Shown: positions 1-64,000 of the stretch, piece by piece | Layout of the letters: the number at the start of each line of letters is the position of its first letter | Position numbering within the stretch: the first letter of the stretch is position 1 | From: Thermococcus sp. JdFR-02 | Lineage (GTDB): Archaea > Methanobacteriota_B > Thermococci > Thermococcales > Thermococcaceae | Direction of reading: 5' to 3' | DNA length: 64,000 nucleotides | NCBI GenBank assembly: GCA_002009975.1 | Contig: MTLP01000009.1 | Location: 1-64,000, forward strand | Program-made: the position numbers and the translations under genes | Notes under the pieces: generated by a model | What the model was told of the DNA's origin: nothing | Database searches by the model: none | The model's input: only the letters and a program-made list of their open reading frames with translations

Positions 1-1554
1 GCTGCTAGGATTGTTGCTGAGACTGTTAGGACTACTTTGGGTCCTAAGGGTATGGATAAGATGCTCGTCGACAGCCTAGGAGACATAGTAATCACAAACG
101 ATGGAGCTACTATTCTTGATAAGATGGATTTACAACATCCAGCTGCTAAAATGATTGTTGAAGTTGCAAAAACACAAGACGAGGAAGCAGGTGACGGAAC
201 AACAACAGCAGTCGTAATTGCAGGTGAATTGTTAAGAAAAGCTGAAGAGCTAATTGATCAAAACATTCACCCAAGCATAATCGTTAAAGGTTACACATTA
301 GCATTGAACAAAGCCCAAGAACTTCTTAAAGAGATGTCCTTAAAGGTCACACCAGACGACGAGGAAGTCTTAACAAAGATTGCAATAACTTCAATAACCG
401 GTAAAAATGCTGAAAGCCATAGAGAACACTTGGCTAAGTTAGCGGTTGAAGCAGTAAAGCAAGTTGCAGAGAAAGCTGGGGATAAGTTCCTCGTTGATAT
501 TGACAACATAAAGATTGAGAAGAAGGAAGGAGAGAGCGTAGAAGAGAGCCAGCTCATTAAGGGTGTCGTTATTGATAAGGAGAGAGTCCACCCAAGAATG
601 CCAAAGAAAGTTGAAAACGCTAAGATTGCATTAATTAACGATGCATTAGAAGTTAAAAAGACTGAAACTGATGCAAAGATAAATATTACTGCTCCAGATC
701 AACTCTATGCCTTCTTAGAGCAAGAGGAGAAGATGCTTAAGGACATGGTTGATCAAATCGTTGCCACTGGTGCAAATGTTCTCTTCGTCCAAAAGGGTAT
801 TGATGATTTGGCTCAGCACTACTTGGCTAAAGCTGGTATTTTGGCTGTTAGGAGAGTTAAGAAGAGCGACATGGAAAAGCTTGCAAAAGCAACAGGGGCA
901 AAGATAGTAACGAATGTAAAAGACCTAACATCAGAGGACTTGGGTTATGCAGAAATCGTTGAGGAAAAGAAGATCGCTGGAGAGAACATGATTTTTGTTG
1001 AGGGTTGTAAGAATCCTAAGGCGGTTACTATTTTGATTAGAGGCGGTACTGAGCATGTTGTTGATGAGGTGGAGAGAGCAATAGAAGACGCAATAAAAGT
1101 CGTTAAAGACGTTATGGAAGATGGAGCAGTTCTTCCAGGTGGCGGTGCAAGCGAGATCGAGCTTAGTATTAAGCTTGATGAGTTTGCAAAGCAAGTTGGT
1201 GGAAAAGAGGCTTTAGCAATTGAAGCCTTCGCAGAAGCATTGAGAATAATCCCAAGAACATTAGCAGAAAACGCTGGATTAGACACAATAGATGTCCTCG
1301 TTAAGGTCATAAGTGAGCACAAGAACAAAGGAAAGTCAATTGGTGTAGATGTCTTTGCTGGTGAGCCAGCTGACATGGTAGAAAGAGGCGTTATTGAGCC
1401 TTTGAGGGTTAAGACACAGGCAATTAAGAGTGCAAGCGAAGCGGCAATGATGATCCTAAGAATCGATGACGTCATTGCGGCAAGTAAACTAAAGAGTGAG
1501 GAGAAGGGCGGTCAAGGAATGCCCGGTATGGGCGGCATGGATATGATGGGTTGA
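1..1554 (+). CDS. Thermosome (group II chaperonin) subunit, 5' end cut by window
   Basis: ATP-driven cytosolic chaperonin subunit that forms the double-ring thermosome and refolds proteins. The frame is open from base 1 (reads [10 protein letters not shown]...), so the N-terminus lies outside the window; 517 residues are visible of about 545-550 usual for the family. Seen: the nucleotide-binding GDGTTT motif near visible residue 64, a VLPGGG motif in the second equatorial half, and a flexible Met/Gly-rich tail ([12 protein letters not shown]). Which of the alpha/beta paralogues this is cannot be settled here. Codon choice is patchy: T-ending codons cluster in the most conserved blocks (see findings). 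A T-rich stretch after the stop probably ends transcription. Confidence 0.97.
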
Positions 1555-1647
1555 TGCCTTTCTTTTCTTCCTTTTAACCCTTTAAATCAAAACTCTTTTA
1601 TGTTAAAATTCATAAACTCTTCTAGAAACGTTAAGAGGTGGATTTAA

Positions 1648-2790
1648 ATGAAAGCTGTTAAAGCCACTCTTTTATACGATGGTTTAGGAAATGTGAAAAA
1701 AGATGTCTATGTTGTTTTTGAGAAGGAAATCAAGAAAATCGTAAAGAAAAAGCCAAAAGACGTAGAGATTGTTGCAGAAGGAGTTGTGACACCAGCTTTC
1801 ATTGATGGACACTCCCATATAGGTATGGAAAGATACGGTGAACCTTACCAAGAGGGGGAAGCAAATGAACAAATGGATGCTGTTTTACCATTAGTTGACG
1901 CTTTGTATTCAATTTACATGGATGATAAAGCATTTAAGCACTCAATTGAATTTGGAGTGCTTTACTCATCAATTTTGCCAGGAAGTGGAAACATCATAGG
2001 TGGAAAAGCTGTACTGATTAAGAACTATGAAAGAGATATTGAAGATGCTTTTATGAAATACGTTGGTGTTAAGGCAGCTTTCGGCTATAATCCGAGATCG
2101 ACCAAAGAGTGGAAGGGAACAAGACCCTCAACAAGAATGGGTGCAATCGGAGTTCTTTTAAACTGGCTAATTAAGACACAAAAAGCAATTGCTTTGCTGG
2201 AGAAAGGCAAAAAGGAAAAGGAGGAACTTGAGCCAACAGTTGAAGCTTTAATTCCTGTATTAAAAGGAGAAGAACCTTTAAGGGTTCACGTTCATAAAGA
2301 AGATGATATTGCTGCATTGTTAATGTTAAAGCGTAGGTTTAACCTCAAAATCACGGTTGAACATGCCGCAGATGTTCACTCAAAGGAAACCTTTGAAAAA
2401 ATCAAAAAAGAAGGTGTTCCTGTAGTTTACGGTCCCTTTGATGCTCATCCATATAAGGTTGAACTGAAACACGAGGATTGGAAGAATGCTAAGTATCTAC
2501 TTGAAGTCAAGCCTCTCTTTGGATTAATGAGCGATCACCCAGTTACTTTGCAAGCTAATCTTTATTTACAATTAAGGCACTTTATAAGGCTTGGAATGAG
2601 CAAAGAAGAGGCAATAAAGATTATCACGCATAATAATGCTAAAATCCTTAGAGTAGATGACATTTTAGGAAGCATCGAGAAGGGCAAGTGGGCTTCATTA
2701 GTAGTTTGGAATGGTGACCCATTCCACGTAGAGAATTATCCAACGCATGTATTCGCTGAAGGGGAATTGATTCACGAGGCAGAGTTTTAG
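1648..2790 (+). CDS. Amidohydrolase family metal-dependent hydrolase
   Basis: Cytoplasmic amidohydrolase (imidazolonepropionase/dihydroorotase-like TIM barrel), 380 aa; the substrate is unknown. The metal-binding HxH signature is in FIDGHSHIG (His55, His57). Further metal-ligand candidates are the HVHKE segment, the His of TVEHAADVH, and the Asp of MSDHP late in the barrel. The C-terminal part (SIEKGKWASLVVWNGDPF) is the usual beta-sandwich closing segment of the family. ATG is preceded by GAGGTGGAT. It stands alone between the thermosome gene and a gene-poor patch, so context gives no substrate clue. Confidence 0.9.
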   Translation: MKAVKATLLYDGLGNVKKDVYVVFEKEIKKIVKKKPKDVEIVAEGVVTPAFIDGHSHIGMERYGEPYQEGEANEQMDAVLPLVDALYSIYMDDKAFKHSIEFGVLYSSILPGSGNIIGGKAVLIKNYERDIEDAFMKYVGVKAAFGYNPRSTKEWKGTRPSTRMGAIGVLLNWLIKTQKAIALLEKGKKEKEELEPTVEALIPVLKGEEPLRVHVHKEDDIAALLMLKRRFNLKITVEHAADVHSKETFEKIKKEGVPVVYGPFDAHPYKVELKHEDWKNAKYLLEVKPLFGLMSDHPVTLQANLYLQLRHFIRLGMSKEEAIKIITHNNAKILRVDDILGSIEKGKWASLVVWNGDPFHVENYPTHVFAEGELIHEAEF

Positions 2791-2806
2791 TTTCCCTTCT
2801 CTTCTC

Positions 2807-2845
2807 GTTCACATTTTGTGAACAGTTTGTTCATGATTTGTGAAC
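2807..2845. promoter_or_regulatory. Twin 17-bp palindromes, operator-like
   Basis: Two inverted repeats of the same type lie 22 bp apart start-to-start: GTTCACATTTTGTGAAC (2807-2823, perfect arms GTTCACA/TGTGAAC) and GTTCATGATTTGTGAAC (2829-2845, arms GTTCA/TGAAC). Spacing of two helical turns puts both on one face of the DNA, as expected for two dimers of a winged-helix or ribbon-helix-helix repressor. They sit directly upstream of the small ORF at 2853. The regulator is unknown. Confidence 0.55.
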
Positions 2846-2852
2846 TTAACTT

Positions 2853-2963
2853 ATGCAACATGCGATTACACTCGACAGGGATTTACTTGAGCTAAGAGAT
2901 GAGAAAAAGGAAGTGGAACTTTTTGAGCATAAGGTTAAAGTTTTGAGGCCTGAGGAGTTTTAG
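2853..2963 (+). CDS. Small ORF, 36 aa, possibly a gene remnant
   Basis: Open frame starting MQHAITLDRD and ending VLRPEEF, charged and probably helical. No Shine-Dalgarno sequence is evident. It begins 8 bases after the second palindrome, so an autoregulated small protein is possible. It could equally be the C-terminal scrap of a decayed regulator gene. I do not recognise it. Confidence 0.3.
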   Translation: MQHAITLDRDLLELRDEKKEVELFEHKVKVLRPEEF

Positions 2964-3178
2964 AAATGATTTGGGGTTTTGTGGTTCTTGTGTTTCCAAC
3001 TCAAGAATTCCTACGAGGCTAGAACATGATAAATGTCTTTCTTTGAAAGTCATTGAGATATAGGCCGATGTCACATTTATTTCCCACTGATAGTGTGGAA
3101 GGTGACGAAAGTGTGAATGTGTGATATTCATTTTGTTTTTCTTTTCAAGAAGAGATGTCATAATTCATTTCTCAAACT

Positions 3179-4213
3179 TCAGTATGAAGTTTTGGGTTTT
3201 TGCCTCTGTTGGTGGAGCCAGCTTTTATACTCAGTGTCTTCCTCAAATTTTATTGAGGAGGTTATCTGTAGCTTTGTGAGTTTTGGAGGACTAATTACTA
3301 TATTCGAGAATCCTTTAATTTTCATGGCCTCTTCAAGTATTTTAGTTAGATCGTCAATGGAATTTGCACTTCTTGCTTTTCGTCTTAGCTCTAATAACTG
3401 CTCTAATTGGTCTTGCAAAATCCTTTTAGTGGCTTCATTGCTTAAAAATGGAACCATAACAAGAAAAGCTATCGTTACTGTTAAATAAATCCCTATCATT
3501 TTTAGAGAGAATACATTTATTACTATTAATAGCCACTTGTAAAGAGCATAAATTTCCAATACCGCTCCAAATCCAAGCAGGCCCCACTGAGCCCATTTAT
3601 TTTTTAGAATCTTTCTTAATCTGCTTTCTTCAGAACCCTCTTTGTGTTTTCCTGTTAGATTATATTGGTAGGTAAAAATGTCTTCAACAAAATACGTAGC
3701 AATGTATAAATATATTCCTCCAAAACTATATATTACCAAGAAGATAATAGTAGCCTGTCGAAGTTGCTCATGAACGAAGGCAAATTGCATCAGTATCAGT
3801 ACAACCCCCACTAGATAACTAACAGAAAGCTTCTTGAGAGAATATACCCATTTCAGTTTGTTTAGGTCTTCGATGGCCCTTTCGTATCTGTGCAGGGGTG
3901 ATAGGTTTCCAATAAACAAACGAGTTCGGATTGTATTTAAGATCACGAAGAAAAAGAGTATATAATACAAAATTATTATACCAAGAACATGATTAAGCAC
4001 TTCTAGAAGTTTATTTAGAGTTAAGATCAAAGAAATTAATGGAGCAAATATTGAGATACCCATGATAATATTTCCAAGTATATCTGGACTATGTAACGTG
4101 TTTATTCTTCCAAGCACCTCTAAGATTTGATTATCGATTTTATGTAAGCAGTAAATTTTTTCATATTCAACTCTTATAGAGCTTAAAATGAAATTTTTGT
4201 CTTGATCCTCCAT
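3179..4213 (-). CDS. Predicted multi-pass membrane protein of unknown function
   Basis: 344 aa. Hydrophobic segments are seen at about residues 45-65, 75-95, 130-150, 155-175, 210-230 and 235-255, so about six membrane spans. The N-terminal 40 residues and the C-terminal 90 residues (with QDQLEQLLELRRKA, probably helical) would be cytosolic. No known catalytic motif is visible. ATG start; the divergent promoter region is shared with the rhomboid pseudogene. I do not recognise the family beyond a Thermococcales-like hypothetical protein. Confidence 0.75.
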   Translation of the reverse strand: MEDQDKNFILSSIRVEYEKIYCLHKIDNQILEVLGRINTLHSPDILGNIIMGISIFAPLISLILTLNKLLEVLNHVLGIIILYYILFFFVILNTIRTRLFIGNLSPLHRYERAIEDLNKLKWVYSLKKLSVSYLVGVVLILMQFAFVHEQLRQATIIFLVIYSFGGIYLYIATYFVEDIFTYQYNLTGKHKEGSEESRLRKILKNKWAQWGLLGFGAVLEIYALYKWLLIVINVFSLKMIGIYLTVTIAFLVMVPFLSNEATKRILQDQLEQLLELRRKARSANSIDDLTKILEEAMKIKGFSNIVISPPKLTKLQITSSIKFEEDTEYKSWLHQQRQKPKTSY

Positions 4214-4272
4214 GTTCTCACAACATTTCTTTCTCCAAACTTTTATAAAGGATTTACGCTTTATAGTTAATT

Positions 4273-5104
4273 ATGTTTAAGCTGACCAGAGAAAGGCTCT
4301 ACTTTGTAACGCTTTTTATACTAATAGCTCTCATAATGTTAGCACTTCACTTAGCTCCTCCATCGCTCCAAGACAAGCTTGTCCTCAACTACCAAAGCTT
4401 CTCCTTCTCAAATTCCGCTGATTGGATTAGGTTATACACGATGCACTTTGTCCACAAGGACTTTTGGCATTTGCTTGGCAACCTCATTACATTTGCTATA
4501 ATATTTCCTCTCATCTACTTCTTAGCTGAAATCGGCGACAGCTTCGACTCTTTCAAGAGGCTTCTAATCTTTGTCTTCATAATTCTGCCCCCCAGTTATT
4601 GCCATCTTAGACTTGCTCGTCATGAGACGCTACAACCTTCGCTATGGTATGGGTTTCTCGGGAATAGATGCCGCTCTCATAGGGGCTGTGCCTTACTTCT
4701 CAGCGAACTTTTTAAAGAAAAAACTCGGTTTCAACATCTCGCCCTTAATTTTCTCAAACTCCTTCATGCTCATTGCGGCCGGGGAGATTGCACTTATCTA
4801 CAGCTTTTTCACTCTTGGAATACCCTTACTCATTGCTGGCATTTTGATGCTTCTTTACTTCATCTCAAGAGTATTCAGGGAATATGATTGGAAATCAAAA
4901 GGAGAAAAAGCTCAAAAGCTTAGAACCTCAGTTAGAAACTTCATCGTGGCACTTTTACTTGTTATGATTGCCGTGATATGAGGAGCTTTTCCAAGAAACT
5001 TAGCTGGAAGGGGAGGAATGATCAACATTTTCATTCATTATCTTGGATTAGTTGGAACGCTCTATGTCTTCCCAATAATTAACGGATACTTCTCTAAAGA
5101 TTAA
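4273..5104 (+). pseudogene. Rhomboid-family membrane protease, disrupted by a frameshift and an in-frame stop
   Basis: Three pieces together make one rhomboid. Frame 1 (4273 to about 4593) gives the first spans with the HLLGN motif (His and Asn of TM2). Frame 2 continues VIAILDLLV...YGMGFSGIDAALIG with the catalytic-Ser GFSG motif. An in-frame TGA at 4979-4981 is followed, still in frame 2, by GAFPRNLAGRGG and NIFIHYLGLVG, the TM6 segment with the catalytic His, ending TAA at 5102. The frame change is in a run of six C (4588-4593); five C would restore it. Family knowledge: Ser and His form the dyad, so separate translation of the pieces would not give an active enzyme. A sequencing error could explain the C run but not also the TGA. 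Confidence 0.8.
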
Positions 5105-6374
5105 GCATGTCTAAAATCTTCTCCTCCCCAAGCGGTAACACCAAAGGTCTAGATAAATGCCTCCTTGCATCAGGTGGGACTTCATAGATTTTCCTCTCTA
5201 GCTTTCTTGGCACTTCAACTGGAATCAAAACTTTGGGCATTTTATGTCCACACTTTTTGCATTTCAAGTAATCTCCTTTGCTTTTCATTGTTCCGCCACA
5301 TTTTGGACACTTGGGCTTTTTGTATTCAATCTTTTTGGCTAAGCTTACAACGTAGAACTTCTCCAAGTTGAGCGTTAGCTCACCTTCAAACTCTTTAACT
5401 CCTCCAGCCGCGATAATCTCATCTCCCTCAATAAGCTCCCTAACATATTTCCTAAACCTCTTGGTTGGCTCGTAAGCGGCAACCCTTAACTCGCCAGTTC
5501 CATCGCTAATTTTGAAGAAAACGTGCCTTCCAACCTCCCAATAGGCTTTAACTACCTTTCCTCTAACAATCACGCTATCAAAGTTTCTCAAATCCTTAAT
5601 TTGCTTAAACTTCAAGTGGTCATCAGTGCTTTGGTTTGTTTTAAAAATTTGGAGGAACTCTATTGGCTCCTCAAAGATTAAGCTTTCAAAAGCAAGCAGG
5701 ACTTTATTTTTGTCAATTCCTCTAATTCCAGCTAAAACTGGATCTTTTCCGCGGGGAGTAATTAAGACGCTTTTCTTCTCCCAATCTACATTGTCATAGG
5801 TGAATGGATAGAACTTTTTATCCATCTCAAAGACGCTTTCAGCTTTAACCTTTCTTTCTTTTCCCCAAAGTTTCCTCTTTCTATATGCTAAAAGCTCATA
5901 AGTAAAGACCTTTAGAGGATGTCCAATAGCCGCTAAAGCTCCTATAATTCCTCTCCCACATTTAAACTTGTGAATTTCAGCGTTTATGTCTTTTGCAACT
6001 TTCTCAGCTTCTCCAATGCTTACATGCTCTCTAATAGCTCTAAATGTGAAATCTTCAAGCTCTTTGGGAATATTACCTTCTAAAAAAGCAATACCTGGAT
6101 TTGTATTCTCATGAGAAAAATCTGCAAGCTCTTTAACTCTTTCCAAAACTAAGGCTTTAATCTTTGGAATATCTTCTTCATCGGCTTCAAAACTCATTGC
6201 AACAGCTCCATTGCCTCTTGTTTTATAGGGGACGTTTGGGTTTAGCCTAATTAATTTTGGCAAATCTATAGGCTCAGCTAATCGAGAGATTTCTTTATAG
6301 AGCAAAGCTCCAAGATAAGTTGTACACATGCCGTTTGGTGAATCGGTGTCGTCAATTCCTATGTGTATTAACAT
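5094..6374 (-). CDS. tiaS: tRNA(Ile2) 2-agmatinylcytidine synthetase TiaS
   Basis: ATP-dependent enzyme that attaches agmatine to C34 of tRNA-Ile2 so that it reads AUA; essential in archaea. 426 aa, full length. Starts [20 protein letters not shown], the family's N-terminal signature. An OB-fold region follows (about 250-340, [19 protein letters not shown]), and then a C-terminal zinc ribbon with Cys356, 359, 372 and 375. No Shine-Dalgarno is seen; CTTTTAACTAC about 30 bases upstream suggests a leaderless transcript. Its end overlaps the convergent rhomboid pseudogene by 11 bases. Confidence 0.95.
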
Positions 6375-6406
6375 CGTTAAAGAAGAGAGAAAGAGTAGTT
6401 AAAAGC

Positions 6407-6949
6407 TTAACCTTTCCACTCCTCTTTAAAAATCTCATAGCAAAGCAAATCTGTATATCCATCAGGGGTATAAATGTGCTTTTTCCATCTCCCAACTAAT
6501 TTGAAGCCGTTCTTTTCTAAAACTTTCTGTGAAGCTATGTTAAATCCATAGACATGAGCATAAACCTTCCTTAAATTAAGCCATTTGAAGCAATACTCCA
6601 AAGCCAGTTTAACAGCTTCACTCATGTAACCCCTGCCCCAGAACTCCTTTCCTAAGAAATAACCAATTTCAGCATGTTCATTTTTATGATCGATTCTGTG
6701 AATTCCTATGACACCCACAATACTCTCACTTTTGTTTTCAATGATAGCAAAAACTCTATTTTTATCCTTGTTTTTTCTTAAGCGTTCATACCATTCGAGT
6801 TCATCTTCAAAGAAAAAGATGTTATCTGGATTTGCCAGATATCTCCTAACTTCTCTATTATTAATCCAAAGCCACAATTTTTGAATATCTTCTTTCAAAA
6901 TTAAGCCTAGTGAAACTTTTTCACCTTTCACAATTATTGGTCTTTCCAT
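6407..6949 (-). CDS. GNAT-family N-acetyltransferase (RimJ/RimL-like)
   Basis: 180 aa acetyl-CoA-dependent acyltransferase. Seen: the central AEIGYFLGKEFWGRGYMSEAV segment, containing the acetyl-CoA pyrophosphate-binding loop (WGRGYMSEA), and NIASQKVLEKNGF, the typical RimJ/RimL motif B that precedes the last strands. Acceptor substrate (a protein N-terminus or small molecule) cannot be told. Located just upstream of TiaS on the same strand with a 32-bp gap, so it may share its transcript. Confidence 0.9.
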   Translation of the reverse strand: MERPIIVKGEKVSLGLILKEDIQKLWLWINNREVRRYLANPDNIFFFEDELEWYERLRKNKDKNRVFAIIENKSESIVGVIGIHRIDHKNEHAEIGYFLGKEFWGRGYMSEAVKLALEYCFKWLNLRKVYAHVYGFNIASQKVLEKNGFKLVGRWKKHIYTPDGYTDLLCYEIFKEEWKG

Positions 6950-6991
6950 GTCTACACCTCAACTTTTTAAACTCTTTAAACTTATTTATAA

Positions 6992-7951
6992 ATGATGGAG
7001 AAGGAGAGACTAACTAGGGTTGTCGAAAGCATATTGAGAGGGACAGGATTTAAAGTTGCGAGAATGGAGTTTAAGGGTTCTTGCTTTGACTTAGTTGCAA
7101 GTAGGTTATTCTTATTGCTTTTCATTAAAGTTCTTCAAAACATCGACACTTTCACAAAAGAGCAAGCTGAAGATTTGAAGAGATTATCTAAGTTCTTTCA
7201 AGCTTCACCATTGGTTGTTGGGCTAAGAACTAAGAATGATGAGCTTGAGGAGGGGATTGTATACGAGAGATTTGGCATTTATGCAGTCAATCCTCAAACC
7301 CTCTATGACATTTTGGTTGAAAATGAACTACCAGCAATATTTGCTGAGAGGGGAGGGTATTTTGTAAAGATCAATGGAACGTTATTAAGAAAGTTAAGAG
7401 AACGCTATGGATACAGCATCAACGAATTGGCAGAGCGCTTAGGGGTTTCAAGGAAGAGTGTTCAAAGCTATGAAAGGGGAGAGCAGGCTATAAGCTTAGA
7501 AGTTGCCCTTCGTTTGGAGGAGATTTTTGACGAACCGATAGCAAAGCCTATAGATATCCTACATTCAAAAATTGAAGCCAAACTCGATATTACTCCAGAA
7601 AATGAACTTGAGAGGGAGATAATTACAAGATTAAAGGAGCTTGGAATGGGTGTTGTAAAGATAAGGAAAGCTCCATTTAATGCGATTTCAAGAGAGGATG
7701 AATTTAAGATTTTGACGGGAATTGACCAAAGAAAGACCAATGTTACAGTAAAAAGAGCTCAGATGGTAAGTGAAGTTAGCAAAATCGTAAATAGTGAAGG
7801 AGTTTTCATATTGGAAAAAACTAAAAAAGAAGTTGTTGGAGAAGTTCCTTTAATTCCAAAGGAAATCCTAAGCGAGATTAAAGATGCTGATGAACTAATA
7901 AACATGATTGAGGAATTGAAGAAAGAGATAAAGAGAAAGATCTTTAGCTGA
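6992..7951 (+). CDS. HTH-type transcriptional regulator with N-terminal nuclease-like domain
   Basis: 319 aa. The N-terminal ~120 residues resemble a restriction-endonuclease-like fold (VASRLFLLLFIKVLQNID). An XRE-type helix-turn-helix follows at about 131-185 (YSINELAERLGVSRKSVQSYERG), then a ~130-residue C-terminal domain. This matches the archaeal family of putative HTH-type regulatory proteins seen across Euryarchaeota; target genes are unknown. A TTTTTAAACTC element about 30 bases upstream and no Shine-Dalgarno imply a leaderless message. Start ATG 6992 or 6995 cannot be separated. Confidence 0.85.
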   Translation: MMEKERLTRVVESILRGTGFKVARMEFKGSCFDLVASRLFLLLFIKVLQNIDTFTKEQAEDLKRLSKFFQASPLVVGLRTKNDELEEGIVYERFGIYAVNPQTLYDILVENELPAIFAERGGYFVKINGTLLRKLRERYGYSINELAERLGVSRKSVQSYERGEQAISLEVALRLEEIFDEPIAKPIDILHSKIEAKLDITPENELEREIITRLKELGMGVVKIRKAPFNAISREDEFKILTGIDQRKTNVTVKRAQMVSEVSKIVNSEGVFILEKTKKEVVGEVPLIPKEILSEIKDADELINMIEELKKEIKRKIFS

Positions 7952-7953
7952 GG

Positions 7954-9213
7954 TCAGCCAAAAATTACCTTCTTCCAAATTTCCCTAATCTTCTCTTTGT
8001 ACTTGGCTGGTGAGGCTATTAGAACTACCCATCTTGGGGTTTGTCTTCTCTTTAGTGCATTTGCTAAGGGTGTTACATCTTTGAGGGGCTTTAGTCCATC
8101 GTTAGTTAGGACGTTTATTTCCGTTGCTTTTAATCTTGGTTCACTAAGCATCAAATCGGCTATTGAGAACTCTAAAATTACTTGCCCCTCTTTTACACCA
8201 ACAGCGTCTGCTAAGTTTCTCTCAATTTCTTGCCTCTTCTTTACATCTCTGTAAGCTTTTAGCAGTTCTTTCTTTTCTTCAGAGGTTAGTTCATCGGCAT
8301 TTGCCAAAACAGCTGCTTTAAATAAGTCCCTATACCTTATTCTCTTCACGATTTCACTTGGGTACCCTTCTAAATCTTCAAGCTCAACTAAAACTCTGCA
8401 ATCGGTCATTTTCCAAAAGTCCCATAAGTTTCCTTCTTCTAATGCAAACTCTAAAGCCCTTGTGAGCATCCCCTCTGCAATTTTTACGGTGTGATGGAAA
8501 TAGACTCTTGAATACATCAAGGAACGTGCAACCATCATCCCTTCAACGGCTTCAACACCTTTTTCATCAACAACTAATTCCTCATTATAAACCTTTAAAA
8601 CTTTCAAAAGCCTTTCTATGTCTATTATTCCATGAGCAACCCCTGTGTAATGGGCATCTCTCATTAAATAGTCAATTTGATCCACATCTACATCCCCGTG
8701 GAGCATTTGACCCAGGTAGCGCTTTTTGTATTTACCTAACATCAGCTCAGCAACTTCTCGTGGAGTGTAACCATAATCGTTCAGTATATCCGGAATAAAC
8801 TTTCTTCCCTCAATTTCACCATCTATTATGTCGATGTTTCCCAGAACTATGTTTTGACCCAAATGCATATGATCGTATTCTTTAACGTAGTGTTTGTATA
8901 TTTGCTCAAATGTGTGGGAGAAAGGACCATGTCCAATGTCGTGTAGCAAAGCTCCTATTTGTAAAAGCATTGCCTCATCTTTTTCAAGTTCTATTTCCTG
9001 GGTTAATCTTTTTGCAATGTAGTAAGTACCTAGTGAATGTTCAAATCTGTAATGATTAGCACCAGGGAAGACAAGATACGCTAAACCGAGCTGTCTTATG
9101 TTCCTAAGTCTTTGAAATTCTGGTGTTTTGACTAATTCTAAAATTAATCCTTTAAGCTTCATGCTACCATGAATAGGGTCGTGAATTATTTTTCCATCCA
9201 TACTCCTCACCAA
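7954..9213 (-). CDS. HD-domain phosphohydrolase (SAMHD1/dNTPase-like)
   Basis: 419 aa. Starts with IIHDPIHGSM, typical of the SAMHD1-like family. Metal ligands H...HD...D are seen: His59 in ANHYRFEHS, His91-Asp92 in LLHDIGHGPFSH, and Asp181 in DVDQIDYLMRD. Family members hydrolyse dNTPs to nucleoside and triphosphate; the substrate is not proven by sequence. It ends 2 bp from the convergent HTH regulator. GTG at 9213 or ATG at 9201 are possible starts. Confidence 0.92.
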   Translation of the reverse strand: MVRSMDGKIIHDPIHGSMKLKGLILELVKTPEFQRLRNIRQLGLAYLVFPGANHYRFEHSLGTYYIAKRLTQEIELEKDEAMLLQIGALLHDIGHGPFSHTFEQIYKHYVKEYDHMHLGQNIVLGNIDIIDGEIEGRKFIPDILNDYGYTPREVAELMLGKYKKRYLGQMLHGDVDVDQIDYLMRDAHYTGVAHGIIDIERLLKVLKVYNEELVVDEKGVEAVEGMMVARSLMYSRVYFHHTVKIAEGMLTRALEFALEEGNLWDFWKMTDCRVLVELEDLEGYPSEIVKRIRYRDLFKAAVLANADELTSEEKKELLKAYRDVKKRQEIERNLADAVGVKEGQVILEFSIADLMLSEPRLKATEINVLTNDGLKPLKDVTPLANALKRRQTPRWVVLIASPAKYKEKIREIWKKVIFG

Positions 9214-9467
9214 TGACTAATTAAACAAAGAATTTTAAATAACTTTTGGCATTTTGTCAAATAAGCTTTTGTAGTGTTCAATAAATTTAAAGAAAGTTCG
9301 TCTACTCGTTAACTCAAATTTTATTAAGAAGCCCATCAATTGTCATACATTTTTGGAAGTTAACATTAAGTTCATGATTATTGACTTAAGTTGCATTCTA
9401 TACAAAACTTATCAAAACTGCTTGGCATTTTTAAAGCAATCCTTTATAAATCTTAAACTCTAATAAT

Positions 9468-9684
9468 ATATTGCCCCTGCGCGAGGACCCACTTGAATAG
9501 TGAAAGTGGGGGCGATGCGGGGGCAACAGCTCGGCTATAGCGAGGTCCCCCAAGGAGAGTATCCGCGTTACGGAACCCAATGACTTGGGGAAACCCTAGC
9601 CGAGTACAGCTGCCCGCCTGGGTTAGCCCGCTTGAGATTGCCTTAGGCTTCAATGAAGGCGGGTGTTACGGGCGGGCAACATAT
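9468..9684 (+). ncRNA. H/ACA guide RNA with three hairpins
   Basis: GC-rich island in AT-rich DNA with three consecutive H/ACA units. Unit 1: TTGCCCCTGC (9471-9480) pairs with GCGGGGGCAA (9517-9526), followed by ACA at 9526. Unit 2: CTCGGCTA (9530-9537) pairs with TAGCCGAG (9597-9604), followed by TACA. Unit 3: TGCCCGCC (9611-9618) pairs with GGCGGGCA (9671-9678), followed by ACA at 9679. Unit 3 carries a k-turn-like internal loop (GAGA...CAATGA), the L7Ae site. A TTTATAAA box at 9443-9450 fits a start near 9470. The RNA would guide pseudouridylation of rRNA with Cbf5, Nop10, Gar1 and L7Ae; targets were not assigned. Confidence 0.85.
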
Positions 9685-9737
9685 GTATTAGAGAAAATTT
9701 TATGAAGTGAACTTTTCTTTCAAGGTTGGGTGAGTTG

Positions 9738-10022
9738 ATGATAAAGGAAAGTAAAGAAGGAATCGTTTTGCAAATTATAGTTACTCCAAATGCTAAGGAT
9801 AATTCAATAGAAGGGATAGAACCTTGGAAAAAGCGATTAAAGGTGAAAATTGCAGCTCCGCCTATAGGTGGAAAGGCGAACAAAGAGCTAATTAAGTTCT
9901 TTTCAAAGCTTTTTAAGAGGGATGTGACCATAATAAGAGGTGAAACAAGCAGAGAAAAGGACATTCTAATCAAAAATGCTACAAAAGAGGAGATAGAGAA
10001 AATATTAGGGCTTCACCATTAG
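9738..10022 (+). CDS. DUF167/YggU family protein
   Basis: 94 aa small alpha/beta protein of the UPF0235 family, function unknown, widespread in archaea and bacteria. Seen: the signature VKIAAPPIGGKANKELIKFF and the C-terminal VTIIRGETSREKDILI. Start chosen at ATG 9738, five bases after GGTGAG; an upstream TTG at 9726 lies before this signal. It follows the H/ACA RNA closely. Confidence 0.9.
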   Translation: MIKESKEGIVLQIIVTPNAKDNSIEGIEPWKKRLKVKIAAPPIGGKANKELIKFFSKLFKRDVTIIRGETSREKDILIKNATKEEIEKILGLHH

Positions 10023-10118
10023 GTATATATATCATAACCCATCAAACATCCTTGAAAGGGTATTATTGTTAACATTGAACTAATATTTGGAAATTGCCCT
10101 ACTAAAAAGGTGAGTAGG

Positions 10119-11582
10119 ATGAGAGTGCTTATTTTAGGTGGAGGTGTCATTGGTCGTTCAATTGCTGAATCGTTAAAGGGTGAATTTGACGTAACTATTA
10201 TAGAAAAGGATGAGATAAGGGTTAAGTCTTTATCCGAGAGTGGTTATCAGGTAGTTCCAGGAGATTTTGTTTACACTGCTACCTTGCTAAAGGCGAGTAT
10301 TAACAAAGCTGATCTTGTCATAATAACAACTATGGATCTTCAGACAATAAAAAGGGCTATTCAGGTTATTAGAACAAATAATAAAGATGTTCCAATACTC
10401 ACTCTCATACCAGATGATATGTCTGTAGATGACCTTAGAAACTCAATAAAAGAGGAATTTGAAAGTGATGTTAAGATTGATTATGCAATTTCTCCTAGAA
10501 GTGCAATCTCAAAAGTCGTTGTGGATATAGTTGAGGTGTTTGGAGAGAGAAAAAATGGAACACTGCTCTTAAAGAAGCTCCATGAACTTAAGAAAAAGGG
10601 GGACTCTCTTTTAGTGGTTATGCACGACAATCCAGATCCAGATTCAATGGCAAGCGCAATGGCACTTAAGAGGATAGCTCAAAACATTGGTTTTAGGGTT
10701 AACGTTGTGTATGGCGGTGAAATAACTCATTCTGAAAACAGAGCCCTTATGAATGTTCTTGGAATGGAAATGAACAAAGTCTCAAGGGGTTCCTATGAAA
10801 TCAAGAAATATCCTTTTATAGCTCTAATCGATTGTCAACCTAATGGAAACCTTACGATACTAGAGGATGAAGATTTCCAAAAAATCCAGATAGTTATAGA
10901 TCACCACCAAATCTTGCAGAGCTTAAAGGAAAAGATACCAGAAAATGCTTTTTTTGATATTAGGGCTGAAGTTAATGCTACATCATCGATTTTGGCTGAA
11001 TATTTTAGATCCCTAAATATGAATATTGATACCGATTTAGCAACTGGTCTTTTCTATGGCATTTATGTCGATACTAAAAAGTTTTCAAAATTGAGTAATG
11101 TTGATTTAAAGGCTATAGAGTTTCTTGCAGAGAAGGTTAATTATGAGCTTTTAGATAAAATTGAGAATCCAGATATACCAACGGAAACTGCGGAAATTTT
11201 AGCTAGGGCAATTTTGAATAGAAGGATTTACAAGAACATTGTGATCTCAAATGTTGGCTTTATATCTAATAGAGATGCCATAGCCCAATCAGCCGACTTT
11301 TTACTAAGGTTAGAGGGTATCACTACTGTTTTGGTATTTGGAATAGTTGATGATAGGATTGAAATCTCTTCAAGAACGAGAGATGTTAGAGTGAATATTG
11401 GAAAGATTTTAAAAGATGCATTTGGAGATATTGGAAGTGGAGGAGGGCATGCACAAGCAGGAGGAGCTAGAATAAACCTTGGAATATTCAAGTTAGCCAA
11501 AGACAAGAACTCCCTATTAAGGTTGGTAGAAGAAGCAATAACTGAAAAATTCTTAGAGGCTTTGGGAATTAAAGAAGGCTAA
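10119..11582 (+). CDS. TrkA_N / DHH-DHHA1 family phosphoesterase
   Basis: 487 aa fusion. The N-terminal Rossmann TrkA_N domain (GGGVIGRSIA) should bind NAD(H) or a nucleotide. Next comes a DHH domain with HDNPDPDSMAS, LIDCQPNG and the VIDHHQ motif, then DHHA1 with GSGGGHAQAGGAR. The family includes c-di-AMP phosphodiesterases (GdpP-like) and oligoribonucleases; a role in degrading cyclic dinucleotides or nanoRNA is inference. ATG 10119 follows GGTGAG by four bases; GTG 10110 is less likely. GGTATATATATC at 10021-10032 may be the TATA box of a longer leader. Confidence 0.92.
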   Translation: MRVLILGGGVIGRSIAESLKGEFDVTIIEKDEIRVKSLSESGYQVVPGDFVYTATLLKASINKADLVIITTMDLQTIKRAIQVIRTNNKDVPILTLIPDDMSVDDLRNSIKEEFESDVKIDYAISPRSAISKVVVDIVEVFGERKNGTLLLKKLHELKKKGDSLLVVMHDNPDPDSMASAMALKRIAQNIGFRVNVVYGGEITHSENRALMNVLGMEMNKVSRGSYEIKKYPFIALIDCQPNGNLTILEDEDFQKIQIVIDHHQILQSLKEKIPENAFFDIRAEVNATSSILAEYFRSLNMNIDTDLATGLFYGIYVDTKKFSKLSNVDLKAIEFLAEKVNYELLDKIENPDIPTETAEILARAILNRRIYKNIVISNVGFISNRDAIAQSADFLLRLEGITTVLVFGIVDDRIEISSRTRDVRVNIGKILKDAFGDIGSGGGHAQAGGARINLGIFKLAKDKNSLLRLVEEAITEKFLEALGIKEG

Positions 11583-11788
11583 ACTTCCCTAGCTTTCACC
11601 AACACTATGTTCCCTATTGCTATTACTCTTTCATAGGGAATTCCTACTCTTTCTCCAGGCAGACCGAGTGCAATAACCTTTCCTCGTCCCCTATCAATGT
11701 CTATTAAGACTTCATCCACGTAACCAATGTAATTTCCCTTAGTGTTGTAGATTTGTTTCCCATAAAGCTTTGACAACCTCATTACCAT
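11579..11788 (-). CDS. PRC-barrel domain protein
   Basis: 69 aa, one PRC-barrel (LSKLYGKQIYNTKGNYIGYVDEV then VGIPYERVIAIGNIVLV). Such small beta-barrels serve RNA-processing or assembly roles in archaea; no specific partner is evident. Its stop overlaps the convergent phosphoesterase stop by 4 bp. A GGGGATGA signal precedes the ATG. Last gene of the minus-strand run from translin. Confidence 0.85.
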   Translation of the reverse strand: MVMRLSKLYGKQIYNTKGNYIGYVDEVLIDIDRGRGKVIALGLPGERVGIPYERVIAIGNIVLVKAREV

Positions 11789-11822
11789 TGTTCATCCCCT
11801 ACTATTCTTGCTTTCTAACCTT

Positions 11823-12353
11823 TTAAAGGTTATTCTTCTTCTGACCAAATGCTCTTGTGTTTTCAACGAAAGCTTTAAACAGGCTTATAAATAAAACCAC
11901 AACTGCACCAATAACGCCTGACATGAAAATACTCATTACAGAGCCTTCTATTTTATATAGCTCTACTTTTGAAAAGAGCAGATTCCCAAGTATAAACCCT
12001 CCAAAGTATGAAAATGGTGTTAGTGCAATATCCAATGTATCTTCAGATGAAACTATCCACATGGCTACTATTGCAATGGCTAAGAGTGAAAGAGAGTAGG
12101 CTAAATTGAAGGTAAAGTTAAGCCAGATCAAGTAGAGAAGCGTTGTTATTCCAAATCCAAGTATAAAGGAGATTCCACTTGCATTGGCTTTTCCTCTAAA
12201 ACCCCCATATAAAAAGCCAGCGATTAGTCCGGTGAGGTATATTGGATAAAGAGTTTCCATAGCAGTGTAAGAAGGGAAAGTTAGGATTATCAAAAGAAAG
12301 CTAAGTGTAATTCCCAATCCAGCATATCCCAAACCACTCAGAACTCTATTCAT
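11823..12353 (-). CDS. Predicted membrane protein of unknown function
   Basis: 176 aa with about five or six hydrophobic spans ([82 protein letters not shown]). No transport or catalytic motif is recognisable. The ATG overlaps the stop of the riboflavin kinase gene by 4 bp, and its GAGGTGAT signal lies inside that gene, so translation is coupled. A flavin-related role would be guesswork. Confidence 0.75.
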
Positions 12354-12988
12354 TTAATCACCTCTATTCTAACTTTGTCGCCATCTTTTAGTCCAAGAAC
12401 CTCTCTGAGGCACACAGGTGCTATAACTTCAGCGATTCTTGGGGGGTGTATGGTTCTAGAAGGAATGACTATAGCTCCATTAACACCGTTTATTTTAACC
12501 CTATACGCTCTAACATCACCAAATGTCCTACCCTCTTTTACAAAACCCGGAATTATAACAGGTTTCACCTTATATAGGGCATCGAATATTGTCTTTGGAA
12601 AGAGGACTTTGAGATTTAGAGTTCCTGGATATGGATCAAAGCCGAGATACTCATTTATTAGCTCAGAATAATGTTTTACATAATACGCTCCTTCACCTAA
12701 TCCAGAAATAACTTCTCCAAGAATTATCCGCCCTTCTGAGAGTATTTCTGTGAGTTCTTCATAAAGTTCACTCAAAAAGTGTAAAGCTTTATTCGTTAGT
12801 TCAATATGAGTTTTTCGCCCTTCTACAAACTTTTCTAAATATCCTTCATGCTCAAGTTCTTCAAGCCATCTTAAAACTGTCTGGGGGGATACATTAAGTT
12901 CTCTCGAGAGGTCTCTTAAAGTAACCCTTGCTTTCTCCCCTATTGCTCCTTTCTTTGCTAACAATAAAATCAATTTAAGTCTCTGCAT
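12350..12988 (-). CDS. ribK: CTP-dependent riboflavin kinase / transcriptional regulator RbkR
   Basis: 212 aa. The N-terminal winged helix ([20 protein letters not shown], about 20-45) is fused to the archaeal riboflavin kinase barrel ([52 protein letters not shown]). Known for the family: it phosphorylates riboflavin to FMN with CTP, and the HTH form also represses riboflavin genes. ATG 12988 is chosen because GGGGAGTGA precedes it. The gene overlaps endonuclease V upstream and a membrane protein downstream, indicating one operon. Confidence 0.93.
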
Positions 12989-13550
12989 CTTCACTCCCCT
13001 TTGATAGTTTATCCGCTATTCTTAAAGGCTTTGGGTAGCCTTTCTCATTTAACTCTTCAATAATCTTTTTTGCTGATTCTAAATCTATAAGGTTTCCTAC
13101 ACTTATGTAAGCTTTTCCAACCTTTACTAAGCTGTTTGGGGGGTAAGCTTTCAGGGGCTTCTTTGCAACTCCTATGGTAGGCTTTTGAATTAAAATTCCA
13201 ATATGGCAAGCTAAGCCAAATCCCCTTGGATGGGCTTTTCCATGCCCCTCAACCAGCAGCACATCAAAGTCTTCTCCTTTGAGAGCAATCAATATTGGTT
13301 TTGTTTCCCTTAAAAAGAAAAAGGTGGGGATGTATGGAAAAGTCACTTCGGTTTTGACAATTTTAGTTTTTATAATCTCGCACTTAGGAAAAGAACAAAG
13401 GACAAAAGCTGCTTTTGCTACATTTCTCCTATATGACACGTCAACAGCACCCACGGTTTTAACTTTCTCAATATTCAAAGGTTTCTCAACTATTCTCTCG
13501 CTTAACTTTTTTTGAACCTCAGCTATCTTTTTTAAGTTTTGGTTAACCAC
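12975..13550 (-). CDS. nfi: Endonuclease V
   Basis: 191 aa nuclease that nicks one base 3' of deoxyinosine, initiating repair of deaminated adenine. Catalytic DVSY ([10 protein letters not shown]) and the signature [17 protein letters not shown] are present. The E in VEGHG stands where E. coli has the catalytic Asp of VDG, a conservative change that should keep metal binding. GTG start. It overlaps the translin-like gene by 8 bp and RbkR by 14 bp. The window also encodes EndoQ and PCNA, which act on the same kind of lesion. Confidence 0.93.
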
Positions 13551-14163
13551 GTTCTAAGACCCCTTTTAGCTTTTCTTCTAAATCTTTGCTGAGCTTTGCT
13601 CTCGTTAAGTCTTCTAAAGTTCTCTCAAGAATACCTCTTGCTGCATCTTGTTTTTGTCTAATATTTACCAATCCTTTCGGATATTCAAGGGTCATTAGCT
13701 CTTCATAGATATGTTCCATGAATTTGTAAGTTTTCTTTGCTTCTTCAATCTCACCTTCCATTAAAAGCAACAAGAAGTGTCTCCTTAATTCTCCAATAAA
13801 GTCTCCAATTCCCAAAGCATAGTGTGTCTCTGGAACATCCAATTCTTGAGGAGAAGGGAATTCACTATTTGTCAAATAACAGTAGAAAAGGGTAGCCTCA
13901 ACAAATTCTTGATGAGCACTTTGAACGTAACCAGTAAAGTATAAATCTTGATGGTCTTTTAGCAATTCCTTAAGGGATTTCACTTTTTCTTCAGCTTTAC
14001 TAATCCTACTTCTTGCTAACTTAAAATCTCCTCTATGGAGAGCTTTTATTGCATCGCCACTCAACCTTACAATCTCTCTTGTCATACTTAGAGCTTTTTC
14101 TCTCAGGGCATCTTTTTCATCTAAAATCTCTCTAATTTCTTCAATTATTTTGTTAATCTCCAT
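13543..14163 (-). CDS. Archaeal translin-family protein
   Basis: 206 aa all-helical protein related to translin/TRAX, the nucleic-acid-binding octamer of the C3PO RNase. Seen: the characteristic [27 protein letters not shown] and [22 protein letters not shown] segments. Archaeal homologues bind single-stranded RNA or DNA, and some have RNase activity. ATG 14163 chosen, preceded by GGTGA. First gene of a tight minus-strand operon with endonuclease V and RbkR. Confidence 0.88.
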
Positions 14164-14217
14164 GAGTTTCACCAAGACAAGTTAAGATTTTAGGTACTTA
14201 ATGCTTTCTAGAATGTT

Positions 14218-14358
14218 CTTTGTGGGCTTGGCTTATCCAACCGTGATCATTGAGAGCCTTTATCGGCTCTATCCCACGGTCCCGGTTAGCCAAGCCCTGT
14301 CCGCCCAGCCTGTCTCCCGAGTTCATCTTTCACTCGGAAGGGCGAGGCTGGGCAGATC
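14218..14358 (-). ncRNA. H/ACA guide RNA with two hairpins
   Basis: Read on the minus strand. Hairpin 1 closes with CTGCCCAGCCT paired to AGGCTGGGCGG, directly followed by ACA. Its apex is GAGTGAAAGATGAACTC, a classic K-loop. Hairpin 2 closes with GGGCTTGGCT paired to AGCCAAGCCC, directly followed by ACA (plus-strand TGT at 14221-14223). Inside it is a k-turn (GGGAT...CAATGATC) around stem AGAGCC/GGCTCT. No ORF of note is inside. It would guide pseudouridylation of rRNA; the pocket targets were not assigned. Confidence 0.85.
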
Positions 14359-14439
14359 AATTAAGATTAGTTAATTTGGGAATTTAATTTTTATTCTCAG
14401 TGCATAACTGTAGGTTATATTTTATCCAACAATTCATGC

Positions 14440-14458
14440 CGAAAAATATATAAATACA
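14440..14458 (+). promoter_or_regulatory. Strong BRE/TATA promoter of SAM synthetase
   Basis: CGAAAA (BRE-like, purine-rich) runs straight into ATATATAAAT. A start about 25 bases downstream (near 14480) leaves a ~20-base leader carrying AGGTGAT before ATG 14500. No operator-like repeat is seen around it. Confidence 0.7.
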
Positions 14459-14499
14459 ATCTCAGAGCTATGTACAAGAAAGTTCACAAGGTGATGATC

Positions 14500-15711
14500 A
14501 TGAAGGATAGGAATATAGTTGTTGAAGAGCTCTATAAGACCCCGGTAGAGATGCAAAAGGTTGAGTTAGTTGAAAGAAAGGGAATTGGACATCCAGACAG
14601 CATTGCAGATGGAATAGCTGAAGCAGTGAGCAGAGCATTAAGCAGGGAGTACATCAAGAGATATGGGATTATTTTGCACCACAACACTGATCAAGTTGAG
14701 GTTGTTGGAGGTAGAGCTTATCCAAGGTTTGGTGGTGGAGAAGTAATAAGACCAATCTACATATTGTTGTCAGGTAGGGCAGTTGAGTTCATTGATAGAG
14801 AAATGTTCCCAGTTCATGAAGTTGCAATAAAAGCAGCAAAGGACTATCTAAGGAAGGCTGTTAGTCATTTAGACGTTGACAACCATATAATTATTGATTC
14901 AAGAATTGGACAGGGAAGCGTTGACTTGGTTAGTGTTTTCAATAAAGCCAAGGAAACACCAATCCCATTAGCCAATGATACATCATTTGGTGTTGGCTTT
15001 GCTCCACTTAGTGAGACTGAAAGGATTGTCCTACAAACTGAAAAGCTGCTAAACTCAAAAGAGTTCAAAAAGAAGATGCCAGCAGTTGGTGAGGACATTA
15101 AAGTTATGGGATTGAGAAAAGGAGATGAAATTGATCTTACAATCGCAGCTGCTATAGTTGATAGCGAAGTTCAAGATCCAAAAGAGTATATGGAAGTTAA
15201 GCAAGGAATATATGAGGAAGTTAAGGAATTAGCTGAGAGCATTACACAAAGAAAGGTTAACATCTACGTTAATACCGCTGATGATCCAAATAAGGACATT
15301 TATTACATAACCGTTACGGGAACTTCGGCAGAGGCTGGAGATGATGGAAGCGTTGGAAGGGGTAATAGGGTTAATGGCTTAATTACACCAAATAGATTCA
15401 TGAGTATGGAAGCTGCGGCAGGAAAGAACCCAGTTAGTCACGTGGGTAAGATCTACAACTTGTTAGCAAACCTAATTGCCAATGACATAGTGAAGCAAAT
15501 CGATGGTGTTGAAGAAGTTTACGTTAGGATATTAAGCCAAATTGGAAAGCCAATCGATGAGCCACTGGTTGCAAGTATTCAAATCCTTCCAAAGAAAGGC
15601 TACAGTGTTGGGCAATTTGAAAAAGGTGCTCAAGAAATAGCTGATGAATGGCTAGCCAACATAACAAAAATACAAAAAATGATTTTGGAAGATAAGCTAA
15701 ATGTGTTTTGA
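14500..15711 (+). CDS. mat: Archaeal S-adenosylmethionine synthetase
   Basis: 403 aa archaeal-type methionine adenosyltransferase making SAM from methionine and ATP. Seen: [18 protein letters not shown] near the N-terminus, [18 protein letters not shown], and [20 protein letters not shown], all family hallmarks. ATG 14500 is used because AGGTGAT lies four bases upstream. Frames opening at 14470 would start upstream of the predicted transcription start. Full length. Confidence 0.96.
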
Positions 15712-15713
15712 AG

Positions 15714-15842
15714 TTACCCCTTTGCTTTTCTTATTTTCTCTTGCATTAGTATTCTAAGAAGTCTTGCTTCCTCAACGAGGATTTTCTCTTTTTGTCTCTT
15801 AATAATCTCCAATTTCTTTTCAAGAACTCTCAAATTCTCCAT
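15714..15842 (-). CDS. Small coiled-coil protein, 42 aa
   Basis: Open frame MENLRVLEKKLEIIKRQK... ending IRKAKG. Leu/Ile occur at heptad-like spacing, suggesting one coiled-coil helix rich in Lys/Glu. A good GGTGGT signal sits three bases before the ATG. It ends 2 bp from the convergent SAM synthetase stop and fills an otherwise empty gap, which favours a real gene. Function unknown. Confidence 0.55.
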   Translation of the reverse strand: MENLRVLEKKLEIIKRQKEKILVEEARLLRILMQEKIRKAKG

Positions 15843-15906
15843 GGTACCACCAGAAGATATAAATTACTCCACAATATATAAGACTTTCGCTTAATGCTAA
15901 ATGTAC

Positions 15907-15924
15907 TTTCGGCGATTATCGAAA
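15907..15924. promoter_or_regulatory. 18-bp promoter element TTTCG-N8-CGAAA
   Basis: TTTCGGCGATTATCGAAA, with perfect inverted ends TTTCG/CGAAA, lies about 70 bp before the AK6-htpX gene pair. A near copy (15 of 18 bases) lies at 17523-17540 before the EamA transporter. This could be the operator of a shared regulator. Confidence 0.45.
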
Positions 15925-15978
15925 TAAAAACCATAGTTTTAAAAACTAGATATAATTAAAATGTTTTAGGTGTATCAA

Positions 15979-16524
15979 ATGTTAATCGCTATTACTGGTA
16001 CCCCCGGAGTGGGGAAAAGCACGGTTGCTAAAATTTTGGCTGAAAAACTTGGATACGAGTATATAGACTTGAAGGAATTTGCGTTAGAGCACAACATTGG
16101 AGAAGAAAAAGAGGGAGAGCTTGAGCTGGATGTTGATGAGCTTTCCTACTGGGTTGAAAAAGAGTTAAAGAACAAAAATGCCGTTATTGACGGGCATTTA
16201 AGTCATCTTTTACCAGTAGATCAGGTTGTGGTTATTAGAACTCACCCTAAAATAATAGGGGAACGTTTAAGTGAAAGAGGTTATCCAAAGAAGAAGATAA
16301 GCGAAAATGTTGAAGCAGAATTAGTTGATGTTTGCTTGGTGGAAGCTATCGATAAGCACGAGAATGTGATTGAAGTTGATGCAACTAATAAGTCCCCTGA
16401 AGAAGTTGCAAGTGAAATTTTAGAGCTTTTAAATAAAGGAATTAAACGTAAAATTGGAATTGTTGATTGGACTGAAGTTTACGACGAGATTATTCCCTAT
16501 CTGGATTTGGGAGGTGAGGAGTAA
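15979..16524 (+). CDS. AK6/Fap7-type adenylate kinase (ribosome biogenesis NMP kinase)
   Basis: 181 aa P-loop kinase. Walker A is GTPGVGKST near residue 8. The NMP-binding region contains [12 protein letters not shown], and [20 protein letters not shown] is the short lid. Homologues (Fap7/hCINAP/AK6) have ATPase/adenylate kinase activity and act in small-subunit rRNA maturation. ATG 15979 follows AGGTG; GTG 15970 is part of that signal. Its stop overlaps the htpX start (TAATG), so the two are co-translated. Confidence 0.9.
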
Positions 16525-17405
16525 TGGGATTGGGTCTTTGGATTAGGACCGGAGTTTTAATGGCATTTCTTACTGGTTTGTTAATGGCTATTGGATATGT
16601 GCTAGGTGGAGGTAGCGAAAGTGCACTACTCTTTGCTTTCATGTTTGCAATGGTTATGAACTTCTTCTCATATTGGTATAGTGATAAAATAGTGTTAACA
16701 TGGTACAGAGCAAGGATTATTGAGAGAGATGAATTTCCAGAGCTTTATTTGATCGTTGAGAGTTTGGCAAGGGAAGCTGGAATCCCAACACCAAGAATAG
16801 CAATAGTTCCAACTGAGGTTCCAAATGCATTTGCAACTGGAAGAAGCCCCAAGCATGCTGTGGTTGCAGTCACCCAAGGACTTTTGAGAATTTTAAATAG
16901 GGATGAGCTTGAAGGGGTCATAGCTCACGAATTGAGCCACATAAGGAACAGGGATACTTTAATTCAAACTTTAGCCGCTGTACTGGCTGGTGCAATAATA
17001 ATGCTCGCCAGATGGGCTGGCTGGATAGCATGGTTTGGAGGTTTTGGAGGAAGGGATAGGGATAGAGGTTCAAACGTATTGGGAGCTTTAGTAATTGCAA
17101 TCTTGGCTCCAATTGCAGCAATATTGATTCAAACTGCGATAAGCCGTTCAAGGGAATATTTAGCAGACGAAACAGGGGCAAAGATTAGTGGAAAGCCATG
17201 GGCTTTGGCAAGTGCCTTAGAGAAAATCGAGTATTACGTTTCAAGAAGACCTCTAAAGGAAGGAAACCCAGCTACAGCACACATGTTTATCATAAACCCC
17301 TTTAGAGGAGTTAGCTTTTCAGAGTTGTTCTCAACTCATCCACCAACTCAAAAAAGAATTGAAAGGTTGAGAAAGATAGCTGAACAGATGGGTATGTACT
17401 TCTGA
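16524..17405 (+). CDS. htpX: HtpX-type membrane zinc metalloprotease (M48)
   Basis: 293 aa integral membrane protease for quality control of membrane proteins. Two N-terminal spans (residues ~5-28, 33-52) and two further hydrophobic stretches (~150-170, 185-210) frame the catalytic HELSH motif in [13 protein letters not shown]. The third zinc ligand is the Glu of [14 protein letters not shown] overlaps the stop of the upstream kinase gene. A C/D sRNA lies on the opposite strand just past the stop. Confidence 0.94.
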
Positions 17406-17419
17406 TTTTCATTTTATTT

Positions 17420-17480
17420 TTAATTCAGCACTCAAGATCTTCATCATGGCTAGGCTCAGGTTTGCCGAGTTCATCATTTG
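17420..17480 (-). ncRNA. C/D box guide sRNA
   Basis: Read on the minus strand, all four boxes are present with perfect sequence and spacing. C box ATGATGA (plus 17471-17477), 11-nt guide ACTCGGCAAAC, D' box CTGA (17456-17459). Then an 8-nt spacer, C' box ATGATGA (17441-17447), 12-nt guide AGATCTTGAGTG and D box CTGA (17425-17428). This is the standard archaeal double guide for 2'-O-methylation by fibrillarin, Nop5 and L7Ae. Guide complements GTTTGCCGAGT and CACTCAAGATCT should be sought in rRNA and tRNA. Confidence 0.9.
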
Positions 17481-17522
17481 GTCTTTAATACTCTATTTTT
17501 CTTGCGGGTTATAAAGGGGTTA

Positions 17523-17540
17523 TTACGATGATTATCGAAA
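17523..17540. promoter_or_regulatory. Second copy of the TTATCGAAA promoter element
   Basis: TTACGATGATTATCGAAA, sharing GATTATCGAAA exactly with 15907-15924 and containing the inner palindrome CGATGATTATCG. It lies just upstream of TTTTAAAC (about 17550), the probable TATA box of the EamA transporter. Confidence 0.45.
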
Positions 17541-17583
17541 CGTTAAGCTTTTAAACTTAATTAGTTCATTTGCTTTGATATCC

Positions 17584-18444
17584 ATGAACTTGGGAATAAT
17601 ATTGGGATTGATAGCAGCTATCAGTTGGGGAGTATCTGCAATATTGATAAAGCTTAGTGTCAAAGATAAAGGAGCCGTAACTGCTAATTTGATTAGGCTT
17701 TATATCGTCGCTTTTCTCTATTCAGTGATCTTTTTCATTAACAATAATTTCAATGAAATTTTTGCTCTCTCTAAGACTCAACTTTTTGTAGCTTTTATCT
17801 CAGCCCAGCTTGGCTTTGTTATTGGAGATTACTTTTACTTTAATGCCCTAAAGATAGCTGGAGTCTCGAGAACAGTTCCTGCAACTTCGTCTTATCCTCT
17901 TTGGGCAATTCTATGGGCATTCTTATTTTTAGGGAGGGGCATTAATCTAAAGGTAGTTTTTGGAGCTTTATTGATTTTCTCTGCAATTGTGTTAGTGAGG
18001 AAGACCGAAGAGGAAGAACATATAAGTCTTAGAGGTATTATCTATGCTATCTTAGCCCCAATAAGCTGGAGCTTAGCCATAACAACTTTAGATTGGCTAT
18101 CTTCACAAATTTCTCCTTTTACATTAGCTGGATTGAGAATGATCCTAGCTTCAATTGGAGTTAGTCTTCTCTTGCCAAGTATTTTAGACGAAATAAAAAG
18201 GGTTACAAAGTTTGAATTTATTGCAATAGGTTTAGCTGGAATTTTTGGGCTTTTAATTGGACAATATGCCTTTGTTAAAGCAATTAATTTAGCTGGCTCT
18301 CAAATTGTTACTCCCGTAACTGCTGTAAATCCGGTAATTTCATCAACTTTGGCTATTTTAGTTTTAAAGGAACCTCCAAATAGAAAGATCATCATGAGTT
18401 TGGCTTTAGCGGTAATTGGTATTCTAATTATAAGCTCTGCCTAA
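17584..18444 (+). CDS. EamA/DMT-family permease
   Basis: 286 aa with about ten hydrophobic spans in two homologous halves (EamA repeat: AAISWGVSAILIKLS... and LAPISWSLAITTLDW...). These are drug/metabolite-type exporters; the substrate is unknown. ATG 17584 lies about 30 bases after TTTTAAAC with no Shine-Dalgarno, so a leaderless message is likely. Preceded by the TTATCGAAA element and followed by an H/ACA RNA. Confidence 0.9.
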   Translation: MNLGIILGLIAAISWGVSAILIKLSVKDKGAVTANLIRLYIVAFLYSVIFFINNNFNEIFALSKTQLFVAFISAQLGFVIGDYFYFNALKIAGVSRTVPATSSYPLWAILWAFLFLGRGINLKVVFGALLIFSAIVLVRKTEEEEHISLRGIIYAILAPISWSLAITTLDWLSSQISPFTLAGLRMILASIGVSLLLPSILDEIKRVTKFEFIAIGLAGIFGLLIGQYAFVKAINLAGSQIVTPVTAVNPVISSTLAILVLKEPPNRKIIMSLALAVIGILIISSA

Positions 18445-18469
18445 AGTTTAAAAATTGTACAGGTTTAGT

Positions 18470-18640
18470 ATAAACTGCCGACAGCGAGGGGACAAACCCC
18501 TCGCATGGCTCGGTCGAACCCGCCTCCTCGAAAAATTCGGGCTTTAATGAGAGGAGCGTGCTCACGCCGAGCCTACAGGGCTTGCTTGCATCCACCCGTG
18601 GGAATAATGACCACGGGTCTCTGTGGCAAGCCCACATTCT
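18470..18640 (+). ncRNA. H/ACA guide RNA with two hairpins and an extra 5' hairpin
   Basis: Unit 1: GGCTCGG (18507-18513) pairs with CCGAGCC (18567-18573), then TACA. Its interior has stem CTCCTC/GAGGAG with a k-turn loop ending TTTAATGA. Unit 2: GGGCTTGC (18578-18585) pairs with GCAAGCCC (18626-18633), then ACA at 18634. The apex is CCGTGGGAATAATGACCACGG, a K-loop (20 bases plus one). Just upstream is a perfect hairpin GCGAGGGG-ACAAA-CCCCTCGC (18484-18504). TTTAAAAATTG near 18447 may be the TATA box, so the extra hairpin would be in the transcript. Confidence 0.85.
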
Positions 18641-18713
18641 CATAAATTTGCTTTCAAGAAGTTTGATCAAAGTTTTTAAACTTTTAAGTCGTAATTAATA
18701 ACTGGTGGTTATT

Positions 18714-19274
18714 ATGGTTATACTTCCCAGACCAATAGATCCCAGAGAAATTAAAAGGATTCGAAAAGAGCTTGGAATTACTCAAGAAGAGCTTGCAAGA
18801 AAAGCTGGGGTAACTCAAGCTTATATCGCTAAATTGGAAAATGGAAAAGTTGATCCGAGACTTTCAACGTTTAACAAAATTTTAGAGGCATTAATAGAGT
18901 GCAAAAAAGCAAAGTTGGCAGCAAAGAAGATAATGTCTTCTCCAATAATTGCGGTTAAGCCTTATGAGAGCGTTGAAAAGGTAATTAAGCTCATGAATGA
19001 AAACAACATATCCCAAGTGCCAGTTATAGCTGGGAACAAAATAGTTGGTAGCATTACGGAAAAAACTCTTGTAAGGAAGAGCATGGAATATGAGGATATT
19101 TATGAGAAGAAGGCTATGGAAGTTATGGACGAACCTTTTCCAATAGTTAGTGAGGATGAAGACATTGAAGTTGTGAAGTATCTTTTAGAAGAACATCCTG
19201 CAGTAATTGTACAGGATAAAGAAGGTAAGCCAGTTGGGATAATAACTCGCTCAGATCTGTTTAAACTTAAATAA
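18714..19274 (+). CDS. XRE-family HTH regulator with paired CBS domains
   Basis: 186 aa. The N-terminal XRE helix-turn-helix (RKELGITQEELARKAGVTQAYIAKLENGK split around residues 15-45) is followed by two CBS repeats (ending VPVIAGNKIVGSI and IVQDKEGKPVGIITRSDL). Such proteins are thought to sense adenine nucleotides or SAM and regulate transcription. ATG 18714 follows GGTGG by five bases. Targets are not indicated by the neighbours. Confidence 0.92.
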   Translation: MVILPRPIDPREIKRIRKELGITQEELARKAGVTQAYIAKLENGKVDPRLSTFNKILEALIECKKAKLAAKKIMSSPIIAVKPYESVEKVIKLMNENNISQVPVIAGNKIVGSITEKTLVRKSMEYEDIYEKKAMEVMDEPFPIVSEDEDIEVVKYLLEEHPAVIVQDKEGKPVGIITRSDLFKLK

Positions 19275-19833
19275 TCCCTTCAGCATAGAGCTTATGATAG
19301 GCTTTTAGAAGTGCGTCTCTAACTCTTTTTACGCCATACCTCTTTACTGCACTTTTAAGACCTTCCTCAAGAACTTTCTCAATGATTAGGTCAATGTCTG
19401 GGGAAATTTTGAGGTTATTTTTTATGTAAAGCTCTGCAATTTCTTGAGGCTCTTTGTAATTTAATCCCTTCAGCCACTTAAGGGGTATTCCTTCATCAAA
19501 TGGCTTTATGATTTCAAACTCAATTATGCTAACTTCATCGTCTGGATAAAGCTCTCCATAGATTTTATTTAAAGCTCGCATGAGGTCTTTTAAATCTTTA
19601 AATCCATCTTTTTTTGCGTCTTCAATCGTCAATTCCCTAACTTTCTTTTTTCGCAAGCTCTTTATTCTTGCCTTTGCTATTGCAGTATCACTGGGTGTTA
19701 TAACGATATAAACTTCGCTGTTCGGCTTTGCTTGATAGTCACCGTATCGGATTGTGGTAACCTTCTTTCCCTTCAATATTCTCTCTTTGTATGCATTATC
19801 TATTAGCATGAACTTTCTTATTTGAATGGGCAC
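19267..19833 (-). CDS. ASCH-domain (PUA-like) protein
   Basis: 188 aa. The N-terminal ~100 residues form an ASCH beta-barrel ([45 protein letters not shown] read in parts), a fold that binds RNA or modified nucleotides. The C-terminal helical part is unfamiliar. GTG 19833 is preferred because GAGGTG lies seven bases upstream; it overlaps the HAD gene by 38 bp. ATG 19809 has no signal. Function unknown. Confidence 0.8.
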
Positions 19834-20518
19834 TATTCAACACCTCTATAATCTCTGGAAGCTCAAGTATGTCTTTGATCTCATAATCAGCATACTTCCG
19901 ATATTCAAGCTCTCTATTGGCATATTTCCCATATCTAAACCATACCGTATGCATTCCAACTCTTTTAGCCCCGTAGATATCTGAGTAGAGCCTATCACCC
20001 ACCATAATCGTCTCTTCTGCATTCACTTTAAAAATTTTCAATGCCTTTTGATATATTTTTGGATGGGGTTTTTTAACGCCCTCAAAGTCCGATATAACTA
20101 CGTGCTCAAAGAAGTCATCTAAATCCAATCTTAAGATCTTTTCCCATTGTTTTATTGGATTGCCATCAGTTATTATACCCAATCTAAGACCCATTTCCTT
20201 TAATTTTAACAGAGCTTTTCTGACATGTCTTATTTCTTTAAGATGAGCAAACTTTGTGTTGTGATAAGCTATAACTCCAGCAGCAACAAGCTTTGGGTTG
20301 TATTTTAAATCCAAACGTCTTAGGAGGTAATCAAAATGGTGAGGAAAGTTGCTTCCATATTCGCTTATAAGTTCCAAAAGCTCGTTATAAGCTGTATCAA
20401 AATCAACAGGTAAGCCATGTCTGATCATATTCTCTATGGCATTTTTCCTCGCCATCTCAGCTAATTTTGTTGTATCAACCAGAGTATCATCCAAGTCAAA
20501 AAATACTACTTTAATCAT
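19796..20518 (-). CDS. HAD-superfamily hydrolase (phosphatase)
   Basis: 240 aa. Motif [13 protein letters not shown] at the N-terminus, motif [11 protein letters not shown], motif III with [14 protein letters not shown], and motif [18 protein letters not shown] are all present. This is an active-looking Mg-dependent phosphatase with a helical cap, resembling the archaeal TIGR02253-type group; substrate unknown. The 3' end overlaps the start of the ASCH gene, implying a shared transcript. Confidence 0.9.
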
Positions 20519-20554
20519 TTAACTCACCTTTCTGAATTTTAAGCTAAGTCTTAT

Positions 20555-20950
20555 TTAACCTTTCCCAATGTCCAAATAAAACCTGCTCTTTTGCTTCTTT
20601 ATCATCTGCAATTGCTGGAAGTATTCATCTTCTTTTATCAATTCATTGGTTAAATCCTCCAGTCTCCACATTAGAGAGGTAGGAGTGGTTGTCGCAAAGA
20701 TAACTCTGCCCACTTTAAGAGCTTTGACTTTAGTTATGACGTCTTTAACTTCATGATTTTCCAAATTATGCATAATTAAGAACTTCCTCCAGTGCCAGTT
20801 CCCACTTTCCTCGAGCTTTTCAGCTTTATCAACTATTTCTTGTAAGACCCAATCTCTGCAGTATTCTGGGATTTCATAAATTTTGTATCCACTTAGTGCC
20901 TCTTTAATAAGTCCAACTTCATTTTCCCCAAATCCTATCAGAAATATCAC
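20555..20950 (-). CDS. DUF3783 family protein
   Basis: 131 aa conserved archaeal protein of unknown function ([18 protein letters not shown] start, [25 protein letters not shown] near the C-terminus). Its ATG overlaps the sirtuin stop by 4 bp, so the two are translationally coupled. No catalytic motif is recognisable. Confidence 0.75.
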
Positions 20951-21702
20951 TTTCTCAACTCCTTAACTTTTTTCAAAAGCTCTTCCATAATCTCTCCAGC
21001 TTTTCCTCTCAAAAAAACATCGGCAATTGGAGTTATCCCTCCTTCATTGACATTTACCTCTATTATATATCCTCCATGCTCTTTAGTTATATAGGGAATA
21101 TATGCGGCTGGATACACTTGTCCACTTGTCCCAATAACCAAACAAACGTCTGATCTTCTTGCTAAATTAAATGCCTCACTAAGCTCTTTCTCAGGCAAAG
21201 ATTCTCCAAACCAAACCACATCTGGTCTCAATAAGTTAGAACACTTGGGGCATTTTGGCAGTTCTTTTTCAGCTAAGAATCTTTCTACTCTTCCACTTTC
21301 TTTTAAATTTTCAATGTAATCGCAATAACTGCATTTAACTCTATAGATGTTGCCGTGCAGTTCAATAATTCTCTTATTTCCAGCTTCTCTATGCAGATCA
21401 TCAATATTTTGTGTTATAACGGCTTTTAAAATTCCCATATCTTCAAGTTCTGCTAGGGTTAAATGAGCCTTATTTGGTTTAGCGTCTTTCATTTTACGCA
21501 TTCTCATCTTGTAAAATTCCCAGACTAACTTGGGATTCCTTCTAAAGGCTTCTGGAGTTGCTACTTCTTCAATTCTATACTTTTCCCAAAGTCCTCCAGA
21601 ACCTCTAAAAGTAGGTACTCCACTTTCAGCACTTATCCCAGCACCTGTGAAAGCGATTAAAAATTTAGCTTTCGCTATTAACTTTGCAGCTTCTTCAATC
21701 AT
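20947..21702 (-). CDS. cobB: Sir2-family NAD-dependent protein deacylase
   Basis: 251 aa sirtuin, full length. NAD-binding [15 protein letters not shown] near residue 20, [12 protein letters not shown] and the catalytic ELHGN follow. The zinc ribbon has Cys pairs in VKCSYC and [10 protein letters not shown], and GTSGQVYPA lies late. It removes acetyl or other acyl groups from lysines using NAD, for instance on chromatin protein Alba in some archaea. Coupled to the DUF3783 gene downstream. Confidence 0.95.
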
Positions 21703-21839
21703 GCTCTATCCCTAATTTATTTCGTAACATTGGCTTTAAAATTTTAACATACTACTACCTTTTTAGCATTAAAGCCTAAGCAAGATTTAAATTATATGAG
21801 TGTAAAACATTTCATTGCATAAGTGTTTGAGGTGGGACT

Positions 21840-23117
21840 ATGAGCTACAAAGAGCATAAAGATAAGATTTTGGGATTTATCGAAGAGCATGAGAAATGGA
21901 GGTCTTCAACAATTAACTTGATTGCAAGCGAAAATATAACCTCCCCAAGTGTCAATAGGGCTGTTGTAAGTGGTTTTATGCACAAATACGCTGAGGGTTG
22001 GCCAAAGCAACGCTATTATCAAGGTTGTAAATACATTGATGAGGTTGAGCTTATTGGTATTGAGCTGTTCTGTACACTCTTTAAGAGTGATTTTGCTGAC
22101 CTAAGACCGATATCAGGTACAAATGCCAATCAAGCAGCATTCTTTGGATTAACACAACCAGGAGACACAATTATAGCCTTGCACACTTCTCATGGCGGTC
22201 ACATTAGTTATATGCCCTTTGGTAGTGCTGGAATGCATGCCCTAAAGACTGAGTTCTGGCCCTTTGACTTCGATGAATTTAACATTGATGTTGACAAAGC
22301 GGCGCAATTGATTAGAGAAAAGAAGCCAAAGTTAGTGCTTTTTGGAGGATCCCTATTCCCATTCCCACACCCAGTTAAAGAGCTTAGCGAAGTTGCTAAG
22401 GAAGTTGGAGCTTACGTTATGTACGATGCCGCGCACGTCTTAGGTTTAATAGCTGGTGGACAATTCCAAGATCCACTTAGAGAAGGAGCCGACATTATAA
22501 CCTCTTCAACCCACAAGACATTCCCGGGACCACAAGGTGGTGTAATACTCTACAAGAACTTTGGTGAGGATGTTGCAAAGCTCCAATGGGCTATATTCCC
22601 AGGTGTGCTAAGCAATCACCACTTGCACCATATGGCTGGAAAAGCAGTTACAGCTGCTGAGATGCTTGAATATGGTAAAGAATATGCTGCACAAATCGTG
22701 AAGAACGCAAAAGCTTTAGCCGAAGCTATGGCAGAGGAGGGCTTCAAGGTCATTGGTGAAGATAAAGGCTATACTAAGAGCCACCAAGTTATAGTTGATG
22801 TCAGCGATCTACACGAAGCCGCTGGTGGATGGGCTGCCCCACTATTGGAGCAAGCTGGAATAATCTTGAACAAGAACCTCTTACCATGGGATCCACTTGA
22901 AAAGGTCAACACTCCAAGCGGTTTGAGAATTGGTGTTCAAGAGATGACAAGAGTTGGAATGATGGAAGACGACATGAAGGAGATTGCACACTTCTTCAAG
23001 AGAGTGCTAATTGACAGAGAAGATCCAAAGAAAGTTGAAAAGGATGTGTTTGAATTTAGAAGGCAATTCCAAAAGGTCTATTACTCCTTCGATTATGGCT
23101 TGCCAATGAAGGAGTGA
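21840..23117 (+). CDS. glyA: Serine/glycine hydroxymethyltransferase
   Basis: 425 aa PLP enzyme interconverting serine and glycine with a one-carbon carrier (a modified tetrahydropterin in Thermococcales). Seen: STINLIASENITSPSV near the N-terminus, DAAHVLGLIAGGQF (PLP-contacting Asp/His), and the PLP-lysine motif ITSSTHKTFPGPQGG. ATG is preceded by GAGGTGGGA. Full length and monocistronic by its surroundings. Confidence 0.96.
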   Translation: MSYKEHKDKILGFIEEHEKWRSSTINLIASENITSPSVNRAVVSGFMHKYAEGWPKQRYYQGCKYIDEVELIGIELFCTLFKSDFADLRPISGTNANQAAFFGLTQPGDTIIALHTSHGGHISYMPFGSAGMHALKTEFWPFDFDEFNIDVDKAAQLIREKKPKLVLFGGSLFPFPHPVKELSEVAKEVGAYVMYDAAHVLGLIAGGQFQDPLREGADIITSSTHKTFPGPQGGVILYKNFGEDVAKLQWAIFPGVLSNHHLHHMAGKAVTAAEMLEYGKEYAAQIVKNAKALAEAMAEEGFKVIGEDKGYTKSHQVIVDVSDLHEAAGGWAAPLLEQAGIILNKNLLPWDPLEKVNTPSGLRIGVQEMTRVGMMEDDMKEIAHFFKRVLIDREDPKKVEKDVFEFRRQFQKVYYSFDYGLPMKE

Positions 23118-23195
23118 TTTCTTTTTCATTTCAATTCTTTTTGAAGCTTTGGAAATCATTAAATATCTCAAAGCGTAACTTATTTTGGTGAGGAT

Positions 23196-23966
23196 ATGAA
23201 AAAGTTCTTAGCATTAACTGGATTTTTAGCACTCATTGTGATTGCTGCATTTTATGTCATAACTTCTCATAATAGAGGGATTATAGAAGTTAGCCGCTGT
23301 AAAGATGTTATTCCTGAAACTCTTCCATCTTTAAAGCCTTCAAATGAAGTTTTCTGCTGTCCCGGTCCTATTGGATATGTTATAAGTGCGGGATATAAAT
23401 TGCCTGGCGAAGCAATAGAGTTTCGAACCCAAAATGAGCCTCCTCAGAACTTTACCGGGACAATAGTTTTCACTGTGTACAAGGATTCAAAGCTTCTCTA
23501 TGCTAAGGAAGGTATGAATGTTATGTGGAAGCTTCCAAAGGAGAGAGATGTAACGTACAAGCTCGTTGTTTATGCCCTTAATGATAGCTGTGGTGTAGTG
23601 GATGTTCTAATGTCAGAGATCATTGTTCCAGAGCAGGGAGTCATGGCAAAAATGAGCCTTGATAAAGAAGTCTATAAAATTGGAGAAGAGGCTGTGCTGA
23701 CCATAGAGAACACCGGAAGAACACCTCTATTTTTTGGCGTTGATTATGTTCTTTACAAATGGGATGGAAAAAGATGGGTCAAAGTAGACATTCCATACAC
23801 ATTCATTGACATAGGATACTTTCTTCAACCGGGAAAAACTTGGAATCAGACGATTCCCCTCAACTATCTTGAACCGGGGCATTATAAAATTGCTAAAAAA
23901 GTTTCTGCAGAGGGAACGAGAATAAAACTAACGCTTAGAGCAGAGTTTGATGTGATTGAAGAGTAA
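23196..23966 (+). CDS. Exported protein with immunoglobulin-like domain
   Basis: 256 aa. An N-terminal hydrophobic segment (about 4-24, FLALTGFLALIVIAAFYVI) anchors or exports it. The C-terminal half (VYKIGEEAVLTIENTGRTPL, then LEPGHYKIAKKV) looks like an immunoglobulin-like beta-sandwich of the Big_14 type. Cysteines at RCKD, FCCPG and DSCG may form disulfides outside the cell. Function unknown. GGTGAGGAT precedes ATG. Confidence 0.7.
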   Translation: MKKFLALTGFLALIVIAAFYVITSHNRGIIEVSRCKDVIPETLPSLKPSNEVFCCPGPIGYVISAGYKLPGEAIEFRTQNEPPQNFTGTIVFTVYKDSKLLYAKEGMNVMWKLPKERDVTYKLVVYALNDSCGVVDVLMSEIIVPEQGVMAKMSLDKEVYKIGEEAVLTIENTGRTPLFFGVDYVLYKWDGKRWVKVDIPYTFIDIGYFLQPGKTWNQTIPLNYLEPGHYKIAKKVSAEGTRIKLTLRAEFDVIEE

Positions 23967-23979
23967 TAAAAAACAGAGA

Positions 23980-26178
23980 TCAAGAGGGTATGGTTATCTG
24001 TATCTTGGTTCCATTGATCTCTATCTTAAAGTTCTTGCCAAGCATTGGTGCCCCATAAATTATGATCTCCTTCGGCTCTCCTGGAAATGTTAACTCAACC
24101 TCTAAAGGATTTCCCGTGTAAAAGCCTTTCATTTCTGTCTTTTTTCCTTGCCAAGTAGTCCCTTTAATCGTGAACGGGAAGGCAAAGCCATTCTTGTCAA
24201 CCAAAGTGAATCTTAAGGTGTAATTGCCATCTCTTTTAATTAACTGGGCATTTTCAATCGTTATGTTCGGCAGGGCTTTCTTAGTTGTCCAGGTCTGCCA
24301 AATTAGGAGAATATTTGGATTATTTGACTTTTTAGCTAAAATTCTTGCAAACTCATCAAAGTCCGCTTCTCTGTATAGGTATTTTTCTGAGAATTCTCTA
24401 AATGTTTCCTTATATGCTTGTTCTCCAGCTTGGGAATATAGAAGAAAAGTTGTTAAGTACGCCTTGTAAATGGTTGTTGCTATATCTATGACATTTCCAG
24501 AATATCTGTACTTATATAGTTCAATCACTGGATGATCAGTTTCTGGAAATTCTTTTAAAGAGGTTTCGTACATTCTCTTTTGATACTCAAGATACTCCGA
24601 GAACTTTTTAAAATAGCTGGCTGGAATTGATGCCCAGATACTATCAATTCCTCCTATCCAGAGGTCTTTCGGCTCCACCTCTATTCTCTCATAAAAAATG
24701 GAGTATATCCTCCATAGGATGTTATACAGCGATAGGGATTTATGATAATTCAAAGCAAGTACATTGCTTGAAGAGAGTACCAACCATAAATTGCCAAGCT
24801 CAGCGCTGTAAACTATATTGATTTCTTTGGGATAGACAAAATATTCTTTTGATGCCTTCACAGCTTCAAGGACATCTTTGAATGTTCTGGCTGGTGTCTT
24901 AATTGCAGGAGTATAGTAGAAATTAACTTTTGTTTCGTTCACGTAGCCAGTAAGTTTCTTTAGATTTCCAGTTATCACAAGAATATCTTTTGTTGGAAAC
25001 TCTGAGGCTATTACGGGCTTTTGACTTTCCACATTAATTTCTCCATTTTGTATTAGCTTGTTGATTGGAAGGAAGGGTGTTAGCCAAAAGTTAAACAGGA
25101 GTGTAAAGTTAGAATCTACAACCTTAGTCCTATATGTGCGTGAAAAATTCTTATCTGTTGTCATTGGCTGAATGCTGAAATTTCCAATATATTTGAAGGA
25201 GTAGCTATCTTTTCTCTCAAACGGAATCACTGTATTGAAATTTTGGAAATATTCGACATTCATATTCTCCACATTAAGCCATGGCATTTTGTAAAAGATC
25301 GGGAAGTAATCTATAGAATAATCGATTTTAAGGGTAGATTCGGCTGAGTAAAATCTTTCATTCTCATTTAGTCTCAGGCTTATGTCAATTTTATTTATTC
25401 TTCCAATTCCAGTCATTATTCCTCCATTCCAGAACCAATTCACAAATTTTTGATATTCTCTTTCTACATTTGGAAGTTTTAGAATCTCTTGGGAGGGCTT
25501 ATCGCTCTGCAAGAGCTTGAAAACTTCTTGAACTCCATACTTGGAAACTAGAAACGTCACCAGATCTTTCATGTTATCCCAGTATTCTTTAACCTCGTTT
25601 TGATCTTGGCTATCTATCAATTTAATGAGCTCATTAAGCGAAACATTCTTTTGAGGGACAGTTCTAAAATAAGCGTACGAAATTGTGGGGAATGCAAATG
25701 TTAAACCATTAACCTTTCCTGTCAGATATGATATCAAAGCACTTTCAACATTATATGGATAGATTTCTTGGCTGTTTTTGTCTAGAAAAGTAAATATCCT
25801 GTTTTTTTCGATGTACCAAGGCAGATTCGTTGAATACTCAAGTTTCAACTCTTCCTCACTTGAATAAATGTAAAGCTCCACTTTTTTAGGGTCTTTTCCA
25901 AATGCCTTTGCATAGCTTTCGTAGGTGTAATCTATTCCTGTGAGGAGAAATCTAATTTTTGCCATGAAAGTTTCGAGATTAGCGACATCTGGGGGATAGT
26001 AAATTGTGAAGTATTTCGTTTCATTCTTCAGCCAATGAGAGTAAGCTTCTTCATCTTCGCTTGGACTCTCGGTTGGGGTTATTGAAGCAGAGGAGGTCAT
26101 GGTTTGATTTTTTCCTATACAGAATGTTGAAAAAACGACTAAGGTTATCATAAAAATTACTTTAAGATGTTTCTTCAA
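23980..26178 (-). CDS. Large lipoprotein, probable inactive gluzincin (M1/MA-like pseudoprotease)
   Basis: 732 aa. The signal peptide ends in a lipobox-like STFCIG (Cys near residue 21), so it is probably lipid-anchored outside the cell. A low-complexity Ser/Thr linker follows. The body resembles peptidase-MA/M1 proteins: TKYFTIYYPPDVANLETFM, a beta domain, then PKEINIVYSAELGNLW and KDLWIGGIDSIWAS, which parallels the region after the M1 zinc motif. The expected HExxH is not seen (positions read LYNILWRIYS), so catalysis is doubtful. Family assignment is an inference from pattern, not a search. Confidence 0.6.
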   Translation of the reverse strand: MKKHLKVIFMITLVVFSTFCIGKNQTMTSSASITPTESPSEDEEAYSHWLKNETKYFTIYYPPDVANLETFMAKIRFLLTGIDYTYESYAKAFGKDPKKVELYIYSSEEELKLEYSTNLPWYIEKNRIFTFLDKNSQEIYPYNVESALISYLTGKVNGLTFAFPTISYAYFRTVPQKNVSLNELIKLIDSQDQNEVKEYWDNMKDLVTFLVSKYGVQEVFKLLQSDKPSQEILKLPNVEREYQKFVNWFWNGGIMTGIGRINKIDISLRLNENERFYSAESTLKIDYSIDYFPIFYKMPWLNVENMNVEYFQNFNTVIPFERKDSYSFKYIGNFSIQPMTTDKNFSRTYRTKVVDSNFTLLFNFWLTPFLPINKLIQNGEINVESQKPVIASEFPTKDILVITGNLKKLTGYVNETKVNFYYTPAIKTPARTFKDVLEAVKASKEYFVYPKEINIVYSAELGNLWLVLSSSNVLALNYHKSLSLYNILWRIYSIFYERIEVEPKDLWIGGIDSIWASIPASYFKKFSEYLEYQKRMYETSLKEFPETDHPVIELYKYRYSGNVIDIATTIYKAYLTTFLLYSQAGEQAYKETFREFSEKYLYREADFDEFARILAKKSNNPNILLIWQTWTTKKALPNITIENAQLIKRDGNYTLRFTLVDKNGFAFPFTIKGTTWQGKKTEMKGFYTGNPLEVELTFPGEPKEIIIYGAPMLGKNFKIEINGTKIQITIPS

Positions 26179-26302
26179 TATAACATCACCAAATGTATTA
26201 AATATTAGCGAAATTTAAGTTTTATCATAGTGATGGCAAAAGTTTTTATTCTAATTTGAGCTTAACCTCACCTTAGGCTACAAATTTTTGAAGGTGAGAG
26301 TG

Positions 26303-26632
26303 ATGAAATTTTGTCCAAAGTGTGGGAGCATAATGATCCCAGATAAGAAGAAAGGGGTTCTAGTTTGTAGAAGATGTGGCTATGAAGAACCTCTAGAAGA
26401 AGAGACAGCTAAACGCTATCAATTAAAGAAGGAAGTTAAGCATTCACCAAAGGAAGACTTAGTGGTTATTGAGCAAGATGTTGCAACATTGCCAAAAGTA
26501 AAGATCACTTGTCCAAAGTGTGGAAATGGTGAAGCGTATTGGTGGGAATTGCAGACAAGGGCAGGAGATGAACCTTCAACTATATTCTACAAATGTACTA
26601 AATGCGGATATGTTTGGAGAAGTTACGAGTAA
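26303..26632 (+). CDS. tfs: Transcription factor S (TFS, RNA cleavage factor)
   Basis: 109 aa. N-terminal zinc ribbon CPKCGS...CRRCGY and C-terminal zinc ribbon CPKCGNGEAYWW...CTKCGYVWRSYE. The tail contains the RAGDEPSTIFYKC segment with the acidic Asp-Glu that inserts into the RNA polymerase active site and stimulates cleavage of backtracked RNA. ATG 26303 follows GGTGAG. First gene of an operon with a 56-aa protein, PCNA and GINS51. Confidence 0.95.
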   Translation: MKFCPKCGSIMIPDKKKGVLVCRRCGYEEPLEEETAKRYQLKKEVKHSPKEDLVVIEQDVATLPKVKITCPKCGNGEAYWWELQTRAGDEPSTIFYKCTKCGYVWRSYE

Positions 26633-26643
26633 GGTGTGGATAA

Positions 26644-26814
26644 ATGGACAAAATGCGGATTGAAGTTTTAAAGCGTTTGGCTGAAAAAGCATTAAAGGAG
26701 TTGGATGAAGCTTATAAAAGAGTGCCCGAAGTAGATAATGGAAAGGCTTATTTATTTAGAGGTAAAGAAAGGGTTAGATTAATACTCAACATTCTCAATG
26801 ATATGGAGGTGTAA
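26644..26814 (+). CDS. Small helical protein, 56 aa, in the TFS-PCNA operon
   Basis: Open frame MDKMRIEVLKRLAEKALK... ending LILNILNDMEV, two predicted amphipathic helices around a YKRVPEVDNGKAYLFRG turn. It fills the gap exactly: 11 bases after TFS and 3 bases before the PCNA ATG, and its last codons (ATGGAGGTGTAA) contain the Shine-Dalgarno of PCNA. A real gene coupled to PCNA is likely; function unknown. No canonical PIP box is visible. Confidence 0.7.
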   Translation: MDKMRIEVLKRLAEKALKELDEAYKRVPEVDNGKAYLFRGKERVRLILNILNDMEV

Positions 26815-26817
26815 AAA

Positions 26818-27567
26818 ATGCCGTTTGAAATAGTTTTTGATGGAGCAAAGGATTTTGCCGATTTGATAGCAACCGCAAGCAACTTAATTGATGAAGCTGC
26901 ATTTAAAGTGACTGAAGATGGTATTTCAATGCGTGCAATGGATCCAAGTAGAGTTGTTTTGATTGATTTGAACTTACCTACAAGCATATTCTCAAAGTAT
27001 GATGTTGAGAGTGAAGAGACAATTGGCGTTAACATGGATCACTTTAAGAAGATTTTAAAGAGATCTAAGAGTAAGGACACTTTAGTTTTAAGAAAGGGAG
27101 AAGAGAATTTCTTAGATATAATTCTGCAGGGAACTGCAACTAGGAAATTTAGACTTCCCCTAATTGATGTTGAAGAGCTCGAGCTTGAGCTTCCAGAGTT
27201 ACCCTTTACAGCAAAAGCTGTTGTCTTGGGAGAAGTGTTAAAGGAAGCAGTTAAAGACGCTTCTCTTGTTAGTGACAGCTTAAAGTTTATTGCAACTCCA
27301 AACGAGCTTATGTTAAAAGCTGAAGGTGAGACCCAAGAAGTTGAAATAAAATTAACTCTAGAAGATGAAGGTTTGCTTGATTTAGAAGTTCAGGAGGAAA
27401 CAAAGAGCGCTTACGGAATTAGCTATTTAGCAGACATGGTTAAGGGAATTGGTAAAGCTGACGAAGTCATAGTGCAATTTGGTAACGAGATGCCTCTTCA
27501 GATGGATTATCCAATTAGAGATGAGGGAAGGTTAACATTCCTCTTAGCTCCAAGAGTTGAGGAGTGA
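26818..27567 (+). CDS. pcn: DNA sliding clamp PCNA
   Basis: 249 aa, full length. Seen: MPFEIVFDGAKDFADLIATA start, DGISMRAMDPSRVVLIDL, the interdomain connector region (PLIDVEELELELPEL) and the C-terminal FLLAPRVEE that contacts PIP-box partners. The trimeric clamp tethers polymerases, FEN1, ligase and EndoQ. Located between a small coupled ORF and GINS51, the arrangement known from Pyrococcus. Confidence 0.97.
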   Translation: MPFEIVFDGAKDFADLIATASNLIDEAAFKVTEDGISMRAMDPSRVVLIDLNLPTSIFSKYDVESEETIGVNMDHFKKILKRSKSKDTLVLRKGEENFLDIILQGTATRKFRLPLIDVEELELELPELPFTAKAVVLGEVLKEAVKDASLVSDSLKFIATPNELMLKAEGETQEVEIKLTLEDEGLLDLEVQEETKSAYGISYLADMVKGIGKADEVIVQFGNEMPLQMDYPIRDEGRLTFLLAPRVEE

Positions 27568-27597
27568 TTTTTTATTTCTTTCTTTTAGGTGATTTCC

Positions 27598-28158
27598 TTG
27601 GACATAGTAAAACTTAGAGAACTACTTGAGAGGGAACTGTCTTCAAATGAGCTAACCCCATTAGATGATGAATTTTATAAGGAATTTGACAGCTTAGTCA
27701 AAGCTCTAAAGCTTAGGGTTGAGTCTTCAAGGGAGAGAGGGGAGACTGTAGAAGAGAATCTTTATTTAGCAGAACTTGAGGTTGTTGAACGCTTAATGAA
27801 GGAGATAATTAAGATAAGGTTACATAAGTTAGTGGATTTAGCCTTTGAGGGGAAGTTACAGAATTTAGTAGGTGAAGAAAAGAAGATATTTGGTTTGCTC
27901 CTTGCTTTCATAAATCGCGAACCTTTTGAAATTCCAGAGAGAGTTGTAGAGGAGAAAATAGAAGAGGTTAAGGAGGTTGTGGAAACAAAGATTCCAACGA
28001 GAGAAGCGTATCTAATTGAAATCGACATTCCAAAAATTTTAGATGAAAAGTTAAATGAATATGGACCATTTAAAGCCGGTGATCTAGTTACACTTCCTAG
28101 ATCTTTAGCAAAAATTTTAATTGAAAGAGGGGTTGCAAAGAGAGTTAGAATTTCATGA
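27598..28158 (+). CDS. GINS complex subunit Gins51 (Gins15)
   Basis: 186 aa. The N-terminal helical A domain (LDIVKLRELLERELSSN, LAELEVVERLMKEIIKIRLHKLVDLA) precedes a linker and a small beta B domain at the C-terminus (FKAGDLVTLPRSLAKILIERGVAKRV). This A-B order marks Gins51. With Gins23 it forms the archaeal GINS that links MCM and GAN/RecJ in the replisome. TTG 27598 is chosen since AGGTGAT ends five bases upstream; GTG 27589 is inside that signal. Confidence 0.9.
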   Translation: MDIVKLRELLERELSSNELTPLDDEFYKEFDSLVKALKLRVESSRERGETVEENLYLAELEVVERLMKEIIKIRLHKLVDLAFEGKLQNLVGEEKKIFGLLLAFINREPFEIPERVVEEKIEEVKEVVETKIPTREAYLIEIDIPKILDEKLNEYGPFKAGDLVTLPRSLAKILIERGVAKRVRIS

Positions 28159-28239
28159 CATTTGTTTTTGACTTTTCTACTGTTATATTAGTTAAGGACT
28201 TGATTAGAGTGTCCTTAAATTTGTAGGATTCTTTAATAA

Positions 28240-28294
28240 TTAGTTCATAAATCGAACAGAAACTTTTTATATTTCGAACATACTTAGTTCATAA
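28240..28294 (+). promoter_or_regulatory. Peroxiredoxin promoter with paired direct repeats flanking TATA
   Basis: TTAGTTCATAA (28240-28250) and TCGAACA (28252-28258) lie before the TATA box CTTTTTATATTT. TCGAACA (28274-28280) and TTAGTTCATAA (28284-28294) lie after it, both as exact copies. Such repeats on either side of a TATA box suggest regulator binding that blocks or aids TBP/TFB. TTCGAACAT also lies in the promoter of the small wHTH gene at 41289. Confidence 0.5.
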
Positions 28295-28319
28295 TGAAAA
28301 CAAACTTGAGGTGGAAGAT

Positions 28320-28970
28320 ATGGTAGTGATAGGTGAAAGGTTTCCAGAGGTTGAGGTGACAACGACCCATGGAAAAATTAAATTGCCTGACTATTTTGTA
28401 GAAAAGGGAAAATGGTTTGTTCTATTTAGTCATCCAGCAGACTTTACACCTGTTTGTACAACCGAATTTTATGCTTTCCAGAGAAGATACGATAAATTTA
28501 AAGAACTCAATACTGAATTGATTGGTTTAAGCTTAGATCAAGTGTTCAGCCATCTTAAGTGGCTTGATTGGATTAAAGGAAATCTTGGGATTACTATTGA
28601 ATATCCCGTAATTGCAGATGTTTTGGGAAAGCTATCAGAAAAATTGGGCATGTTGACATTAGATAAGACACACACAGTTAGGGCTGTATTTATTGTTGAT
28701 GATAAAGGAATAATTAGAGCAATTTTCTATTATCCTCCAGAGGCTGGTAGGAATATAGATGAAATCCTTAGGACAATAAAGGCATTGCAGACAAGTGACA
28801 AATATGGAGTTGCAATTCCAGCAAATTGGCCAAACAATGAGCTAATTGGGGACAAAGTTATTGTTCCACCAGCAAGTTCACTTAAAAAGAAGAAGGAAAT
28901 AGAAGAAGCGAAGAATAAAGGAGAAGTTGAAGCTTTTGATTGGTGGTTTTCATTTAAGAAAATCAAATGA
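28320..28970 (+). CDS. Peroxiredoxin (Prx6-like), single-cysteine
   Basis: 216 aa thioredoxin-fold peroxidase reducing H2O2 and organic peroxides. The peroxidatic Cys46 is in DFTPVCTTE. It is the only cysteine in the protein. Archaeal Prx6-like homologues usually carry resolving cysteines in a C-terminal CxDWWFC-type motif; here it reads AFDWWFS. So it should act as a true 1-Cys enzyme. ATG 28320 follows GAGGTGG. First gene of the redox region, followed by a 2-oxoacid oxidoreductase. Confidence 0.94.
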
Positions 28971-29098
28971 TATCTTTTTTCTATTTTTACAATGTTTTAT
29001 TGCCTAATTCTCCTAGGTTTATAAAATAAAACTATATAAACCAAGTTAGTAAACCTTATTATAAAGAAATTCGAATTTTATAATTGGAGGATTGAACT

Positions 29099-30820
29099 AT
29101 GACTAAGCTGAAAGATGAGGTTTCTATTGTTTTGGGGGGAGCGGCTGGACAAGGAATTCAAACTGTTGAGGAGATTTTGACAAGAACCCTAAAACTTTCT
29201 GGATTTAACGTTTATGCAACAAAGGAATATATGTCAAGGGTTCGTGGTGGGGTAAACACTACGGAAATTAGGGTTTCTTCTAAGAGGGTTAGAGCTTTTG
29301 TGAGTAGAATTGATATTTTAATACCTTTTAAGAAAGGGGTTTTGGAATGGGTAAGCAACAGGCTCTCCAAGGAAACAATAGTAATTGGTGAAAAAGTAAA
29401 CATAGAAGAGGAATTTCTGGATAAAGTGAATCTCATTAAAGTACCATTTACTCAAATAGCAAAGGAAGTTGGTGGTGTGCTTTATCTTAATACGATAGCA
29501 GCAGGAGTTGTTGCGGGAATACTCAATGCTGATATGGAGGTTTTAAGGAGATACCTTAAAGAAAGATTTTCAGCTAAAGGAGAAAATATTGTACAAAGGA
29601 ATATTGAAGCTGCAATAAAGGGATATGAACTTGGAAGAGGATTATGCAAAGAGGGGAGAATAAGTGTAGAGATTCTGAAGAACGAAGAGGTAAAGAATGA
29701 AATTCTATTAAGTGGAACTGAAGCCGTTGCTTTGGGCGCTGTAGCTGGAGGCATGAATTTCTTGGCTTTTTACCCAATGTCGCCTTCTACTGGTGTCGCA
29801 GTTTTTGCTGCACAGCATGCAGATGAGTTTGAAATTGTAGTGGAACAGGTAGAAGATGAAATATCTGCTGCAAATATGGTAATTGGGGCATGGTTTGCTG
29901 GGGCAAGAGGAATGGTAACTACTTCTGGAGGAGGCTTTGCATTAATGAGTGAAGCTTTGAGCTTAGCTGGAATGGCTGAGAATCCGATTGTAATTCATCT
30001 TGCTCAAAGACCGGGTCCCGCAACAGGTTTACCGACAAGAACTATGCAGAGCGACCTGTTTTTAGCTTTACATGCCGGACATGGTGAATTTCCCAGAATA
30101 ATTTTCGCTCCTGGGACAATTGAAGATGCATTCTATCTAACCCAAAAGGCTTTTAACTTAGCTGACAAGTATCAAATTCCCGTAATAATCTTAACAGATG
30201 AATATTTGATGGATTCTTACTATAATCTTCCAGATATTAACTTGGAGAAAATAAGTTTCGAGGAATACATAATTAAGACAAAAGAAGATTATAAACGCTA
30301 TAAACTAACAGAGAATGGTATTTCCCCAAGAGGGATACCTGGATATGGGGAAGGCATAATTGTCGCAAACGGTAACGAACATGATGAATATGGAGATATC
30401 ACGGAAGATGAGGAGCTCAGCAAATTGATGCAGGAGAAAAGAAATAAAAAGTTAGAATTCATAAAAAGAGAGTCCATTCCTCCAGAACTTGTTGGAAGTG
30501 AAGAGTACAAGTATTTGATAATTGCTTGGGGATCTACATACTATGTTATTAAAGAAGCCCTTGAAAGGCTTAGAAGAAAGGACATTGCAATGCTTCATTT
30601 TAAGCAGGTGTATCCTTTAAGCGACAAAACAAAGGAATATTTGGAGAAAGCTAATGTAATAATCGATGTTGAGCTAAATGTTACAGCACAGTTTGCACAG
30701 CTCTTGAAGAGAGAATTTGGTGTTGATGTCCATTACAAGATTCTCAAATATAACGGCAGACCCTTCTCAGTTGAAGAAATTATGGAAAATCTTAAAGCTA
30801 TTTTAGGGGAGGGAGTGTAA
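29099..30820 (+). CDS. 2-oxoacid:ferredoxin oxidoreductase, fused gamma-alpha subunit
   Basis: 573 aa. The N-terminal gamma domain ([31 protein letters not shown]; residues 1-190) is fused to the alpha domain ([27 protein letters not shown] onward in pieces). With the beta subunit it oxidatively decarboxylates a 2-oxoacid to acyl-CoA, reducing ferredoxin. This fused architecture fits the XOR/2-oxoglutarate-type enzymes of Thermococcales, but the substrate cannot be read from sequence. TTTATAAAATAAAACTATATAAACC upstream (25 bases, two TATA-like elements at about 29021-29045) marks the promoter. Confidence 0.92.
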
Positions 30821-31695
30821 TGCCACTTGATTATAGACTTTTTCAATCTGAAAGACCAGGTTCTCAAGATATAGCTTGGTGTCCTGGTTGTGGGAACTTT
30901 GGCATTAGGAATGTTCTTATGCATGCCCTAGCTGAACTAAACATAATTCCTCAAAAGGTTGTCATAATTAGTGGCATTGGGCAAGCCGCAAAGATGCCCC
31001 ACTACATAAAGGTTCATGGATATCATACATTACACGGAAGATCAATCCCTATTGCCACTGCAGTAAAAGTGACGAATCCAGAGCTTACTGTTATTGCAGA
31101 AGGTGGAGATGGAGACATGTACGCAGAAGGTGGCAATCATTTACTCCATGGAATTAGGAGGAATCCAGATATTACGGTTTTAATTCACGACAATCAAATT
31201 TATGGTCTTACAAAAGGTCAGGCATCTCCAACTACTGTAATAGGAATGAAAACGCCTACTCAACCTTGGGGAGTTTTTGAAGAACCTATGAATCCAATAG
31301 CTCTAGCAATAGCCTTAGATGCTTCATTTGTTGCAAGAACATTTATAGGATTCATGAAGGAAACTAAGGAAATAATAAAACAGGCTATACAGCATAGAGG
31401 CTTTGCTATAGTTGATATATTCCAGCCATGTGTCTCATTTAACAAATTAAACACCTACGAATGGTATAGGGAACATACATATTTCATGAAAGATCACGAT
31501 CCTTATGATAGAGAAGAAGCGCTTAAGAGGGCTTTGGAGAAGGATCCGTTGCCATTAGGAGTGTTCTACATTAATGAAAAGCCAACATTTGAAGAGCTAG
31601 TGGTGGCTTATAAAAAGGACAAGAGACCATTATGGCAAAGAAAGCCAAAATTAGACAAGATAAGGGAAATGCTTGAACTAAAGAGAAGGCTTTAA
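30820..31695 (+). CDS. 2-oxoacid:ferredoxin oxidoreductase, beta subunit
   Basis: 291 aa thiamine-diphosphate-binding subunit. Seen: [13 protein letters not shown] (iron-sulfur/TPP region), [12 protein letters not shown], and the TPP-Mg motif [13 protein letters not shown]...[15 protein letters not shown] overlaps the stop of the gamma-alpha gene (TAATG), so the two subunits are made together. The beta subunit lacks a separate delta ferredoxin partner in the neighbourhood; electrons probably go to free ferredoxin. Confidence 0.93.
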
Positions 31696-31717
31696 ACGCA
31701 ATCAGCTGAAGGAGTTG

Positions 31718-32818
31718 ATGGGCGTGAAAGTCTTAATAATCGGAAATGGGATAGCTGGGGTTACCTTAGCTAAAGAACTCTCTAAGGACTTTGAAGTTAT
31801 TATTGTTGAGAGAGAAACACTTCCATATTACAACAAGCCAATGCTTAGTCACTATATTGCTGGACTGGTTGATGAGAAAGCCCTTTTTCCATATTCAAGG
31901 GAGTGGTATCTCAAAAATAGCATAAATCTTAATCTTGGAGTTGAAGCTAAGATTATAGACAGGGCAAGAAAAAAGCTGGTAACTTCCAAAGGCGAATTCA
32001 ATTATGATATTTTGGTTTTAGCCACTGGAGCAAGGGCAAGAGAGCCAGCGACTAAAGGAAAGGAACATCTAATGACACTTAGGACCTTTGAGGATGCTGA
32101 GAGAATAAAGAATATACTTGAAAATGAAGGTGAAGCTGTGATAATTGGTGGGGGTTTTATAGGTCTTGAGCTTGCAGGAAACCTTTCAAAAGTAGGTTAT
32201 GAGGTTAAGCTAATTCATAGGAGAGATACTTTTTTAGGGCTTGATGGGGAGTTAAGTAACATTATAATGCAGAAACTGGAAGAGTTTGGTGTTAGATTCT
32301 ATTTAAATACCAACCTTGTGAAAGCCGAGGAAAATGGAATTCAAACAGATAAAGGATATATTAAGGGAAAGCTTAAGATATGTGCGTTTGGTATAGTCCC
32401 AAATAGAGAACTTGCTGTAAGAAGCGGTATACATGCTGGAAGAGGGATTTTAATAGACGACCAATTTAGAACTTCTGCACAGAATATTTATGCAATAGGT
32501 GATTGTGCTGAGTATGGTGGTATTATATGTGGCACTGCTAAAGCATCTATGGAACATGCGCGAGTTTTAGCCAATATATTGAGGGGAAAAATGGATAGTT
32601 ATGACTTTAAATTCAGATCAACTATCTTTAAATTTGCAGACCTACCAATAGCAATAATAGGAAATACTAAAGGAGAAGGAGTCTGGATAGGAGACAATGT
32701 TAAAGTGTTTGTCGATGAAAACTTTGTTGCTGGTGCGGTTATTTTTGAAGATCTTAGGATGGTAAGCAAATTAGAAAAACTGATCAAGGATAAGATCACT
32801 ATTGACCAGCTTAGATAA
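31718..32818 (+). CDS. nror: NAD(P)H:rubredoxin oxidoreductase
   Basis: 366 aa FAD enzyme of the pyridine nucleotide-disulfide reductase superfamily. FAD motif [15 protein letters not shown] at the N-terminus, NAD(P)H motif [15 protein letters not shown] in the middle, and the second FAD contact [12 protein letters not shown]. It passes electrons from NAD(P)H to rubredoxin, which feeds superoxide reductase, rubrerythrin and flavodiiron protein; these lie directly downstream. ATG 31718 follows AAGGAG. Only 22 bp separate it from the oxidoreductase beta gene. Confidence 0.9.
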
Positions 32819-32921
32819 TTCTAACATTGATTTAAATACCAAACTTAAAAGTTTAGATATCGGAATTAATGGTTTATAAAATATAGTCCTAGATAGTGGA
32901 ACAAAAATCTTTTAAACTCTG

Positions 32922-32940
32922 ACATCGTATTATATGATGT
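32922..32940. promoter_or_regulatory. 19-bp palindrome over the rubrerythrin transcription start
   Basis: ACATCGTATTATATGATGT: arms ACATCGTAT and ATATGATGT match in 8 of 9 positions around a central T. It lies 6-24 bp after TTTTAAAC, so it covers the expected start site, and 23 bp before the ATG. A repressor site controlling rubrerythrin, rubredoxin and superoxide reductase is inferred. Confidence 0.5.
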
Positions 32941-32963
32941 AATTTCCCATTAGGTGATGGAAA

Positions 32964-33479
32964 ATGGTTGTTCAAAGGAAAATGACGAAGAAGTTTTTGG
33001 AAGATGCGTATGCAGGAGAAAGTCAAGCCCACATGAGGTATCTAATTTTTGCGGATGTTGCTGAAAAGGAAGGATTTCCAAACATTGCAAAGCTTTTTAG
33101 AGCTATAGCTTTTGCTGAACTTGTTCATGCGAGAAATCACTATGAAGCTCTCGGAAACGTAAAAGACACTGTAGAAAACTTGCAAGTTGCCATTGATGGA
33201 GAGACATTTGAAGTTGAAGAAATGTATCCAGTGTACAACAACACGGCAAAGCTTCAAGGTGAAAATGAAGCTGTTAGGAGCACACATTATGCCTTAGAGG
33301 CTGAAAAGATACATGCTGAGCTTTACAAGAAAGCAAAGGAATTAGCAGAGCAAAAGAAAGATATGGAAGTCAAGAAAGTTTACATATGTCCCGTATGTGG
33401 GTATACCGTTATAGACGAAGCTCCAGAATATTGTCCTGTTTGCGGTGCTCCAAGAGAAAAGTTTGTAGTTTTTGAATGA
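32964..33479 (+). CDS. rbr: Rubrerythrin
   Basis: 171 aa peroxide-scavenging diiron protein. The four-helix domain has [26 protein letters not shown] (ExxH) and [13 protein letters not shown] (ExxH). A C-terminal rubredoxin domain carries CPVCGY and CPVCGAP for one Fe. It reduces H2O2 to water using electrons from rubredoxin. AGGTGAT precedes ATG. Its last codons hold the Shine-Dalgarno of the rubredoxin gene, so rubredoxin follows as part of the operon. Confidence 0.97.
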
Positions 33480-33489
33480 GGTGATAGGA

Positions 33490-33654
33490 ATGGCAAAGTG
33501 GAAGTGCATGGTCTGTGGATACATCTATGACGAGGAGATAGGCGATCCAGAAAACGAAGTTTCTCCAGGCACAAAGTTTGAAGAATTACCAGACAATTGG
33601 GTGTGTCCACTCTGTGGTGCCCCAAAAGATATGTTTGAAAAGATTGAAGATTAG
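33490..33654 (+). CDS. Rubredoxin
   Basis: 54 aa single-iron electron carrier. Cys pairs [19 protein letters not shown] (first) and [11 protein letters not shown] (second) give the FeS4 site; [10 protein letters not shown] is diagnostic. ATG 33490 follows GAGGTGAT. It sits between its electron acceptors rubrerythrin and superoxide reductase and shortly after its reductase. Confidence 0.97.
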
Positions 33655-33663
33655 GTGGTTTAG

Positions 33664-34038
33664 ATGAAGAAGTTTGGAGAAATAATTTATACTCCCGAAT
33701 CTGAGGAAGATGCCGCATTGGCAAAGAGAGAAACCCACACACCGAAAATCGAAGCACCAGATGTTGTAAAGTCTGGTGAAGCCTTTGAAGTAAAGGTTAG
33801 TGTAGGTCCACATCCAAACACCGTTGAACACTCAATTAGGTGGATTGAAGTCTATTTCTATGAAGAAGGAAGACCTTATAACCCAATACTCCTCTCAAGG
33901 GTTCACTTTGAACCTGGCTATGCAGAACCTAAGGTTGTCTTAACGCTTAAGCTCAAGAAGAGTGGAGTAATTCACGCTCTAGAATACTGTAATTTGCATG
34001 GGCTCTGGGAGAATAGAAAGGAAATTAAGGTTGAGTGA
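33664..34038 (+). CDS. sorA: Superoxide reductase (neelaredoxin type)
   Basis: 124 aa, one-iron enzyme that reduces superoxide to H2O2 without making oxygen. Iron ligands: His of KRETHTPKIE, the two His of VGPHPNTVEHSIRWIEVYF, and the Cys/His of YCNLHGLW. The N-terminal desulforedoxin domain is absent, as in Pyrococcus. It starts 9 bases after rubredoxin, completing the NROR-rubredoxin-SOR chain. Confidence 0.97.
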   Translation: MKKFGEIIYTPESEEDAALAKRETHTPKIEAPDVVKSGEAFEVKVSVGPHPNTVEHSIRWIEVYFYEEGRPYNPILLSRVHFEPGYAEPKVVLTLKLKKSGVIHALEYCNLHGLWENRKEIKVE

Positions 34039-34096
34039 TTTTTTTCTTTACCATATCTTTTTTAAACTTTTGAAGTTATATTGGTTAGGTGGTCTT

Positions 34097-34426
34097 ATGA
34101 AAGTTTATGCAAGGGATAAAAAGTATCCACCCGAATATCAGGAAGTTTTAAAGGAGCTTGAAAATATAATTGATCCAATAAGCGGAGACAATATTTTAGA
34201 TGCAAATCTTTTAGCTGGATTGGAAGTTAATGATGACACATTGAAGCTTTGGTTAGCCTTTGAAAGCAACACATGTGATGCTATAATTGGTGGAGTTGCT
34301 GTTTCAAATTCACGCATTATCGGAAATATTATGGAGCGCTTTGCATTAGTTAAATTTCCGAGGGTTTACATTTATGATCTTCACAATAATGTTTTGGCAA
34401 AATTTGAGATGAAGGGTGAAAAATGA
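34097..34426 (+). CDS. DUF59/MIP18-like protein (first of a pair)
   Basis: 109 aa. It fits the DUF59 (MIP18) pattern LENIIDPISGDNILDANLLAGLEVND, in which the family's DP-x(n)-D-L region is kept. A single cysteine (NTCDAI) stands where iron-sulfur assembly homologues bind metal. AGGTGGT precedes ATG. The stop overlaps the next gene's ATG by 4 bp. A role in iron-sulfur or iron loading near these iron proteins is inference. Confidence 0.75.
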   Translation: MKVYARDKKYPPEYQEVLKELENIIDPISGDNILDANLLAGLEVNDDTLKLWLAFESNTCDAIIGGVAVSNSRIIGNIMERFALVKFPRVYIYDLHNNVLAKFEMKGEK

Positions 34427-34773
34427 AGCTGTTTTTAAGAGGTAAAAAGGAAGAAAAGCCTGAGCATAGGGAATTGCCTCCAGAGGTTAGAAGGGTTGCT
34501 GAGCTATTAAAGAAAGTTAAAGATCCAGAGACTGATTTAAATATAGTTGAGGAGGGGTTAGTTTACGGTCTAACAGTTGAAGGCAAAAAAGCTATGATAT
34601 GGCTCAACTTTGCTCGTTCAACGCCAATATGTAAATTCTGTCAGCCAATAGCTATTACCATCCAGAAGAGGATAGTTAGAGATGTTATTTCAGTTCTTGA
34701 GAAAGAGGGATTTAATGAAGTTGAGATATATAATGAGATAGGGCTCCTGCTTGAAAAATGGGGAAAGGAATAA
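34423..34773 (+). CDS. DUF59/MIP18-like metal-sulfur cluster assembly protein
   Basis: 116 aa. After a basic N-terminus (RGKKEEKPEHRELPPE), the DUF59 fold shows LLKKVKDPETDLNIVEEGLVYGL, the family signature. Two cysteines (PICKFC) lie at the usual active position. Paralogue of, and coupled to, the preceding gene (ATGA overlap); a heterodimer is plausible. Followed by convergent ferritin-like genes. Confidence 0.8.
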   Translation: MKLFLRGKKEEKPEHRELPPEVRRVAELLKKVKDPETDLNIVEEGLVYGLTVEGKKAMIWLNFARSTPICKFCQPIAITIQKRIVRDVISVLEKEGFNEVEIYNEIGLLLEKWGKE

Positions 34774-34796
34774 TCCAGAAAACTTGCATTAGTTCT

Positions 34797-35117
34797 TTAT
34801 ATCTCCTCTATATCATCAAGCTCAACCTTTACTCCCGTCATCTCTTCAACTTCTTCAAACCCATCTTTAAGTTCACGAACTTGCTCTGGATCAAGCTCTA
34901 GAAGTAGAGCCATAAACTCGCCAACATGGGCTTTTTCTTCCCTTGCCACATCTAAAAAGACTTTCTTAATTCTCTCATCTTCTGTAAGTCTTGCCATTTG
35001 TTCATAAAGACTTATGGCATCGAGTTCAGCTATAATTGCCAATCTCAAGGCTTCCATAAGCTCTTCCTTAGAATAAGGTTTATCCCTATTGATCAGAGTA
35101 GGGTTTATTGCTAGCAT
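34797..35117 (-). CDS. Stand-alone encapsulin-type ferritin-like protein (EncFtn-like)
   Basis: 106 aa. NPTLINRDKPYSKEELMEAL, AELDAISLYEQMA and VAREEKAHVGEFMALLLELDP match, as I recall it, the N-terminal ferritin-like domain of the P. furiosus encapsulin (PfV particle). Iron ligands Glu of AELDA and ExxH of EEKAHVGE are present. In Pyrococcus this domain is fused to the HK97-fold shell. Here translation stops right after the domain (ELDDIEEI) and no shell gene follows. GGTGAT precedes ATG. A role as iron-oxidising cargo is inferred. Confidence 0.85.
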   Translation of the reverse strand: MLAINPTLINRDKPYSKEELMEALRLAIIAELDAISLYEQMARLTEDERIKKVFLDVAREEKAHVGEFMALLLELDPEQVRELKDGFEEVEEMTGVKVELDDIEEI

Positions 35118-35192
35118 AAAATCACCATTAAATGTTCAACTTTCGACCTAATAAAGTTTGCTAATCAAAAAATAAAACTTACTTTTAAAACC

Positions 35193-35669
35193 TTAGTCAA
35201 CTTCTAAGCTAAAATCCTGATAATCCATCCAAATACCAGTTTTTGAAACAGAATCATACTGTGCTTTAAGCAAATTATAATGGGCTTCTTCAACTTTAGC
35301 TAATTCCCTGAAAATCCTCTTTACTTTTTCATCTTCCACATCTTCCGATGCTTTTTCATAAAATTCCCAAGTTAGCTTTTCTTGTTGCATTCCAATTTCT
35401 ACTGCTTTTATTTCACTGATCTCACCTTCAAACTTTGGGGTGAGCTTTTCAACTATTTCTTTATTCATTTCCGGCTTTTTACCAAGTTCTGCAACCTTCT
35501 CTATTAGCTTTTTTTCAAATTCGTCCCAGTGACCTGCTTCTTCATTTGCCAAGAAGAGGAACATTTTCTTTGCTCTTTCATCTCTTGTCTTCTTTGCAGC
35601 TTCAATGTAAAACCTTAGCTCTGCTTTTTCCACCTCCAAGGCTGTTGCTAAAATTTTGAGTTCTTTCAT
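35193..35669 (-). CDS. Ferritin-like (rubrerythrin-type) diiron protein without rubredoxin domain
   Basis: 158 aa four-helix bundle. ALEVEKAELRFYIEAA and ANEEAGHWDEFE (ExxH) form one half; IGMQQEKLTWEFYEKA and AKVEEAHYNLL (ExxH) form the other, giving a complete carboxylate-bridged diiron site. It lacks the C-terminal FeS4 domain. GGTGAT precedes ATG. It may act in peroxide reduction or iron storage; it lies beside the EncFtn-like gene, on the same strand. Confidence 0.85.
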   Translation of the reverse strand: MKELKILATALEVEKAELRFYIEAAKKTRDERAKKMFLFLANEEAGHWDEFEKKLIEKVAELGKKPEMNKEIVEKLTPKFEGEISEIKAVEIGMQQEKLTWEFYEKASEDVEDEKVKRIFRELAKVEEAHYNLLKAQYDSVSKTGIWMDYQDFSLEVD

Positions 35670-35762
35670 ATTATCACCAAATTAATCTTTGGTTTTAAGA
35701 TAGAAATCCTTTTTGGAAGCAATGGATTTAAAGTGGAAGGATCAAATTTTAACGGTGTTGTC

Positions 35763-36551
35763 ATGAGTCTTGATAGGTTCATTGGAATTAAACCAAAGAA
35801 AGATGAAGGGAAAATTGAAGTTCTAAAAAATCTCCTCAAAGACATTGGTATTGAAGGAGCACGCATTATAGAGGAAAAGGTTGACCAACAGTTTAAGGCA
35901 TTAGAGTATCTGCATAAAAACTTACAAAATAATGAACTTTTCATAAAACTCGTAATTGCAAATGCTTTAGTCAGCTATCAGCTTTCATCAACTGGTGAAA
36001 ATTGGTGGTGGGAGTTTTCAGAATATTTCTCAAAAAAGAGGAAAATCAGCATATATCAAGCTTACAAAGAATTTTTGCCGAGTTCAAAAACAAATAAAAG
36101 ATTAGTTAATGTAAAGTTAAGTCGTCTGGAGAAGGTTAACTCCTTTCTGGAGGGCTTGACTTTAGATGAATTGAAAGCTTATTATCAAAACATGCTTAAA
36201 TTGAACCTTGATCTTGCAAATATTTTGAATGCTGACAAACGTGCTAAAACAATAGTTTTTGCTGTAAAAATGTTTGGCTATGCTTCGAGGATAGTCTTTG
36301 ATGATTTTATCCCATATCCAATGGAGATAGCCATTCCAAAGGATGTTAGGATTAGCAACTATACAAAACGCTTTACGAGTGAAGATCCAACGGGTTTTTG
36401 GAATATGATTGCAAGGGATGTTAAAATTCCTCCTCTTCACATAGATTCGATACTTTGGACTGCATTGGGAAGAGATGAGAGGATTAAGCGTGATTTGAAA
36501 ATATATTTGGGTGAAAAAGCTGAAAAAGTCTTAAAGCTTGTAAATTTATAG
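35763..36551 (+). CDS. Archaeal 8-oxoguanine DNA glycosylase/lyase (AGOG)
   Basis: 262 aa HhH-superfamily enzyme of the AGOG type, removing 8-oxoguanine and nicking the abasic site. Features typical of AGOG: LVIANALVSYQLSSTGENWWWEF near residue 70 in pieces, KRLVNVKLSRLEKVNSFL, and NADKRAKTIVFAVKMFGYA with the candidate catalytic Lys, followed by PYPMEIAIPKDVRISNYTKR. ATG 35763 follows GGTG; GTG 35733 would add ten residues. Its place among oxygen-defence genes fits repair of oxidised guanine. Confidence 0.85.
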   Translation: MSLDRFIGIKPKKDEGKIEVLKNLLKDIGIEGARIIEEKVDQQFKALEYLHKNLQNNELFIKLVIANALVSYQLSSTGENWWWEFSEYFSKKRKISIYQAYKEFLPSSKTNKRLVNVKLSRLEKVNSFLEGLTLDELKAYYQNMLKLNLDLANILNADKRAKTIVFAVKMFGYASRIVFDDFIPYPMEIAIPKDVRISNYTKRFTSEDPTGFWNMIARDVKIPPLHIDSILWTALGRDERIKRDLKIYLGEKAEKVLKLVNL

Positions 36552-36562
36552 GTGGTGGTTTT

Positions 36563-37102
36563 ATGAAGATTGAAAGGATTCAATACCCACCATCCTTAAA
36601 GGATGAGCTTTTAAGATTCGTTTTTAGGGTTTATCAGGGTACTAATGGAGCATATCCAGCTTTAGAATGGGTTGAGAAAAAGCCAAGCATCGATGACTTT
36701 GAAGGATTTAAAAGGGTTTATGAACCTTTTTTAGAATTCAGGCTTGGAAAAGAATTTGATGAGCTCTATGTAGGATATGAGGAGAAAATTATTGGGACAA
36801 TAGCTTTGGTTTATAAATTCGAAGGAAAGGATATTTACTGGGTTCCAGAGGAGCTTAAAAATGAGAAAGTTGGTTTAATTGAGTTCTTCATGGTCGATCC
36901 ACTCTATAAGGGGAGGGGTTATGGTTCAAAGCTTTTGGATTTTGCAATTAAAAGGCTTGGAGAATTAAACAGAGAAGCATATTTGATAACGTTCAAGCAT
37001 TTGGAAGCCTATCAATACTATTTAAGGAAAGGTTTTGAGGAGGTAATGGAGTATAAAGAATTTGTTGTCCTAAAATTCAAAAAAAGGAAGCTCAAAAATT
37101 GA
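36563..37102 (+). CDS. GNAT-family N-acetyltransferase
   Basis: 179 aa. The C-terminal half carries the acetyl-CoA loop (LYKGRGYGSKLLDFAIKRL) after the strand LIEFFMVDP, then YLRKGFEEVMEYKEF, typical of GNAT proteins. The N-terminal half (YPPSLKDELLRFVFRVYQG) is less conserved. Acceptor unknown. GGTGG precedes ATG; only 11 bp follow AGOG, so co-transcription is likely. It overlaps the convergent ferritin-like gene by 11 bp. Confidence 0.85.
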   Translation: MKIERIQYPPSLKDELLRFVFRVYQGTNGAYPALEWVEKKPSIDDFEGFKRVYEPFLEFRLGKEFDELYVGYEEKIIGTIALVYKFEGKDIYWVPEELKNEKVGLIEFFMVDPLYKGRGYGSKLLDFAIKRLGELNREAYLITFKHLEAYQYYLRKGFEEVMEYKEFVVLKFKKRKLKN

Positions 37103-37616
37103 AGTTTATTTCTTTCATTAATTGTTCATAAAATTCCTCTTTATAGACATCTGGATATTGCATTATATACTCATATTGCTTCTTTAGGATATTGTAGTGA
37201 TTGACTTCCATATCTGCAAGCATGTTGAGGAGGAGTTTTGTTTCTTCATTTGCGGCGAATTGAGATAACTCTCTATACAAAGTTTCACTTGCTTTTTCAG
37301 CTTGCATGGCTATTTCATAAACTTCATCAAGGTTTAAATCCTGTTTACTAACTACTTCTGCCATTTTCTCTGTTATAACCTTAAATTCACCCATCGCTTT
37401 TAATTCAATCATCACTGGTTCTCTTTCTCTACTTCCAAACCTTTCCATCATTCTTTTAATTATTTGTTTATGTTTATCCTCTTCTTTAGCCAGAAATAGA
37501 AGCTCATCTCTTATAATATCACTTTTTGTCAAAGAAGCCATTTTTTCATAAGCTTCTTTTGTTCTGATCTCGGCATTTAGGGCAATATCAAAAACTTCAG
37601 CATCAGAGATTTTCAT
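37092..37616 (-). CDS. Ferritin-like (rubrerythrin-type) protein
   Basis: 174 aa. NAEIRTKEAYEKMA and AKEEDKHKQIIKRM (ExxH) form the first helix pair; MQAEKASETLYREL and ADMEVNHYNILKKQ (ExxH) form the second, with a C-terminal extension. No rubredoxin domain. The full diiron ligand set is kept. ATG 37616 follows GGTGA. Peroxidase or iron-handling function is inferred from family and location. Confidence 0.83.
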   Translation of the reverse strand: MKISDAEVFDIALNAEIRTKEAYEKMASLTKSDIIRDELLFLAKEEDKHKQIIKRMMERFGSREREPVMIELKAMGEFKVITEKMAEVVSKQDLNLDEVYEIAMQAEKASETLYRELSQFAANEETKLLLNMLADMEVNHYNILKKQYEYIMQYPDVYKEEFYEQLMKEINFNF

Positions 37617-37836
37617 ACCAGTCACCATAGTTTTATATTAACTTAGACATATTAATATTTTTGGGAATAGCAGTTGTATTTGTAAGTTCCAGAGTGCTGC
37701 ATTTCTGTTTTTAGAGATTTTTTGGTTTTTTGAGACTTCATTCAATGTTTGCATGTTTCCCAGAAAAGGTTATATATTGAAATATTTCTATTTGAAATGT
37801 TAGAGAACAATAATGTATTTCAAGGAGAGTGATATT

Positions 37837-38541
37837 ATGACCCGTATTTCTACGGGAATAGAAGGTTTGGACAAGATGCTTAAAGGTGGTTTAATCCCTG
37901 GGAGGTCTTACCTTATAAAGGGCGGTCCTGGAACCGGTAAGACCACCTTAGCTATTCACTTCTTAATGGAAGGTATAAAAAATGGTGAAAAAGTGCTGTA
38001 TATAACCCTTGAAGAGCCATTGGATATCCTCAAGCAAGATATGAAAAAGCTGGGCTTTGATATTGATAATCCCCTTTTCATGGGAATTGATGCAACACCA
38101 GTTGGAGAGAGAACGCATATATTTGAAGGAACTCACTATGAAGAATTCGCAAAAAGTTTTGGCGAGCTTGTAAAAGCTATAAAGGAGAGGCTGGATACTG
38201 AGAAGTTTACAAGAGTTGTTATAGATCCGATAACTATGGTAAAGTTGACGATAGAGAACAAGCTTGAATATAGGCGGACGTTTATAGGCTTTTTAAAGGA
38301 TCTTGCAAAGTATAATGTTACGCTACTCATAACTTCCGAGCTTCATGAGACTGATCTTGAAGATTACTTAGTTAGCGGGGTAATAGAACTCAAAACGTAT
38401 GAAATTGCAGGAAAGGTTGTTAGGGGGATTAAAATCTTAAAATTTAGAGGGAGCTCATTTGATGAGCAGATAAGACCTTACAGGCTTACAGATAAAGGTA
38501 TTGAAATTTATAGTGAGGAGAATATATTTGTTGGGGATTAA
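37837..38541 (+). CDS. KaiC-like RecA-superfamily ATPase
   Basis: 234 aa single-domain KaiC-like ATPase. Walker A is GGPGTGKTT (about residue 26), the catalytic Glu pair is in ITLEEP, and the Walker B-like strand is RVVIDPITMV. ATG 37837 follows GTGAT; GGTTATATATTG near 37769 is the probable TATA box. The next three genes are packed against it. Related archaeal KaiC proteins act in signalling (for example FlaH); this one's role is unknown. Confidence 0.88.
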   Translation: MTRISTGIEGLDKMLKGGLIPGRSYLIKGGPGTGKTTLAIHFLMEGIKNGEKVLYITLEEPLDILKQDMKKLGFDIDNPLFMGIDATPVGERTHIFEGTHYEEFAKSFGELVKAIKERLDTEKFTRVVIDPITMVKLTIENKLEYRRTFIGFLKDLAKYNVTLLITSELHETDLEDYLVSGVIELKTYEIAGKVVRGIKILKFRGSSFDEQIRPYRLTDKGIEIYSEENIFVGD

Positions 38542-38543
38542 GG

Positions 38544-39146
38544 ATGGAGATTGGGATCCCAAAGCTTGATGAGCTGCTTGGGGAAATTGAGGAGGGCAAT
38601 ATTCTTTTACTCGAAACTATTGGAACTTTGGGGGAGGAAATAGTCCTTGAAATGCTAAAGAAAAATAAAGAAAATGCTGTCGCTTTTGTGACAAAGAAGA
38701 TGCGTGATGAATTCAAGAAAATTCCAGAGCTGGCTAATGTAAAATTAATAGTGCTTGGAGAAGACGTATTTCCAGAGGAACTTTATGCTATCTCCTTTAA
38801 ACTTAGAAATCTATTTGAAGGAGCTCACGTTGGATTTTTCCTTTTACACCCCCTTTTAGTTTTTCACCCTCCTACCACTGTTTACAAGTTCTTTTCGGAG
38901 ATTGCTTCAATAGTTCAGGAAAAGAAAGTAGTGCTAACTGCAATCATTGATAAGCGTCTTGTGGATGAGAGAACCCTTGCAATGTTTGAGAATTTAGCTA
39001 CATATGTCATTGATATTGTAGAGCTCATTCAAGGATTTAAGATCACAAGAGGATTAAGAATTAAAAAGTCTCCAAAAGGGAATACTGGATTTTATAAATT
39101 TGAGATTAGAGACGGGAAGATTGTTATAGGTGAGTTAATTGGATGA
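38544..39146 (+). CDS. DUF257-type KaiC-like protein lacking the P-loop
   Basis: 200 aa. The N-terminus (MEIGIPKLDELLGEIEEGNI) parallels that of the upstream KaiC (ISTGIEGLDKMLKGGLIPGR), but the nucleotide loop is lost: ETIGTLGEE replaces GGPGTGKTT. The later strand LTAIIDKRLVDE and a C-terminal GFYKFEIRDGKI also track the RecA fold. Known as a Thermococcales DUF257 protein; a non-catalytic partner of the KaiC is inferred. Starts 2 bases after the KaiC stop. Confidence 0.75.
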   Translation: MEIGIPKLDELLGEIEEGNILLLETIGTLGEEIVLEMLKKNKENAVAFVTKKMRDEFKKIPELANVKLIVLGEDVFPEELYAISFKLRNLFEGAHVGFFLLHPLLVFHPPTTVYKFFSEIASIVQEKKVVLTAIIDKRLVDERTLAMFENLATYVIDIVELIQGFKITRGLRIKKSPKGNTGFYKFEIRDGKIVIGELIG

Positions 39147-39768
39147 ATTTATGTATGTGGTTGTGCTCCTGCAGTTTGTGTTTCTGATAGGATTAGTTTA
39201 TACTCTCCGCATTGAGTTTATTTTGAATAGATACAGCAAGAAAGTGAAAATATTTGCCATTCTGCAGACTATTGGAAGCTGTCTACTGATTGTTGGGATT
39301 TTGGGTTATACCTCAATCACGTATCTGAGTCTTTTCTCTGCAAATAAGCTTTTCTTTATTCTCCTAACGTATATGGGAGCTGCAATTATGATGATACCGT
39401 GTAAATTCTTAAAGCTATTTAAAATAGACAAAGAATTTGTAGCTCAACTTGCTGTAATATTGGTGTTTATGATTTATGCATTCCTTGTTGGTACATCTTA
39501 CAGCGATATTTTCCTTGGAGCAATTGGTATCATTATAATATCCCTGATAAGATCCCTTATCTCAATACGTGCCTTATCAATATTTTTAAAAACTGCTCTT
39601 AGGTTAGCTTCTTGGTTGATAGTTGTTCAAACTTGGGTAAATCCATTAATTCCTGAGACTCCAGTTACATGTGAGCATTTTCTTGCCCTCTTCACTTATT
39701 TTATGAGTCTTCTTTTTTGGCAATACTCTGCAATTAGAATTCACAAGTGCATAAGGGGGTGGATGTGA
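39139..39768 (+). CDS. Polytopic membrane protein (about seven spans)
   Basis: 209 aa, almost wholly hydrophobic with about seven spans (VVVLLQFVFLIGLVYTL, ILQTIGSCLLIVGILGY, FFILLTYMGAAIMMIP, LAVILVFMIYAFLVG, GAIGIIIISLIRSLI and others). No transporter motif; the layout resembles membrane sensor domains. TTG 39139 has AGGTGAG four bases upstream; ATG 39151 is the alternative. It overlaps the previous gene by 8 bp and the next by 1 bp. Confidence 0.72.
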   Translation: MDEFMYVVVLLQFVFLIGLVYTLRIEFILNRYSKKVKIFAILQTIGSCLLIVGILGYTSITYLSLFSANKLFFILLTYMGAAIMMIPCKFLKLFKIDKEFVAQLAVILVFMIYAFLVGTSYSDIFLGAIGIIIISLIRSLISIRALSIFLKTALRLASWLIVVQTWVNPLIPETPVTCEHFLALFTYFMSLLFWQYSAIRIHKCIRGWM

Positions 39769-40358
39769 TGGGATGTTATTCTATTCATGATATCGCTGAC
39801 TTAATCTTTGGTGTTTTTATTCTCATGTGGTACTATTATAACAGAAAAATCGGAAGAAATATCTGGATAGCATTGATTGCTGGATTAATTTTCATTTTAA
39901 CATCACTTTTTTATAATTTTCTTGCTGAATACATCGTCGATATATTGGAATTTTCTGGCTCAGTCCTTTTCCTCTTTCTCTTTGCAAGATTTTTTGAAGA
40001 AACTATCACAGGAGGAAATATTATTAAAGAGGCAGTTGGGGTTTTAGTTATAGCGTTTCTCCTTTTTCTATTTGCCTACATGAAAGGTGTGCAAGGAGCA
40101 TACACTCTTGTACAAGCTGTCATTTTAACATGGATAGGACTTAAACTCTTTAGGAATATTGAGAGGTTTGATATGGGGGACAGAGCGATTTTGTCGCTTA
40201 TAATAACATTTTCTGTATCAAGTGGGGTGTCAAGGATTTTGGATTTGCTAATTCTAAGTGATTTCTTTTATTTTGGTGCAGTATTTCTTTTATTGCTCTC
40301 TATTAGTGAAAAGATGTACATTTCAATGCCGAGGCCTTCTAACTTTTTTAAACGTTAA
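39768..40358 (+). CDS. Polytopic membrane protein (about seven spans)
   Basis: 196 aa with about seven hydrophobic spans (IADLIFGVFILMWYY, IWIALIAGLIFILTSLFY, FSGSVLFLFLFARFF, AVGVLVIAFLLFLFAY and others), similar in layout to its upstream neighbour, so perhaps a diverged duplicate. ATG 39768 overlaps that gene's stop (TGATG). Last gene of the KaiC cassette; a membrane partner or sensor for the KaiC pair is inferred. Confidence 0.72.
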   Translation: MGCYSIHDIADLIFGVFILMWYYYNRKIGRNIWIALIAGLIFILTSLFYNFLAEYIVDILEFSGSVLFLFLFARFFEETITGGNIIKEAVGVLVIAFLLFLFAYMKGVQGAYTLVQAVILTWIGLKLFRNIERFDMGDRAILSLIITFSVSSGVSRILDLLILSDFFYFGAVFLLLLSISEKMYISMPRPSNFFKR

Positions 40359-40390
40359 TCTTAATTACCTAGAACATATTACTTTGTTTC

Positions 40391-40636
40391 ATGAACATTT
40401 TCATTCCTCTAATCGTTGGTGTAGTAACAGGCTATATATTCAGGGAAAAGCTAAAATACAACTTGGATAAACCCATGAGTGCAACTCTTCTATTCCTTAT
40501 ATTCTTCATGGGAGTAGAGGCTGGAAGAGTTGAGATAAAAGCCATGTCTCTCTTTGTAACCTCTATCATATTTGCCTTTTTCACAATATTGGGGAGCTTG
40601 CTTTTTTCTTTACTTTTGGGAGGGAAGCTAAGATGA
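40391..40636 (+). CDS. LysO-family exporter, N-terminal piece (DUF340)
   Basis: 81 aa with three hydrophobic spans: IFIPLIVGVVTGYIF, SATLLFLIFFMGVEAG and FVTSIIFAFFTILGSLLF. This corresponds to the N-terminal third of LysO/YbjE lysine exporters. The FFMGVEAG motif matches IIGLEIG in the partner. Its stop overlaps the next gene by 4 bp. In many bacteria both parts are one ~300-residue protein, so the exporter is split here. Confidence 0.8.
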   Translation: MNIFIPLIVGVVTGYIFREKLKYNLDKPMSATLLFLIFFMGVEAGRVEIKAMSLFVTSIIFAFFTILGSLLFSLLLGGKLR

Positions 40637-41217
40637 ACTTTCTTTATTTGGTTTTGATTTCACTTTTTGCAGGACTTTTAGTTGGCAAATACACATCCTA
40701 TGAATTTGGGGATTTGGCATTGTTAATGCTCTATCTCTTAATCTTCATAATTGGATTGGAGATAGGTAAAAGCAGAGGAGTGAAAAGAGAGATTAAGAAG
40801 CTTGGTAAAATAGCTTTGATCTTACCATTGGCAACCATCATTGGCTCTTTGCTTGGAGGAGCTTTTGCCTCTTTTTTACTTAGATTTCCATTGAAATGGG
40901 GAATAGCAGTTTCAGCGGGTTTTGGGTGGTACAGCTTAACGGGACCATTATTAGCAGCATTTTCGCCTATTTATGGTGTGATTGGATTTTTAGCTAACCT
41001 AACAAGGGAGATATTTACGATAATATTCTATCCTCTTGTTATAAAGAGGGTTCCAAAGGAATTGGCAGTTTCTATGGGTGGAGCAACAACTATGGATTCC
41101 ACTTTGCCAGTTTTAGTAAAGTTTGGAGGCAAAGAGATAACGATAATTGCCTTTATTCATGGATTCATTTTAACAGCTATAGCACCATTTTTAATATCAT
41201 TAATTGCACAGCTTTGA
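40633..41217 (+). CDS. LysO-family exporter, main piece (DUF340)
   Basis: 194 aa with about six spans, including LLIFIIGLEIGKSRGVKREI and the family hallmark AGFGWYSLTGPLLAAFSP. The later ANLTREIFTIIFYPL and GGATTMDSTLPVLVKFGG are also conserved in LysO. The known role of LysO is lysine or antimetabolite export across the cytoplasmic membrane. Translationally coupled to the 81-aa piece (ATGA overlap), presumably forming a heteromeric transporter. Confidence 0.85.
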   Translation: MNFLYLVLISLFAGLLVGKYTSYEFGDLALLMLYLLIFIIGLEIGKSRGVKREIKKLGKIALILPLATIIGSLLGGAFASFLLRFPLKWGIAVSAGFGWYSLTGPLLAAFSPIYGVIGFLANLTREIFTIIFYPLVIKRVPKELAVSMGGATTMDSTLPVLVKFGGKEITIIAFIHGFILTAIAPFLISLIAQL

Positions 41218-41288
41218 CAAGATGGAAACCATTAAATTTATAAATTCGAACATTTTAGTTTTATTTACAAACTATTGGAGGTGTTTGT

Positions 41289-41468
41289 ATGGATAATGAA
41301 GAATTGGTTTTGGAGGCTATGAAAAAAGCCGGAAAGCCTTTGAGGAGTAAAGAAATAGCGGAACTTACGGGTTTACCAAAGAAGGAAGTTGATAAAATAA
41401 TCAAGGTTCTTAAAAAAGAGGGCAAGATATCATCACCAAAGAGATGCTACTATGCTCCTGTGGAGTGA
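41289..41468 (+). CDS. Small winged-helix DNA-binding protein
   Basis: 59 aa: MDNEELVLEAMKKAGKPLRS then a recognition helix (IAELTGLPKKEVDKIIKVLK) and a short wing (GKISSPKRCYYAP). Compact wHTH, a probable transcription regulator. GGAGGTG precedes ATG. TTTATAAATTCGAACA (41237-41252) forms its promoter and shares TTCGAACA with the peroxiredoxin promoter. It ends at base 41468, adjacent to the convergent ferritin-like gene. Confidence 0.75.
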   Translation: MDNEELVLEAMKKAGKPLRSKEIAELTGLPKKEVDKIIKVLKKEGKISSPKRCYYAPVE

Positions 41469-42062
41469 TTATTGATCTCTTGTCTCTCTGTTTTTTAGTA
41501 ACTCTTTTAGAAGTTCTTGGAAATCCTGTTCTGCTTTGATCTTTTTATAGAACTCGTATTCGCTCTTAACAAACTTATAATGTTCTAGTTCATCCTCTGC
41601 AAGCTCTAAAAATATTCTTTTATGTACTGGATCGCGCATCTGTTTTTCTAAAAATGTGTAAACTTCTTTTGCAAGTCTTTCTGAATCCATAGCAGTCTCC
41701 AGCACATTCAAATAATCTCTCACTGTGTCTAACTTACAGTTACATTCTTCAAATGGTTTTATCCAAGTCTCAATATGGATTTCTGTGGGTCTTTCATTTG
41801 GAAAGAGCTCTTTGAATATCTGGGAAACCTTTTCATCATGAGATTTTTCAGTTTCAAGGAACTGTTTAAACTTATTTTTTAAATACGGCTCATCGATTTT
41901 CTTGTATAGGAAGGCATATAATCTTGTTGCATCCCTTTCCCCTTTTATTGCATAGCTGAGAATATCCTTGAGAGGCAATTTTGAAATTTTCTTTAAGGTC
42001 TCTCTTATTTTTTCCTCAGCCTCTCCCTCTTCCATAAAGTAATCTATAGGCTTTTTCTTCAT
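41469..42062 (-). CDS. Ferritin-like protein with rubrerythrin-type ligands
   Basis: 197 aa. IKGERDATRLYAFLYK and LETEKSHDEKVSQI (ExxH) form half one; ETAMDSERLAKEVYTFLE and AEDELEHYKFVKSE (ExxH) form half two. Flanking N- and C-terminal charged extensions and one CNCK cysteine pair lie between the halves. Closest in layout to the protein at 61340. GGTGA precedes ATG. Divergent from the flavodiiron protein gene, suggesting shared oxygen-related control. Confidence 0.82.
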   Translation of the reverse strand: MKKKPIDYFMEEGEAEEKIRETLKKISKLPLKDILSYAIKGERDATRLYAFLYKKIDEPYLKNKFKQFLETEKSHDEKVSQIFKELFPNERPTEIHIETWIKPFEECNCKLDTVRDYLNVLETAMDSERLAKEVYTFLEKQMRDPVHKRIFLELAEDELEHYKFVKSEYEFYKKIKAEQDFQELLKELLKNRETRDQ

Positions 42063-42205
42063 AATCTTTTCACCATATCACCCTTTGTGATAAAATAGTT
42101 TTTTTGATTTAAAACTTTTTGTTTGGCAGATTTAGACTAAAAATACTAAATTGCGGAGATCCCTATATTTTGGAGGTTATGTAAGAATAAAGCTTATAAA
42201 ATTTC

Positions 42206-42219
42206 ATGACACATGTCAT
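42206..42219. promoter_or_regulatory. ATGACA-N2-TGTCAT palindrome in the flavodiiron promoter
   Basis: ATGACACATGTCAT has perfect 6-bp arms around CA. It begins 3 bp after TATAAAAT (about 42195-42202) and ends just before the Shine-Dalgarno, so a bound protein would block initiation. Likely an operator for the flavodiiron gene; the regulator is unknown. Confidence 0.5.
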
Positions 42220-42233
42220 AATAGGTGATGAAA

Positions 42234-43406
42234 ATGATAGGGAGTTTTGAAGTGAAAAAGAACATTTATTGGGTTGGAACAATTGATCCAGCTAAGAAAG
42301 TGTTTGATCTAGTAATTGATTCTCCTTATGGAACAACCTATAACTCTTACTTAATTTTAGATGAAAAGAGGGTTCTTATAGACACTACAGAAGAAAAATT
42401 GGCTAAAGAGTGGCTTGAGAAAATTGAAAATGTCATTCCAGCTGAAGAAATAAATTATGTTGTCATTAATCACGTAGAGCCAGATCACAGTGCGGGTCTA
42501 AAGTTATTGCTAGAGAAGAATCCTAATGTTACGGTAATTGCAACACCTCAAGCGAAAATACTCTTGAAGGAGGTAGTTAATAGGGATTTCAATTTTATGC
42601 CAGCAAAAGATGGAATGGAGCTTAAAATAGGAAAAAGAACCCTGAAATTTATTCAAATGCCATTTTGGCATTGGCCCGAGACTATGATGACATATTTAGT
42701 TGAAGATAAGATTTTGTTCCCATGTGACGGCTTTGGTTCAAATTACTTTGAAGAGAGCTTCTTTTATAGCAAGATACAACAAAAAGAAACTTATTGGAGG
42801 GAGTTCTGGAAGTACTTTAGGTTTGTTTTGGCACCCTTTAGGAAATTCATAATTCAAGGTCTTGAGAAGCTTAAAGGATTAGAAATTGAGATGATTGCTC
42901 CATCTCACGGTGTCATTATAGACACAAGGGAAGGAATAGAAAAAGCTTTTGAGGTATATGAAGAGTTTTTGAAGAAGCCAAGGAATAAGATTATAATAGC
43001 TTATGCGAGTGCCCATGGAAACGTTGAGAAAATTGCAAAAGCTATTCATGAGGAAATCGGTGGAGAGCTTTTGGATTTAGCTTATGCAAGCAGAGAGGAG
43101 GTTTTAGAAAAGATCGATAGTGCCAAAGCAATATTCTTTGGAGCACCTACTTTGAACGGCATGACTGCGCCTCAGACTTTAGAGGCAATGATCCTCTTAG
43201 GTTTGACGCCTGATTGGAGGGGTAAGAGAATAGCTCTCTTTGGTTCTTATGGATGGAGTGGTGAAGGAATTCCACTTCTTGAAGAGGTTGCAAAGAAAAT
43301 GCGCTTGAAGCTCTATCAGCCCAGCTTTAGAGTAAAATTTGCTCCAAGTGAGGAAGAAATCGAGAAAGCCAAGAAATGGGCAAGGGCTTTTATTGAAACC
43401 CCTTAG
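42234..43406 (+). CDS. Flavodiiron protein (rubredoxin:oxygen/NO oxidoreductase, FprA-type)
   Basis: 390 aa. The metallo-beta-lactamase domain has diiron ligands NHVEPDHSAG (HxExD-H), FWHWPET (His), FPCDGFGS (Asp) and APSHG (His). A flavodoxin domain follows, with the FMN loop IIAYASAHGNVEKIA and AFFG...NGMTAP-type second loop. It reduces O2 to water (or NO to N2O) with electrons from rubredoxin. ATG 42234 follows AGGTGAT; GTG 42225 lies in that signal. Completes the rubredoxin-dependent oxygen defence. Confidence 0.94.
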   Translation: MIGSFEVKKNIYWVGTIDPAKKVFDLVIDSPYGTTYNSYLILDEKRVLIDTTEEKLAKEWLEKIENVIPAEEINYVVINHVEPDHSAGLKLLLEKNPNVTVIATPQAKILLKEVVNRDFNFMPAKDGMELKIGKRTLKFIQMPFWHWPETMMTYLVEDKILFPCDGFGSNYFEESFFYSKIQQKETYWREFWKYFRFVLAPFRKFIIQGLEKLKGLEIEMIAPSHGVIIDTREGIEKAFEVYEEFLKKPRNKIIIAYASAHGNVEKIAKAIHEEIGGELLDLAYASREEVLEKIDSAKAIFFGAPTLNGMTAPQTLEAMILLGLTPDWRGKRIALFGSYGWSGEGIPLLEEVAKKMRLKLYQPSFRVKFAPSEEEIEKAKKWARAFIETP

Positions 43407-43442
43407 CTTCTTTTTCTTTGCCCTTTCTTAAATCCAAAAATG

Positions 43443-43540
43443 TTTTAAAGGTTTATGCCAAAGGGGTTCACGCAATGTAATAGCTCATGGCTCGGGGTAT
43501 CCGCTAGAGAGCCTACCGAGCCCTTGCGGAGGTGGAGAGA
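43443..43540 (+). promoter_or_regulatory. Promoter and folded leader of the L44e-S27e-aIF2alpha-Nop10 operon
   Basis: TTTTAAAG (43443-43450) predicts a start near 43471. From there CGCAA (43471-43475) can pair with TTGCG (43524-43528), which abuts the Shine-Dalgarno GGAGGTG (43528-43534). Inside, GGCTCGG (43489-43495) pairs exactly with CCGAGCC (43516-43522). The ~70-base leader is the only GC-rich non-coding patch here without guide-RNA boxes. A translation-control element is inferred. Confidence 0.5.
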
Positions 43541-43825
43541 GTGAAGTTTCCAAAGAAAATAAGAACATACTGTCCCTACTGTAAAAAGCACACTATTCAC
43601 ACAGTTGAGAAAGTGAAAAAGAGACCAAGAAGTGAGCTTAGTGCTGGTCAAAGAAGATTCAGGAGAATCCTTAAAGGTTACAAAGGTTTCCCAAGACCAA
43701 AGCCAGAGGGAAGAGAAAAGCCAGTCAAAAAGCTAGACCTAAGATACAGATGTACTGTATGTAAGAAAGCCCACACAAGAGGAGAAGGGTTCAGGGTAAA
43801 GAAGTTCGAACTTGTTGAGAGGTGA
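43541..43825 (+). CDS. rpl44e: Ribosomal protein L44e
   Basis: 94 aa large-subunit protein. Zinc-binding [15 protein letters not shown] near the N-terminus and [21 protein letters not shown] near the C-terminus, with the basic middle [16 protein letters not shown] 43541 gives the family start [14 protein letters not shown] and lies six bases after GGAGGTG. GTG 43532 overlaps that signal and is rejected. First gene of a translation operon. Confidence 0.96.
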
Positions 43826-43830
43826 GAGCA

Positions 43831-44028
43831 ATGGAGCTTCCTAAGAATCTAATTCCAATGCCAAAATCAAGATTTTTGAGGGTTAAGTGTATCGACTGTG
43901 GAAACGAGCAAATTGTATTCAGTAATCCAGCTACAAAGGTCCGCTGCTTAGTTTGTGGTGCAACATTGGTTGAGCCAACAGGTGGTAAGGGAATAATCAA
44001 AGCGAAAATAATTGAAGTCCTTGAGTGA
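43831..44028 (+). CDS. rps27e: Ribosomal protein S27e
   Basis: 65 aa small-subunit zinc-ribbon protein: [16 protein letters not shown] and [21 protein letters not shown] 43831 follows GAGGTGAG, five bases after L44e. Full length; standard neighbour of L44e in archaea. Confidence 0.96.
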
Positions 44029-44133
44029 CTTCTCTTTTAATATATTTTGCTTTTCTCCAATTTGCGAAACTTTAAAAAGTTCTACAGTTAACAATCCAAA
44101 AGGGTTAATAAAATTAGAACGGGGATGATGAAG

Positions 44134-44961
44134 ATGCCAAGGAGAGCTAAGGATTTTCCTGAAGAAGGAGAGTTTGTGGTTGCTACGGTAAAGAACATTC
44201 ACCATTATGGTGCGTTCCTTTCATTGGATGAATACCCTGGAAAAGAGGGGTTTATGCATATCAGTGAAGTTGCTCCAACATGGGTAAAGAACATTAGGGA
44301 TTACTTGAAAGAAGGACAAAAGATAGTTGCAAAGGTCATTAGGGTTGATCCTTCAAAGGGACACATAGATTTGAGCTTAAAGCGTGTAACTCAGCAGCAA
44401 AGGAAAGCAAAGCTTCAAGAATTCAAGAGGGCTCAAAAAGCTGAGAATCTATTAAAGATGGTTGCTGAGAGAATAGGAAAGAGCTTTGAAGATGCTTGGA
44501 AAGAGGTATGGGTCCCCCTAGAAGAGGAATATGGAGAGGTTTATGCTGCCTTTGAAGATGCAGCTCAAAATGGAAAGGAGGTTTTGGAAGGATTAATTCC
44601 AGAAGAGTGGATTGAGCCACTTTATGAGATAATTAAGAGTTATGTTGAAATTCCAACCGTTACAATTGATGCTGAGCTTGAAATAACGGTTCCAACGTCA
44701 AATGGAATTGAAGTTATTAGAGAGGCATTGATTAGGGCGAGAAACAGAATTAATGAGATAAAAGATATTGAAGCAAAGATAACCTATTTGGGTGCCCCAA
44801 GATACAGGATTGATATTGTTGCACCAGATTATCTTACTGCTGAAAAAGTTATGGAAGATATTGCTGCAGAGATTCTTGATGTCATAAAGAAGGCTGGTGG
44901 AGAAGCTACATTTATTAGGAAGGAAAAGAGAATTAAGAAAATTAAGAGGAGAGAGAAATGA
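44134..44961 (+). CDS. Translation initiation factor aIF2, alpha subunit
   Basis: 275 aa subunit of the heterotrimer that brings initiator Met-tRNA to the ribosome. The N-terminal S1/OB domain (VVATVKNIHHYGAFLSLDEY, GFMHISEVA, LSLKRVTQQQRKAK) is followed by a helical domain and the alpha-beta C-terminal domain (SNGIEVIREALIRARNRI). ATG 44134 gives the family start MPRRAKDFPEEGEFVVATV. The stop overlaps Nop10 by 4 bp. Confidence 0.95.
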   Translation: MPRRAKDFPEEGEFVVATVKNIHHYGAFLSLDEYPGKEGFMHISEVAPTWVKNIRDYLKEGQKIVAKVIRVDPSKGHIDLSLKRVTQQQRKAKLQEFKRAQKAENLLKMVAERIGKSFEDAWKEVWVPLEEEYGEVYAAFEDAAQNGKEVLEGLIPEEWIEPLYEIIKSYVEIPTVTIDAELEITVPTSNGIEVIREALIRARNRINEIKDIEAKITYLGAPRYRIDIVAPDYLTAEKVMEDIAAEILDVIKKAGGEATFIRKEKRIKKIKRREK

Positions 44962-45137
44962 GGTGGCGCATTAGGAGATGCTCAAATTGTGGGAGATATA
45001 CTTTAAAAGAAGTTTGTCCAGCTTGTGGGGGCGAGACCAAGATAGCCCATCCTCCAAAATTTTCTCCTGAAGATCCCTATGGGGAGTATAGGAGAAGGCT
45101 TAAGAGAGAGTTGTTAGGAATTAAAAGTGGAAGGTGA
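44958..45137 (+). CDS. nop10: H/ACA RNP protein Nop10
   Basis: 59 aa: starts MRWRIRRCSNCGRYTLKEVC and has zinc ligands CSNCG and CPACGG, then the conserved HPPKFSPEDPYGEYRRRLKR tail that packs on Cbf5. ATGA overlap with the aIF2-alpha stop. It is the partner of the three H/ACA guide RNAs found in this window. Its end carries the Shine-Dalgarno of the next gene. Confidence 0.95.
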   Translation: MRWRIRRCSNCGRYTLKEVCPACGGETKIAHPPKFSPEDPYGEYRRRLKRELLGIKSGR

Positions 45138-45141
45138 TTTT

Positions 45142-45927
45142 ATGAAAGAAAGTGTTATTGTTGTTTATGAAAGACCAGAGCTGAATGATCCAATATTTAT
45201 TGAAGGTTTGCCTGGAATTGGGTTGGTTGGAAAACTAGCTGCTGAGCATTTGATAAATGAGTTAAAAGCAAAGAAGTTTGCTGATTTATATTCTCCACAC
45301 TTCTTGCACCAAGTTTTGATTAAAAAGGACTCGACTGTTGATTTGATGAAAAATGAGTTCTACTATTGGAAAAGTCCAGATGAAGAACATAGAGACTTAA
45401 TCATAATAACTGGAGATACTCAAGTTCCTCCAACTGACAGTTATGGGCATTTTGAAGTTGTTGGAAAGATGCTTGAGTTTGTTGAGCAGTTTGGAACAAG
45501 GGAAATAATTACGATGGGTGGTTATCAAGTCCCAGAGCTTCAAGGAGAGCCGAGGGTTTTAGGTTCAGTCACGCACTTAGAGCTTAAAGAGAAATATAAG
45601 GGTTATGACATAGTCTTTAGGGAAGATGAAGGAGGAGCCATTGTAGGTGCAGCTGGCTTGTTGCTTGGAATTGGAAAGTTAAAGGGAATGAAGGGAATTT
45701 GTCTTTTAGGAGAGTCCTTAGGTTATATCGTTGATGCAAAGGCTGCAAAAGCAGTATTAAATGTCGTTGCGAAGATCCTTAATCTCGAAATTGACATGAC
45801 GGCTTTAGATGAGAGGGCAAAAGAAACTGAAGAGATTTTAAGAAAAGTCCAAGAAATGCAAAGAGCAATGCTTGAACAACAAATACCAACAGTTGAAAGG
45901 GGCGAAGAGGACAGGGGATACATTTGA
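45142..45927 (+). CDS. PAC2-family protein (proteasome-assembly-chaperone-like)
   Basis: 261 aa. The family motif FIEGLPGIGLVGKLAAEHLI lies near residue 20, with the later GGYQVPELQGEPRVLGSVTH, GAIVGAAGLLLGIGKLKG and a C-terminal helix rich in Glu/Gln. Archaeal PbaA-type relatives act as assembly chaperone-like scaffolds; the precise client is unknown. ATG 45142 follows AAGGTGAT, 4 bases after the Nop10 stop. Continues the translation operon. Confidence 0.88.
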   Translation: MKESVIVVYERPELNDPIFIEGLPGIGLVGKLAAEHLINELKAKKFADLYSPHFLHQVLIKKDSTVDLMKNEFYYWKSPDEEHRDLIIITGDTQVPPTDSYGHFEVVGKMLEFVEQFGTREIITMGGYQVPELQGEPRVLGSVTHLELKEKYKGYDIVFREDEGGAIVGAAGLLLGIGKLKGMKGICLLGESLGYIVDAKAAKAVLNVVAKILNLEIDMTALDERAKETEEILRKVQEMQRAMLEQQIPTVERGEEDRGYI

Positions 45928-45952
45928 TTCTTTCTTCTTTTTGGTGATTTTT

Positions 45953-47215
45953 ATGCACTTTGATGCCGATTTGCATATACATTCAAAATACTCCAAAGCC
46001 ACATCCCAGCTTATGAACATCCCATTAATAGCAGAGAATGCTAAGCTTAAGGGGTTAAGCATAGTTGGAACTGGTGATATTTTAAATCCAAGATGGGAAG
46101 AGGAACTTTTAAAATACGCTCAAAAGGTTGATGAAGGGACTTTTGAGTATAAAGGAGTTAGATTTCTCCTAACAACTGAAGTCGAAGATGCTAAAAGAGT
46201 TCACCATGTTCTGATTTTTCCAAATCTTCAAGCTGTCCACGAGATGAGGGAAAAGCTAAAGCACTATTCTAAGGACATTGAAACTGAAGGAAGACCACAT
46301 TTAAGCTTAAACGGTGCAGAGATTGCAGAGTTAGCAAATGATTTGGAGGTTTTAATAGGACCAAGTCATGCCTTTACGCCATGGACAGCTTTGTATAAGG
46401 AGTATGATAGCTTAAAAGAGTGTTATGGAAACGCTAAGATTCATTTCCTCGAGCTTGGTCTTTCAGCTGATTCTTATTTAGCTGATTTGATTAAGGCTCA
46501 TCATAAGCTAACATATCTCTCAAATTCCGATGCCCATTCTCCCCATCCTCATCGCTTAGGGAGGGAATTTAACCGTTTTGAGATTCAAGAGCCAACTTTT
46601 GAGGAAGTCAGAAAAGCTCTTTTAAAGCGTAGTGGAAGGAAGATAATCTTAAACGCTGGGCTTGATCCAAGATTGGGGAAGTATCATCTGACAGCTTGCT
46701 CAAGATGTTACACCAAATACAAACTTGAAGATGCTAAGCGCTTAGGCTGGAGATGTGAGAAATGTGGAGGGATAATAAAGAAAGGTGTAAAGGATAGGAT
46801 ATTAGAGCTGGCTGATACAAAAGAAAAGCCTGAGGATAGGGCTCCTTATCTTCACTTGGCACCTTTAGCAGAAATTATTGCTATGGTTCTTAACAAAGGT
46901 GTTGAAACTAAAGCCATAAAGACTATTTGGGAGAGGCTTTTGAAAGAGTTTGGGAGTGAGATTAGAGTTTTAGTTGATGTTCCAATTGAGGATATAGCTA
47001 AGACTATTGGGGAGGATATAGCTAAGGCAATTTGGGCTTTTAGGAAGGAGAAATTACTTGTTATTCCAGGCGGTGGAGGGAAGTATGGTGAAATAAAGCT
47101 TCCAGAGGAGATAAAGAAAGCTAAGCTTGAAGATTTAGAGAGTATAGAAGTTAAGCAAAGGGAAGAGTATTACAAGCCCAAGCAGAGCTCGATTTTGAGC
47201 TTTTTGAAGAGGTGA
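45953..47215 (+). CDS. endQ: Endonuclease Q (EndoQ), PHP-domain DNA repair nuclease
   Basis: 420 aa. PHP metal motifs: DADLHIHSKYSKAT at the N-terminus, TTEVEDAKRVHH, and LSNSDAHSPHPHRLGREFNRF. A zinc finger follows (ACSRCYTKYK...CEKCGG), then a helical domain and the C-terminal PCNA-binding tail QSSILSFLKR. EndoQ cleaves 5' of deaminated bases (hypoxanthine, uracil, xanthine) in Thermococcales and works with PCNA. ATG 45953 follows GGTGAT. PCNA is also encoded in the window (26818). Confidence 0.9.
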   Translation: MHFDADLHIHSKYSKATSQLMNIPLIAENAKLKGLSIVGTGDILNPRWEEELLKYAQKVDEGTFEYKGVRFLLTTEVEDAKRVHHVLIFPNLQAVHEMREKLKHYSKDIETEGRPHLSLNGAEIAELANDLEVLIGPSHAFTPWTALYKEYDSLKECYGNAKIHFLELGLSADSYLADLIKAHHKLTYLSNSDAHSPHPHRLGREFNRFEIQEPTFEEVRKALLKRSGRKIILNAGLDPRLGKYHLTACSRCYTKYKLEDAKRLGWRCEKCGGIIKKGVKDRILELADTKEKPEDRAPYLHLAPLAEIIAMVLNKGVETKAIKTIWERLLKEFGSEIRVLVDVPIEDIAKTIGEDIAKAIWAFRKEKLLVIPGGGGKYGEIKLPEEIKKAKLEDLESIEVKQREEYYKPKQSSILSFLKR

Positions 47216-47219
47216 TTAG

Positions 47220-48164
47220 ATGGAACGCGAGATAATTGGTCTTTTTATGAGGTATTTTAAAAATCAGGGAGATTTACCTCTTGGTGATGATGCCGGCGCA
47301 TTAAAGTTTGGAGATGAGTGGTTAGTTGCTACCAACGACATGCTCGTGAAAAGTACGGATGTCCCAGAAATAATGACACCAGAGCAAGTTGGCTTTAAAG
47401 TTTTTACGATGAACATTAGCGATTTAGCCGCAATGGGGGCTAAACCTATAGGCTTTCTCTTCTCGCTTGGTGTTCCAAATAAGTTTGACATGAACTATTT
47501 AAAAGGGATAGCACTGGGATTAGCTAAGGCATCTAAGTTTTATGAAACACCTATAATAAGCGCTGATACCAATGAGGCATGTGATCTGATAATTGATGGT
47601 ATAGCTCTGGGAAAAACCAAGAGAATATTAACGAGAAGTGGAGCAAATGCTGGCGACTTAGTTTGTGTTACTGGAGATATAGGAAGGGCTTTAGCTGGGC
47701 TTAAAGTGTATTTTGAAAATCTTGATGTAGGAAAAGGGACGAGAGAGGCACTCTATGAAAAACTTCTTGAACCAAAAGCTCGTATTAAAGAGGGACAAAT
47801 TTTAAGCAAGTATGCAAATGCAGCGATTGATATAAGCGACGGCATGAGCAAAGAGCTTCACTTAGTTGCAGAGATGAGCGGTGTTAAAATTTTGGTTGAT
47901 TCAGAAAAGCTGCCTATACAAGAGGAAGTCTTTGAAGTTGCTGGGCTCTTAGGTTTAGACCCAATTGAGATTGCCTTAGCATCGGGAGAAGAGTTTGAGC
48001 TCATCTTTACAATTCCTGAGGAGCACTTGGATAAGCTTAACTTTGATTTCACGGTGATTGGAAGGGTTGAAAAGGGAGAAGGAGTTTATCTAAGGAGGAA
48101 TGGAAAACTCGAGAAGATGCCGGTTTTGGGATGGGAGCATTTATCTAGATTAAACAAAAAATAA
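47220..48164 (+). CDS. thiL: Thiamine-monophosphate kinase ThiL
   Basis: 314 aa. The N-terminal DLPLGDDAGALKFGDEWLVATNDMLV, SDLAAMGAKPIGF, and the Mg-binding ISADTNEACD and DISDGMSKELH motifs are hallmarks of the PurM-like kinase family. It phosphorylates thiamine monophosphate to the diphosphate cofactor, needed for instance by the 2-oxoacid oxidoreductase. GAGGTGAT precedes ATG; 4 bases after EndoQ. Confidence 0.94.
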   Translation: MEREIIGLFMRYFKNQGDLPLGDDAGALKFGDEWLVATNDMLVKSTDVPEIMTPEQVGFKVFTMNISDLAAMGAKPIGFLFSLGVPNKFDMNYLKGIALGLAKASKFYETPIISADTNEACDLIIDGIALGKTKRILTRSGANAGDLVCVTGDIGRALAGLKVYFENLDVGKGTREALYEKLLEPKARIKEGQILSKYANAAIDISDGMSKELHLVAEMSGVKILVDSEKLPIQEEVFEVAGLLGLDPIEIALASGEEFELIFTIPEEHLDKLNFDFTVIGRVEKGEGVYLRRNGKLEKMPVLGWEHLSRLNKK

Positions 48165-48275
48165 ACATAAGTTACTTTTTGAGTTATTTGGTTATTTTAC
48201 TATACAACACTATTTTGTGTAGGTTTATTGTACTTTGAGAAATTCTTTTTTAAAATACATTAAAAAATAAATAGC

Positions 48276-48306
48276 AATACTATAATATATGGAAAAATTT
48301 ATATAG
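48276..48306 (+). promoter_or_regulatory. Promoter A of the exported-protein pair
   Basis: AATACTATAATATATGG followed by AAAAATTTATATAG. It is identical in 28 of 31 positions to promoter B (49500-49530). AAAAATTTATA is probably the TATA region, about 50 bp before the ATG. The upstream AATACTATAATA half is conserved too, suggesting a regulator site in addition to TATA. Confidence 0.55.
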
Positions 48307-48354
48307 TACCAGTTCATAATTTGAGGATGGTAGGCTTATATTTGGGGGAGCGGC

Positions 48355-49302
48355 ATGAACAAGAAAGTAAAAAATCTGGCAATATTTGCCATAGGATTAA
48401 TTTTAGGAAGCCTGCTACTTGTGGAAGGTAGTTTCTTTTTCCCTTCTAACAGGGAACCAAGGATAGTCACAGGGTACAGCATAGAGAGGGCCTCAAAAGA
48501 GTTCTATCCGCCATTAGAAGTGGAAATTATAAGAAACTTAACAGAGATTATTGATAAGAAAAGTCTTAGAATCATTTATGAGTCCTTAGATAAAAACGCT
48601 GTTCACATTGGCACATTCAAGCAGGAAAGTGAATATTTATCAATCTTTGAACTTAGTCTAAGTAAAAACGGTACACCAGACATTGCATATATTTTGTGGT
48701 TCAAGAGCAAGGATGGAATAAAGATCCTCAGGAAAGATCGCGCTCTTGTCAGGAAAATCTATGAAAGTCGGGATAAGGAAATTCTCAATACTTTAAAGAC
48801 CGACAACACAACAATTATCATCGGTAAAGAGACAGGGAGTACAGTCTATTACATTGAAATTCCAATATTTAAGATAGCTCAGACTTCGGGAAGTATAGGA
48901 ACTGAAGATCTTAGATCAACTTATGAGGAAGGGGAATATTACATAGTAACAGCTTTCACTGAGCACTACTGGTATGACAAGATCAGCGACAAGAAATATG
49001 CATGGGTGGGGGCAAAAGGCGAGTTCCATGTGATTTATGGCAGTAAAGTGTTTATGGTGAAGGATCTCTCATATGCAGGAGAATCTGGCTCATTAGTTAG
49101 TATGTGTTCATTTGATTCCCAAAAAGAAGGAGAAGGGACCTTTGATGCAACAGTTAAGGCTGATGCTCACTTCTTAGAGGTGATTTCGCCCCTTATATAC
49201 TGCATCCACGACTATGGACATCCGAGGGTGGTTGTAGATGCATGGTTAGACGTGGATCATCCAGGTGCTCAAAGTGATGGAATCGGTGTTTGTAAATGTT
49301 AA
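48355..49302 (+). CDS. Exported protein with a four-cysteine C-terminal region
   Basis: 315 aa, not recognised. The N-terminal hydrophobic segment (about 8-30, LAIFAIGLILGSLLLVEGSF) is a signal or anchor. The four cysteines (Cys251, 283, 313, 315) all lie in the last 65 residues and could form two disulfides outside the cell; the final residues read GIGVCKC. The body is soluble and mixed alpha/beta. The middle has EEGEYYIVTAFTEHYWYDK. Preceded by promoter A. A processed C-terminal peptide is a speculation, prompted by halocin-like precursors. Confidence 0.7.
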   Translation: MNKKVKNLAIFAIGLILGSLLLVEGSFFFPSNREPRIVTGYSIERASKEFYPPLEVEIIRNLTEIIDKKSLRIIYESLDKNAVHIGTFKQESEYLSIFELSLSKNGTPDIAYILWFKSKDGIKILRKDRALVRKIYESRDKEILNTLKTDNTTIIIGKETGSTVYYIEIPIFKIAQTSGSIGTEDLRSTYEEGEYYIVTAFTEHYWYDKISDKKYAWVGAKGEFHVIYGSKVFMVKDLSYAGESGSLVSMCSFDSQKEGEGTFDATVKADAHFLEVISPLIYCIHDYGHPRVVVDAWLDVDHPGAQSDGIGVCKC

Positions 49303-49499
49303 GTGTTGGATTTTCAGCTTTTCCTTTTCAATTAAAAACATTGTCTATAACCGAGGGAATATTGGTTTTAGGTAGAAACACCTAAGATAACTCTATTGAG
49401 GTATTCTTTCCATTTTGTCGAATTTGATTTACGATATATCTTATTAAACTTTAATTGATTTTCAATCCTTTGATTTTTTATAATATATTAGGGAGTAAT

Positions 49500-49530
49500 A
49501 ATACTATAATAAATAGAAAAATTTATAAAG
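49500..49530 (+). promoter_or_regulatory. Promoter B, near-identical copy of promoter A
   Basis: AATACTATAATAAATAG followed by AAAAATTTATAAAG. It differs from promoter A in only 3 of 31 positions, while sequences on either side do not match. A start near 49555 gives a short leader with GGAGGTG before ATG 49578. Confidence 0.55.
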
Positions 49531-49577
49531 AGTCTTTGAGTCATCATTTATGGGTCGTTACCTTTGGAGGTGCTACA

Positions 49578-50501
49578 ATGTGGAAGAAATTGCTAAGCTT
49601 GATGTTGGGGCTCCTTGTGTTGAGCATGACAGTAGGGATGGTAAGTGCGGCTAAGGTATCAAATGGACACAAAAATGCACTCTCCATAGAAATGCAGAAG
49701 AAAATTATAGAACAGTATTCCCGACTTAAAGCCAGTGGGAAAATAGAAGAAGCAAACAGATTGCTCTCAAAGCATGGATTTGTTAAGTTGGGAGAAGAAA
49801 AGATGCATCAAAAATTCAATAAACCCATCACCACAACACAGGAAAAGCTTAATTCTGATATCTCAATACAAAGCTGGGTCTCTGAAAGAGATTTAACTCT
49901 TGAAATAGAGTACATTGTATACCCCTCCTCTAAAACGGTGTTTATAGACTATTATTGGACGTGGGATTTAGTGGAAGATTACTGGGATCAGGGAGACGTG
50001 GATGAAATATCAATAACGAACGTGATAGGGCAGAGAATAAGTGGAGAAAGTTATTATAAAGTGATTGTTGATTTTATAGATGCATGGGGATATGAATTAG
50101 AGTGGGGAATGATACCAGGAAATCATGATGTAACCCTTGCCTATGATGTGCAAGCAGTTAACCAGAATGTGGGCACAGTAGAACATAGAATAATATTTAA
50201 AGCAGGAGATAGCATTCAAAAAGGCGTTATCCACGTAATGTACCGCATCCATGATGATGTATTTGGAGAAGGCGGAGGAATAAGTGCTCACATGATTTAC
50301 ACCCACACCTATGGCAATACTCAATTGGCAAGTACAGTTAGTGAAATTTCGGGAACTGTTGTCGGAATGCTATTTGAGAATCCAGTAACAGGGTATATAG
50401 TCTCTGGTACAGTAAAATATGCTGTCTACAACCTTATAGAAGAAGACGGAAAATGGACAAGTGAGTCTGTAGATAAATATGTCCAACTTCCGAGAGATTA
50501 A
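49578..50501 (+). CDS. Secreted protein of unknown function with signal peptide
   Basis: 307 aa. The signal peptide MWKKLLSLMLGLLVLSMTVG has a likely cleavage after VSA (about residue 24). A charged helical stretch follows (EMQKKIIEQYSRLKASGKIE, LLSKHGF). Then comes a beta-rich part with many aromatic residues (YYWTWDLVEDYWDQGDVDE) and a C-terminal Gly/Val-rich hydrophobic stretch (VSEISGTVVGMLF...VTGYIVSGTV) that could insert into membranes. No cysteines. ATG 49578 follows GGAGGTG. Not recognised; transcribed from promoter B. Confidence 0.72.
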   Translation: MWKKLLSLMLGLLVLSMTVGMVSAAKVSNGHKNALSIEMQKKIIEQYSRLKASGKIEEANRLLSKHGFVKLGEEKMHQKFNKPITTTQEKLNSDISIQSWVSERDLTLEIEYIVYPSSKTVFIDYYWTWDLVEDYWDQGDVDEISITNVIGQRISGESYYKVIVDFIDAWGYELEWGMIPGNHDVTLAYDVQAVNQNVGTVEHRIIFKAGDSIQKGVIHVMYRIHDDVFGEGGGISAHMIYTHTYGNTQLASTVSEISGTVVGMLFENPVTGYIVSGTVKYAVYNLIEEDGKWTSESVDKYVQLPRD

Positions 50502-50514
50502 AAGGGGTTAAAAA

Positions 50515-50916
50515 ATGCAGGTATTTAAACTGACTCCTAAAGAGAAGGAAAGGTTCATGAAGAATCTTCCCATTTTCTTTTTTTACTATTTGATACTCTT
50601 TGTGTTTTTCTGGTATGGACTTTCTCACAAGACTCCTGAGGAGATCAAGGGGGGACTTCCTAGGCCAACATCCATGCCGATAACTACGGTGATAGCACTC
50701 TTGATAGTCTTTTACCTGCGATGCAGAGATAATCCTAAAAAATGCATCACGGCAAAATCAGGATTCTTTGCAATTTTTGGATTATATGTGATGTATTTAA
50801 TTTCAGCCTATACAGGGAGCGTTGCTTTGCTTTTTATTATAACGCTTGTCCTAATATACATAAACACCTTAATACGTATCAAAGAAGAATTCAAGAGAAA
50901 AGAAAAACACTACTAG
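50515..50916 (+). CDS. Small membrane protein, paralogue 1
   Basis: 133 aa with four hydrophobic spans (IFFFYYLILFVFFWYGL, ITTVIALLIVFYL, FFAIFGLYVMYLI, VALLFIITLVLIYI). Its start FKLTPKEKERFMKNLP closely matches FKLTPDEEEKFFEHLP of the protein at 51388, as do the C-termini (VLIYINTLIRIKEE vs ILVYVNTLIKTKED). It follows the secreted protein by 13 bases, so they are probably co-transcribed. Immunity or assembly role is speculative. Confidence 0.7.
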   Translation: MQVFKLTPKEKERFMKNLPIFFFYYLILFVFFWYGLSHKTPEEIKGGLPRPTSMPITTVIALLIVFYLRCRDNPKKCITAKSGFFAIFGLYVMYLISAYTGSVALLFIITLVLIYINTLIRIKEEFKRKEKHY

Positions 50917-50986
50917 AAGAAGATTATGAAGACATGTATGGAACCAATGTGATGTCCCAGAGACTAAACATTGAGGAGGTTTAGCT

Positions 50987-51331
50987 ATGACAATTAAAAG
51001 GGATACTTTAAATGATTTTATTGGCTTTTCTTTTATTTATTTTCTTGTGTTCATTAGTGGATGGTATAGACTTTCTCATCCAGAAGAAATGTATTCTGCA
51101 TGGAGTATCTCATTACTCATAATGTTGATTATCTCGGTTCTTTATGAATTAACACCCTCTTCTGAAAGGCCGTACACTGGAACCAAACTGCTGGTCATTT
51201 TTGGTGTTATCTTGATGGAAGTAACTATCTATGTTATAAAGAATATTTACCTGCTCTTTGTTCTTGCAGTAATTTTCACTCATTTTTCTATCAAAATGAA
51301 AGCAAAGGAAAAGAGAAGTCAGGTATGGTAA
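50987..51331 (+). CDS. Small membrane protein, diverged member of the set
   Basis: 114 aa with about four spans (FIGFSFIYFLVFISGWYRLS, SISLLIMLIISVLYEL, LLVIFGVILMEVTIYVI, YLLFVLAVIFTHFSI). The WYRLSHPEEM segment parallels WYGLSHKTPEEI in the first paralogue, but it lacks the FKLTP N-terminus. GGAGG precedes the ATG. Function unknown. Confidence 0.65.
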   Translation: MTIKRDTLNDFIGFSFIYFLVFISGWYRLSHPEEMYSAWSISLLIMLIISVLYELTPSSERPYTGTKLLVIFGVILMEVTIYVIKNIYLLFVLAVIFTHFSIKMKAKEKRSQVW

Positions 51332-51387
51332 GATATAATGAAGCTTTAGGAATAATGTCTTAGCTGTTGCTAATGGAGGTGTAGCCT

Positions 51388-51816
51388 GTGAGGCTTTTTA
51401 AACTTACCCCTGATGAGGAGGAGAAGTTCTTTGAGCACCTTCCCCGTTTTCTCTTTTATTATTTATTCCTTTTTGTGATCTTCTGGGCTGCATTAGCTCG
51501 AAAATCAGCAGAGGAAATTAGGGAAAGAATCCTGAGTGGAGACGTTGCTCCTGACTTTTTGTACTCTACATTAATGGTTCTTTTATTACTTGCAATTACA
51601 GATGCATATCTAATGATAAAAGGGTATACTCGGTGGAATACGCCTGGAGCGGCACTTTTCATGGTTTTTGGACTTTTTATAATGCTCCTCGTGGTAATGT
51701 ATGTGGGAAGAGCTTTCATACTGTTTGTTGTAGCTCTTATTCTGGTTTACGTTAACACACTCATAAAAACAAAGGAAGACATAAAGCATTCATCAAAAGT
51801 AAAGCATCGTGGCTAA
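51388..51816 (+). CDS. Small membrane protein, paralogue 2
   Basis: 142 aa, four spans (FLFYYLFLFVIFWAALA, FLYSTLMVLLLLAITDAYL, ALFMVFGLFIMLLVVMY, FILFVVALILVYV). GTG start after GGAGGTG. Clear sequence similarity to the protein at 50515 over its full length marks a tandem duplication. A charged C-terminal tail (KTKEDIKHSSKVKHR) would be cytosolic. Confidence 0.7.
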   Translation: MRLFKLTPDEEEKFFEHLPRFLFYYLFLFVIFWAALARKSAEEIRERILSGDVAPDFLYSTLMVLLLLAITDAYLMIKGYTRWNTPGAALFMVFGLFIMLLVVMYVGRAFILFVVALILVYVNTLIKTKEDIKHSSKVKHRG

Positions 51817-51899
51817 AAATGGATCATCATGTGAGTAATTTTTTCTTATTTTTGACCACAAAAGAAAATCATAATAACCTCTTTAACCAATTCTTTTTG

Positions 51900-52568
51900 A
51901 TGCCTATGAAAAGAATAAAGTTCAAAGTCCCACTCAATCAAGAAATGTTTGTCATGTTTAAGGAGTTTCTTGAAGCTATAGAATGGGGTTATGGGGATAC
52001 CTACTTTATACTTGACGATGAAATTATTAAGATAACAGAAGTCAAGTTTAAAGAAGGTGTAAACCCAGAAGAAATTATTGAGAACCTTAGAAAGCTTGCT
52101 CATGTGAAAGAGCTGAGACTGATACCAAAAAACGATCATTACCTGCTCTATGCTAAGATTAATATTAAGAGTATCCCTTATCCAACAGAAGATGTTAAAA
52201 GAATCCTTGAGCTCCAAAAGAAAGGGCTTGTGATATTTGAAAAGGGTACTTTTGATGGGCTTTCAATTGTTCTGTTCGTAACTTGTGAAGACTCCCTCCT
52301 CAGTGAAGTGATTTCTACCCTTAAAGAGGTTTACAAAGGAAGTGTCTTGAGTGTCGAAGAGTATACACCAGAAAATACACCCCTTTCAAAGCTAAGCAAG
52401 AGACAGCGTGAAGTGCTCCTCTTAGCTTACAAGAGCGGCTATTTCGACAATCCCCGCAAAGTAACGCTTAGAGATCTTGCAGATATGCTTGGTTTAAGTG
52501 TCTCAACAGTTAAAGAGCACCTAAGGAAAGCCCAGAGAAAAATTTTAGAGGAAGCTATTGAGGGGTAA
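51900..52568 (+). CDS. Bacterio-opsin activator-type HTH regulator
   Basis: 222 aa from ATG 51900 (ATG 51906 or an upstream ATG 51819 are alternatives; no clear Shine-Dalgarno). The N-terminal ~140 residues form a sensor-like domain; the C-terminal HTH_10 domain reads LSKRQREVLLLAYKSGYFDN, then LRDLADMLGLSVSTVKEHLRKAQRKI. This is the standard Bat-type archaeal regulator architecture. It lies between the small membrane proteins and an ABC exporter and may control one or both. Confidence 0.8.
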   Translation: MPMKRIKFKVPLNQEMFVMFKEFLEAIEWGYGDTYFILDDEIIKITEVKFKEGVNPEEIIENLRKLAHVKELRLIPKNDHYLLYAKINIKSIPYPTEDVKRILELQKKGLVIFEKGTFDGLSIVLFVTCEDSLLSEVISTLKEVYKGSVLSVEEYTPENTPLSKLSKRQREVLLLAYKSGYFDNPRKVTLRDLADMLGLSVSTVKEHLRKAQRKILEEAIEG

Positions 52569-52569
52569 C

Positions 52570-52583
52570 CCGCACATATGCGG
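52570..52583 (+). terminator. Short GC hairpin after the regulator gene
   Basis: CCGCA-CATA-TGCGG, a perfect 5-bp stem starting one base after the stop of the HTH regulator and standing out in AT-rich DNA. No T-run follows directly, so its role as a terminator is uncertain; it could protect an RNA end or be a protein-binding palindrome. Confidence 0.35.
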
Positions 52584-52629
52584 CACCATCTAAAAATACT
52601 TTTCTATCTGAGTTTAATTAGGTGAAAGT

Positions 52630-53481
52630 ATGAATGTGATTGAGGTTAAAAATGTCAAAAAGTATTATGGCGATGTTAGAGGTGTTGAAAACCTAAGCTT
52701 TGAAGTTGAGGAAGGAGAAATTTACGGCTTCTTGGGTCCTAATGGTGCTGGAAAAACTACAACGGTCAAAATTTTGGTGAAGATTATCAAAGACTACAGT
52801 GGTGATGTTAAGGTTTTTGGAAAGAACTTAAGAGAATGGGGCAAAGAATATTATCAGAAAATTGGAGTTTCTTTTGAGTTTCCTGCAGTATATTCAAAGC
52901 TCACTGCACTAGAAAACCTCAAGTTCTTTGCCTCCTTTTATAAGAAGCATCTTGATCCTGTGGATGTCCTTAAGATGGTAGGTCTCGATAAGGAAGCAGA
53001 TCAACTTGTTTCAGGTTTTTCAAAGGGTATGAAGAAAAAACTAGACCTTGCGAGGGCTTTTCTCCCAGATCCAGAAATTCTCTTCCTAGATGAGCCTTTG
53101 GAAGGGCTTGATCCAGAGAGTGCAAGAAAAATTAAAGATCTGCTCCTTGAGATGCGCGAAAATGGAAAGACGATCTTTTTGACCACTCACAACATGTATG
53201 TAGCAGATGAGCTCTGTGATAGAGTAGGGTTCATAGTAGAAGGTGCGATTAGACTCGTTGATAATCCAAAGGAGCTCAAGGTTAAGATGGGCAAGAGAGT
53301 AGTTAAGGTTGAATACATTGCTAATGGTGATGTTGATATAAAAGAGTTCCCACTTGAAGGACTTGGGAGAAATGAGGAATTTCTCAACATTATTAGGAAC
53401 TATAAGATCAGAAGAATAAACACAGAGGAGCCAACCTTAGAGGAGGTATTCTTAAAGGTTACAGGGAGGAGGCTCGTGTGA
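52630..53481 (+). CDS. ABC transporter ATP-binding protein
   Basis: 283 aa. Walker A GPNGAGKTTTVKIL, Q-loop-like SFEFPAVYSKLTALENL, signature VSGFSKGMKKKLDLARA, Walker B ILFLDEPLEGLDP and the H-loop TTHNMYVADEL are all present. A C-terminal extension (about 215-283) is typical of drug/lipid ABC-2 exporters. AGGTGAAAGT precedes ATG. Its stop overlaps the permease start, so all three transporter genes are coupled. Confidence 0.95.
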   Translation: MNVIEVKNVKKYYGDVRGVENLSFEVEEGEIYGFLGPNGAGKTTTVKILVKIIKDYSGDVKVFGKNLREWGKEYYQKIGVSFEFPAVYSKLTALENLKFFASFYKKHLDPVDVLKMVGLDKEADQLVSGFSKGMKKKLDLARAFLPDPEILFLDEPLEGLDPESARKIKDLLLEMRENGKTIFLTTHNMYVADELCDRVGFIVEGAIRLVDNPKELKVKMGKRVVKVEYIANGDVDIKEFPLEGLGRNEEFLNIIRNYKIRRINTEEPTLEEVFLKVTGRRLV

Positions 53482-54179
53482 TAGGGCAGTTAACTAAGAT
53501 CGATCTTAAAGTCGGAACTAGGGGCTATGTTTATCCTATTTATCTTTTAGTTGCCTTAGCGTATGGACTTATGGTAAAAGCTTTCCCTCCAGAATATTAT
53601 TCTTCCATGGTTCCTCTCTTTATATTCTTTGAACCAGGTCTTGTGGGCTTTATGTTTGTGGGGACTTCAATATTTACAGAGAAAAAGGATGGAACTATTG
53701 GGGCGCTCGCAGTAACCCCGATTGAGTGGAGGAGCTATATCTTTGCCAAAACGCTTTTGATGTCCATGGTATCTCTAATAGCGGCCACTATTATAATGCT
53801 AATCGGGACAGGTTCGCTTAAAGGACTTTCCTATGTACTTGTAGGAGTTTTTTTGGTTTCCGTAGTTTATACCCTCTTAGGTATAGCAATCTCAGCTAAG
53901 TATCATGACTTGGATGATTATTTTGTCCCTTTGCTGGGAGTCATGGTTATTTCACTACTTCCCTATGCTCACTACCACGGCTACCTCACCAGCGAGACCT
54001 GGAAAGTGCTTTATGTTGTTCCAAGTTATCCCGGGCTTTACTTCTTCAAGGCTCCATTTGTGGAAATTTCAAGGGAAACTCTGATGCGTTCAGGAGCAGG
54101 TCTAGTAATCTGGAGCGGCATAGCATACTACCTCGCTAAAATTCGGTTTTACAAATACGCTGTGGAGGGATTGAGATGA
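53478..54179 (+). CDS. ABC-2 type permease, subunit 1
   Basis: 233 aa with about six spans (VYPIYLLVALAYGLMVKAF, MVPLFIFFEPGLVGFMFVG, TLLMSMVSLIAATIIMLIG, YVLVGVFLVSVVYTLLGIAI and others) and the EKKDGTIGALAVTPIEWRSY coupling loop typical of ABC-2 permeases. GTG start overlaps the ATPase stop. The transported substrate is unknown; export from the cell is expected of the family. Confidence 0.88.
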   Translation: MIGQLTKIDLKVGTRGYVYPIYLLVALAYGLMVKAFPPEYYSSMVPLFIFFEPGLVGFMFVGTSIFTEKKDGTIGALAVTPIEWRSYIFAKTLLMSMVSLIAATIIMLIGTGSLKGLSYVLVGVFLVSVVYTLLGIAISAKYHDLDDYFVPLLGVMVISLLPYAHYHGYLTSETWKVLYVVPSYPGLYFFKAPFVEISRETLMRSGAGLVIWSGIAYYLAKIRFYKYAVEGLR

Positions 54180-54880
54180 GCTTTGTGAGAAAGTTTTTGG
54201 CTATTTATAAAACTGATCTTAAGTTATTGAGGAGAGATCCAATGCTCCTTTATAGTGTATCAATGACCATCATTCTTCTCCTTATTGTCCGTTATTTCAA
54301 GGAAAGAATGGGAATTCTTTATCCCATGGTTGCTCTCTTAATGTTGATCTTCATTCCCATGATATTTGGCATGATCCCTGGTTTCATGATGGCTGACGAG
54401 AAGGAAAACAAGACAATACAAGCTTTGCAAGTGGTTCCAATTTCAAGTGAGGCTTTTTTGATCTACCGGTTAACTTGGGCTTCTCTAGTGATGGCAATTC
54501 TTGTCATGATTTCTCCAAAAATACTGAATATAGAAATTCCTCAGAAAGGTCTTTTAATCCTAATAGCACTTTTCCTCCTTGAGGTGTGGATTTATGGTCT
54601 TATCATCACGGTCTTTTCAGAATCGAGAATGCAAGCCATAACAGTCTCTAAGGTTATTGGCTGGCTTCTTCTCCTTCCCCCGGTCGTTAAGCTTGTAGTC
54701 CTCTGGAGACATCTCTCGACAGATTGGAGCAAGTTCACCGCATTTTTACCGACATACTGGGCATACAAGATTTTTGAAGGGATTCCCTTCAATGATTACA
54801 GCGACTTTCCAACAGCACTTGTTGTTCATGTGGCGTGGCTCTTTCTGCTGGTTTTATTGTTTAAGAGGAAGGTTCTCTGA
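54176..54880 (+). CDS. ABC-2 type permease, subunit 2
   Basis: 234 aa, about six spans. The coupling loop DEKENKTIQALQVVPISSEA parallels EKKDGTIGALAVTPIEWRSY of subunit 1, so the two are paralogous halves of a heterodimeric channel. ATG overlaps the previous stop (ATGA). Ends the cassette that begins with the exported proteins or, more narrowly, at the ATPase. Confidence 0.88.
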   Translation: MSFVRKFLAIYKTDLKLLRRDPMLLYSVSMTIILLLIVRYFKERMGILYPMVALLMLIFIPMIFGMIPGFMMADEKENKTIQALQVVPISSEAFLIYRLTWASLVMAILVMISPKILNIEIPQKGLLILIALFLLEVWIYGLIITVFSESRMQAITVSKVIGWLLLLPPVVKLVVLWRHLSTDWSKFTAFLPTYWAYKIFEGIPFNDYSDFPTALVVHVAWLFLLVLLFKRKVL

Positions 54881-54941
54881 CCTTTTCTCTTTTTACCAAA
54901 AGCTTAAACTATGATAAGGTCTATTTTACCATGGTGAGAGT

Positions 54942-55988
54942 ATGCGTGAAGCAATGTATTGGGAGTCGTTAGAAGATAATAGAGTGAGATGTCACTTATG
55001 TCCACTGAATTGCATAATTAATGAAGGAAATAGAGGTTCTTGCAAAGTTAGAAAAAATATTAGGGGAAAGCTTTACACGCTCAATTATGGAAAAATATCT
55101 TCTATGGCTTTAGACCCTATTGAAAAAAAGCCCCTGTTCCACTTTTATCCCGGCTCTTGTGCCTTTTCAATTGGAACAGTTGGATGTAATATGCACTGCA
55201 AGCATTGTCAAAACTGGGAGATAAGCCAAGCTGATGAGAGATTTCCTTATTTGCAAAACGCGACTCCAGAGTCTATCGTGAATTTAGCTAGACATTATGA
55301 GTGTGAGAGCATAGCTTATACGTACAATGAACCGATAATCTGGTATGAGTTCGTGTTAGATACTGCAAAATTGGCTAAGAAAATAGGATTAAAGAACATT
55401 CTTGTAACAAACGGTTATATAAATGAAGAACCTTTTAGAGAGTTAGCTCCTTACATAGATGCCATGAATATTGACATAAAAGCTTTCGATGACAAGTTTT
55501 ACATGAAAATAGCCAGTGTTCCAAGTGGAGAAGCGAGTAGAAAAATAGCGGAGATAGCTAAAAATGAGTTTGGAATTCATGTTGAGCTGACCTATTTAAT
55601 AATTCCAACGCTTAACGACAAGGAAGAGGAACTTAGGGCATTTGCAAAATGGGTTGTTGAAAAAGTTGGTGACGATACACCGGTACATTTCTCAAGGTTC
55701 TTCCCTCATTACAAAATGCTGAACTTGCCCCCTACTCCGGTAGAGACGATCGAAAAAGCGTACAAGATAGCAAAGGAAGAAGGATTAAAGTTTGTTTATA
55801 TAGGTAATGTGCCGGGGCATCATGGAGAAAACACCTATTGCCCAAAATGTGGAAAACCTTTAATAGTGAGATGGGGCTTTACAATTGAAGAGTACAATAT
55901 TAGAGAAGGAAAGTGCAAGTACTGTGGTACGGAAATTCCAATAATAGGTGAATATAAGGCGAAGCACTATAAAGGTATGTGGTGGTAA
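54942..55988 (+). CDS. amrS: AmmeMemoRadiSam system radical SAM enzyme AmrS
   Basis: 348 aa. An N-terminal zinc-like CHLCPLNC...GSCKVR motif, then the radical-SAM cluster motif CNMHCKHCQNWEISQ (CxxxCxxC), then TYNEPIIWYEF, LVTNGYINEEPF and HFSRFFPHYKM. A C-terminal zinc ribbon (CPKCGKPL...CKYCGTEI) follows. Family known as a PFL-activase-like partner of AMMECR1 and Memo proteins; neither partner gene lies in the window. Substrate unknown. GGTGAGAGT precedes ATG. Confidence 0.92.
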   Translation: MREAMYWESLEDNRVRCHLCPLNCIINEGNRGSCKVRKNIRGKLYTLNYGKISSMALDPIEKKPLFHFYPGSCAFSIGTVGCNMHCKHCQNWEISQADERFPYLQNATPESIVNLARHYECESIAYTYNEPIIWYEFVLDTAKLAKKIGLKNILVTNGYINEEPFRELAPYIDAMNIDIKAFDDKFYMKIASVPSGEASRKIAEIAKNEFGIHVELTYLIIPTLNDKEEELRAFAKWVVEKVGDDTPVHFSRFFPHYKMLNLPPTPVETIEKAYKIAKEEGLKFVYIGNVPGHHGENTYCPKCGKPLIVRWGFTIEEYNIREGKCKYCGTEIPIIGEYKAKHYKGMWW

Positions 55989-55990
55989 AA

Positions 55991-56791
55991 TTGAATACAA
56001 TAAAGGTTGTTTTTTATATCGAAGGCTTGGGGAACGACAAGAAAGCTCTTGAAAATGCTCTAGAAAAGACAGCTGAGGAACTTAAAAAAGAAAGTGTTGT
56101 AAAGGTTGAGAAGGTTATAGTTGAGGATATCATAGAGAATGAAGAGGAAGAATTGAAATATTCTGGAATGATTGAAGCCGAGTTAGAAGGTTCTTTAGAA
56201 GGCATTATTAAGGCTGTTTTAAAATATGCTCCAGCTATCGTTGAAGTTCGAGGACCAGGTAAGCTCGAGATTGATTCTAAAACCCTAATGAAGATCCTAG
56301 GCGAAGTTTCATTAGTTATGGGGAAGCTTATGGATAGATTTGGGGGATTAGCTGCATATCCGCCATTAGACAAGCTCCCTCTCCCCAAGGTTGGGTATAG
56401 TGAAGAGAAACTTGAGAGCTTTATCCTAGATGATAGAAATATACGTTATCAATTTGTTATTGAGACTTTTGGAGAAGACGAAGAAACAATAAAGGAGACA
56501 ATGCTTAAAGCTCTCTTCCTAGAAGGATGTAAGATAAACAAATTTGTGGTCAAAGGGGAGCATAAAGATGATAGGTATTATGCATTGGTTGCTACAGAAT
56601 TGATATCTCCCTTTGAGACTATGTTCCAGCTGAATGCCAAATATGCTCCGGTAGCTCTTGCCATAATAGAGCCAGAGATAATTGATATAACTGCAACAGA
56701 ACTTCAAAATGCCTTAACAGATCTAGCAGGTTTTGTCTATGAACTCATTCATAGACCTTTGAGGAAAAAATTTGCCGAAAAAGGTACTTAA
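55991..56791 (+). CDS. Conserved protein of unknown function, downstream of AmrS
   Basis: 266 aa, not recognised. Soluble, with two similar halves: VVFYIEGLGNDKKALENALE...YAPAIVEVRGPGKLEID, and FVIETFGEDEETIKETMLKA...YAPVALAIIEPEIIDI. This suggests an internal duplication of a small alpha/beta domain. TTG 55991 is chosen because GGTGG ends six bases upstream; upstream GTG codons overlap the AmrS coding end. Only 2 bases after AmrS, so co-transcribed with it. Confidence 0.7.
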   Translation: MNTIKVVFYIEGLGNDKKALENALEKTAEELKKESVVKVEKVIVEDIIENEEEELKYSGMIEAELEGSLEGIIKAVLKYAPAIVEVRGPGKLEIDSKTLMKILGEVSLVMGKLMDRFGGLAAYPPLDKLPLPKVGYSEEKLESFILDDRNIRYQFVIETFGEDEETIKETMLKALFLEGCKINKFVVKGEHKDDRYYALVATELISPFETMFQLNAKYAPVALAIIEPEIIDITATELQNALTDLAGFVYELIHRPLRKKFAEKGT

Positions 56792-56960
56792 GTGATAATT
56801 ATCAGACATAGACCCACTTTGATCAATTATTGGCTCTGAGAAAAGCTAAAAGATATTATCGGCAAAAGGCGAATTTGATGTAGGCATTTAGTTAAGCTTC
56901 TTTTAATTTTTACGGCAATTAGCGACCTTTATCAATCGTTAGAAAGGGTCTGAAAGCGAA

Positions 56961-57052
56961 AGGTATATAAACCTTAAGCTAATACTTAGCTATTGACAAA
57001 CCTTTAGAAAACACTATTAGGGCGTATGCCCAAAACTTGGAGGTGTAAGAAA
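56961..57052 (+). promoter_or_regulatory. S-layer gene promoter and leader
   Basis: GCGAAAGG then TATATAAA (about 56955-56971) is a near-ideal BRE/TATA pair. A start near 56990 leaves a ~60-base leader containing hairpin GGGC-GTAT-GCCC (57020-57031) and the strong GGAGGTG. Long leaders with a stem are fitting for one of the most abundant mRNAs of the cell. Confidence 0.65.
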
Positions 57053-58795
57053 ATGAAGGTAAGAAAGATCGCGGCACTTGGTATCGGTGCCGCAATGGTT
57101 GGAGCAACATTGGGCATTGCCAACGCTCAAGCAAGCCTTCCACCAAAGGAATTCTTCGTTAAAGATGGTGCACCAAATGTTAAGATTGTTGTAGGTGCAA
57201 ACGCTCCATCAACTATGGACGTTGCAAGTGCATCAGATGTAGCAGTCGCATTGGGAAGCTTACTTTACACTGCAGAGGAAGTTGAGGCAAGCGGTGTAAG
57301 TGTTATTGTTAAGAAAGATGCAACTTACTACCCAGGTGACATCCCAGTTTACAGCAACTTCTATGAGGACACCGGCGTTGATCCAAATGCAACCAACGAA
57401 GCATTAGATGATTTAGCAGATGATGCCTTCTGGTGGAACGGAAGCGCATACAATGGAAGCTATGACACATGGGCAGCCGTAACACCCAAATTCGTCGAAG
57501 AAGTTGACAACATGGATGAAATAAAGGGCGACAAGCAAATCGACTGGGACTTACAAATTGAGAACCTTGAGCTTATAGATGCAGAGCAAGATGTAATTGA
57601 GTACCCACCAAAGACTGCAGACTTAAAGATCCCAGCTGGCAACTTCACAATCTTGCTAAACTATGTAATAACCAAGTGGGAGAAGACCACGACTGAAGAT
57701 GACTCTGTATGGGGAAGCTTAAAGCAAACAGAAACAACAGACACAGTTATTGATGACGACAACCCAGGAGGATACACTGCAGTAGAGACCGTTTATGATG
57801 GAATTAGTGCAGAGGACACATTCACAGTATTGGGAACCTCCTACTATGTATTAGAGGTCTTAAGTGACGGTCTTAAGTACGGTACAGACCACGGAGTACA
57901 ATGGTTCCACGTTGGAGATGTCAAGGAGTTTGATGGCTACAAGATAAAGACCGTTGATATAAGCATCAGCCCAGCCAACAAGGTATTGCTTGAAATAACT
58001 GCTCCAGATGGAAGAAGCGACTTAGTAATTATTGAGAAGACAGACCCACCATCAGCAGTTGATGTTAGCACCAAGTCAGACAAATTCGAAGAAGGAGAGT
58101 TAATCATCCAACTCGACGACACATTCGTCGGTATCGATGGTAACTTAATCGCCCAATTAGAGGTTAAGACAAACGTCGTAGAAGTTCACAGCGGAGACGA
58201 ACTCCTCTCAGGATGGTTAGTCAACTTTGAAAGTGGCGACGATGGCAAAATCGAGTGGATAACCTTGAGCAACAAGGACGACCTCGAAGGAAGCACCTTG
58301 GACATCTTAGGTAAGTACAAGATGTACTACAAGTCAGAGATTGTAGCTGAAGACGTTGACGATGACGACGTTAAGGAATACGCAGTTAAGTCATACATTG
58401 TCGTTGAACCAACAGAGAAAGTTTACGACACAAAGGAGCTCAAAGTTGGCGATGAGTTAGAAGGATGGACAATCGACAAGATCACTGCAGGTACATACAC
58501 CGAGATAACAGTCATGCCACCAACAGAGCCAATCACATACCTTGACACCGAGATTGACGTTAACGCTGTTGACAGCAACTTGATCTTAATCGGTGGACCA
58601 GTTGCAAACGCAATCACCAAGTACTTAGTTGACCAAGGATTGAGCACAGTTGACTGGGAAGCAAGCGAAGGTGACTTAGAATACATCGAAGGCGCATTTG
58701 GCGAATACGGCGCATTGATTGTTGCAGGTAAGGACAGATACGCAACAAGAGAAGCTGCCAAAGAGTTAATGGCATACTTGAAGGACCTTGCTTGA
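57053..58795 (+). CDS. S-layer protein
   Basis: 580 aa cell-envelope protein forming the surface lattice. Signal peptide MKVRKIAALGIGAAMVGATL with cleavage after NAQA (about residue 26). Then NVKIVVGANAPSTMDVASASDVAVALGSLL, the Thermococcales S-layer N-terminal domain (in parts). A Thr/Asp-rich acidic middle with several N-x-S/T sites follows. The end NLILIGGPVANAITKYLVD...AGKDRYATREAAKELM echoes the N-terminal domain. Codon use (GAC, AAC, ATC, CCA, TTC) is unlike neighbours, as in very highly expressed genes. ATG 57053 follows GGAGGTG. Confidence 0.93.
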   Translation: MKVRKIAALGIGAAMVGATLGIANAQASLPPKEFFVKDGAPNVKIVVGANAPSTMDVASASDVAVALGSLLYTAEEVEASGVSVIVKKDATYYPGDIPVYSNFYEDTGVDPNATNEALDDLADDAFWWNGSAYNGSYDTWAAVTPKFVEEVDNMDEIKGDKQIDWDLQIENLELIDAEQDVIEYPPKTADLKIPAGNFTILLNYVITKWEKTTTEDDSVWGSLKQTETTDTVIDDDNPGGYTAVETVYDGISAEDTFTVLGTSYYVLEVLSDGLKYGTDHGVQWFHVGDVKEFDGYKIKTVDISISPANKVLLEITAPDGRSDLVIIEKTDPPSAVDVSTKSDKFEEGELIIQLDDTFVGIDGNLIAQLEVKTNVVEVHSGDELLSGWLVNFESGDDGKIEWITLSNKDDLEGSTLDILGKYKMYYKSEIVAEDVDDDDVKEYAVKSYIVVEPTEKVYDTKELKVGDELEGWTIDKITAGTYTEITVMPPTEPITYLDTEIDVNAVDSNLILIGGPVANAITKYLVDQGLSTVDWEASEGDLEYIEGAFGEYGALIVAGKDRYATREAAKELMAYLKDLA

Positions 58796-58862
58796 TTTCT
58801 TTCCCTTCCTTTTTGTTTCAATAAGACTTCAGAAGAATTGAAAGTTTCTGGAGGTTTTTACA

Positions 58863-59528
58863 TTGAATAAGCGTGTTCTTGTAGTTTTCTTACTTATGCT
58901 ATTTATTGTGGCTCCATTAGGGGTGGCATTCTACGGTTATAATAACTTTTCAAAGGCAATAACTCCTCAGAGGGATCCAATCACAACAAAGATAGTTGGG
59001 GTTCCCTTTAGAGGAAAAACCTACCAAGTGATCTTGGAGAGTTATATTACTGGTGATCCAACTCTTGATATAAACATCACACTACGAAAACCATATAAAA
59101 GAGCCACCATAATTGTTGGAGATATAAGCTTCAAAGAGTGTAAAGGAAGCGAAGCATGTGTTTGGAGAATAAGAACAGTTGCAGAACTTGGAGCGACGGT
59201 TGGTGCTGTTTTTGGAGTAAAGTATTATGTTGAGGATGTAATTAAAAGCGGAACAAATGAAACAGCTGCATATAAAGCTGCTGAAGAAACAAGTAAAAGA
59301 ATTGAGTCGAGATATTTAGCATTTGTTCCAAAGGTTACCATAGGACTTGGTTTAGTTGGCAATAAGGATCATCTCTTGATAATATTGAAAGGACCAAGAG
59401 AAGGAGCACAAAAGGACAGAATTTATTGTCCAAAAGAAGGTGTGCTTGTAATTGAGGCAACAAGTGAAGATACTCTATTTGTTGAGGTTCTCTTAGTGAA
59501 AACGATTATTGCATCTCAAGCGAAATAA
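58863..59528 (+). CDS. Exported protein of unknown function
   Basis: 221 aa. The N-terminal hydrophobic segment (about 4-26, VLVVFLLMLFIVAPLGVAFY) is a signal or anchor; the rest is soluble and beta-rich with two cysteine pairs (CKGSEAC, YCP). TTG start preceded by GGAGG. It follows the S-layer gene by 67 bp and overlaps the convergent radical SAM gene by 23 bp. Envelope location is likely; not recognised. Confidence 0.65.
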   Translation: MNKRVLVVFLLMLFIVAPLGVAFYGYNNFSKAITPQRDPITTKIVGVPFRGKTYQVILESYITGDPTLDINITLRKPYKRATIIVGDISFKECKGSEACVWRIRTVAELGATVGAVFGVKYYVEDVIKSGTNETAAYKAAEETSKRIESRYLAFVPKVTIGLGLVGNKDHLLIILKGPREGAQKDRIYCPKEGVLVIEATSEDTLFVEVLLVKTIIASQAK

Positions 59529-61266
59529 TGTCTTTTAAAATTTCCCTTTCTTTCGCTTCAAATAACTTGAGAAACTCTTCTTTGTTCTTGAAAGGTCTTT
59601 TTGCCAAAATTCTAACCACTCTTTTTTTACCAACTCCCGGTAAATAGCTGAGAACCTTTGAGCTTTCTTTGTTAATGTTTACTGGGATGGGAATTCCTGT
59701 TATGCTCCTAAATCCATGACCAACTATCAAGACGTCGTAAAAGCGGTTTAACTCAATTTGCTTTGGAATTCCAACTATTAATGGGTAGCTCCCAATCTGC
59801 CTTCCATAAGTTAATCCATTATCATAAACCTCTGCTCTTACATCTCTTAGAATCGTCCCTACAGGAACTAAGCGCTTTAGCATTGGATAATCAATTTCAT
59901 GTCTTATCTTATACTTGTAGTGGGCTATGAATTTTTTATGCTTCTCAGTTTTTACCTTGTCCATTATATGCCATAAAGGCGTTCCTGGAAAGACCACAAC
60001 TTGCCTAATGTTAATTCTCCTAACTAAAAGACCATCGTCAAGGATCTTCTTTAAAAATTGGAATGTTATTTCAAAGCTTTCTTTAGTTTCTCCAGGTAGT
60101 CCGAAGATAACATTTATGCCTGGAAGGAGCCATGGCATTCCGTTATATCCTCTTTTGGCTCCAACATCGTTTAAAATCTTTACAGCTTTGTAAACTTCAT
60201 CAGGAGTTGCATTCAAGTTGTTTTTTCTAATAACCTTGGGATCAGCACTCTCCATTCCAAAAGCAACTATGTTTCCTGGAGTTCCATACTTTACGAGTGC
60301 TTTTGCTATCCTTATGCTTTCCTCTGGATAGTTAGCAATAACCGCTGGATTTGCATTGTCAACATGGAGTGTTTTAAGATTTGGAGCAACTTCTCTAATT
60401 CCTCTAAAAAGCTTTTCTAAAGCTTCTGCATTTGGAATGGGCACTCTTTCGTTGGGTTTTGCCATATAAGAGAAGATGCAACTTTGCCTCCCAATTCTAA
60501 AATGCTTAACTCCCAATTCATAGAGCAGTTTAACTTCAGCAATAATGTCCTTAATAGGCCTGTCCTCAACTTTTTTATATCTAACAGGCTCTGTACAGAA
60601 GCTGCAACCTCCAATACCCATAGCTTTGGGGCAACCTCTTTGAGTTTCAATTTCAACAATAACAAAATCAGGATAATCTGGGAATTGTTTAACTACTTCA
60701 GCTCCAAGCAAAGCATAATCTCTAAGCTCTTCATAGTTTCTGAATCTAAAGGGGTTAACTTCTTTCTTAGCCAGGAAGTCATAGAGAAATGCTTCTAAAT
60801 CACCATAAGCAATGTAGTCAAAAATTTGTTCGGCTAATTTTAACTCTTTAGAACTTATGACCTCTCCCCCTCCGTGAGCAGAGCCCATAAAAGCTGGTCC
60901 ACCAAGAATCTTAATTCCTTTAGCATTTTTGATAAATTTGGCAACTTCTTCAACTTGAGAGGGGACTGCTGAGAGATACTTTCCAGGAGTATGCAAACCA
61001 CCGATGTAAATTATTAAATCAGATTTTTCTAAAATTCTTTTAGCTTTTGAAACATTAGGGGTCTTATTTTTAGTTTTTATTCCTCTCTCACCTTCAAAGA
61101 CAAACCTTAAGTCGTCTATTGTAAGGTAGAAAATGCTGGCATCTTTTTTCGCTTTTTTAATAGCTCCATAAGCGTATCTAGGGTAAATACCCAGATAAGG
61201 AGGAACTCCCAAGCCAGCAGGCTCATCAGTGTAACCATCTATAATTGCCACTATCATTTTTCTCAC
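59506..61266 (-). CDS. Radical SAM protein with C-terminal helix-hairpin-helix
   Basis: 586 aa. N-terminal domain (MIVAIIDGYTDEPAGLGVPP) like a B12-binding Rossmann fold. The radical SAM motif reads CPKAMGIGGCSFC (wide CxxxxxxxxCxxC spacing), with HVDNANPAVI and FGLPGETKESFEI following. A TRAM-like beta segment (VLIVGHGFRSITGIPIPV) and a helix-hairpin-helix (LSYLPGVGKKRVVRILAKRPF) end it, suggesting nucleic-acid binding. It resembles the MJ1487-type archaeal family; substrate unknown. GTG 61266 or ATG 61257 start, probably leaderless. Confidence 0.85.
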   Translation of the reverse strand: MRKMIVAIIDGYTDEPAGLGVPPYLGIYPRYAYGAIKKAKKDASIFYLTIDDLRFVFEGERGIKTKNKTPNVSKAKRILEKSDLIIYIGGLHTPGKYLSAVPSQVEEVAKFIKNAKGIKILGGPAFMGSAHGGGEVISSKELKLAEQIFDYIAYGDLEAFLYDFLAKKEVNPFRFRNYEELRDYALLGAEVVKQFPDYPDFVIVEIETQRGCPKAMGIGGCSFCTEPVRYKKVEDRPIKDIIAEVKLLYELGVKHFRIGRQSCIFSYMAKPNERVPIPNAEALEKLFRGIREVAPNLKTLHVDNANPAVIANYPEESIRIAKALVKYGTPGNIVAFGMESADPKVIRKNNLNATPDEVYKAVKILNDVGAKRGYNGMPWLLPGINVIFGLPGETKESFEITFQFLKKILDDGLLVRRINIRQVVVFPGTPLWHIMDKVKTEKHKKFIAHYKYKIRHEIDYPMLKRLVPVGTILRDVRAEVYDNGLTYGRQIGSYPLIVGIPKQIELNRFYDVLIVGHGFRSITGIPIPVNINKESSKVLSYLPGVGKKRVVRILAKRPFKNKEEFLKLFEAKEREILKDIISLEMQ

Positions 61267-61339
61267 ATTTATGTGAATATAGATGCTTTAAAAATTCGAC
61301 GCAAATAATATTAACTGTTTATCATAATAAAAAGTTTGA

Positions 61340-63319
<1,980 letters not shown>

Positions 63320-63430
63320 CCTTACTCCCCCAAAAATAATACTCTCTCCCGCTTTTTATACTTTTGTGCTATTGCAGAAAGAAAACTACATGAGTTGTTA
63401 ATGAGATTAAAATTAAAAATAAAGAAAAAA

Positions 63431-63793
63431 TCACTCGCGGTATTCTTTTAAGATTTCAAGTATCTTCTCCGCTTCTTCTTTTGTAGGCATGTGAACTTCT
63501 TTGGCAAATATAACCCTAATATCAAAGTAGTCCTCAGGCATTATGTCAATAATCTTTGTCGCAAGTTTTTCATTCATCCATTCAAAGCTTTCAATGAGCT
63601 TTTGTTTCAGTTCACTCGCTTGTTCTGCCTTTATCTTTGCAAATTTCTCTGCATGCTCCAAGCTAACTCTTGCCTCATAGAACATTGGTTCGTCAGGGTT
63701 AATCTCTACACCTTCCTCTCTACGCTTTAATAAAATCTCTTTAGCCTCTGCGATGGTAATATAACGCTCTTTAAGTTTTTTTCTCCCTATCAT
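63431..63793 (-). CDS. rpoF: RNA polymerase subunit F (Rpb4 homologue)
   Basis: 120 aa. YITIAEAKEILLKRREEG at the N-terminus and a helical HRDC-like C-terminus (DIMPEDYFDIRVIFAKEVHM) match archaeal RpoF, which pairs with RpoE as the stalk of RNA polymerase. Starts 6 bases after the L21e stop, its usual neighbour. Full length. Confidence 0.92.
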   Translation of the reverse strand: MIGRKKLKERYITIAEAKEILLKRREEGVEINPDEPMFYEARVSLEHAEKFAKIKAEQASELKQKLIESFEWMNEKLATKIIDIMPEDYFDIRVIFAKEVHMPTKEEAEKILEILKEYRE

Positions 63794-63799
63794 CTTACT

Positions 63800-64000
63800 T
63801 CACTTTTGAGGTCTTAAATGGACGGGGTGAATAAAGAAGGTTTTAACCTTCCCACCATCAGTTATTTGGACAACGTAGGCATCTCCTCTCTTACCTATAA
63901 CTGTTCCTGTTCTTCCGTGAAATCTTGGGTCTGGCATTCCTTTGTGGTAGCTTGGTTCAATGACTATGTGGACCCTTTGTCCAACTTCAAACTCTTGTAA
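63800..64000 (-). CDS. rpl21e: Ribosomal protein L21e, 5' end cut by window
   Basis: The visible 66 C-terminal residues read [39 protein letters not shown] and [13 protein letters not shown], the SH3-like L21e fold. The frame is open to the window edge; about 30 N-terminal residues (full length is ~97) lie beyond base 64000. First visible gene of the L21e-RpoF-DUF655-RsmA operon. Confidence 0.95.

What the first reader, a model, noticed from the sequence alone, without database searches (positions are those of the whole stretch)
37837..40358. KaiC ATPase paired with a P-loop-less KaiC-like protein and two seven-span membrane proteins
Four genes overlap or nearly touch: an intact KaiC, a DUF257 protein that keeps the KaiC N-terminal pattern but has lost the Walker A loop, and two polytopic membrane proteins of similar layout. 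An active/inactive RecA-fold pair with membrane partners resembles a signal-transduction module and is, as far as I know, functionally undescribed.
Basis: partly seen in the sequence, partly recalled or inferred. Interest (0 to 1): 0.65.

Follow-up and report, generated by a model that had tools for sequence, protein, structure and literature searches.

The report
KaiC redox-linked membrane signalling operon
Four overlapping genes in a heat-loving archaeon encode an ATP-burning KaiC protein, a dead KaiC look-alike and two membrane proteins; the set recurs in about a third of related genomes, often beside superoxide-detoxifying genes, so it is probably a membrane-to-cell relay for oxygen or redox stress.

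Summary
The four-gene operon is real (37837-40358). KaiC keeps every catalytic motif. The second protein ("psi") is not Pfam DUF257; its sequence is nearest DUF835. AlphaFold2 gives it a confident KaiC/ArlH RecA fold (pLDDT 89, TM-score 0.74-0.83 to KaiC and FlaH structures). It has lost Walker A, Walker B and the catalytic glutamates, but keeps an invariant basic stretch where KaiC carries its lysine finger. TM1 is a confident seven-helix protein with no solved relative. TM2 is a separate polytopic family.

KaiC-psi is a conserved pair in Thermococcales (34 of 94 genomes). TM1-TM2 follow it in about two thirds of loci; TM2 is confidently found only there. New here: the operon sits in, or directly after, the NROR-rubrerythrin-superoxide reductase (SOR) cluster in 14 of 33 genomes, with three more 15-18 kb away. 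Free TM1-family copies lie within 2.5 kb of SOR in 43 of 47 cases.

Best reading: a membrane redox/oxygen-stress relay in which psi couples the membrane proteins to a KaiC ring. Active/inactive KaiC signalling hubs are already proposed, so this is a new variant. Input, interactions and output are inferred, not shown.

The parts
37768..37780 (+). putative archaeal BRE/TATA element (GAAAAGGTTATATATTG region)
   Evidence: Read from the sequence. AT-rich boxes (TTTATTAG) also precede kaiC in most of the SOR-adjacent loci L071-L086. By eye, not tested.
37837..38541 (+). KaiC: single-domain KaiC-family ATPase, 234 aa
   Evidence: PF06745 1.1e-49. Walker A GGPGTGKTT, EE59-60, D130, K202/R204 conserved in 29 orthologues. 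SD GGAG upstream of ATG 37837.
38544..39146 (+). psi: P-loop-less KaiC-fold protein (inactivated KaiC, 'iKaiC'), 200 aa
   Evidence: AF2 pLDDT 89, pTM 0.88. Foldseek to FlaH 4yds and KaiC, TMq 0.74-0.83. No DUF257 match.
39139..39768 (+). TM1: seven-helix membrane protein, 209 aa, TTG start, predicted N-out/C-in
   Evidence: AF2 pLDDT 89, seven helices. No Pfam or PDB relative. Family in 60/94 Thermococcales, free copies next to SOR.
39768..40358 (+). TM2: polytopic membrane protein, 196 aa
   Evidence: No significant Pfam family. Confidently found only in operon-bearing genomes.
31715..32818 (+). context: NAD(P)H:rubredoxin oxidoreductase (NROR)
   Evidence: PF22353 PF1197-like_C 1e-20
32964..33479 (+). 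context: rubrerythrin
   Evidence: PF02915 + PF21349
33664..34038 (+). context: superoxide reductase (neelaredoxin type)
   Evidence: PF01880 4.8e-34; the only SOR in the genome
37092..37628 (-). context: rubrerythrin/ferritin-like protein, divergent neighbour of kaiC
   Evidence: PF02915 3.5e-12
41469..42062 (-). context: ferritin-like protein
   Evidence: PF02915 6.6e-23
42225..43406 (+). context: flavodiiron protein
   Evidence: PF19583 + Flavodoxin_1; flavorubredoxin NF008887 1e-77, below its cut-off

Best explanation
A membrane-to-cytosol signalling relay for oxygen, superoxide or redox stress, built on a KaiC ATPase. TM1 and TM2 sit in the membrane and sense the input (inferred). psi is a KaiC-fold subunit that has lost the motifs for binding and hydrolysing ATP. 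It acts as the coupling subunit: it docks beside KaiC in a ring or dimer, offering the kept basic stretch (R172, K174, K175) to the neighbouring KaiC ATP site and so setting KaiC's ATPase or assembly state, and it links KaiC to TM1/TM2 (inferred). The KaiC nucleotide state is then read out onto the superoxide reductase/rubrerythrin programme (inferred). Shown here: the ORFs, the predicted RecA fold of psi, loss of its catalytic residues, conservation of the basic stretch, near-obligate KaiC-psi pairing, co-occurrence with TM1-TM2, and clustering with SOR-pathway genes. The stimulus, the physical contacts and the output are not shown.
For: KaiC immediately upstream of psi in all loci but one. 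psi fold RecA/KaiC, pLDDT 89, best PDB match FlaH/ArlH and KaiC. KaiC catalytic residues conserved, psi ones lost, R172/K174/P177 invariant and K175 kept as K/R in 31; psi K175 aligns with the KaiC finger lysine K202. TM2 confidently only with psi. Operon within 8.5 kb of SOR in 14/33 genomes, expected about 1% per genome, in at least two architectures: directly after Rbr-SOR (L071, L072, L074, L075, L080, L084-L086) and in the island behind ferritin-like/GNAT genes (window, L061-L063, L066, L073). Three more lie 15-18 kb away, behind the same island genes with other genes (including a histidine-biosynthesis-like run) in between. Free TM1-family copies within 2.5 kb of SOR in 43/47. The TM-less branch lies beside a CoA-disulfide-reductase-like gene.
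Against: Half of the operons, including the window's closest relatives (L058-L060, 86% identical psi), are far from SOR. TM1 has no conserved His/Cys pair that would mark a haem or redox site. No output domain or transcription factor is fixed in the operon. KaiC-psi contact was not modelled. SOR exists in most Thermococcales without this operon, so it cannot be essential for SOR regulation. The SOR statistic ignores shared ancestry.
Confidence: 0.45

Rival explanations
1. A generic KaiC/inactivated-KaiC signalling hub whose input is not redox. The SOR neighbourhood is a convenient stress island and the module answers another envelope or nutrient signal.
For: Many operons are far from SOR. In the window lineage a lysine-exporter LysO pair follows directly. 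Thermococcales carry many KaiC, DUF835 and DUF257 genes in varied contexts.
Against: Repeated linkage to SOR in different arrangements, free TM1-family copies at SOR in 43/47, and redox oxidoreductase neighbours even in the TM-less branch.
Confidence: 0.27
2. TM1/TM2 (and free TM1-family copies) are working parts of the detoxification system, for example a membrane channel, transporter or electron conduit, and KaiC-psi is an ATPase that gates or assembles them rather than a signal relay.
For: Free TM1-family copies lie in the SOR/FeS-assembly/ferritin cluster without KaiC-psi, so the membrane protein has a role of its own there. One locus has psi-TM1-TM2 without adjacent KaiC, next to a thioredoxin.
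Against: No cofactor-ligand pattern in TM1. No transporter fold match. KaiC relatives are known as regulators, not transport motors (general knowledge).
Confidence: 0.18
3. psi is a decaying or structural remnant of a tandem KaiC with no regulatory role.
For: Three genomes have broken KaiC ORFs (L085, L086, L090).
Against: psi is kept full length with thirteen invariant residues over sequences as low as 31% identical, next to the same KaiC type in nearly every locus.
Confidence: 0.05

Closest known systems
KaiC-like ATPase hubs with inactivated homologues (iKaiC) in archaea, Makarova et al. 2017 (cited in PMC5847659)
   Same: Active KaiC-family ATPase encoded with a catalytically dead KaiC-fold partner and putative input proteins.
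   Different: Stand-alone psi family restricted to Thermococcales, two dedicated membrane families, link to SOR. The 2017 paper itself was not readable here, so whether it lists this operon is unknown.
DUF835 (PF05763) proteins of Thermococcales
   Same: psi profile aligns over residues 15-150 (hhalign 90%). Most DUF835 proteins read here carry 2-7 N-terminal TM segments fused to the domain, a one-gene version of TM plus iKaiC.
   Different: psi is not fused to TM, keeps a C-terminal beta-hairpin with KKSP that the DUF835 domain lacks, and the window psi is below the Pfam cut-off.
DUF257 (PF03192)
   Same: Co-linear weak profile match (hhalign 28%, E 6e-4) and a shared C-terminal K-S-(P) motif.
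   Different: No Pfam match for the window protein; separate family.
ArlH/FlaH of the archaellum
   Same: Best structural match to psi (4yds); a single KaiC-fold subunit that works with a polytopic membrane protein (the latter from general knowledge).
   Different: The solved ArlH/FlaH binds ATP (4yds is its ATP complex); psi lacks the Walker A motif.
Cyanobacterial KaiC
   Same: KaiC-family catalytic core.
   Different: Single domain; no clock equivalogue score.

Membership tests
KaiC family ATPase (PF06745), for gene 1 | profile score over cut-off and intact Walker A, catalytic Glu, Walker B | tested here: met
   169 bits vs 26.6; residues conserved in 29 orthologues
Circadian KaiC | double-domain KaiC / clock equivalogue score | tested here: not met
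   PRK09302 129 vs 408 bits, circ_KaiC 86 vs 546 bits; 234 aa single domain
DUF257 (PF03192), for psi | score over Pfam cut-off (25 bits) | tested here: not met
   no match at E<=1; 8/31 members weakly, best 0.0049
DUF835 (PF05763), for psi | score over Pfam cut-off (33.1 bits) | tested here: not met
   window psi 16.8 bits; relationship supported by hhalign 90% and 26/31 matches at E<=1
Inactivated KaiC-like protein (iKaiC), for psi | RecA/KaiC fold | tested here: met
   AF2 plus Foldseek TMq 0.74-0.83 to KaiC/FlaH
Inactivated KaiC-like protein (iKaiC), for psi | loss of P-loop and catalytic residues | tested here: met
   no K-T in the loop, Walker B Asp replaced in most members
Inactivated KaiC-like protein (iKaiC), for psi | no ATPase activity or ATP binding | not testable with these tools
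   needs biochemistry
Membrane signal-transduction module | physical KaiC-psi-TM contacts and signal-dependent output | not testable with these tools
Rhodopsin/GPCR-like or other known 7TM family, for TM1 | significant sequence or fold match | tested here: not met
   no Pfam match of note in 30 members, each family hit by one member only, no PDB sequence match, best Foldseek E 0.32, TM<=0.43 in the rows shown
Known anti-phage defence system | PADLOC profile match beyond generic P-loop | tested here: not met
   psi, TM1, TM2 none; KaiC only weak P-loop hits

The most novel reading that the evidence does not exclude
A dedicated archaeal oxygen/superoxide sensor in which two membrane proteins of new families act through a nucleotide-free RecA-fold subunit that lends its lysine finger to a partner KaiC ATPase: a KaiC hub with an assigned stimulus, and an active/dead RecA heteromer used as a switch.
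Probability: 0.27. Interest if true: 0.78.

Novelty: new variant of a known kind. Interest (0 to 1): 0.56.

Why it matters
Archaea carry many KaiC-like ATPases and dead homologues, yet few have a known signal. Here one active/dead pair is tied by genomic position to a defined pathway (NROR-rubrerythrin-SOR) and to two membrane families without names. That turns the open question of what KaiC hubs sense and control into a direct knockout experiment in a Thermococcales strain. It would also suggest how strict anaerobes, for which few O2 sensors are known, register oxygen.

Tried and rejected
1) DUF257 label for psi: rejected by Pfam. 2) TM1 and TM2 as duplicates of one family: early iterated searches cross-hit, but clean profiles show no similarity at E<=10, nor does hhalign. 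3) A conserved TM1 C-terminal [R/G]-W-[L/M] tail, in 22 of 23 operon copies by the pattern used and no free copies, looked like a docking motif. It is confounded: in most loci the same nucleotides encode the TM2 start in another frame (ATGG... gives W), so I do not use it. 4) psi-TM1 'fusion' in L086: this genome also has a KaiC split into three frames, so the fusion is likely a frameshift. 5) TM domain of DUF835 fusions as a homologue of TM1/TM2: no hhalign support. 6) Defence system: no PADLOC support. 7) Finding psi by pattern scan with a single sequence failed; whole-genome searches worked. 8) Literature: no held paper mentions KaiC, superoxide reductase and Thermococcus together; Makarova 2017 is not held.

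Full report
WHAT IS THERE. Reading 36.5-42 kb on both strands gives four plus-strand genes: kaiC 37837-38541, psi 38544-39146, TM1 39139-39768 (TTG start) and TM2 39768-40358. Gaps and overlaps are +2, -8 and -1 nt, the layout of a translationally coupled operon. A TATA-like element and a GGAG ribosome site precede kaiC (by eye).

KAIC. Pfam PF06745 at 1e-49. It matches no NCBIfam KaiC equivalogue above cut-off, so it is a divergent archaeal single-domain KaiC. In 29 orthologues the Walker A lysine, the EE pair, the Walker B aspartate and the finger residues K202/R204 never change. That the finger acts in trans on the neighbour's ATP is general knowledge of KaiC/RecA.

PSI IS A DEAD KAIC, NOT DUF257. 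The window protein matches no Pfam family above cut-off; 26 of 31 relatives touch DUF835 and 8 touch DUF257. Profile comparison gives DUF835 90% (E 2e-6), DUF257 28% (E 6e-4, co-linear) and KaiC itself P 0.025 only, but co-linear from the N-terminal 'GIxxLDxxL' to the C-terminal 'RGIxIxK'. AlphaFold2 on 31 homologues gives pLDDT 89 and pTM 0.88. Foldseek finds FlaH/ArlH, KaiC, PH0186 and PH0321 with E down to 2e-11 and TM 0.74-0.83. The P-loop is replaced by ETxGxLG, the column next to Walker B holds H/Q in 25 of 31 members (D in six of the most divergent), and the EE pair is gone. R172, K174 and P177 are invariant and K175 is K or R in all 31. The hhalign alignment puts psi K175 on KaiC finger lysine K202; the KaiC arginine R204 becomes proline. 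psi therefore looks unable to bind ATP but able to reach into a neighbour's site (inference). DUF835 is labelled an inactivated KaiC domain by Galperin et al. (PMC5847659).

MEMBRANE PROTEINS. TM1 is modelled as seven helices with pLDDT 89; loop charges suggest N-out/C-in. It has no Pfam or PDB sequence relative and no fold match better than E 0.32 and TM 0.43. TM2 is a second polytopic family with no detectable relation to TM1 and no significant Pfam match.

CO-CONSERVATION. psi occurs once or twice in 34 of 94 Thermococcales genomes in five of six genera, at 31-86% identity, and nowhere else full length in 115 genomes of the phylum. KaiC sits directly upstream in every locus but one (L077, where psi-TM1-TM2 follow a thioredoxin gene); in L068, L085, L086, L090 and L091 the KaiC reading frame is truncated by the contig end or broken. 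TM1-TM2 follow in 24 of 35 loci. TM2 appears with confidence only in psi-bearing genomes (one further weak hit, E 1e-4, also in a psi-bearing genome). A tree of psi needs two changes to explain TM absence: a deep TM-less clade of six and a recent loss in three. A close KaiC paralogue (about 50-60% identical) in some 50 Thermococcus genomes has no psi neighbour in the nine loci inspected. The KaiC-psi pair is therefore the core and TM1-TM2 a usual extension.

FUNCTIONAL CONTEXT. The window operon lies inside an oxygen-defence island: peroxiredoxin 28311, NROR 31715, rubrerythrin 32964, SOR 33664, two FeS-assembly (DUF59-type) genes, four ferritin-like/rubrerythrin genes, the 8-oxoguanine glycosylase AGOG 35733 and a flavodiiron protein 42225. 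Across genomes SOR (PF01880, nearly always one copy) is within 8.5 kb of psi in 14 of 33 genomes that have both. A naive binomial gives about 1e-20, which overstates significance because genomes are related. The arrangement differs between lineages, however: operon directly after Rbr-SOR with 85-163 bp between in the intact cases, or after SOR-FeS-ferritin-GNAT. Three more (G026, G039, G041) show the same island with other genes, including a histidine-biosynthesis-like run, between it and KaiC-psi. TM1-family copies not linked to psi are within 2.5 kb of SOR in 43 of 47 cases, and in L072, L075, L084 and L086 such a copy sits in the same array as the KaiC operon. In the TM-less clade a CoA-disulfide-reductase/NADH-oxidase-like flavoprotein gene lies just upstream of KaiC, directly or within a few genes, in the loci with enough upstream sequence. 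All of this points to redox or oxygen stress as the pathway.

MECHANISM. I commit to a membrane redox relay: TM1/TM2 as receptors, psi as the dead ring subunit that couples them to KaiC and completes or blocks its ATP site, KaiC as the switch. Predicted fold, residue loss and retention, and gene linkage are shown. Stimulus, contacts and output are inferred. Rivals are a non-redox hub and a transport/electron-conduit role for TM1/TM2.

NOVELTY. The class (KaiC hub with inactivated partner) is already proposed. The specific psi family, the two membrane families and the SOR link were not found in the held literature, but the key 2017 paper could not be read.

Noticed in passing
window 28311-43406: Large oxygen-defence island (Prx, 2-oxoacid:ferredoxin oxidoreductase, NROR, Rbr, SOR, FeS assembly, four ferritin-like/rubrerythrin genes, AGOG, FDP).
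   Followed up: partly
window 40391-41217: Lysine exporter LysO encoded as two overlapping genes directly after TM2, in the same order in related loci (L061-L063, L065, L066, L073, L091).
   Followed up: no
L077 2042-4347: psi-TM1-TM2 without KaiC, downstream of a thioredoxin-like gene, in a genome that also has the full operon.
   Followed up: partly
L085, L086, L090: KaiC reading frame broken (in-frame stop or frameshifts) next to intact psi; pseudogene or assembly error not resolved.
   Followed up: no
L072 5584-8666 and L075 5584-8680: Tandem arrays of five TM1/TM2-type membrane genes after KaiC-psi.
   Followed up: partly
G000 C2:21915-23427 and C8:85951-88712: DUF835 next to DUF257 genes in the same genome, possibly another membrane/inactive-KaiC pairing.
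   Followed up: no
L195-L197: A histidine-biosynthesis-like gene run lies between the SOR island and KaiC-psi in three Thermococcus genomes that lack TM1-TM2.
   Followed up: no
L152-L171: Free TM1-family copies mostly end in QE(G/S)L and often sit between SOR and the two FeS-assembly genes; a membrane protein of the SOR cluster with no name.
   Followed up: partly
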